DNA from: Centroberyx gerrardi
Lineage: Eukaryota > Chordata > Actinopteri > Beryciformes > Berycidae
Assembly (NCBI RefSeq): GCF_048128805.1
Contig: NC_136010.1
Span: 22,115,480 to 22,179,479, forward strand
Direction: 5' to 3'
Length of the DNA: 64,000 nt
The position numbers were made by a program, and so were the translations under genes. Position 1 is the stretch's first letter, and the number at the start of each line of letters is the position of its first letter. Under the pieces are notes generated by a model. That model did not search any database. It was not told the origin of the DNA and saw only the letters and a program-made list of their open reading frames with translations. Shown piece after piece: positions 1 through 64,000 of the stretch.

Positions 1-1644
1 CTGTCATCACTGCACCAGGACTACAGCTCCACAGCAACACAATTACCACTGCACTGCTCCTGTTCCCATGTGCTGTTTCCCCATGTTTTGTGTCTGCCCA
101 CTCAAGTTGTAACTTTAATAGGTTTGCCATGTAACTGTTCATACACAATCATCCAACTGTGAGCATTGGTCTAGTTATGCTGGAATGAATCACGATTTGA
201 AGTGAGGTTTCATTGATTGATTCATTGATACTTTATTAATCCTTAATAAAAAACAATCCTGCAGCATTACACATTCCAGTACACACACATTCAATTGTCA
301 AACTGTAGGAGGCAGAAAAGTGATCTGAATCTTTGTGTATTACACTGTTTTTTTAATGATCTAGTAAACTAATGCAAATCTCAGCTGTAAATATCATATT
401 TCAGTTGATGTGAAGTTATCTGATGTTATTCGACTTAGAATTTGTCCTTCATTCAACCAGGAGAGACATGTAAAGGCGTTTTGCAGGAGAGGCACATGTG
501 CACAGGAGAAAGGAAAAGAGTGGAAAGGAATGGTGAGGGTAAAAAAAAAAACCATAAAGAGTTGGGGAAAGCAGACATGGTCTCTGATCTCTTCTCCAGT
601 CCACTGCTGCGAGTCTCTGCTCCGCTGCTGTGTGACACGTGAGTAAAATGACATTCATCTGGAATGGTGGTAGTAGATGAATCAAGAGACTGACATGATT
701 AATATGCCAATAAAGTGTTTGATCTTGAGCTTAGGTTGGGGAAATGTTTTCCACTGAAGGTCATGGTCAGATACTAACTGCCACACTTCTCCTGTCTGAT
801 GAAGAACAACAGCAGCAACATCAGAGTACAATCTTTTTTTTTTTTCCCTCTAAAGGAGAGTGAGTTTTGTAATAGGGAAGACATTTGAGAAGCCCAATTT
901 AAATGTGTGGAGTCACATGACCAGCAAATTATGTGTTCTTCCCAGCACAGCACAACACATGAGTGAAAAACAAATAAAACTAAATCCAAACAAGATGAAC
1001 TCGCTCCTCCAAGGACACTTGTGGGAAAGTCAGCCCAGAGTGATTTATCAACACAATGGCACATAATACTGTTCTCATCTCAGCTGCTTTGGATTACCTG
1101 TTTCTATTATAGCATGGATATTTTGCCCAGCAGTGTACTTTTTCTTCCCAGCCATATTGCTTTGAGAACTTCTCACCATCACACGCTCAAATCTGCCACT
1201 CCTTGCTAGCCATTTCTTCTCCCCTGCTCTGCACCCTGAAAAGCAACCCCTCAAACTCCAAATTAAAGCCATATGCAGATTCCACCCATGCGTGTTTCTC
1301 CAATCACAGCAGAGGTGGAGCAGCAATGCCCTACCCCCAAACGAGGCCCTGGATGTATAGATGACACTGTTTTTTTCTGCCTTTTCAGCCATTTTGTATA
1401 TGAGCAGATGTGTGTTTGCATGTCCTCCATGTCTTTATGTGGACACAACCTTCGGCTCTTTAGATGTCAAAGTCCACACTGCACTGTACCTGCACTGTAG
1501 TTCTTTATGGTGCCAGTGAAATACTACACACACACACACACACACACCAAAGTGCACATAACTGCCCCACATGTACATACATGTGCACATACCACATATG
1601 CACACAGATGTGCTCCATACTGTATTAATATGCACATACATTCC
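1..1644. other. Intergenic, no gene recognised
   Basis: Holds an A-run near 541, a T-run near 834-845, a (CA)n tract at 1524-1548, and at 205-240 a motif resembling the antisense tail of a fish retroposon (TGATACTTTATTAATCC). Only short unsupported ORFs are present. Confidence 0.5.
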
Positions 1645-2083
1645 CAGGGTTGGGTAGGTTAAATGTATTCCATCACATTTTACCTATTCAAAATTGTAAT
1701 CAGTAATTTCATCCAAGGGATTTCCTAAACTCAGTAATTTATTCTGGTTACTTGTGCTCAGTTACTTTCAGATTACTTTGCGATATTTGGGGTATGAAGG
1801 CACAGAAAGAGAAAAAGTGAAAACGTACAAATATCAGGCTTGCACACAAACTCAAATTTTCTTCTGTACCACATTTTATAAAGACTTAGAATATCTGACA
1901 CTATTTAAATGGCCTTCTGAGCTTCTTGCTTTCACTTTAAAAGTATTCCCAGAAGTAATTCTCTCATTTTTCACAAGTATCAGTAATACATTATTTTTTT
2001 AGGTAATGTAACAGAATACAGTTATATTTATTCGTATTTAGAATCTGTAACACTGTTAAGTATCCTGTTACTACCCAACCCTG
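1645..2083. mobile_element. Probable non-autonomous DNA transposon (439 bp)
   Basis: Terminal inverted repeats CAGGGTTGGGTAG (1645-1657) and CTACCCAACCCTG (2071-2083) are exact complements. The interior is AT-rich, with repeated GTAAT/AGTTAC-type words and no coding capacity. A target-site duplication is not clear, so the superfamily is not assigned. Confidence 0.65.
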
Positions 2084-2513
2084 CAGATTATACAGTGTAC
2101 ATACTGTATAAACATGGAGAGATAAAGTGGAAGGTGATTTGAAGTCCAATGGAAAAAAGTGCTCATTTGGAGAGAGGAAGGGCATGCACTGTATTTGGGG
2201 CCCTATAGGTCTTTCAGATGTTTTTGCCATACTGCAATGAAGGTAATTTATGAGCCTCTACCATGAGGAAAAGGAAGAGGGGGTGGGGTGGAGGTAAAAA
2301 GGCCATGGAGGGAGGCCAGCCATTTGTGTGTTGGGGGTGGGGGGTGGGGGGTGGGGGGGGTGGTTGGTGGCGACGGGTGGACACATGTGTTAAACAAGCA
2401 TCAGATGTGTTGTGAATTCCATACATGCGTGGCAGTAAACTCTCTCACACACACACCAGAGGTAGCCGCTCATTCCTACAGTAGATGTACCGTGCAAACA
2501 TGTCATACATGTT

Positions 2514-2546
2514 TACATGTGATAAAGTGTTGCTTTATCACATGTA
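2514..2546. repeat. Perfect 14-bp inverted repeat with 5-nt loop
   Basis: The arm at 2514-2527 is the exact reverse complement of 2533-2546, with loop tgttg. It lies in intergenic DNA. Confidence 0.85.
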
Positions 2547-2620
2547 GCAACTGCTGTGGCCTCCTGATTTCAGCTCAGTTTACACAGTAACACCCCCTCG
2601 CCCACCTTATCTGTGACTGT

Positions 2621-2623
<3 letters not shown>

Positions 2624-2664
<41 letters not shown>
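2624..2664. repeat. (GA)n microsatellite
   Basis: About 20 uninterrupted AG units. A second tract follows at 2795-2828. Confidence 0.95.
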
Positions 2665-2670
<6 letters not shown>

Positions 2671-2790
2671 AGAGAGAGTGAGAGCCTTGTCCCCAGACTT
2701 TGATGAGGCTCTAGTGCGTATTCTCCAAAGCTTGAATATTTTATGTCTGACAGAGACAGGAGGAGGTAAGGAGGGAGATGAAAAATGGAC

Positions 2791-2830
<40 letters not shown>

Positions 2831-3477
2831 TGGGGAGGTATGAGGTGGATGGCAACAGACTGATTGAGGGACAATGGGAAGAGGTAAATGTGCACAAGAG
2901 TAAGTGGGACAAAGGTGAGGAGGCCTTTGAAAGCGAGGCGAGGTCGATGGGGACTATCTGTGGGACAGAGGTGATGGAAGCCAAATGGTTCAACAGCATA
3001 TTGGGCGAAATAAACAGATCAATACTGGGAGTTTAACCAGTTTCGCGTGCTGTCCTGCAGTGAGTGACCTAAACGCTGTGACCGCTCTTTAATCTTTCGC
3101 CCCATGTACGTCACAGCTTTCTGGACCCGTGCATGGAAGCTGGGCTCAATTTGTACAGACAGAAAAAGTAGAACAGAACACCTAGTTTTGTATTGATAGA
3201 TGTGTGCTTGTTGTTTCTAGTTTGAATGACGAAATAACGACGAATCTAAACCCGTAAGACTACCGCATTCAGTCAAACTTTCACCTCAGTGTTTTCTGTC
3301 ACTTGATCTGTATCCGATTGTTCAGCTGTTCGTGTTTTATGCCCTCTTGAGAAAGCACACAATAAAGTGAAGCTGCCAAGTGTCAAAATAAATATTGAGA
3401 TTTAGAAGGAAATCTGTTTTATTTTTCTTTATGACCTGTGGAAGCTGTGGATGTTACTGCAGCAAAGCAGCAGGGCA

Positions 3478-3478
<1 letters not shown>

Positions 3479-3513
<35 letters not shown>
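3479..3513. repeat. (TG)n microsatellite
   Basis: Uninterrupted TG units. Confidence 0.95.
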
Positions 3514-3514
<1 letters not shown>

Positions 3515-4972
3515 AGTTATAAGGAGATCCGGTCTCAGATATGCTGAAGTGTTTGGCTACAGAGTACACCTGGGCGCGGACTGGGCAAACACACACACAC
3601 ACACAGAAAGAGAGAGAGAGACAATGAGAGTGAGAGTCCAAAGACAATAGACAGCAAAGACAGATAAAGACAGAGAGACAGAAAAGAGGCTGAGAGAGGG
3701 ATCTTATCTTTTTGTTTCACTCACTGAACGCGGCATGCGTGCCGCGACACAGTGGACTCTGCACATCGGCAGTTGTTTATGGTCTCAAAGTTTGTCTGGC
3801 CGCCATAAAACACCAACGACGAAAAAGTCTTTCTCAGGGAGCTAAAATGACCGAGGTCCTCTGTTGTGAGGAGAGAAGCTTACGAAAACAGAACCGGATC
3901 ACCTCCACACACGCAAGCGCTGTTTTCCCTCGCAGCACGCTCTCCTGACACCCAGCATCTCCTCTCTTCCCTGCAGAACCTCTCTCCCTCACGGCCCCTT
4001 TTCCCCCCTCGAAACAAAATCTGTTTCTCATCCCCTGTGCTTCCTCTCCTCTCCATCCCCCCCGTCTCTTTGTTTCTCTCTCCCCCCCTTCGTCTTGGTT
4101 TTCCCTCTCAGCGGCAGGCGAGTGTGTTTCCCCATCCCCCTTAAAACTTGTTTATTGTCTCAGGAGGGCCTGTGAACGGGCAGAGACGCCGGTTAGGCAA
4201 ACGGTCTCGGCCTGTCCCGCCTGGTGCAAGGTAAATATTGAGGGAAAACCGGCTGCCTGGTGGGTGTAAGTCCAACAAAACTCACAGGAGATTCTCCGAG
4301 CTAAAGCATGGAGATCTGTAACACCTGAGGATCAGTGTGGCACAGTCTAGTTTGATCCTGGGGGTTATTATGTTTGGGATCTAAGGATAATTCAAACTCT
4401 TTCAGGGCCACACAAGAGCTTTCCCTCTCTCCTTTCTCTCATCTCTTTCTCTGCCTGTCCCTGTCTCCCTTTCTACCCCCTCCTCATTAGCGGAAACAAA
4501 ATGAATATTCCAATTAGGGACTGTCACATCGCTGAGCCAAAAGCATCCTCACACGCTCTCAGCTGGAAACACCCGACAGAAGATGGTGGTTACTAATGGT
4601 TACAGTAATTACACCGGAGCGCATTATACAGGTTAAGCCAGTCGGGACACTTGGATGACTTCCCACGTACGGAGCTGAGAGTTCAGCTTTTGGAGTATCG
4701 GAGGTCTTTTTGGTTGACGGGACGTCTTGATGTGGCAGATCTGATTACATTTAGCAAACTGTTACTGGGTCAAAAGCAGGGGATTTCTTTTTTTAGTAGA
4801 CGATGAGGACGGAATGTTAATTGAAAGAACTGTGCTTGATTGTGACTGATTGTGTGCCTTGGCAGCGTGCAGCTATGGTAAAATCAGAGAAAGATCTATT
4901 TGATGGAACTCATTTGATATCCAAACTCATCCTCGCCTGATATAATTAACTAATCAAAACTTCTTTCTAACA

Positions 4973-4999
4973 TGACTCTTGACCCTTGACCCTTGACTT
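4973..4999 (+). promoter_or_regulatory. Array of four TGACYY half-sites with 1-nt spacing (DR1-like)
   Basis: Half-sites TGACTC (4973-4978), TGACCC (4980-4985), TGACCC (4987-4992) and TGACTT (4994-4999) repeat with a period of 7, each separated by one T. On the minus strand these are AGGTCA-like half-sites in DR1 arrangement, the format bound by PPAR/RXR, HNF4 and COUP-TF. It lies about 1.3 kb upstream of the predicted slc16a1 first exon. It could also be a chance heptamer repeat. Confidence 0.4.
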
Positions 5000-5368
5000 T
5001 TGTGAAAATAACGCGAGCACTGATTAACAACTGTTCTTGTTTCCCTTGGGCTATAATTCTGTAAAATGTACACAAATGTCTTGCGCTCCCTGTGATTACA
5101 GTAACAGGTTATGGGAATACGTGGGAAAAGAGGTGTGTGATGTAGGTTTCAAACAGTCAGGGAGGCCTTCAGGTATCCTCCAGACACTATGCAGCCATAT
5201 GCTTTCATTTCTCATTTCATTATCTACTGTCTCTTTGAATGACACACCCAGACTTGGCCTTGAGCCACTTCTGGTCTTCTCAGTTTGTGCAATGTTGATC
5301 CTGTTTGAGCAGATCAGGAGGGAGAGGGGAGGATTTCAACATATTACACAGCATTGGCCCCAGTTAGC

Positions 5369-5420
<52 letters not shown>
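5369..5420. repeat. (ATCT)n microsatellite
   Basis: Thirteen tetranucleotide units in a row. In fish such tracts often form the tail of a retroposon, but no body is recognised upstream. Confidence 0.9.
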
Positions 5421-5422
<2 letters not shown>

Positions 5423-6239
5423 CTCTAATGCTGCAGGCCTTAAGAAGGGTCTTTATAAAAGTTATTTTTTTTTTATAGAAGTTTAATTATAAAAATGAAC
5501 TGCTGTTTCCAGATGAAGCCTGGATCATTCTGCTATAGAGGCTCCAGGGAAAGCATGATCTATGGGTCCACCTGCACCACTTAACTCTGTAGCCTATAGG
5601 CCTATATTGTGCAACTGCCCCGTCAAATAGGATAGGTTAGGCAATATTGCTCAGTGTAGGCCGACAGCTACTGAAGATAGCCAAGACAGAAGCCTATGCA
5701 AACTCATCTGCAAACTCGGGGCTTTTGCGGCCATTGGTGGTCAGCTTGGACCTAAACCTGAACTTGAACGTGAACTTGGACCTGTTCCTCGAAGTAGCCT
5801 ATCGTTTGTAAATTACCGGTCGTTATTTCTGGCTGAGTGCCATTCGAAGCCGTTGACAGTTAACAACAAATAACAGTTTAGCTAATTTAAATGTTAATGC
5901 GCTAACCATAGTATAAGTCACTCATACTGGTACTTACAGTAGCTTAGCAACCACGTTATCCTGTTCAGGAGCCAGATAGGTGGAGGAATAACATTTTATT
6001 ATTATTGTTATAAGACTATTATTAATGACTAAAAATAAAAGCTTTATTGCTCATTTGTGTGCTTTTACCACCGTTACCACCGTTTTATAAAGGCAATGAG
6101 CCACTCGATGCTTTGTGACTCCCCGCTTCCCTAACGATGCCTCTCAGCTGTCCTAAAGGCACTATAATGCACGGCCTTGAATACTTTGTACATGCAGGCT
6201 ATGATTTATTACAGATTCCTTCACTCACTCTGCGCTGCG

Positions 6240-6300
6240 AGTGGGAGGGCACTCGTACGCATGCGCACTTTGTGTAGTGTCATCCCAGAAGTTGCCGTCT
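6240..6300 (+). promoter_or_regulatory. Candidate slc16a1 core promoter with NRF1-like site
   Basis: The sequence around 6253-6268 contains CGTACGCATGCGCAC, close to the NRF1 consensus (YGCGCAYGCGCR), about 140 nt upstream of the predicted exon-1 donor. NRF1 sites are typical of TATA-less promoters of metabolic genes. Motif match only. Confidence 0.35.
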
Positions 6301-6410
6301 GGTACCCTGACTGCACACGCTTTACCATTGTCAAGAGCAAGGACACCCGGACAGCGCGCTCACACACAGCAGCCGAGCCTCAACCGGACACAAGCTACCG
6401 AATAACTCTG
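6290..6410 (+). other. slc16a1: Probable non-coding first exon of slc16a1
   Basis: A strong donor (CTG|GTGAGTAACG) ends a short sequence at 6410 with no convincing coding frame. Just upstream is a NRF1-like palindromic core (GCATGCGC within 6256-6268). Known SLC16A1 genes have a non-coding exon 1 followed by a long first intron, and the next acceptor here is at 15891. The 5' boundary is a guess, because no TATA box or unambiguous start site is visible. The assignment to slc16a1 rests on position and strand only. Confidence 0.5.
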
Positions 6411-7202
6411 GTGAGTAACGAGTAGCCTGTGTAGCATAGACGAGCCTCACAGCGCGGTGTGTCAAGACAAAGAGCCTAGTGTAAGGAGAGCGAAATGAAA
6501 TGGTTATTTTCCTTTCACATCTGAACTTGTGCTCTCCAACTGACCAGCTACTATTAAATTAGCTAGCTCCATGCCGTAACTAGCTTTGCTATCTGACTGA
6601 CTTAGCTAACGTATTAGTGTACGTTACATCAGCTTATCTTCAGCTTCCGCGGTCGGTATTGATCCCTCTCATACGACAATCCTCAACTTATTAACCATCT
6701 AATATTAGAGGACAGTTTTGTATGTATTTTCATTCACTGTGGTGTGATGCTGGCACTATTATATCTGCGTATGATTATCATATCACACTCGAAATCAAAG
6801 AGGCTGCGCCCTGCTCCTCTGTGTTGTCTTGTTTGAGGATCTGCCGTTCTGGGTCAGTCAATGGGGTGGCACAAGGCCAAAACGCAAGCTTAGTAGCTGG
6901 GGCAGAGGAGAGATGGTGATCTTGAACCAGCTGTGATTCCAATTTGTGCAATACTACATTTAGCGAGCTAATGTGTCCTGTACATAGCTCAATGAGTTCC
7001 ACATGCCGCATGGTCGCCTCATTGACAGACAGTACTGAATGGAAAAATCACACGACAGACACACGCACTGCCTCCCCCGTCCCAGTCCCATTGTCCCAAA
7101 CCAGGGCTGCTTGTTGTCTATTAATAACAGTGGAGCCAGGGGATATTCTCCATTTCTGTTGGACCAAATGAGTGACTGCTATTCACCAATTTAATGTTCC
7201 AT

Positions 7203-7393
7203 TTGGGGTGGCAGGGTGGCCTACTGGTTAGAGAGAGCGTCCTACAGCTAGATGACCGGGGTTCAAGCTCTGTTTTGGCAAACATCTGCCCTGCTGAAGT
7301 GTCCTTGAGCAAGTCTCTGAATCCACCAGCTGTCTGTGACCTCTGACCTCTCCGTGAAAATAGAATTTCCCTGTGGGATCAATAAAGTGTCAC
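7203..7393 (+). mobile_element. tRNA-derived SINE with retroposon-type tail
   Basis: A box A-like TGGCCTACTGGTTAGAG (about 7216-7232) and a box B-like GGGTTCAAGCTC (about 7259-7270) indicate a Pol III tRNA-type head. The 3' end TTCCCTGTGGGATCAATAAAGT resembles tails shared by teleost SINEs and their partner LINEs. It lies in slc16a1 intron 1. The family name is not assigned. Confidence 0.65.
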
Positions 7394-10300
7394 ATTATTC
7401 CCTTGTAGCTGGCAGAACAGTTGACTCATTTTGTAATGAGAGTTTTATCCTTTACATTTAAAGCTTGTTTGGGTTAGCACATGTCATATATAGTTTGGGA
7501 TTTTATAGCAATCCCATGTTTCCCTGTCCCTGCTGTAACACACACATTTACCACACATTTCTGTTTTTCCCAGAAATTAGTCATTAGGGTAATGTTCCCT
7601 GTGTATTTAAACATAATTGAAAGGACATGTTCTGGCATTCATGCTTGCCTGACTGAGCAGGCAGGAATTGTTGTATTGTGTTATGTAATCTTTATTGTTA
7701 TGTGCAATATAGGCTATATTTTTATCACTTCTTCACTGATAATTGAGTGTAGATATGCCATAAAAGGTATTTTCAAATATTACTAGAGCCATGTGTGTCT
7801 TTACCAGGCTTGATCGAACAATTTCTCAGTTTTTGTGCCACTCCTGTCTGTGCCATACTTTTGAATTCATGATCAGAGAACAAAGTTCAACATAACATAA
7901 TCACAGAGACAGTAGTTCAAATTTGGTGCATCAGTGAATGAGAAGAGACATGGGTTGAGGATTTTTGAGAAAACTTTGGAGAGATGCAGCAGAGAGCATA
8001 ACTGATAGAGGAATGTCGGTTGAGTCAGAGAAAGGGAGAGAGAATTGGTGTAGACACGTCAGTGGTGTGTGTGTGTGTGTGTGTATGTACTGTATGTATG
8101 TGTGAAAGGAAGCGTGGTAATGATTTGAACCAGATGTGGGGAGAGCTTCAACTTGGAGTCATTCGTCTCAGTGCCGTTTCACTTCAACGTAATGGCTTTT
8201 GGATTCCAAAGTTTACCAGCCACATTTCACTATTTTACCAGCTAAACAGGTTTTGACAATAGAAAACAGCCTTTGCATGATGGTTTGTACCAGTCAGAGT
8301 GGCTGCTAGAGTAGACTAACTTACCACAGTCATATTTGTCTGGGGGCTGGTGGTAATTTTATACCCTTTTCAAGCTGAAAACTAAGTTGGAATGCTGTGA
8401 TGTAGGGTCTAGAGCAGACCAGAGGGCAGCTCTGATGTTGTTAGGGCTGCCAGAATATAGAGTGACCTTTCTCTTCAGTCACATTTCTGTTGATTCCCCA
8501 GACAAATTAGATTTTATGCATACAGTACCCTCCCTCAACACTCTTAAGAGCATTTTCAAAGTTTTTTGACCCTCGAGTTCCTCACATGCCGCAAGGAACC
8601 TAATAAATTTAGGCTGTACAGTGGAGGGTCTCTGAATGGGTTTCTTCATCTGTGGTAATTTATGAGTGCATGTACATGGCAAGCATAACTGCACATGTTT
8701 GAGGGAGTTGGGATATATGTCATTGTATCTGTGTTTGCACATGTTTGCTATGCACTCTTGAGTGTAAGTGTGTGAGAGAGAGATATTGGGGGCTAAGAGA
8801 GGGAAATGCTAGTATTAGCTTGTGCCTGTGAGAGTTAAGTGGTCATTAGTGCTAAGCTGGCAAGTATTAGACAGGCTTTTGGCTGTAAAGAACAGCTTTA
8901 TCATGCTTTATAATAGGACTTAATAGGAAATCTTTGAAGTATTCCACCCAACCGAAGTTGAGAGAGTGACCACAAAGCAAGCGTTATTATTTATTCATCC
9001 TTCACACTCTATCTCGTTTCTCATATCTTTCATTTCCTGTTGTCATTGGAGTTTAGCTTTAGAGTAAGTCATTTCACTGAGTCATGATGACGCTGGTAAG
9101 TCGTATTCTGGCCCAAGTAAAAACTGTAAATCAAGAAGCTTGGCCCACAGTGAAGTCAGAATTTAACTATAGTGTGATGTCTACTTGGCTCTAGCTGGCT
9201 ATCCAGGCCTCATGCTCGCTCACTCACTCACTCACCCACTCACTCACTCGGTTCACTCACTAAGTTTTCAGTCAGTCAGTAAGTAAGTCAGTCAGTTATC
9301 TCAGAAACATTGTAGACTAAAGTTGTTTTTGTAATATGTTTTTGGAATATTTAAGCTGCTGAAGACTATTATTTGTTTGATGGGGATTTCAGGTAGCTTC
9401 TGGCTCTCTATGTGCTTTGGTAAAGGGAATGCTTGTTACTGCAGAGCTGAATGGCCTCATTGATAACTCCTTGAGGAGTTGCCCTGCTTCATTGGCATGT
9501 ACACACACACACACACACACACACCACACACACACACAGGCTCCAGCACAGAGCAGTTGGACGTCATACACAGGGGAGATAGCCACATAAATCAACTCCC
9601 ACTGGTGTGGCCTGCTTCCCATTATGACTGGGCCCTGAACTGAAATCTCGGCCTCCTTTCCACTTTAGCAGCTGATCCAAGTGATGTGGGGTCTGCTGGT
9701 GTGATGTACCTAAGACCCAAAAGGTTTCAGAGGCTGTGACGTAACAGCTGTGTTGAGTATACAAGCTGCTAAACTTATGGAGCACAAGAATGAAATTCAT
9801 GAGGAACTAAGCAAAATTTCCTACCTGTATGTTGAATGTCAAGTTGCGCACATGCTCCTTTTTGAATTTCCTAGTTAGCATAAGTTTATTTCGGGGAGCT
9901 ACTAAAATGACCTTGCACTGTGTAACTGGTAGCCTGCCCTGCCACCCCCCCTCCCCTTCCCCATGAGTAATTTGAGAGGGCTGGCTGGTGTCTCTTCTTG
10001 GTCCTTGGATGACCTATCTGTTCCCAAGTTCACTGGCAGAAGCAAGTCTCTGGTCAGTCATCAGTGAGTCACTGACAGGCTGCAACTGGTTCTTCAACAC
10101 TACAGACTAACAACTAATCACAGTACACATTGTATTGTTTATAAGTGTAAGGTAATTGTATTCCCTTTTGAGGCTTCAGATGAGTTTTCCATGAGTGCCT
10201 CTTAGGTAACCGTAGTCCAGGTCAGTTGTTTGTATGTGGTTAGTCAGTTAATTTGGATTAAGTGTAAATTAATCCTATTCATTTGGTTGTATTGAAGTGT

Positions 10301-12138
10301 AGACCATGTGAGCTCCTGGCCCTGGCTCAGTTTCAACCGACTTCTAACATTTTCTTACTTTCATTTGCATCCCTTCCTTTCTCAGAAATCATCAGAGGAA
10401 GAACAGAAGGAATATTGGCCCCTCTTATGTATCTTATGTATCCCCTATTGAATAGAATACTTTAGCAAGCCTACAGCATTTTATTTAGCCTAACTTAAAC
10501 TGCAAGGATGTGGGAAGGTTTTGGTCATATAACATAAAACAGTAGCTTTAGGTACCAATTTCTTGTGAATAGTATAGGTACCCATTTTGATCCTCTTCGG
10601 ATCCCAAGCCTCTCTTTGAGAAACATTGAACTTTCTCATAGCTACTTAACAAAAACTCTTAGACGTAGCAGTAATATGTCCAGTCTGTCTTTGGACCAAA
10701 CCCAGACCGATTGAGTTACGGCGGAGTGTCAGTTGTGGCCTTCCTGATCCCAGAGGAATGCACCTGGCACACATTCAGGTACACCGGCTCACATAAACGT
10801 AATAAAGTGCACACACGCATACAGTATACACACACACAGTCCACTACACAAAAAGGTCAAATCAACACCTGTGTGTTTGTGCGTCCATCCCCTTGAATAG
10901 CCATGTCTCCAGATCACAGGAGGAGGCACTTTCATTATCAGACGGCAGTAAAGTTGCTGCTGTATTGTAGGTAGACACATGGCCTATAAACCATGATGAA
11001 CAGAGGGACGTGGGTGTGGCGGTGTGTCTTCCAGCTTCCTGTGTTTGGTTTGGTTTGTGTGTGCTACCATTTTTTGAATTAGGGTGTATAACTGAAATAC
11101 TTTTGGGGGGGAAAATGCATTTAAATGTGGTCTAGCTTTGCAAATTTGTTTTATTGACGATTTGCTTCAAGAGCAATTAGACATAATTCACATAATCACA
11201 TAATTTAATCCAAGTTAATGCAATCTGGCCCTTGTCGTGAGTTGTGGTTTATGTCAGACCTGAGGGAAAACTGGCTGCAGTGTTACTCCTGTAGTCATCA
11301 CATTCCTCCTGAACACAGGAAGGCCAGGCCAGGCTGAGGTCAGGACCGATGCTTAGCATAGTCCTGGTTTGGTTAGCACTGTTGTATAGGTTACCACTTG
11401 TTTGTCAGTTGGTGAGCTCTATTACAGCAAGTAGGATAATGGTGTTCAATAGAGTTTCAATCAGCAGCCTTATGAGTATTATTATTATGTTTTCATTTAA
11501 GTTATACCATTTTTTGTTCATTTGTAGTTGCAGTGCCACACACCCAAGGTTAGGTTTGAACTAGAGCTCCAGCGTTCCCCCAGAGATAGAGATGGATGTG
11601 TGTTTGCACAAGCATGTGAGGGTATGCATAACTGTGTGTTAGTGAGGTCACTGGAAGAGGGGCTGTGTGGCAAACAACTCTGTGAGCAATTTGAGAGGAC
11701 TAGTCTGTCTTTGCCAGTCTTACTCTCTGGCCCCTGGACAACCTAGCAGCTCTAGTAATTTGCCCTCCTAAATAGTTCATAGTAAACTATATAGTGTTTG
11801 AGCCATGATGACATTCAGACAGAGTTGAATTACTCCTCCCCAAAATTTCTAGGGCGGTCATTTGCTTCTCTGGGGGTGGAGGAAAGGTCAACAGAAAATG
11901 ATGACCCAGAGACTGCTTCACGTACAGTAATTAATATTTCACCCATTGACATCAATGTCCTTTGCTTGAGTGCGTCATTGCTGTGCCTGTTGGATAACAC
12001 TGGGTTCATTTGAAAACAATGTTGAGTTACTGTTGGAAGTTTTGTAACTCAAATTGTCTTGGCTTAGGCACCAAGGACAGTGATGTTTGCTGCTAAACAA
12101 AAACAGACGCACACAGACACAAACACAAACACACACAC

Positions 12139-12208
12139 AGCGTCTCGCCACCATGGAAATCAATGCAAACTATCAAGTTTGCATTGATTTCCATGGTGGC
12201 GAGACGCT
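12139..12208. repeat. Perfect 33-bp inverted repeat with 4-nt loop
   Basis: The arm at 12139-12171 is the exact reverse complement of 12176-12208, and the loop is atca. It lies in slc16a1 intron 1 just after a short (CA)n run. A transcript would fold into an unbroken 33-bp hairpin. Confidence 0.95.
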
Positions 12209-15200
12209 ATGGTTCAAAGATTCTGAGCTTTGATTCACACACGGTCAGATCAGTGTGTGCTTATCACACACCTAGACACACTGAAGACTGATCCATTCCA
12301 CAATACAAGCTATTTCATGACTGTTGACGGCTCACATTGAGGTGAATACAACACACACACGTACACACAGCTGTGACGTGTGTCAGGCGGTTGTGTGGTT
12401 GCTAATGCTTCGGTAACCGACGCCACCAGGAGACACAAGTATAAGAACATGGAGGAAGTGAAACTGCCTGTGCGCTCGTGTACATGCACATTTCTGGGTG
12501 TGCTGAGTGTTTGGTTTCTGACGTCACCCGTTTGACTGTTTGTTGGTTCTAAGAGATACAGACGTCCGCATTTGTTGACTGTACTCACAGGTCTCTGACC
12601 CATTTTATTGGGTACACAAAATAAATGGCACACATTTCTGTCAAAAGATGGCAGCTATAGCAGCCATCTCTAAAATGAATCCTCTTCAATGAAAGGGAGG
12701 ATGACTGAAATGCACTAGTTAAAAAACAGAGACAATCTTGTTAAATTACCCCATACAACAACCTACAAAACTTGGGTCCATGGGAAAAGTCTGGAAAACG
12801 ACTATGCTGGTATGATGACTCAATAAAACACTAATTACAGCACCACAGCATTTCATCACTCCCCTAAAAGGTGGATTTATCCTGGCATCAAAGGGACAGC
12901 ACACATTGTTCCCGATCACACACATTAGTCAGTTCAGCGGTGGTGAGACAGGCTGTGTCCTGTTAGAAGAGATCTCAGAAATATGACAGATCATTGAAAA
13001 AGATATGATGAAACTGTAATGATCCCCGTGGGAAAATGTGGTTGTTGTAGCAGCAAATAGTAATAGGATACAGCAAAGACTAGAACACCAGAACTGAAGT
13101 AGTAGTATAAAAATAAATCAATGACGTGTACGCAGGGTGTACAAAATAATTGCAGTAGAACATACTATGGCTTTTTCGCTGTTGGCTAATCCTGTTTTCA
13201 GATAATGATAATTACTGGACTGAACATGCTGGAGGGCAGGTTGCTACATCAGAGTGGAAGCAAGGAAGAGAATTTAAACAAGTTCTGCCAGGGGAAAAAT
13301 AAAATCCAGGTGCAGGGATTCGTTAAGAAAAAGGGGGCATAGAGTAGTCATAGGCTACACTTTAGAAAGGGTTCTGATTAAGGGCCATGCAGTATTAGAT
13401 TTTTTTTCTGAAGTGATCAGACTTTTAGCTTACCTCAGGGTTCTGCAGTATTACCATTTTAGTAGCATCCTCAAAGTGCCTAGAATAGTGTAAAGGGAGC
13501 ATGTGTTCAACTTTATTCAGAGTAGGGATGGGCATTTTCAATAATTTTCACGGATCATGCTCCTTTGTGTGTCACCACAGAGTTCAAAAGCAAAAAATAG
13601 AGTTTACAGCCTTGCCTTCTTGCCATTTCCACTAAGGATGGATATGAGGCAGAGATGAAGAGAGCCAGCTTTTCTAATATGGGGATTCTTTATTGGTCAT
13701 TATTCCCAGAAGTCAAGCTGCCCACTGTAGTCCCAGAGATATAGACTTTACTCCACTCAGAGTTTAAGGCCTGCTGTCTGAGTTGAGACCCAATTCTTGT
13801 CTTAAAATGGAAAAGGGAATTGTGATCTTGCTTTAATCCTTTAGGACCAGTTCCACAGGAAATGAGAAAACAATTTGAATCTTTCACAGCTAATCTTGCC
13901 TCAGTCCGCAATATTTAGTGTGAGTTTCAGATATTGCTCTCCATTTGTGAGAAGAGGGATTGGTGTGTGTGCAGAGGAGTCAATGTGTAATTATAATATC
14001 ATAAGGACAGATGCTTTTTATGCAGGTAAAAAAGCACAGTGCCGCCCCGAAGAGGCCAGCTTTCCTTCCACGAATTGGAGCACATGCACATTGCACATTG
14101 AACGTGTTGTGGTGTATAGTAATGTGTACCCCATCTGCTTAACTCATAGGACAAAACGTGCCACTTTAAATTAGAGCGGCCTCACATGTTGCAGCTCTGC
14201 AGAGTGCAGACCAACAGAGACTTCTTTGGGCTCTGTCTCTCCAGCTATCGCTCCCCCTCCTGAGCGTCTGCAGTTTTGAAATTGAGCCAAATGGAAGAGC
14301 AGTGATTTATGAAATCGAGCTCTTGCCAGACAGTAAGATATCCATGATTCCACTGGCAATACACTGACTTACACTCTCACACACCTTACTTAGACACTTG
14401 ACACTTAAACACAAAGGATCTGCCTCGCTGTTGTGACTGTCTTTTCTATCACTTGTGCCTACTCTACTTTTGTGTGAGAGGGGAACAAAAGCAGGGCCAT
14501 GAGCAGCACTGACGACACTAATGTAGAAGTCTAGTTTAAACTGTAATGTTTGTGTATACACACGCACACATTTGTATATGTGATGTGTGTGTGTTTGTAC
14601 CTGTAATTGGTTATAAACTCTCAGAGCCAGGAGAGTCAATAGTCATCCAGTTGTAAGTACTTGTAATGCCTGTAACCAGATCAAGACATCAGGACGCCCT
14701 GTAACCACAGAGCTGAGTTAACCAGTTACCGTAACGGGCTGACGGTGTAATGATTGGTAGGACATGGTTGTTTACAGCGTGATCTAGGCTAAAAGCCATG
14801 TAGGGGACCCAGAGGCCTGGCTGTTCATTAGCCACTACAAGGTTCAACAAGGCTAGCTAGGCCCTTGCTTGATTGTGAGGTGGGCTCCATGTCATTTCAA
14901 ATAGGCCTGAATGGTGCCAAGTCCAGTGAACTTTTTCAGTTGGCCCCCTTCGGCCCTATTGTGGAGAAGTGGCCGCTTACTTTTCCAGGGCTCAGTGCCA
15001 TACAGAGCCTAGCTTCTTATTTACTCTCTCTTCACATTACTATCTGCAGCTTCATAGAGTGCTACATAGCATTGGTCATCTTTGTTTTCATACATGGTGT
15101 CACTATGCATATTTAACAGTGTTGTATTTGTGACCTGCTAAAGTGCCTCCATGCTTTGTAATCCAGAGACCATCTAAGGTAAATGGCCCAAACAGTAGCA

Positions 15201-15891
15201 GAGTTGATCTCAGAACAGACCATAAATAGCTCAGTTATGTCTGGCCTATATTGAGTAGTCTTGTCCGCTGGCAATGGAGGACATTTAGATGGAAGACTTC
15301 AGCGAAGGAGGCTATAGGATTTTCAACCTTTTTTTTTGGTTGAGATTGGAAATATCCTGTGACCCCTGCACCCCTCCCTGTTTATAACACAGGAATAGCA
15401 TGCATCACCAGAAAAACCAGCAGCGCACGCCAAAGACCGTTGGTTTGTCTTTGCGCATCCTGACATGAGGTCTAATCTAATCTCCTTTGCATATAGACCC
15501 ATAAAATGAATAACGCACCTGTTGCCATATTTAGCCTGTCTGCCGCTGGTATGTTGGCATACGTCCCAGAACAGATGCATTTGGAGCACAGATGCTCCTC
15601 TCTCTCACCATGCCAACACTTAGCACTTTAATAAAAAAAAACATTAATCACAAACATTCATCTGTCTCTATCTTATTTCCTCCCACCCTGTTTCCTATCA
15701 TTTGCCTATCTTCCTCAGTCTCCTCTCCTCCCTCCCTCCCAACCATCGTATTTCATTTTGCAGTTGAGTGTAAGTCAGGAAATGAGATGCAATGCCAAGA
15801 ACTAGGAAATGATGAAAGATATTTTTTTCTCCCTCACCTTCTTTCAGTCAGTGTCTGTTCTCACACACTCTCTGCTCTCCTCCCCCACAGG

Positions 15892-16022
15892 TCCTGGTGT
15901 GAGTTCTGATCCCAGCTCACCCAGTCCGACTGTGTCTCTTAGCCTCCAAAGGACCAGCCAACCCTCAACGGCAGCATTCGACTCCATCCTCTTCCCTCTC
16001 GTTCCTCTCGTCTTGAGCAGCC
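15892..16022 (+). other. slc16a1: slc16a1 5' UTR portion of the start-codon exon
   Basis: The acceptor ctcccccacag ends at 15891 after a pyrimidine-rich stretch. The following 131 nt are non-coding up to the ATG at 16023, whose context is gccATGc. Confidence 0.7.
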
Positions 16023-18884
16023 ATGCCTCCAGCGTTGGGTGGGCCGGTGGGGTACACCCCTCCCGAGGGTGGCTGGGGCTGGGCCGTGGTTGTGGGGGCC
16101 TTCATCTCCATCGGCTTCTCCTATGCCTTCCCCAAGTCCATCACCGTCTTCTTCAAGGAGATCGAGATCATCTTTGACGCCACGCCCAGCCAGGTGTCCT
16201 GGATTTCCTCTATCATGCTGGCCGTCATGTACGCTGGAGGTGAGCGGCATAATGTACAACAGAGTGTGTGTGTGTGTGTGTGTGAGTAGGAGAATTGGGG
16301 GTCTGTGTCTGCAGCAGGTTTTGGGGGTGTATGCAAGAAAGGGGGTAGGATGTCTGTGTGTGTGTGTGTGTGTGTGTGTTAGGGCTGCATAGTTATTCAT
16401 GTATGTTTATATATTGTGATTTCAGATTCCACAATTAATAATTATAAGATATTGGCATGTCGGCATTGGCAATATTAAAACAAAATAGTCAAAATGTTGA
16501 TATGAGATGCCAAAAGTGCAGTCAAATTATTTTGTTCCTCAAATCATCAAGACTAACTATGGTGATCACAATATCTAGCAAAAATAAGCATTATCTTTGA
16601 AGCCATAATTGTGCAGCGCTAGTGCGTCTCCATGTCAGGGAAATTGCTTTTCAGATTCCACAATAGCTGAACACCTCAGAGAGAGATGTGGAGGATGGTG
16701 CTTAGGGTGGGTCCTGTATTTGTGTCAGTGAATGAAAAGGGATCGCTGGATGAGGGTGTGTTGATGTTTACGGTTGTGTGGCTGGCAGTATCTCGAGGCC
16801 GTTTCTTTTTGTTTGCTTGTTTGAGAGATTTAGCCGGGGCCTGGGCACATGAGGTTTGGGTTTCTTACGAGGCTCTATCTCTTTATCTTCCACCCTCCAC
16901 TGAAGCAAAACAAAAACAAACACAAGCCTCTCCCCCCCCCTTTGCTCCCGCCCTGCTAATGCTACCAATTCTTCTTCCCTCCTCTTCAGCATTTGCACAG
17001 CTTTAATAAGACCTACTGCTGAAGGGAGAGCAGGAGACAAGACAGAAATGGAGAAGGCAGGATGAAATGGATACTTAGGAGTACTTGCAAGCAAGATATG
17101 AAAAGGGATGCAGATATTTGTGGTGCTGTAATCCCATGAACGCTACTGGAGAACTTGGGAACAGGGGAAAGCGTACATTGAAATAATAAAGATAATTTCT
17201 TTTGCACTTTTCTAAAAGTAGAGTTTACAAAGTGCCTTACCAAAAGGCATAAAAACAACACTAGTAAAACATACTGTATAAAAAGGGAGATAAAATTAGG
17301 CATCGCCATCAAAACTGAATAACACAATGCGTAGTCCAAAAATCCAGTGAAGACTAGATGCAAGGGGAGGTCGCTCTCACAAATAGAGGAAAAAATAAAT
17401 AAAAATGAGTTAGCATGCAAAGTGTACTGATGATGGGGCTTTGCACTTCTCCACTGGAGCACGTCATTCTACTGGTCAAATAAAGAATAAAAATGGTAAC
17501 ATAACATCTCAGTTTGAGAAGTTCTTTCCTTCCACTTGTGAGTACAACTTCCCCTTGTATCAATAAAAAACATTATATTAAAAAGTCTATGAAAGTGCCT
17601 TTTAAGTAGTGATTTAAAAGATGAAACTGAATTAGCTAGCATACATTCCTTACGCATGGCGTTCCACAGTTTGGCGGCCCTTATAGCAGAAGCACATTGA
17701 CCTAAAGTGCTGAGCCTAGAAAAGCCCTGACGATGATCTCAGAGGGAACTTGTAAGAAGTCTGCAATGTAGCTAGAGGCCAGAACTAGCCATGCTTTGAA
17801 CGTGATCTGTAAAAACAGCCAATTCTTCCACTTAGTCAAACGTTTATTTGCACTGGCACAACAGCAGCCTCCCCAGTTGCATTTTTATAAGGCAGGATTT
17901 AGGAAACAGCGACATTGACCCAGTTTCAGGCTAGGTTGCTCCCGTCTAACACGCAGCAAGTTCCTCATTCCCTTTCATGATTTGGAGAGCGGCGGACAAA
18001 AGAGAGGGCAAGAGAGGAGAGGGTGAGAAAGACGGGGTGTAGATGAGAAAAGCTGATAATTCGGTTCACTTACACCAGCTCTCCCACATTATCTCAGCTG
18101 AACAGTCTCACTCTTGTTTCCCCATCCGACACAGAGAGAGAGAGAGGGAGAGAAATTATTCTCTCCGCTCACTCTTTCACCCGTAAATATGCGAGAGTGA
18201 GCAAACCCCAACCATAATTTGATATAAGGCGGTTGATTTCAGCCCTCTCTCTTTATTCTCTCCTCCTCCTTCTGGCTTTGGCTGTCATCTCCTCCCTTTC
18301 TCCAGATGTGCAGTGTAAAGTAGAGTTCCTGTCTGGTTAGGTCTCCCCAAAGTGTTTAACCAACATAGCCTATTCGCCAGGTGTTACCATCTTATCTCCT
18401 CTTCTTTTCCCTCTTCTTTGTCTCTTCAGTTCAAAGATCCACATTGCTGTATCTAAAGATAGTATCTATTTGTCATGAGACTTCACTTGCTCATTCAACC
18501 TTTTCAGAGCTGTGTGCCAGGTTTTATTGCCTGAAGGCAGACTTATTCAATTGGTCAGGGCAGTTTGGAGGGGGAACTGAAGGAGGAGTCACTGATCTAA
18601 CAGGAGGCAGATGTTGAGGTCTTTTTTTCCAGATTTGTGAATGCTCTTCGTGTCGAGTAGGTATGAACTGTCACTGCACACTGTAGCCATGACCTCAGTG
18701 AGACTTCCCTATCTTCTATGTCAGGCTGTCTGGATTGGCACAAGACTCTTCTGAGAGTCGCCAGTTGATGATGTCATCATGCTTGTGGTTTGAGTGAGGT
18801 TGCATGACTGGACTGCCAACACTGGGCTTAAACGGCCACAACCATATACTCATTGGTTAGACATGAGGCACTGCGCTCATGCAG

Positions 18885-18917
<33 letters not shown>

Positions 18918-21741
18918 AATACACACAAATACACAAACAAACCCGTCACACATGCTCATTCATCAAGCTCAGATGACGTCAGTAGCAGCTGACTACAATG
19001 TGAACCTGCTAGCAATGGGCAGGATGCTCTGCACAGAGTGATTTAGTGACAGAGAGATGCAAAATAAAAGAAAAATAATGTAAAAATTGAGAAGGAAAGT
19101 GATTAATCCAAGAAACTGTCTGATTCACATCAACAACTAAAATGAGCTGGGTGGGGGGTCGGTATAAAGGAAAAGGGAAACTGTAAAAATTAAGTAAGCA
19201 GTGGCTGCTTGCTTGTCCTGACCCCCAACATGACTTGCAGTGGGTCCTCAAATATTCATTCATTCATTCATTCATTCATTCATTCATTTTCTCTATCTGT
19301 TTCCTTTTAAGGATCAGTGGGCCTGGAGCCTATCCCATTGCAGGACTAACACAAGTCCTCAAGTAATTCTGAAGAAATTAATATCAAAAGCTAATGGCTG
19401 TCTTGCCAAAATCATTACAAGTCCATACAATAAGAGGTAGACTGAATAAAATGCTAAATTTGTATCATAAGACACAAGATATGGTTCCTGCCTAGAGAAA
19501 TGGTTGAAAGTGAGTGTAAATGGATAGCTTGACATTTTTAGTTTCAGCAAGAAGGAAAAAGCTGCTTTGTTTGTCCTTCAGACACCCTACAGACAGCTTG
19601 TTAGCATTCCTCTTTGAAATCAATGGGTGCTGCTAGCTGTGAGGCATGTCAGTGCTGACAATGCTAACAAGCTGTTTTTGAATAACTTAACAGTGTTTTT
19701 ACACATGGTCCATTAAGCCATCCAAATGAATTCAGAGTGATGACTGTTTAGTCAGGGGTTTTGCACAGATGTAAACACTTGAAAAGAACTCGGACCTCTC
19801 TGAAACAAACTAATAGACTGGTCCGAGAGCCATGTACGTGCCAAGTGTAAAGTGAAAAAAATGTCAAACTAAAAGGGTGAGCTGATGTGATTGCTAGATA
19901 TCCCATCTGCCCTTTGAGCTTTGGTCTGTCCTCCCACAGTACAGTACAGACCGGTACAGTTAATTGACTGTGGGCAGTTATGTCCATGGTTATGGTTGTG
20001 TATGTGATCTTGTAATGAAGTGAGACATTGAACTAACTCCTCTGCCAACTGGTCTATGGTCTGCTGCATTTGGCCACTTGGCAGAGTCCCACTGGTCAGG
20101 GCCTCTCCGAGAGGGACTGCTGATCTAGGACGACTGACTGCTGTCCCCCATTTATAAATTATAAAGGCACTATCACTCAGTCACTTGATAAAACCCCAGA
20201 TTCTCCCGCTGAAGGTCCCCAGTGATTTTTCAGATCTTCTGTCATTATTATAAGGCAGTAATGCACAGTGCAACATGACTTGGGTGGTGGGAGGGACTTT
20301 GGCTACTGGCCTGGAGAAAGACAGATTAAGCATGTCTGCATTTGTGCATGCGCACTGCACACACAAGCCTGTGTTGTTACAGCCTAGAGTATACTGACAT
20401 GATCAGGCATGAAGCGACCAGGTGAATGAGTTGTTCAGCTGCTCACTGATTCAGCAAATGAATGAAAAGCCACCATTCTTGATTGTCAACGTTGGGCTCT
20501 CACACTGTACATCCAATCTAACAATACAGTTAGGGATCTTAACATCCCTACTGAAGTAAAGAGAGCAGAGTGACAGACCAGTACTGGAGAGGAAGAGGGT
20601 GGATAGAAGGAGAGAGAGACAAAATACAGACTGAGAGAGACAAAATACAGAGCATAGTGAACATAAGCTGGTTGGTGGCCACTTTTAATCAAAGTGTCTT
20701 ACAGTACCATGTGTGCATACACAGTTGAAGGGACTTGAATAAAGACTTAGTCCAGATGGAGAGATATTGGTCTGTGAGTAATTCGACTGGTGGAGAAATA
20801 TTCTACAATTTAACTGCCAGGACCAATCCAGTCGGTTGTTTGAGAGAGAGATAGCACCTGACATATCATCCCTCTTTTATTTTTTTCCTGGTGGGACTGA
20901 CTCATCACCAGCTCTTATCAGTCTTCTCAGTCTTTTCATCCTCCACTTCAAAAGCCAGAACATGTTTGAATAGGAAAATTAGCTGTGTAATGGCTGGTAG
21001 AATACAAGAGAAAGGGGTTTGGGGTTCTAGGGATTCTCATGTATAATCAAATCTAGAACATTTAGATCCAGCACTATAAGCAGCAACAGTGTATGCGTCA
21101 CCGAGCTAAAATAAGATCAAAAATCGGAGAAGCTTGTCGCCGCTGGAATCGTTCTCAACGCTTGTTCGTCAGTTGTGTCATGCTGGTGCTGGTGTCAATA
21201 TTTGGTAGGGCTGAGGGCAGGTTTCTCTTCACCCCTCCCTGCTGTTCTCTCTTCCACAGAGAGAGCGAAAGATGGAGGGAGGGGGAGAATGAATCGTTTA
21301 TATAATATCTCTGAGAACACTAGTCACTGCCCCCTTTGTCTTTTGCCAGACCGCAACAAAGACTGTCACAGCTGATTTATGTCTGCATGCGTGCGTGTAC
21401 ATGGCTGTGTGTGCGTGAGGGTGTGTGTTGAGTGGACGCAGACTCATTCCTGCCCTTGTTTAAGTTCACTTTTGTTTACTTCGCTTGGCACCCACCCGCT
21501 AACAAGGAATGCCATAGCCTCGAGGTGGTGTGTGTCTGCGTGTTGTGTATCTCTAGTGTTTGTACCACGATGCATGTGACAGCAGAGCCACATGGTTCCT
21601 CTTTATTCAGCGTGTGCCACTTTTAAACTCACTTGGAAGCCCACCACCCCCTAACATGGCAACCCACCAAGACAGGCTTTGTGTCACACAGACCCTGAAT
21701 GACAGACAGAACACATAAGCTAGGTGTCTGAGAGGTATTTA

Positions 21742-21782
<41 letters not shown>

Positions 21783-22079
21783 CTCGCGCATACAAGCGCA
21801 CCCCCTGCCAGTGGTTAATTGCCAGATTTCAAGGGCAGACCACCAAGGTCTATGTGAAGGAGTTTAGGGCCAAGTCAGGCTGTGAGGAAATGGATCCGAG
21901 TTGGCAGAACCCCGAAGAATGGCAATGAGACATGGTCGACTTGAATGGGGCTGATACGCGCATCTGCCTTCATAGATCATCCATATACTACGGTTCTGTA
22001 GTTCCTGTAGTTCTCTCTTCTTCACTATCTCTTGGGTTTCCCACCCTCTCCTGCGCGTAATCCACTTTATATAACAGCT

Positions 22080-22114
<35 letters not shown>

Positions 22115-25100
22115 CAGACATAATCTTCAGCAGTTAGGGCTGAGGAGAGTGACAGCTTTTTTTCTTCTGCTGTCGTTTCTCGCACTCTTTCTCCCTCTTT
22201 CTGTGTCACTCACTCGCTGTGCTTGCATGCAGAATAGTTGTACATGGAGTTATAGATGCTCCAGGCCTATACTTTGTTTAGATGCATTCAGCAGAGCCAA
22301 TGTCAGTCTGGATCCATGTGAAGGCCCATTCATAGGAGACTTGGCAGGCAGGCGGGCGGGCTAAGACACGTGGAGTGCCTTGACACACTCTTCTCTTCTC
22401 TTCTCTTCTCTTCTCTTCTCTTCTCCGTTTCCTCTGGAGCAGCTTTCTGTTTTTCCCTCCCTTTTTCCTCCCTCCTTGCTCTTTGTCTCTCATGTGCATC
22501 TGTTACCAATGAAAATTCGCTGTGCTCCGTACCAGGTCACACATCGCACTGCCTGGCCTCCCTCCTCTCCTTCCTTCCTCCCTCCTAACATCCATGCAAC
22601 CAGTACTGTTACACAATCGTTTACTGTGCCTGTATTTATCTTTGGTGCCATAGCACCACCTGCTGGTGAACAGTTGGAATGGTCAGATGTAATAAATCAT
22701 TTTAATTGCATTATTTACATAATGGTCTTGCTCAGTATAGATGTTAAACCTGCTATATTTGGTCAATAATGCATCCAGGTTCTACGTCACCCACCATCAC
22801 TCCTTGTTGAGTCCCAATAATCTGCATTATAAGGGTCAACACTGCCCTGATCTTATTCATTACATCCATGCTCTTTATGATATTCATTGCCTCTGTTTGT
22901 CCCTCCCTTCCTTCCCTCCAGGTCCAATCAGCAGTATCCTTGTGAATAAGTTTGGCAGTCGACCAATCATCATGGTGGGAGGTTGTCTGGCTGGGTCGGG
23001 GCTGGTCGCTGCCTCCTTCTGCAACACTGTGCAACAGCTCTACTTCTTCATAGGAGTGGTAGGAGGTCAGTAGCTTAAATGTACCACAGATAAGCTGTAA
23101 AAATGTACCATTTATAGTTGTGCCTAGCATTTAACTTCCCGTGCAATTGATTGGTTTGCAAACTCAGCACTTTGAAGACTTATTAAAGCTGACATGGTTG
23201 GACATGGTTGCAGTTTAAAAAGGTTTTTTGTTTGTCCTCATTTCATTCCCCTATCCCTACACCTCTCCTCATGCATCCCTCCTTCTCTCTGTTCCATCCC
23301 GCCAACTCTCTCTTTCTCCAGGTTTGGGACTGGCGTTCAACTTGAATCCAGCTCTCACCATGATCGGTAAATACTTTTACAAGCGCCGGCCCATCGCTAA
23401 CGGCATCGCTATGGCGGGCAGCCCCGTCTTCCTGTCCACCCTGGCCCCTCTCAACTCCTGGCTGTTCGACCAGTTTGGGTGGAGAGGCAGCTTCCTCATA
23501 CTGGGAGGGCTTCTGCTCAACTGCTGCGTGGCCGGCTCCCTCATGCGGCCCCTTGGACCCACGCCCCAGCCGGCCAAGCCCGACTCGGAGCTGGGCGACG
23601 GGAAGGCGGCGGACGGCGTGGTGCAGCCGCAGCCCAAGAAGACGGTGCTGCAGACCATCAACTCTTTCCTCGACCTGACGCTGTTCAAACACCGCGGCTT
23701 CCTGCTCTACCTGATGGGCAACGTCGTCATGTTCTTCGGCCTCTTCGCGCCCCTCGTCTTCCTCTCCAACTACGCCAAAAGCAAGGACATCAGCAAGGAG
23801 AAGGCGGCCTTCCTGCTGTCGGTGCTGGCCTTCGTCGACATGTTCGCCCGGCCCTCCATGGGCCTGCTGGCCAACACCAAGTGGGTCCGGCCCAGGGTGC
23901 AGTACTTCTTCGCTGCTGCCGTCCTTTACAACGGAGTGTGCCACGTGCTGGCGCCGCTGTCAGTGGACTACACTGGGTTTGTGATCTACGCCATCTTCTT
24001 TGGATTCGCCTTTGGCTGGCTGAGCGCAGTGCTGTTTGAGACGCTGATGGACCTGGTGGGGGCACAGAGGTTCTCCTCAGCCGTCGGCCTGGTCACTATT
24101 GTGGAGTGTGGGCCTGTGCTTCTGGGCCCGCCGCTAACAGGTAGGAGCTCCAGTATGGGTCTTGAAAGGACAATTCAGTCAATCAGTTGTTTTCAACATG
24201 GGCCTTATTTTCCTAGTTTTTGCCATCGTGAGTGATTGTGTTGAAATTGTAGTCACTTACTTCATATTTATCGGAAATAGGATATGATATGAACGCAGCA
24301 TCAGACTACTTGAACGGTCTTGTTGCCAGTTAGCTCACGCTAGTTAAAATAACATATCTAATAATGTAATATATTCAAGTTTCAGGTAATGGATAATGGG
24401 AATATTGGATGTAGGCAGGTCCTAGTGTAGTCAGTGTGAGTGTCATTGTGTTGAAAAGACACATTTTATTCGCGTTTTGGGTTGGACTGTTGGAGTTTGT
24501 ATTGGCCCTGTGGGTGTGTATTGGAGAGTGCGCTCCCTGCAGCTGAGAGGTACGTAAAGATCTAGTGAAGGAAGTGATGACATTTTCAACACAATCAATC
24601 GTCATGATGGCATAAGCTAGGAAAATAAGGCCCAGGTTGAAAATAACCGGAATTATCGTTTAAGCTATCTGGAAAATGAAAAGGAAGATTTGTGTTTTGA
24701 GGCAGGGTGGAGGGTTGAATTTGCATTGGGTGAAATGGGGTGGAAAAACACTTTGACTCTCTCTTTCCCCCATTCAACACTCACACTAAAAAGCCACTTT
24801 CTCTCCATATATCCATGTTTTCATTTATCAGTGTAGCTAACTTTTTATAGACCGTGTACACAGATATGGTAATCAGATGTTGGTCCAGACAAACCTTTGA
24901 AGCCTCTCTCTCTTGTCTCTTGTCCACCTTCAGGTAGTTTCTACAACTATTACCACCACTACGACTACACCTACATCTCCTCCGGCATCATCCTCATCAT
25001 CGCGAGCATCTTCCTCTTCACGGGAATGGGCATCAACTACCACCTGCTGGCGCGGGAGAGGAAAGAGGAGGAGAGGAGAGAGAGGGAGGAGCCCAAGGAG

Positions 25101-25223
25101 GAGCGCGCCGCCATGCTGGCGCCTCCCTCGCCCTCCAAAGCAGCGGAGGAGGTGGAGGAGAACAACGTGCCGGCGGCTGTCACGTTAGACGACGTCGCAA
25201 AGATGGACGAGGACACTGTGTAG
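16023..25223 (+). CDS. slc16a1: Monocarboxylate transporter 1 (SLC16A1/MCT1), complete coding region, 4 coding exons
   Basis: Coding exons are 16023-16239, 22922-23065, 23322-24140 and 24934-25223. All three junctions are phase 1 on a split Gly codon, and the product is 489 aa (human MCT1 is 500). MCT1 is a proton-coupled lactate/pyruvate/ketone-body carrier of the plasma membrane with 12 membrane helices and cytosolic ends. The N-terminus [20 protein letters not shown] matches MCT1 rather than MCT4. Visible family marks are the TM1 motif GGWGWAVV (residues 16-23), the substrate lysine K38 in FPKSI, the YFYKRRP motif after TM4, and the TM8 pair D293/R297 (FVDMFARPS). The TM6-TM7 loop is shorter than in human MCT1, and the C-tail is a charged Glu/Arg/Lys stretch. 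The ATG at 16023 lies in an exon whose acceptor (cccccacag) ends at 15891, so about 130 nt of 5' UTR share that exon. Exon 3 of the coding set is unusually GC-rich. Basis: sequence plus recalled human protein. Confidence 0.96.
16380..16621. mobile_element. Degenerate hAT-like non-autonomous element
   Basis: Ends TAGGGCTGCAT and TGTGCAGCGCTA are imperfect inverted repeats of the type seen in the clearer elements at 58838 and 32447. Flanking octamers gtgtgtgt/gtgcgtct agree at 6 of 8. The left flank is a GT microsatellite, so the duplication is not decisive. Confidence 0.45.
17190..17830 (-). mobile_element. Interspersed-repeat-like segment (antisense retroelement fragment)
   Basis: Phrases such as TTTACAAAGTGCCTTA, GGCGTTCCACAGTTTGGCGG and AGAAGTCTGCAATGTAG resemble a repeat commonly met in teleost genomes, read antisense. 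Family and exact borders are not certain; recognition is from memory. Confidence 0.35.
19255..19287. repeat. (ATTC)n microsatellite
   Basis: About eight ATTC units in slc16a1 intron 2. Confidence 0.9.
22390..22425. repeat. (TTCTC)n microsatellite
   Basis: Seven pentanucleotide units in slc16a1 intron 2. Confidence 0.9.
24172..24655. mobile_element. MITE-like element with about 70-bp terminal inverted repeats
   Basis: The left arm 24172-24246 (…GGGCCTTATTTTCCTAG…) and right arm 24582-24655 (…CTAGGAAAATAAGGCCC…) are long imperfect inverted complements. Between them are about 335 bp without coding capacity. It lies in slc16a1 intron 4 (24141-24933). The target duplication is not resolved. Confidence 0.7.
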
Positions 25224-25659
25224 AGAATGAAGACGGACCCTCAAGGAAGACACACACCGCATCCACACACTTCACAGAAACACACACACATCTCGCGAAA
25301 GTCTCACAGTTGCACAGCAAAACCACACAGCGACTAAAGAGAGATAAAACCCTGAAACCGTACAAACAAACTCATTTCCTTCATCAGTGAAAGGTGGGAC
25401 CCGCTCCTGTGACATTACTCTAGCTAACAGCTGACTGTAACGCTCATCAAGCCGTGTTTCACTGTATAGAGACTTCTGGTAATGGTATTGGATGTGCCTT
25501 TGGTAAACTGAAGTCCTCCAGAAGCACACACATACACATATATAAGCACCAGATAGACGCACAACAGACAGGCTGACTGTAAGATAATGTCGTAAATCAA
25601 CGAGGACTTTACTCTCAGGGTCTTGAGCTGCGATAATGGTTCAGAACCTTGCCCAGTGT

Positions 25660-25695
<36 letters not shown>

Positions 25696-28680
25696 TCAAC
25701 TCTGCCTCAATGCTGCATCTGTCAAAGCGAGGCTCAGAGGGACACACAATACATTTCGTTACAGTACTTAGAATTACTGTACACTTTCCCACACATATCA
25801 CATGCACACACTTCCATTGCTTCACTCCTCAAGGGCTGGACATAAATTAATACAAAAGGACACATTTTTATTAGATATGTCTGTCTGTGCCATGTTCACA
25901 TTGTAGCTCCGGTGTCGGCTTGGGGTGTGGAGTGAAGGACGTTTCCAGGTTCTCCAGGTTTTCAAAAGATTGTGAGAAAATTTGGGGAAACAAATCTGGA
26001 AGTTGAATGAAATGAAAAGTACTGTTTATACCAGTAGCAGTAATATTGTTAACCTGTAGTCAAAGAGGTAAAATAATGAACAAATAATTAATCAGCGAGG
26101 TTTAAAAATAGAGGTGTGGAAAAGTATGGAATTTAAAAATGGAAAATCATGTAGGAACCAAGAAGCTTTTAAGAGGGCTTGGTGGTCTGATGCTGTAAGA
26201 CTACAAGGTTACAAATCTAGTTATCTGCAGTGTAGAGGGCTCTAGAGTTTTTAACTGTGTATTTGTACATAAACTGTGTGTACACTGTGTGTGTAATTGT
26301 GTATTATACACAACGGAACCAGAACAGCCCATCATACACTGACGTATTGATTAAGATTAGGACACACCTTAACAGTAACGTTCACACAATGAAGCTCCTC
26401 CGCCTCACAGATCAACTGCTGCGCGACCCGCAACGTGACCACTGACAGTATTAAATTACACCACATGCTGCTTTGTGGGAAATAATAGGCTGTGATTTTG
26501 CTAGATAGACTAAAGGATGGGAGTAACGGGGTGTGTGTGCGTGTGTGCTATGACCTGCCCTGCTGCGGTGCCAAAATAGGAAAAATATCTCACTCTGAAT
26601 AATCACACACAATCCTGATTTTAACCCCGTTGATCTTGAGAGTCGCAGCACTCTAGTGTTTTGTTTTTTATATGAATAATACACAATAGTTTTACAATTG
26701 TATCAACAAAACTTTTTGTGGTTTTTAAAAAAAAATCTATTTTAGCTCACGGTAAAATGACAATCTGACTACAAGTAATCTTTTTAATGGTTTTTGATGT
26801 ATTTGGGTGAGTGCATTATGTGTGTGAGAGAAAGTGTGTGTATTTGTACGAACAGTCTAAACTGTAGCCAAGTTTCATTTCATTTGTGTGTCCACACGTC
26901 TTTCAGTTTGTCTGAAAACTGTACAGAATGTGTCATATCAGATCCACAATGTCTTCAGTTAGACATAGGCTGCAGATATTCAGTAATGATGAAAAATGCA
27001 TTGACAAAGTTTTTAGTTTACGGCCAACATCAACTGCTGAGGCACTTGTGAGACTTGTTCCTGTCTTGTTCTACCAGCATCCAGCAGCAGAGGGCAGCAT
27101 CCTCTGCAGATTGGTTTAGGCTTTTTGAACTTGGATGTTTCATCCCCTGTATATTGCTTGGTGAACATTTTTGAGTTTTGAATTATGAGGCCAATTTTGC
27201 TTTAAGTAAAAATTGATGGTGACAACATATCACATAAAAAGTTTGACAGCTTTGAAGGAGAAGCTGTCTTCAGCTTTGAGATTTGAGATTCAGGTTCAGA
27301 TGATCATTTCTTTCAAATGACAACTATTTTGCGTCCTATTAGTCACTTCAATAGACCGCCTGAGCCTTTGCACCACTCACTTTTTAAACTCTCGAAAAAT
27401 ACCCTTTTCAAATGTAAAATACAACAGCGCTAAATGTTATTTTTTCTGTTATGGAACACTACTATGCTATTTTATTTTTTTGTTTTCATCACAGGCTTTT
27501 TTTTTGCAGTTTCACAGAGAAACATGCCACATAGTCATTGCTCATTTCGGTTAAGGGTTTTTTCCCTTACCATATAGCCCACTTTGTAACATACCGGTAC
27601 ACACACAGGATGCTTTTCCTGTGTGTGTACCGGTATGTTACAAGGCAACGGACAGGCAAACCCCATTTGGCATCATCACATTTTCTATTAAAGGTGGGAT
27701 GTGAATGAATCTACTAGAAAGGGTGTACGTTTACACTGTATGCTAGTGTTTTTTTTTGTTGTTTTTTTCTTTTGTTGTACAGATGTATGGTAATTATGCC
27801 ATGACCAAATGTAATTAATACATTTCAGACAAATTCATCACAAAGTATGTAATTTGTTTTCTAAAAAAAACATTTGATTTTACTGTTTTTTTTTTTTTTT
27901 TTTGAAAGAATGTTTCGTGTCTGTACCAACCAGACTCATATCAGCGGGAAGGAGAAGTAGTATTGTAAGGTACGAATGGTACCAGTGGGAGAGTTACTGT
28001 GCCCCAGTTCTCCCTCTTCCTACCAGAAGTGGACCCTTGTCCAGTGTTCATGGTGTTACAGCATGGCCTGTCTCCACTGGGGGTTGTTCAGGATGCTGCA
28101 CAGGTACACACTTCAGGGGGAAGGGTAGAGAAGGTAGCTGCAGATGGGGCTGCTGTCTTGGGATAGTTTGCCCAAATTCATGGGCCTTGATGATCTACTT
28201 CACAAGTTCACGACTCTCTCCCCTCCTCCAATACTTGATTGTTAGTGACAGCAGACACTCATGAACCTCTGGGTATATTACATACTGTCAGCCAACAGGC
28301 GACTAAGAGAAATGGTTTGATTGAATCTGATCTGACAAAGTTTGGAGAGGTCGATGCAAAATTGACTCACTTTTCAGGTATTATGCCTTTGAGATGAGAA
28401 TTGATCATCGTTTTTTTTTTTTTTTTGTGGGAGGGGAAAAGAAAGCGTGACACCTTGAAGGACCGGAACAAAGCCATTTGGTTGAAACGTGGGGTTTCTG
28501 ATAATGGTACGTTGCTGCAGCACCTTTTTGCTTCAAAAAGAGCAAATCAAACAATGTAGTATCAAGTTTCTGGAAAATAACATGATTTTTACTAGAATAA
28601 GTTCAACTGTGATGTTTGTATGTGTGAGGTCTTGTTTATATGACTGCTGAGAGATTGAATAAACCATTTTTAAAACAAAA
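25224..28680 (+). other. slc16a1: slc16a1 3' UTR with terminal poly(A) signal
   Basis: No convincing ORF follows the stop at 25221-25223 on this strand. The region is AT-rich from about 25.9 kb and holds a (CA)n tract at 25662-25692, poly-T runs, and a 27-bp perfect hairpin at 27584-27643. A canonical AATAAA at 28658-28663 is the best terminal signal. Earlier poly(A) sites are possible. Confidence 0.6.
27584..27643. repeat. Perfect 27-bp inverted repeat with 6-nt loop in the slc16a1 3' UTR
   Basis: The arm at 27584-27610 is the exact reverse complement of 27617-27643, with loop tgcttt. Both arms contain ACCGGT and a CACACA/TGTGTG stretch. In the mRNA it would form an uninterrupted stem. Confidence 0.95.
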
Positions 28681-28759
28681 CTCCTCGTATCGATTCCATT
28701 ATGTCAAAAGATGGGAGGAGAAAAGGAGACAGATTTCTGAATCAGCAACCAGATGCAGA

Positions 28760-29070
28760 AAGACCAGACGAACAGTTTGATTTATTTACAATAATAAAAC
28801 TTTATGTCTGTATAAACCTTATCACAGCGATCTGTATCTAAACTACCACTTGTACCTATAGCGAGAATGCTTCATTGTTCATGTGTGAAAAATATGCATC
28901 AATTAGCTGTATTGTGTTCTACAGAGACTACAGCAGAGAGAGTTCAGAGTACAATATGAAGACTCAGTTTATATTTCAGAAGCTCGGGTGTGTTTCTCCG
29001 TGTGTTCGTGTCACATGACTGGGGAACTTCTGAGTGCACTTGGATGTATGATTGTGTGTGTGTGTGTGGT
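28760..29070 (-). other. avpr2: avpr2 3' UTR with poly(A) signal
   Basis: After the TGA at 29073-29071, the minus strand reaches AATAAA at 28786-28781. This places the avpr2 3' end within about 100 bp of the slc16a1 poly(A) signal on the other strand. Confidence 0.6.
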
Positions 29071-32000
29071 TCAGTAGTTGGAGGTGTGTGTGGTGGTGGA
29101 GTCGTTTGGTATGGAGCCCCGGCGCTGTGTGTGCGAGCGGCAGAGCAGCAGCAGGCGAAGCTCCGGAGAGACGCTGCTGGAGAAGGCCGAGTAGATCCAG
29201 GGGTTGGTGCACGAGTTCAGACTGGCCAGCAGCATCAGCAGGGTGAACACCGCGCCTGCACACACACACGCACACACACACACACACACAGAGGAGGAGC
29301 GATAAGGGGGGTGGCAGCTTAGAGGAAACATTCATATGTACAGATTTAGATTTATATGATAGTGTACACATGTAAGAGCTTCATGTCCATACTCAGTAAA
29401 TTCCCACCACTGTATACGAATGATGCATAGTTTGCGTGTTGATGTGTAATTTCTCACATCATGTTTTCAGTTTTTTATAGTTCCAGTCCCAAATTCTCAG
29501 AGGAAACTGGAAAGTTAAAGTGGTTCACTGTTGGGCAGCTGGGACAAAAGCAGAGGAAGCAGGAGTGGCAGCTCTAACATCTGAGACTGTATGAGATGTA
29601 CAGGACAAAATATTTGTCAAAATTCCTCAGGGAAACTTGAATCAGGGCGCAGCATGCTGTGATGTGAGACACAACAACAAACATGGACAGATTTGAAGCA
29701 GGAATGATGTCATCCACTGTGGCATGATCACATAAAAGTTGATTTTCAGTGGAGAAAAAGTGATTTTAGTCATCAGTATCCCTTTATAAAGACATTGAAT
29801 AGATGTGTAAATGTGTGTGTGTGTGTGTGTGTGTGTATGCGTTTGGCATGTATGTGCATGTATGTATTACAGTGTGTACATATGTATGTACGTGGATCTA
29901 TGTTTATATGTATATGTACTGTATATATATGGATGTATGTGTATATCTGAATGTGTGCGTACATGTGTGTGTATGTGTGTGTACATGTATGTGAGTGTAT
30001 ATCTGCGTGTGTGTGTGTGTGTGTGTGAGTGTGCATCGTATGTATGTACATGTATGTATTTCAATGTGTGTATATGTATGTGTGCATGGATATATCTGTA
30101 TATGTATGTGTGTGTATGTGTGTGTGTGCGTGTGTGTGTGTATCTGCATGTGTGTGTGTGTGCTGCTGGTGGCACCGTACCGTTCAGCGGTGGGTTGGGG
30201 TCCCATGCGGCCCACAGCTGTACGCTGAAGAAGGGGGCCCAGCAGAGCGAGTAGACCAGCACTATGACCAGCGTCATCCTCACTGTCTTCGACATGGCTG
30301 CCGTCACCCCTCCGCCCCGGGCGGGGGGGGGTTTGGCCTGGGCCGGGGCCAGGGCCAGGGCCCGGGTGGGGCAGCAGACAGCAGGGGGCGCTGCAGGCTC
30401 AGGAAGCACATCAGGCTGCAGCTCACCTGAGGGGAGAGACATACAGGGAGACTCAGCTGTATAAGGAGAGGGTTAGGGAAGAGTCTCTTATTCGTTTATT
30501 ACGTTTTCACCTAAAACAAAGGGGATGAATGTCATAATTTATGTTAAGTTTAAAGATGCCGTGCACACCTGCGATGTGTTGCCTGATGAAGGTCACATAG
30601 ACCGAAACGTTGCTTTTTTAATAAATATAATCTTTTAGCAAGTGAGGACAGTGTGCAGGTCTTCATCCTTTTAGATAATTTATGTTAACAAAGGTGATAC
30701 TATCTCTTTTCATTGCCCCTTATTGGACAGATAAGACATAGAAGGCTGTAACCTTATGTAGTCTTCTCATTTATATAAAGATTAGGATGATTTAGGATCA
30801 CTTTTGATTTAATCAAGAGAAATACAAACTGCTATTGTTTTGCTAATGATGGAGCATTCATTCTCAAGTAGGTTTATTCCTTCAAGCACATGACAACTGT
30901 CTCTGTCCAAAATGTTTCTCAGTATTACAGTTTGGAAGAAAATCCACTTTCTGAGCCTAATGAATCCAGAGTGAGTTGGACACATCTGATGCTGATTAAA
31001 TATAAAGGTCAATTAAAATAAATGTTTGATTTTATGCACTTACAGGAAGAGTTCTGGACATGCTGTAATTTTTCGGATTCTTTTTAGATTGACAGTACAT
31101 CATGTGACATTGTTCAGTACATCACACAGTCTGCCTGCATGCACTTTTGGCCCTGGAGGACATTATTAAGATTACCAGGTAATAAAGAGCAGGGGGAAAA
31201 AAATCCTGTGCTTCTTCATTACCCCTGTAGCTCGCAACTCTACTGTCTTTTTCATCCAGTAATTATGGTACCAGATTATGCTGGTTCATTTTAAATTACA
31301 CCGTTTGCCGGCACTACATAAATGGAAAAGCCTGCAAAGCTCTTTAAAATTCAAATTACCTGTTCCCCGCAATGGTTTTAAAGCAATACTATCTCACTTT
31401 TTCTATGATGTTTGAAATTGCTTTTTATAATGTATGTTGCTGGCTGACTGCTGGAACATATGACTGGTTTGTATTTTCTCTGTCAATTTTATGAATGTTT
31501 TTTGTAATAGAATAGAATAGAATAGAATAGAATAGAATAGAATTGAATGCATGCCCACTATCTTGAGTGAGCCCAGTCTATAAACACAGTCAGAAGTTGC
31601 GACACACCCCTTTTTTTTAAAATTTTTACTATTTTCCACAGTTTAGAATAATAGTAAAGACATCAAAACTATGAAATAACACAAATGGAATTATACAGTG
31701 ACCAAAAAAGTGTTAAACAAATCAAAACTATCTTATATGTTATTGCCTTGATGGAAAGGCAAAGGCTTTGTAAAGAAATTCATGCAGAGGCATCAACTTC
31801 ACTATTTATATTTGTCTAAGAAACAAATTTCAAGCATTTAGGCATAAGCCTTTAGATCAAAATGGCTTTAAGAGAATGAAACACATATTAAATTCAACCA
31901 GGTGTGTCCACACTTTAGACTGGTAATGTATTCAGTGGCTCTCACCAGGATAGACAGTAGTGTAGGGGTGAACATCACAATGTGAAGCAATGCTGGGGGA

Positions 32001-34456
32001 CCTCAGGGGGCCCATCGGCAGGTTCTGATAGGTAGATACAGGGTCAAAGCTGGTGTGACTTCCATGGTTATCGAAGGTGGTGGGCAGAGCATACAGGGAG
32101 CTGCTGCACCTCCCTCTGCTGGCTCCTCCTCCTCCTCTGTGGCTGTCCCGTCTGGACGGGGGGAGGGAGGCGGGGGAGAGGCGGCGCTCCGACTTCAGGT
32201 ACAGATTGTTGTGGATCTCCATGAAGATTCGCACCTGAGGGAGAAGGGAAGGGAAAAGAAGACCAGTGAATAATAAAGGTGGGTAAAGTCTGACCTATGA
32301 CCTCCAATCAGTAATCTTCATAGATTACTGTACAAAAAACAATTATATTTTCAAATGAGTGTTAACTATTTTACTTAAAAGACCTTATCTTTATCTTAGC
32401 TTCATCTTATAACTTACATCAGCTTGATACAACTTAATATGATTATTAGGGATGGGACGATATATCGAAATTCAATATATCGCAATGCCATGGAGCAGAA
32501 AAATGAATCGCGATATTAGCTCCATTTTTGCTGCTGTAGTAATCACAGATGAGACAGCTTGCCCATCACAATTTCACAAGCTCTCCATCCAAATTATATT
32601 ATTTGCTTTGTTGTCATTGAATTTAATATATTTATATATTTATTACATCGTATTGTGGTTGTATCGAATCGTGAGCCCTATATCATGTATTGAATCGTAT
32701 CGTGAGATAAGCATATCGTCCCATCCCTAATGATTATACAATTAGTTTACCTCATAAATATTCATGTCAGGCTGAAAAGCTGTGCTATCAATCAGTCCAG
32801 CAGAATAAAATGTAATGCTCACATGGAGGGATGCAGAATGGCCTCTGCAAAAAATGGCTGCCAATGGGAGCAGTGACATTAAGTGAATGTATTCTATTCT
32901 ATTCTGTTGTATTCTATCCCTACCTGGCAGACGGTGATGACGAGGACGGGGAGGATGAAGACAGCCAGGGTCATCCAGGTCACGTAGGCCTTGAGGCCCC
33001 AGGACTCAGCGAAGTGGCCCCAACACTCGTACACCCCCGGGGCCACTTCCGAACGAGAGAAGATGAACACCTGGGGGTAAAAAGGTGTGTGTGTGTGGGG
33101 GGGGAAGGGGGTGATAGAGAGAGAGTGACAGAGATTACTGGGAGTAAAGACTGATGGGACAACGTGAGAGTGTCTGCCTCTGTGTCTCCGCGTCTGCGTA
33201 TTTTTTATTGTCAATCCTCAAGGCAGGCAGTATATTAAAGTTTAACATCCATCAAACCTCGAGTATATTAAACCTTGACCTTGTCTCCCTGTCTCCCCCC
33301 CACCCCACCCCACCCCACCCCACCTGTGGCAGGCTGAGCAGCAGCGACAGCCCCCAGGCCAGCAATATGAACGTGTTCCAGCGCTGCGTGGCCCCGCTGC
33401 GGTGCGCCTGCAGGGGGCAGCAGATGGCGTAGTGGCGGTCCACCGTCATGGCCACGATCATGTAGGAGGAGGCGAACATCCCGAGGACCTGGAGGTATTT
33501 CACCAGGCGACAGAGGAAGTCGGGGCCAGGAAACCGGCCCCTGGCATCCCACACCAGCTGGGGCAACACCTGAAAGAGGAAGAGGGGGAGGAAGTGGTTG
33601 CATTGAGTTGCAGGGAAGGACTGTGGGTGTGGGTGTGTGGGTGCGTGTGTGTGTGTGTGTGGAGGAGGGTGGAGGGTCGCAGCAGCAGAGAACAGGCTAA
33701 ATATAAAGATAAGATGACTAGCGAGTACTGAAGAAAACGATTACAATAACCAAATGTATTGCAAAAAATTACAACATATAAATATACAGAGATAGAGATA
33801 AAGATGGAGTGTCTTCGGTGGACGTGCAAGTGTGCAGCGCTAGCTCTTCACATTCTCAGGTGTACAGATGGGAGAACAAAGAGAAGAGATAAACTAGAAT
33901 GTGTACTTCTAGAATGTGGGTCATTTTTAGGTATAAGCTTGGGGCTACAATTAGTATAGGCAGTGATGTAGTGGTAAATAATATGAAGGTAAATTATGAC
34001 CTCCAGTTGTGATCAGATTTATGTCAAGCTAAAAAGTATGGGTTTGTATTGGTGGCATGTATATGTGGATTTGTATTGGTGTGCAGATGTATGCATGGAT
34101 TTGTATCTGTGTGCACATGTATGCATGGATTTGTATTAGTTTGTGTGCATGAGTGTGTAGGTGTGTATGTGTTTGCGTGTTACCTGGAACAGTGCCACCA
34201 CCAGGTCAGCCAGACAGAGGTTGAGCATGAACTGGTGGAGCGGGTTGTGGTGTCGTCTGCGCCTTAGCAACACCACCAACACCAGCCCGTTGCCGAGCAG
34301 CGCCATCACCAAGATGACCGCCAGCAGCACCACCTCGGCCACCGCCAGCAGGGCGTCCCGCTCCCGCTCGGTGACGTTGGTCACCGCCGGGGTCACAGAG
34401 ACCACGGACCAATCACTGGATGGATATGAGTCTGTTACCAAGGAGACTGACATCAT
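29071..34456 (-). CDS. avpr2: Vasopressin V2-type receptor, complete coding region, 6 coding exons
   Basis: Coding exons in transcript order are 34456-34184, 33569-33324, 33070-32924, 32234-31946, 30426-30181 and 29255-29071. Introns 1-3 are phase 0 and introns 4-5 phase 1; the product is 461 aa (human V2R is 371). V2R is a Gs-coupled class A GPCR for vasopressin-type peptides. Visible marks are glycosylation site N27 (NVT), TM1 G55-N56, TM2 D84, extracellular cysteines C111 and C189, DRH (not DRY) at 135-137, CWAPFF at 380-385 in TM6, NPWIY at 418-422 in TM7, and a Ser/Thr-rich tail (DSTTT). The TM5-TM6 loop is about 145 residues, roughly three times the mammalian one. Only the TM6/TM7 intron matches human AVPR2. 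The start chosen is the first of two tandem ATGs just after acceptor CTCTCAG (exon begins 34458). Which teleost V2 paralogue this is cannot be decided here. Confidence 0.93.
29800..30170. repeat. Compound (TG)n/(TATG)n tract in avpr2 intron 5
   Basis: About 370 bp of TG, TATG, TACATG and TGCATG words fill the 5' part of the intron between the TM6 and TM7 exons (30180-29256). The reading frames through it are repeat artefacts. Confidence 0.85.
30562..30664 (+). other. Hammerhead-ribozyme-like core, probable retroelement remnant
   Basis: CTGATGA (30583-30589) is followed by a GGTC/GACC stem with a short loop and then GAAA (30604-30607), the conserved hammerhead core order. ACCTGC upstream (30567-30572) can pair with GCAGGT downstream (30655-30660) as an outer stem. 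TTGCT (30610-30614) can pair with AGCAA (30637-30641) as the third stem. Hammerheads of this kind are known in Penelope-like retroelements. Activity is doubtful because the cleavage-site region is degenerate. It lies in avpr2 intron 4, antisense to the gene. Confidence 0.45.
31507..31546. repeat. (TAGAA)n microsatellite
   Basis: Seven units in avpr2 intron 4. A shorter related run (TATTC on the plus strand) sits at 32890-32916 in intron 3. Confidence 0.9.
31579..31930. mobile_element. Tc1-like non-autonomous element
   Basis: Ends ACAGTCAGAAGTTGCGACACACC and GGTGTGTCCACACTTTAGACTGGTA are inverted repeats of the classic fish Tc1 type (CAGTCAAAAGTTTGGACACACC), with TA at both borders. Internal text (ATCAAAACTATGAAATAACAC, AAAAAAGTGTTAAACAAATC) also matches the common teleost Tc1 sequence. 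Length is about 350 bp with no transposase. It ends 16 nt from an avpr2 exon. Confidence 0.8.
32447..32729. mobile_element. hAT-type MITE (283 bp) with 8-bp target duplication
   Basis: Inverted ends TAGGGATGGGACGATAT and GATAAGCATATCGTCCCATCCCTA flank an AT-rich, non-coding interior. The octamer ATGATTAT is duplicated exactly at 32439-32446 and 32730-32737, as expected for hAT insertion. It lies in avpr2 intron 3. Confidence 0.9.
33292..33323 (-). repeat. (GGGGT)n quadruplex-capable repeat abutting an avpr2 splice donor
   Basis: On the gene strand the intron begins GTGGGGTGGGGTGGGGTGGGG and ends in a seven-G run, i.e. at least five G-tracts starting one base into intron 2. Confidence 0.9.
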
Positions 34457-34569
34457 GCCTGAGAGAGGAGAAGGAGAGAGGAGAGGAGAAGGAGAGACGA
34501 GAGGAGAAGGAGAGAGGAGAGGAGCTCTTAAAGAGTTGGGAATTCGGAGCTCCTCCTTCAAAGTTATGG

Positions 34570-35256
34570 TATAGAAAAGAGCAATATTTCAGAAAAGACA
34601 GACTCATCATAGTTTAGCATGCATCAAACATTTGATGTTTTGGAGGTTCTTGAAGATGGGGCACATATTTAGATCCACTGGAGGCCAATGACAATAACAA
34701 GTCAGAAAATCTCAGTAATGGAAAAATTATGCCAAATTATGTACTGAGGTTCTATTAGGGTAAGAATTTCATAGGACAAAGGGCAGCATTATCCTTTAAC
34801 CAAATACTGGGAAGGACAAACATGACCTCGTGCTTTGCTTTCTAAATTCTTCAAGTATTTCACTTGTGTGTCACATCACACACATTAAAAGCTGGATAGA
34901 TCAGGTAAGGTAGTACAACTCAGAGAAAGAAATGGGACCACTATGCACTCTCTCTCTTTGTTTTTTCTATTTACTCTATTTTGAAAAAATAAAGCATCAT
35001 TAATGGCAGTAATCAGTGGAGAACCCCTGATGGCGCTGCAGAGAACCCTTTTCAGAGAACCCTGCCCTTGCTCATTGTGTTTGTGGCAAGCAGACTTTCC
35101 CCCACAGCCGTCATAACTGGCTGTTAGCGTGTAATGTTGATCACCAGAAATTGGTCAAACAGCCGTGACCTTATTAGGACCTGCCCATTAATGCTGGGAT
35201 TAGCGCTGGGTAAATAGTCCCACACAAGAGGCCCTCTCTGCATGCCTCTGTGGCTA

Positions 35257-35301
<45 letters not shown>

Positions 35302-36330
35302 AACTGTAAAAGTGTGTGAGAGACTACAAACATGCTATAGATTTCATTGTTTAGCAGTTAATGTGCTCACAGAAGCTTGAGGCTACACTCAAACACTGTC
35401 GAGCCCCTATTAACCTCAGCTTTGTGTGTGTGTGTGTGTGTGTGTATTTGGGGAAGGGGGGGGGGGGGGGTTGTTGGGGTTGGAGATCAACTAAAAAAGA
35501 GGTGATACAAACTTGACCCTTGTGGAGCTGACCATTAACCATAGCATAACAATGACACAGACCGTCTGCGTGGAAACGAAGCAGACATCCAGAGTGGACG
35601 CTGTTGGCCTGCAGATGCTCATTAACAACAAACTATGACCTGCCTAATGCTGCCTAACATGCCTGTTTCATAATCGGTCATGATACACTCACCAGCCTCT
35701 CAGCCAACGATGTCAAGAAACATTGCAAAAATATGTGAAGCACTAATTGGCAATCCCTAATTGGGATAACTAACATCCATGTGCCTTACATACAGTTGGT
35801 GAAAAAAAAAAAAGTATTATGAAAGAAAATACTGCTGGTCTAAACTGCTGATAAAACTGCCCATCTACATTAGCACAGAACAGCCTTTCCAGTCCGCTCC
35901 CCTTACATTCATCAGTCTTGTCTTGACAAATTGTCTTCTGCACTAAATAACAAAATTATGTGTCAGTTTCACAGTAAATTGAGATATACACCATTTGAAA
36001 TATGTGGCAAATCTGACAAAAAAGGTTGCTGGAATGAAAGTATTGGCTATCATGAGCCCATTTCCTATTGTAACAGTATTTTGAAAGATGTAATCATCCG
36101 TGTTTGTCTGTTTTTTAAAATGTTGAGCAAAGAACATAAGGTAACTTTATTTTTTTTTTCAAAATGCATATAGAATGTTGGAATAAATCCATTCAAATGC
36201 AAACTTTCAGTGGTGCGTTGAAAATATAAATATTTCAGAGAGTCCGCAGAAGGGAAACTTATTGCTTTCTTAGCCTTAACCGCCCAGCCAGGGGCCACAG
36301 TGAGACCTGTTTTACCTTACTGAGCTCTCT

Positions 36331-36375
<45 letters not shown>

Positions 36376-36950
36376 TGCCATACAGTACGTACAGACTGCC
36401 ATACAGTCTGCAGGTAGCTCTCTCCTCTCACACCAGGTCCTACGCACACAGTCTGGAAAACTACGTCAGCCATCAGTCATGATGCTAGTGTCTTCTGACT
36501 CTCTTTTTGAAGTCAACAATTGTGGGGTCATATTTGCTGACATCGTTTGGCTATGTTAATCCAATTACAAGACTTGGCACCTGCTGTTCCCTTTGAATTT
36601 CTCTTTTCACCAACCAAGTAATCATAATACAACTCACGATTTGAGCAGAATAGAGCTGGTGCAAGATGAAATCCATCGTTGTTGTGCCACTGTGTGCGGG
36701 GAGCAGAGTCTGAGGCCATCCTTTTATGATACTCACAGTACTGTGCTGGTCCAGATCATTCCTGTCAGCAGTGTCCCTCTCCTACGACCCCTCACAGCTT
36801 AATTCACTCTCCAAACTTCCAGGTCTAACCTCCCTGACCTCGCCGATCCCTAACAAACTAATTCCACTCGGTCCGGCCTAACTTCTGGAAAGAGAGCTGA
36901 CACAGAGAGATCGTAGGCAAAGTACAGGCGAACGAAGACATCTTACTCAC
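34570..36950. other. avpr2 upstream/leader-intron region, no gene recognised
   Basis: Contains (TG)n at 35262-35300, (TG)n followed by a G-run at 35424-35470, and (CA)n at 36334-36371. ORFs here are short and unsupported. Confidence 0.5.
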
Positions 36951-37130
36951 CTCGTCCTCGACCTCAGCGTCCCGTGAAGCATCTGTAGGAACCAGGACAA
37001 CATGATCTGCTGCTGCACACACTAGTCCCGTCCATGCTGTGTGAGTGTGTGTGTGCATGTGTGTGTGTGTGTGTGTGTGTGTTTTCCTCTCGCCTATTAC
37101 AGAGGGTGACCTCTGCCAGCTCACGCTGCT
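36951..37130 (-). other. Possible 5' UTR exon of avpr2
   Basis: On the minus strand a near-ideal donor (GACGAG|GTGAGTAAG) ends an exon-like stretch at 36951, about 2.5 kb upstream of the coding exon that starts with an acceptor at 34458. Strand and order fit a non-coding leader exon for avpr2. The upstream limit is unknown, and a (CA)n tract at 37044-37082 lies inside the stretch shown. Confidence 0.35.
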
Positions 37131-37436
37131 GACTCCTGTCTCACCATCTCCTCCCTTCTTCCCCTCCGTCTCTCTTATCCTCGCTGGTGTTTCTCCCTCC
37201 TCTTTCACGCTCTCTCATCCCTCCCTCTTCTTGCCTCTCTTGAAATTATGAAGAGGGAGAGAAAGAGGGAGAAAAGGAGGGCTACTCCAGTGGAAAGCGG
37301 GAGTGCTGATCAAAGGACGTGATGCTGAGACTGCATTGGTGAATTAATGTAATTTCCTGCTGATTGTTTAGATATCCGCCATGTTGCTGTTGGCTCCTCT
37401 TTGATCCTCAGCCACATTCAGCATGGCCGGGCAGCA

Positions 37437-37439
<3 letters not shown>

Positions 37440-37484
<45 letters not shown>
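37440..37484. repeat. (CA)n microsatellite
   Basis: Uninterrupted CA units; another long tract lies at 37979-38025. Confidence 0.95.
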
Positions 37485-37488
<4 letters not shown>

Positions 37489-37795
37489 ACACACACAGAA
37501 GCACACATAGGAGCCATACACCAATAGATCAAATGAGATTTCTGCCATTAGCCTCCCAGAATGATCAAAGACCTTTCATACACACCCTCACACACAAGCA
37601 CAATAATTACATTAAAATAATATGTGTACGTGTGATTTTGCATTGCGGGGCGCAGGGTGATAGAGAGAGGGGTGGAGAGAGGGAGGAGAGGGGGTGTCAG
37701 ATGTTATGACAGATGGGATGTAGACGGAGCAATAGAAGTGTCGGGGAGAAATGAGAACGCGGCAACAGGAGAAGAGTTCTCTTCCCAACACGCCC

Positions 37796-37830
<35 letters not shown>

Positions 37831-37978
37831 GCATTCCACCTCTCTCTCTCTCTCACTCCTCCCTCTCTCTGGCAGTGCGGTAATCTGTTTGCTTCCCCTC
37901 AATCGCTCCCTCATTAGGAGAAGCCTCTAATTATCGAGGGGCCCACTGTGTGACCTTAAGCACATACAGGGAAATGCG

Positions 37979-38029
<51 letters not shown>

Positions 38030-38193
38030 GGGTGTCATGAAATTCAGACTTGTGTTGCCAAAACACCACCAAGGCTCATACCTCTTCTTCTCATTCTGAA
38101 AACCAAATCTTTGCCACATGAGGCTGTTCAAGCTGTTTCTCCTCTAGTTTTGATACCATTATGAAAGATATTTCTGAAGTCAACTGTGTTTGA

Positions 38194-38237
38194 GTATTTC
38201 AACTGACTGATAATCCTTTATCGGTCAGTTGAAATAC
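38194..38237. repeat. Near-perfect 20-bp inverted repeat with 4-nt loop
   Basis: Arms 38194-38213 and 38218-38237 are complementary except for one position (a G-T wobble in RNA); the loop is tcct. Confidence 0.85.
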
Positions 38238-38540
38238 TTGAAAGACTGTGTAAACTTTACACATTCCAGCAGAGATGCATTTTTAAGGTTGTACTTATGG
38301 TGTGTCTGCTTTGTTAGACAGTATGCAGTGGAGAGTGAATGGGACGCACTTTAGCCTGCATCTCACTAGTAGGGTTTGACAGTTGTGGGTCTTTGAGGCC
38401 GACACTGATATTTGTGGATAGACACTTCCGCCAGTATTCTGTTCTGATATTCAGCATCTTTAAGCATGACCTTTTCATGCCCAAAAAATACAAAACTTTT
38501 CAGTGCAATTTGACTCTCCATTGAAACTCAGGATCCAACT

Positions 38541-38622
38541 CCTACCACTACTACTACTACTACTACTATACTACTACAACTACCACTACTAGGCTACTAC
38601 TACTACTTCTAATAGTACTACC

Positions 38623-38655
<33 letters not shown>

Positions 38656-38786
38656 CCTACTACTGTTACTGCTACTGTTACTATCACTACTATACGACGA
38701 CTACTACTACTACACCTACTTCTACTACTACTTTTACTATAACTGCTACTGCCAGCACTACTACTATTGCTACTACAACTCCTTTA
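38541..38786. repeat. Imperfect (ACT)n trinucleotide tract
   Basis: About 245 bp composed mainly of ACT with ACC, ACA, TCT and GCT interruptions, between the 3' ends of the avpr2 promoter region and idh3g. Confidence 0.85.
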
Positions 38787-39189
38787 TACAATAAATGTGT
38801 GATCAAACAAACTGCATCATATCCATCATATTGGAGGTAGAGAACATGACTGGCTGATATGCAATTTTTTTTTTTTTAAAAAGGCTGATATCTGCAAACC
38901 TATACATATATATATCTATATCTATATAGGTCTAACTCTACTCACTAGCACACATTGTCAGGTCAATGCCACCCATTTTACTTTACTGTTCATTTTTAAC
39001 CTCAAAATAGAAATGACTAATAACAAAGTTTTTACTCAATCCAAACACACCAAAGGTTGTGGTTTGCCCTTACATGGGACAAGGTGGCCTCCTGGTGGTC
39101 TAACTAAGCTACTGCATGTGTGTATGTGAATGTGTATGTGTGTGTTTGTGTGTGTGTGTAGAGGTGACAATCCTAGAAACAAAAGAATG

Positions 39190-39829
39190 AGCTGGGTAGA
39201 GGAAATAGACTTTATTGGGGGTAAAGGTCAAGAGTCCTGAGCTCTACATTAAGCTTGGTCCAATACATTCAATAGTTGGACAGCTGTGTACTTTCAGAAG
39301 ATGGCCAGCAGCTGCGTATAGATCAAAAAACTAAATCATTTAAATGTCAATACATTCAAGATGCATGAATAAGTATGGTTTGAATTAATAATAAATGAAT
39401 AAAGATGAAACGAACAAATAAATATCAAAAGGATTGGGTGAAACAAACAGGTGCAGTATAGCGGCAGGTGCATACGCTGCCTTGAGGATTAATAATTAAA
39501 GACAAACACACACACAGAAAATGAAACAGGCAAAGTATAGATGCATACACAGCGCTCAAACAACTTCGAAAACTTAGGAGGTTGGGGAACAGAATCTATT
39601 TAAGGTGCAATTCTCTGTATGGTCATTATGCATTTCTACTTTTAACAGTTTTAAGGCTATCAAACCCTATGAAGAAATAGAAACTGTTGCATAGACATAC
39701 AAACTTCCATCTGTTTATACAGTTTTACTATCAAACCACCTGCTCTTTCTCTTATTATGAAATTGCATAGGAAATGTACTAAAGAGAGGTAGAATACTTT
39801 CATATACTCATCTCTGCCGTGTGTCTTTG

Positions 39830-39871
<42 letters not shown>
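39190..39871 (-). other. idh3g: idh3g 3' UTR
   Basis: Begins two nucleotides before a (CA)n tract (plus-strand GT repeat 39833-39870) and ends after AATAAA at 39216-39211. No ORF of note lies inside. Confidence 0.6.
39833..39870. repeat. (GT)n microsatellite adjoining the idh3g stop codon
   Basis: The tract ends at 39870; the stop codon occupies 39872-39874 on the minus strand. Confidence 0.95.
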
Positions 39872-40629
39872 CTAGATGCTCAGTGTCAGGGGCCCAGTGC
39901 TCTGGATGTCCTTCATGATGGACTTGACCACTTCAGAGGTGGAGCCTTGGCCTCCCAGGTCAGCAGTGTGCAGCTGGAGAGCAGAAGAGAGGAAAAGACA
40001 AGGATTTAAAGGCGGCCTGTGCTGAATACCTTTTATTCTCTATGTAATATATCATCGTCAAATGGAGTATCATAACAAACATCAATACTATGTTCTATAT
40101 AATTCTATATAATTTCTAACATATTTCATTTTTCTGCTCCTCTCTGCTTTCAGTGTATGATTTACTGGTCCAATGGAGGGGATATTTCAGTCAAAACTTA
40201 TGGAATCATATATATGAATGAAATGTTTGGCATCTTTAATCATTCGTCAGACAACTGACGGGCAGGCCTTAGTAGCGGCATTTTAGGGTGTGATGACACC
40301 TACAGTTTGTTTTCTTTGCTCTGAACCAGAGTGGAAATGCTTGCTTTGTACAATGTACATTTTTGTACAGGGTTTGTTTAGGTTCACACTGCCCAGTGAC
40401 AAGCCAACTAGGGCTTGTAAACACGTCACATGACGAGTCACAAGGACTCACAAGTAGTTTTGGTAACCTGGCCAAACAAACCAAACTAAAGGAGTAAATG
40501 CTCCAGAGTTTTAATAAACCGCTCCAAACATGCTTGGCATAAACACGGGTCTCACCTCAGGGAGACACTGACCGACAGTAAGACCAACCAACAGACCAAC
40601 AGACAAATGGACGGACATACAGGCGGATG

Positions 40630-40664
<35 letters not shown>

Positions 40665-41481
40665 GGGCATGAAACGACTTTGGGTACAAGGCGGCGTACC
40701 TGTGTCTCGGTGACGGTGGCGATGATGGCTCTGCGGATCATGCTGGCATAGGCATGGAGCTTCAGGTGATCCAGCAGCAGACAGGAGGCCAGCAGCATGG
40801 CTGTGGGGTTCGCTGTGTTGCGGTTGGCGATGCTCTTCCCCGTGTTCCTGGTGCCCTGCGTACAGTAGCACACATATTGAGAAAACTATTGAGAACACTA
40901 TTTTCAAAACCCATGACCCTGTGCTTTTCTGTTTCTTTCTCTCTCTGAATTGTCCCCCTCCCTCTTCTCATCCCTCACTCCCTCTGGTTTCCTTACAATC
41001 CATGAATTGAGAGTGTGAATCCGCTCACCGTCTCGAACACGGCATAGTCCTCTCCATAGTTGGCCCCGGGTACGAGGCCCGGCCCGCCGACCAGGCCAGC
41101 GCACACGTTGCTCACCACGTTCCCGTACAGGTTGGGCATGACCATCACATCAAACTGCTGGGGCTTGGACACCAGCTAACACACACATACACACACACAC
41201 GCACGCACACACACGGGTCAGGGGCCAACATGGGTCTTGGGCCTGGTTGTTTTGGGTCCCAGTAGACCCAGTAGAAATGTGAGATACTAAAAGTGATGAT
41301 GGTGATGATGTAAACACCACATAATGACAGGAGCAGTAATGATATGTGAATGTGAGCGTGCCATAGCTACCTGCATGGTGGTGTTATCTACAATCATGCT
41401 GTCAAAGGTGATTTCGGGGTAACCGCTGGCAACCTCCTTACAGCACTCCAGGAAGAGGCCGTCACCCAGCTTCCTGCTCCG

Positions 41482-41515
<34 letters not shown>

Positions 41516-42808
41516 ACAGATTTATTACTGCGTGTTTTATAGAGAAATGCAAACAAAGAGAAATATATAGCGAGAGAGAGACATAAAACAAATGTGAAGG
41601 GATCACACACACAAACACAGGGACTTTGAGCCCTCAGAAACTGACATGATGTTCGCTTTGTGTACAGCGGTGACTCGGCTGCGTCCTCTCTCCCGAGCCG
41701 TTCTGAACGCGTAGTCAGCGATGCGCAAAGATTTGGTCCTGGTGATGATCTTCAGACATTCAACAACGCCCGGTACATTCTGGAGAGAGGGAGAGAGAGA
41801 GAGAGAGAGAGGAAGAGAGAGAGAGTGCGGAGAGAAGTGGAGGTTGGTTTGTTATTATGGAATTATGATTCCGGCAGGGTGATCTAACCATAAAATTGAT
41901 TATGAATCACATAAGTGCCCTCCATCGCCCCCCACCCCCCTCCACTCCCAAACATACACACACACACACACACACACACCTCGTGCTCCAGGCTGCTGTA
42001 CTCTCCCTCAGTGTTCTCCCTGATGATCATGATGTCGATGTTTCTGTGGCGCGTCTTCACCCCAGGCAGAGACTGGCAGTGCATCACGTTGGCGAACAGG
42101 TCCAGAGTGGTGCTGCAGCGAGAGGGAGCAGCAAGAAAGAGAGAAAGAGAGGGGGGAAGGGAAGAGGAGTGTAAATACAGTTTCACACTGGTGACTTGAA
42201 GATAAGATAGAGCTGCTAGTCAGGAGGGTCCTGGTTGCTGTCAGGACTGAGTTGAGCAGAGATGAAAGGTGAAAGGTGATGGACTCACCGGAGCAGGCTG
42301 TTCCTTGACTTATAGGAGGGTGGCAGGTTGTGATTGGTCTCAATGTTACCTGGAGTAAACACAGAGAAAACCCTCAGGTCTGGCAACCAGTGGACAGACA
42401 TAACAGAACCAGAGCTTTCATATATAAAATATATAAGAAAGACAATAAACAAGACAAAATGTCCCCTCTTTCTTTTTTTAAGCCTGATAAATGCAGAGCT
42501 ACAAGTTTCCTTTTAAAACCGTCGACATCCTTACAGACATTATTAACATATATATATTATTTTTGATTGACTCCAATTCTATAAATACTATGGGTGAGTA
42601 CTATGGTTGAACCTCAACTTGAATTTGAAAGGAATGTGCTTCTGTGGAATATTTATTTGTGAATTAATACAATATTTCACAATGTTATTGTTCCAAGACA
42701 TGGTGAATTTTTCTCTCTGAGACATACATTTCCAGACTTCCCAGGCCTGAATAGGAACCCGTTCCATGTAGGCACACCCACATGGACCGACAGAAACACA
42801 CACACACA

Positions 42809-42847
<39 letters not shown>

Positions 42848-43219
42848 ACACTAACCTTTGAGGGCAACTCCGTTGCGTCTGATAGCCATAATGGCGTTGT
42901 TGATGTCATCTTCTGAGGTCAGAGAGGAGTCCACATTAGCCACCTCGAAATCCACTGGGACACAGCAGAACCTGAGAATAAATACATAGGGAGAGCGAAA
43001 GAAGAATGGAGCTATTCAGTGAGCGAGTGAATGAGTGAGTGAGGGAGTGAAAGACTGTTCAAACACTGTATATATGTGTGTGTGTGTAAGAGAGTGTACA
43101 GGATGTGTATGTTCTGACCGGAACAGCTCGCGCACGTGGTGGGCAAGCTCAGGTCCGATGCCATCTCCAGGAATCAGAGTCACAGTGTGCCTGCCTCCAT
43201 ACCGTGCAGGTGGAGGCTG

Positions 43220-43272
<53 letters not shown>

Positions 43273-44802
43273 TAACATCGTCCTAATACAATCCGGTATA
43301 CTCATCCCTAACAAACTACTGAGAAGACTCTAAGCTACTGGACAGGCAACTGAATTAACTTTCCATCTGTTGGCTATTCATCTACTAAATCCTAACACTT
43401 AACTTGTGCTACACCACTGTGTGTGTGCAAATGCGTACAAAATACTGTATATCTCTGTAAGTCCGTAAGCAGCCATACTCACTATGGTCTGGGCGTGGGC
43501 AGACGGAGGAAGGAGGGATATAGAGTGCAGGAGAGAAAACAGGGAGGGTTAGTAGGGGAAGGAGGAGTGGAAGACACACAGAGACCAGCAGGCTCCTGAC
43601 GGCACCGCAAGTCCACTGATGAAAAGAAACAACATCGGTGCTCCTGCACGCATACAGTAAAGACAGTTGTTGGTGAGCTAGGGAATTGCCTGTGGGGTGA
43701 AACGGTAGGTTTGTGAGGACAGGAAGGGCACAAGGTAAACCTAGTGTGGGTCTGCTGGCTGAGCTCCTGAGCTGAGGATGTTATGATTAAAAAATCATAA
43801 ATCACTGCTACATTTTTGTCATTAGGCCTACATTAAGTCTTTTGTCTACATTTGTGTCCTGGACAACTCACAGCATAGGTGGACTTGTGCCGCTGATTAC
43901 ATGAAGCTGCCCCATATACCTGTGGATATAGAGAAAAGGTGGTTAGTTGAAAAGAGGTTATGAATTCAGTACAGCTCAATAAGTGATAAATCAGGGGTCT
44001 ATAGAAAAATCATTATAAAGTTCTTATTGTATTCCTATGATTGTATCTATATTTAATAGTGAGTTTGTAATATCCTAAACATACTTCATGTATTTTTTTA
44101 ATCTCCCATGGTATCACTATAATATTCCTATAGGGACTTAAAAGTCTGTCTGTGGCACTCAAAAGTGAGTTTATAGTGACCAGATCGTACTTTCTAGATT
44201 TTTTTAATCTCCTGTGGCATTACTATAGAATTTCCGTGGTAGTAAAAAATGTTCACCTACAGTTAGCTGCATGATATTTTAAAGTTTTGTTGTGATATTT
44301 GAGTGGTATAAACTTGGTTCTCAGTGAAGGGAGAGGAGTTGGTAACTTAGCAACCGTTAGTTAGTTCATGTAGATACTGTAGTGTTAGCCTCTGAATAAT
44401 TTATGGCTCTGCAGGGAGCACTTAAAGTATACATTTGCAGCCTTATCTCGCTCGGCTTGGTAGCAAATGACTGCTGTTCAAGTACATATTTTTTCTGTGG
44501 GGAATTCAGGTTGACAGCAAACTGACCTTGCGTTGTGGTGCTGAAAGGACAGCGGCATAAAACCAGCAGTCCGCTAGCCCAGTTAGCCAACTAATCAGCT
44601 TAGCTAGACTCACTGACTGGACAAATCAACCAAGCGAAGCGAATATACCACTTCACACGTCAAAACAAAGCCTGTTTCCCAGTCTGATAATACACCTAAA
44701 GGCTGTTCCTACCCTGGCAGCGGGAGTGTTGGCCAGCCGGTCGCTCCACACGGGTCTCAGTGCCCTGGACAGACAACAGACAGACCGGGCCGTCATCCTC
44801 AT
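39872..44802 (-). CDS. idh3g: Isocitrate dehydrogenase [NAD] subunit gamma, mitochondrial, complete coding region, 12 coding exons
   Basis: Exons in transcript order are 44802-44713, 43919-43872, 43488-43483 (6 nt), 43216-43119, 42971-42856, 42349-42289, 42112-41980, 41779-41646, 41473-41371, 41175-41029, 40855-40700 and 39973-39872. They join in one frame to 397 aa (human IDH3G is 393). IDH3-gamma is the regulatory subunit of the matrix enzyme that converts isocitrate to 2-oxoglutarate in the TCA cycle. The first 30 residues are Arg/Ser/Ala-rich, as expected of a mitochondrial presequence. The body shows [78 protein letters not shown] and [21 protein letters not shown], all gamma-type. The ATG at 44802 has A at -3; a second in-frame ATG lies two codons later. 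The poly(A) signal AATAAA is at 39216-39211. The gene is head to head with fam120c. Confidence 0.95.
40627..40664. repeat. (GACA)n microsatellite
   Basis: Nine or so GACA units in idh3g intron 11, about 35 nt from the exon at 40700. Confidence 0.9.
43221..43270. repeat. (CA)n microsatellite in an idh3g intron
   Basis: On the gene strand it reads (TG)n and ends five nucleotides before the acceptor of the exon starting at 43216. Confidence 0.95.
43483..43488 (-). other. idh3g: Predicted 6-nt microexon of idh3g encoding Thr-Ile
   Basis: On the minus strand a pyrimidine-rich run ends in CCCAG, followed by ACCATA and then a consensus donor GTGAGTAT. Inserting these two codons between the neighbouring exons (both phase 0) gives ...[14 protein letters not shown], matching the human stretch ...SEQTIPPSAKYGG. 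Leaving it out drops exactly those two residues without a frameshift. Confidence 0.75.
44059..44245. repeat. Two diverged direct repeat units of about 80 bp
   Basis: Both units run from AGTGAGTTT through a shared ATTTTTTTAATCTCC block to CACTATA/TACTATA…TTCC. The first covers about 44059-44140 and the second about 44165-44245. They lie in idh3g intron 1. Confidence 0.6.
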
Positions 44803-44882
44803 CTTCACTCTGGATGGACTGATGACACGGGGGCGCGCTGCGCGCTCAATACTCAAACCAGTTCTAAACACTGCGTGTTGAG

Positions 44883-44887
<5 letters not shown>

Positions 44888-44940
<53 letters not shown>

Positions 44941-45060
44941 TCAGCTCAATTCAATTCACTTCAATTCATTGAGCTTTGTTGGCATACAATTCAGTATTGT
45001 CAAAGCTTTGGTAGTAATAAATAATATAACATTACTAATGATGAGAAAAAAATACAAATT
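44888..45060 (-). mobile_element. Retroposon 3' end with (AG)n tail, copy 1
   Basis: (CT)n at 44888-44937 is followed by AATTCAATTCACTTCAATTCATTGAGCTTTGTTGGCAT and CAGTATTGTCAAAGC. Reverse-complemented, this is a sequence ending in …GCCAATAAAGC…GAATTGAATT(AG)n, a layout common in fish LINE/SINE tails. It lies immediately upstream of idh3g. Confidence 0.55.
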
Positions 45061-45128
45061 AAAAATGCTCACTCTCTCTCTCTCCCTCTCTCTCTCTCTC
45101 ACACACACACACGCACACACGCACACAC

Positions 45129-45160
<32 letters not shown>

Positions 45161-45824
45161 TGGGGATCCTTCTTCGACGTATTTTTGAGGTAGCCTATTA
45201 CCTCCCTGATAATTTCTAACACAGAGAAAATGAGAAGTTGCAATCGGTGAGACTATAGTTTCACTTCACCATGGCAACTCAAAGAGAGCGCTTGGTAGGC
45301 CGGGTGGCCTAGTTTATTTTTTCCCCATTTTTTCCCATGGCACTTTTTCCTTCGAGAGGGCTGTGCGGAAAACAACCACACGGAGGCGACATACACACAG
45401 ATAATTCATCATGAACTGGACAAAGTGATTCTACCTGTTACACCAGTAAAAATTATCTCCCATAACAAGGAAATTAATGCCTGACTCTATCAATTTCGAT
45501 TTATTGGCTTGCACTCAGTAAATATAAAAGCAAAAGATTCACTGAATCAACCCTTAGAAGACAGAGAATGCACCATCAACAGCCACGTAGCGGAGCTAAA
45601 GTTATGGTTGAAATGTACATGTTAATGTGCAGGGGGACATGTTATCCTCCATTCAGGTTAGGCAATTTATAAAATAACGGCGTTTGTACTATAAACCACT
45701 TTTGGACCAAAGCGACTCCCCAGCTTTTTTCCTCATCCAAACCGTCTGACGCCTGTTGCTGGTACTTGCAGTCTTTGTGTTTCTCACCAGAGTATCTCTG
45801 ATAGGAAATGATACAGTTATAGAA
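45061..45824. other. idh3g-fam120c intergenic segment
   Basis: Begins with a compound (CT)n/(CA)n tract at 45068-45160. The rest is unique-looking sequence with no convincing ORF. Confidence 0.5.
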
Positions 45825-45925
45825 ATACATTTCCCAGCGTGCCCCGGCCCGCACCTCCTCCCTCCACTCCCTCCGCCTTCCCTCCCACTCTACTGGGCCG
45901 CGAGGAAGTCGCAAGATGGCTGATG
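45825..45925 (+). promoter_or_regulatory. Candidate fam120c promoter with ZNF143-like and YY1-like sites
   Basis: TACATTTCCCAGCGTGC (45827-45843) matches the ZNF143/Staf core TACAATTCCCAGAATGC at 14 of 17 positions. GCAAGATGGCTG (45911-45922) matches the YY1 consensus. Between them is a GC- and pyrimidine-rich stretch. This pairing near a start site is typical of TATA-less housekeeping promoters. The idh3g start codon lies 1.1 kb away on the other strand. Confidence 0.45.
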
Positions 45926-45966
45926 TCGCTTGGAAGTATGTTCCCCTCCGCAACATGAAGCCGTGA
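45916..45966 (+). other. Mini-ORF (16 codons) overlapping a consensus splice donor in the fam120c promoter region
   Basis: ATG at 45916 opens MADVAWKYVPLRNMKP and stops at the TGA 45964-45966, which is itself part of a strong donor CC|GTGAGT (exon end 45962). It sits on a YY1-like motif (GCAAGATGGC) and 70 bp after a ZNF143-like motif. It may be an upstream ORF or leader exon of fam120c, whose ATG is 978 nt further on. I do not recognise the peptide. Confidence 0.45.
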
Positions 45967-46943
45967 GTGTGGAAGAAAGCGAGGGAGGCACCATCGGGCT
46001 TTTATTTTTATTTTCTTTTAGTTACTTTTCTTTTATTTCGTCAAACATCCATCTCATTCCGCGTCGTGTCCGCCCCGGACTTGTCTTCGAGAGTTGACGC
46101 GTCAAATCACGCCGGGGACCCTGCCAGCAGCTAACACCAGCTAGCCACACAGTTAGCAAATACTACAGCTAGCCACTCAGTCAGGCACACAGCTCGCTAG
46201 TTTGGCTTTTTAATTGATATTCCGACACCACCAAGCTAAAAAGCTACCACTACATATGTGCTGAAATTCGGCTGAGATAGTGTAATATCAATATCAAATA
46301 TTTCAACTGTCATATAGAAATAACGATCTTGCTAGCTGTTCGATTTAACATCATGTCCGCGAACTGGCCAGCCAGTCTGTAACGTTAGGTTGCTAACTAA
46401 TGCGCAGTATTGCATCTCATGTGCACCACTCAGTAGGATTATTATTTTGTAGGCATTGCTCTGTAACATCCACCAGCTAGCTGCATCATCGTTATCAGTA
46501 GCCAACTACATTTCTTGGTTTATTTGGGAAGCCAGTTTTCTAAAAGCCAAGTTATGGGGGCAGGCAATTTGGTAAACTTTTTCAAGCTGTAGCTAGCTAC
46601 ACTGGCCTTGCTGGCACCTCACCAAAAATCTACAGGGATGGACACTAAACTCAACACTCACGACCAAATTTGAAGGATTGACATTAGGTTCCTTGGAATA
46701 AGTAGCTGTCAAATATAATATTTGTAAGGCGGTGCATGGTCGATCAATTACCGTGTCTGGGTGACAGATAAGTTGTTTTGCAAGGTTAACTAGACTCCAG
46801 TCAGTCACTACATCAGAGACCAGTTAGCTTGCCAACAGTGCATAGCTAGCTACAGTCTCGCCCCACATAACATTACAAACACGGCGTACAGAACGTATCC
46901 CGAGCCCGCTCCCGGCCAGACACACAGGCTCAACAACACCGTC
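45967..46943 (+). other. fam120c: fam120c 5' leader or leader intron
   Basis: The segment between the donor at 45963 and the fam120c ATG shows no clear gene. A possible acceptor (CTACAG) ends at 46855; whether it is used is unknown. The sequence is rich in AGCTAG words. Confidence 0.4.
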
Positions 46944-63937
<16,994 letters not shown>

Positions 63938-64000
63938 GTATGGACCTCTCTCTATGTGTGCCTGTGTGTGTATGTGTGCACTTGTAATCCTGTGAGCACG

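Follow-up and report, generated by a model that had tools for sequence, protein, structure and literature searches.

The window analysed here, a stretch of DNA of 64 kb that probably comes from a teleost fish, carries on its minus strand a gene that we assembled from eleven ordinary coding exons and a stretch of six nucleotides, ACCATA (Table 1). When these 12 exons were joined, an open frame of 397 residues was obtained. Comparison of the full translation with PDB chains yielded 593 bits for the gamma subunit of IDH3, and lower values for the beta subunit (381 bits), yeast IDH1 (354 bits) and the alpha subunit (289 bits). Thus, the gene encodes the gamma subunit (idh3g). The translation is nearer to gamma than to either of the two other subunits and it contains the arm motif A(K/R)YGG in the form ARYGG. 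The human IDH3G gene, we assume, has a similar number of exons. As for the neighbourhood, an open stretch on the plus strand (46794-47471) is divergent from idh3g, and its product is presumably a FAM120-type protein. Downstream of idh3g, an open stretch on the minus strand (34136-34588) encodes a first GPCR segment, which we take to resemble a vasopressin-type receptor. An open stretch of 338 residues on the plus strand (23219-24235) presumably resembles an SLC16-type monocarboxylate transporter.

Table 1. Features of the idh3g locus (window positions)
Feature	Position	Strand	Basis
idh3g exon 1, coding part, 90 nt	44713..44802	-	
idh3g exon 2, 48 nt, leader end and arm start (putative leader/arm division)	43872..43919	-	
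AG-free zone, 102 nt, upstream of the microexon acceptor	43491..43592	-	
Predicted branch site (TACTAAC consensus), its A (43549) 61 nt upstream of the microexon	43548..43554	-	
Acceptor AG of the microexon	43489..43490	-	sequence and matrix score
Predicted 6-nt microexon ACCATA (Thr-Ile), phase 0/0	43483..43488	-	sequence and shuffles
Microexon donor GTGAGTAT	43475..43482	-	top score, 72 GTs scanned
idh3g exon after the microexon, 98 nt	43119..43216	-	
Remaining eight idh3g coding exons, span	39872..42971	-	
First four of these eight	42971-42856, 42349-42289, 42112-41980, 41779-41646	-	
Last four of these eight	41473-41371, 41175-41029, 40855-40700, 39973-39872	-	

The six nucleotides ACCATA are located on the minus strand at 43488-43483, where they are preceded by CCCAG and followed by GTGAGTATG; the wider context reads ...ctccgtctgcccacgcccag-ACCATA-gtgagtatgg. 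Both neighbouring coding exons meet it in phase 0, the 48-nt exon upstream (43919-43872) at its end and the 98-nt exon downstream (43216-43119) at its start, and the introns on either side, of 383 and 266 nt, are short. If a microexon is defined as an internal exon of 30 nt or less with AG and GT at its flanks, this stretch with its 6 nt, its AG and its GTGAGT falls into that class. Because six is divisible by three and neither junction splits a codon, skipping keeps the frame, and without ACCATA we obtained an open frame of 395 residues that lacks Thr-Ile. The first-pass annotation had proposed a microexon at this site, with phase-0 neighbours and a frame that survives its loss. We found sequence, flanks and neighbouring phases as described, and the two open frames bear out the second part of this proposal.

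At the point where the flanking exons meet, the gamma chains in the PDB (14 matched chains, 3 distinct sequences) read QTIPPSAKYGG. PMC7752914, a study that uses 5GRH, identifies the gamma-subunit chains as human. Mature human IDH3G thus has Thr-Ile at the corresponding position, and the earlier suggestion that ACCATA restores these two human residues holds. When the fragment was aligned with gamma, the score was 102.3 bits with Thr-Ile and 98.6 bits without. The alignment with yeast IDH2 was marginally better without Thr-Ile (34.5 vs. 33.6 bits), and this result counts against the exon.

One way to account for the match is chance. In this case the intron between 43872 and 43216 (655 nt) would be removed as a whole, ACCATA would be noise and the gamma subunit of this species would lack Thr-Ile. 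The intron contains nine AG-N6-GT stretches, one of which encodes Thr-Ile, and ACCATA is its only in-frame stretch of 3-51 nt with AG before and GT[AG]AG after it. When the intron was shuffled with preservation of its dinucleotides, AG-TI-GT was found in 221 of 20000 shuffles and AG-TI-GTRAG in 9 of 20000 (28 of 100000 in a separate run). If a CTRAY motif in an AG-free zone (up to 90 nt) was demanded in addition, the count fell to 2 of 100000. On both strands of the 64-kb window, AG-TI-GTRAG occurs once, namely at the microexon site, and AG-TI-GT twice. For mini-exons of unspecified sequence the numbers were quite different: 12720 of 20000 shuffles contained some stop-free in-frame exon of 3-30 nt with a GTRAG donor, and 173 of 20000 contained a 6-nt exon, regardless of its sequence, whose two splice sites both scored as high as those of ACCATA. 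Because unspecific mini-exons are that common, our argument rests on the identity of the two residues. The frame, which survives without ACCATA, and the frequency of unspecific mini-exons speak for chance. The rarity of the Thr-Ile match, the presence of the same residues at exactly this point of human gamma and the AG-free tract with a branch-site consensus ahead of ACCATA speak against it. Pure chance is an unlikely origin of the match, and we consider it very improbable that the intron is removed whole and gamma lacks the two residues.

A simple matrix of vertebrate splice-site frequencies was used to score the splice sites. The microexon donor (score 7.0) ranked first of the 72 GTs scanned; the donor of exon 2 reached 6.0. 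The microexon acceptor scored 5.5 and was joint fifth of the 46 AGs in the intron, four of which scored higher (10.1, 9.3, 7.9 and 6.2). Compared with the other idh3g acceptors, as assigned by frame and homology, it outscored three (4.5, 2.8, 2.0), equalled one (5.5) and was surpassed by six. Thus, the GTGAGT donor described in the first-pass annotation stands, but the wording "good acceptor" was generous for a site that is only joint fifth of 46. By the rules of U1 pairing, the continuation of the donor as GTGAGTAT means that pairing can extend into the intron, whereas the exon side (ATA) offers little.

Upstream of the acceptor, the predicted branch site lies within the 102-nt AG-free zone, which is rich in pyrimidines, with a pyrimidine fraction of 0.83 at positions -50 to -4. 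The AG-free zone is joint longest among the 11 idh3g acceptors, being matched by one of the other 10. TACTAAC was present in 688 of 20000 shuffled introns, and in 8 of 20000 when at least 50 AG-free nucleotides had to follow, both the motif and the 50-nt threshold having been picked after the sequence was seen. The motif occurs three times on the two strands of the 64-kb window.

The exon that follows the microexon has a (TG)n run of 48 bases (43223-43270) directly in front of its acceptor, and TG-rich runs also precede two further idh3g acceptors (41473 and 41175). Since TDP-43 and CELF proteins bind UG repeats, repeat length could affect splicing here.

Other routes to Thr-Ile, or other uses of the microexon splice sites, were also considered. 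An extension of a neighbouring exon, which had been named earlier as an observation that would speak against the microexon, was ruled out on both sides: beyond exon 2 the intron continues in frame as VSCPG, the next exon is preceded by the (TG)n run, and the adjoining in-frame intron bases contain no Thr-Ile. When the microexon acceptor was combined with later donors, no longer in-frame stop-free exon of 9-198 nt was found. Alternatively, the donor at 43482 might serve a longer exon of the poison type that starts at an upstream acceptor (43689, 43643 or 43615). These acceptors score 9.3, 7.9 and 10.1, as compared with 5.5 for the microexon, but the resulting exons of 207, 161 and 133 nt would bring a stop after 49, 111 and 112 residues and none of the three acceptors explains Thr-Ile. 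Joined to the microexon donor, these three higher-scoring acceptors were ruled out because of a stop or a frameshift; the fourth, at 43307, is located downstream of that donor. A poison-type exon could occur as a minor form beside the microexon, but as the explanation of this donor we regard it as highly unlikely.

The microexon might also be real and yet alternative, i.e., a cassette skipped in certain tissues, which would lead to two gamma forms with arms that differ by two residues. If skipping is minor, this explanation overlaps with that of a constitutive exon. Since skipping keeps the frame (multiple of three, phase 0 junctions), the gene structure is compatible with a cassette, and the moderate matrix score of the acceptor points in the same direction. 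TGC, an SRRM4-type motif, is present at -13 of the microexon acceptor, but it is uninformative because it also occurs within 30 nt of the acceptor at 5 of the 10 other idh3g acceptors. The RBFOX core GCATG is absent from the 100 nt downstream of the microexon, and the search of the flanks for TGC and GCATG thus revealed nothing specific to a cassette exon. The 6-nt examples described in the cited parts of two papers are alternative or neuronal (PMC4317164; PMC7821500). On the other hand, the gamma chains in the PDB carry Thr-Ile, and short flanking introns, here 383 and 266 nt, were reported for constitutive micro-exons (PMC4317164). All in all, we consider a tissue-skipped cassette rather unlikely. 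Very probably, ACCATA is a genuine 6-nt exon of idh3g and enters most, if not all, of the mature mRNA.

In the window protein, an Arg is located three residues before the position that would give a 14-residue arm. When this position is compared with the human gamma leader and its cleavage rule, as we assume them to be, it would fit a cleavage register similar to that of the human protein. In isolated heterodimer structures residues 1-14 of gamma are disordered, whereas residues 5-14 are ordered in the heterooctamer (PMC7752914), and for the heterodimer a few undefined terminal residues were also described in PMC5241874. In the heterooctamer the gamma arm is inserted into the back cleft of beta, and deletion of residues 1-14 disrupts the heterooctamer (PMC7752914); the arm insertion is repeated in PMC9731866. 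In chain 5gre_B, Thr is residue 5 and Ile residue 6 of mature gamma when the numbering of PMC7752914 (AKYGG = 10-14) is applied. With the ordered part of the arm spanning residues 5-14, the microexon encodes the first two ordered arm residues in human numbering. However, the arm contacts given in the cited parts of that paper come from residue 8 and residues 10-14 and not from residues 5-6 (PMC7752914). For this reason, the two residues probably matter for the length or packing of the arm rather than as a key contact. We read the ACCATA exon as a constitutive microexon that sets the length of the gamma arm.

A likely mechanism for its recognition is as follows. U2 snRNP would bind TACTAAC at its distance of 61 nt from the microexon, and U2AF would bind the pyrimidine tract. 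This would leave room for U1 on the intron-side donor GUGAGUAU, although positions -3 to -1 of the exon offer little. Together, the remote branch point and the tract would let U2/U2AF and U1 bind at the same time around an exon that is too short for both, and the whole island would be recognised as a single unit, a behaviour that was tested for the 4-bp exon of MPC1. Inclusion of the microexon would give the normal arm length and thereby favour the heterooctamer. One might go further and propose a tissue-regulated length switch, in which inclusion gives the normal arm and stable octamers and skipping an arm two residues shorter. If this were true, skipping would shift IDH3 toward heterotetramers with weaker allosteric activation, and splicing would tune the TCA cycle, but we consider such a switch hardly probable.

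Exons as small as 6 nt are easily lost in annotation: 16.1% of 402 microexons conserved between mouse and zebrafish were missing from the Ensembl zebrafish annotation (PMC7821500). In this gene, overlooking Thr-Ile would wrongly shorten the arm that assembles IDH3 in the human enzyme. A literature search, which covered the texts of papers, yielded no paper with both IDH3G and microexon in its text, and among the matches listed none was recognised as a paper on an IDH3G microexon or exon map. The term IDH3 occurs 0 times in the main texts of PMC7821500 and PMC9929638. A degenerate DNA pattern (CAG plus the next exon) gave 0 matches in collections of prokaryote and virus contigs, as expected there.

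Microexons of 6 nt are an already known kind (PMC4317164; PMC7821500; PMC4674806) and the idh3g exon looks like a further example. The first-pass annotation had placed it among the smallest exons known. The size itself stands, but smaller ones have been reported: in 2015 the smallest constitutive exon then known had 6 nt, alternative exons of 3 nt had been described and a plant exon had 1 nt (PMC4674806). The micro-exons of CACNA1A and APBB1/2/3 (PMC4317164) and of Dctn2 (PMC7821500) also comprise 6 nt, two codons' worth; however, they are alternatively spliced or neuronal, whereas the idh3g exon is predicted to be constitutive and belongs to a TCA-cycle enzyme. For the constitutive class, strong 5' and 3' splice sites, short flanking introns and a high density of exonic splicing enhancers were described (PMC4317164). 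On these features, the idh3g exon has a donor that ranks first of 72, introns of 383 and 266 nt and an acceptor that is joint fifth of 46.

The best basis for comparison is exon 2 of MPC1, the gene for mitochondrial pyruvate carrier 1. It is a constitutive 4-bp microexon and likewise a tiny exon in a nuclear gene for a mitochondrial protein (PMC9929638). Its major branch points are given as -68 and -64 in a figure legend and as -63 in the discussion, the usual median being 28, and in reporters 67 nt of upstream sequence together with a 6-nt donor suffice for inclusion (PMC9929638). For the tiny exons of TNNI1, TMEM237, KSR1 and MUSK the reporter failed to reproduce constitutive splicing (PMC9929638), so that an island of the MPC1 type is not a general rule. 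The two exons also differ: that of MPC1 has 4 bp, which is not a multiple of three, lies between long introns and was experimentally tested, whereas that of idh3g has 6 bp, is frame-neutral, lies between introns of 383 and 266 nt and is predicted from sequence. If the idh3g exon is conserved across vertebrates, it would join MPC1 as a small natural model of how the spliceosome copes with an exon whose shortness prevents the usual binding of both splice sites. In both genes the branch point is distant (-68 and -64 in MPC1, predicted at -61 in idh3g) and a pyrimidine-rich tract far upstream is combined with a consensus 5' splice site (PMC9929638). Judged by sequence consensus, idh3g has an A at -61, a 102-nt AG-free zone and GTGAGT, and in this predicted anatomy its microexon resembles the "exon island" of MPC1.
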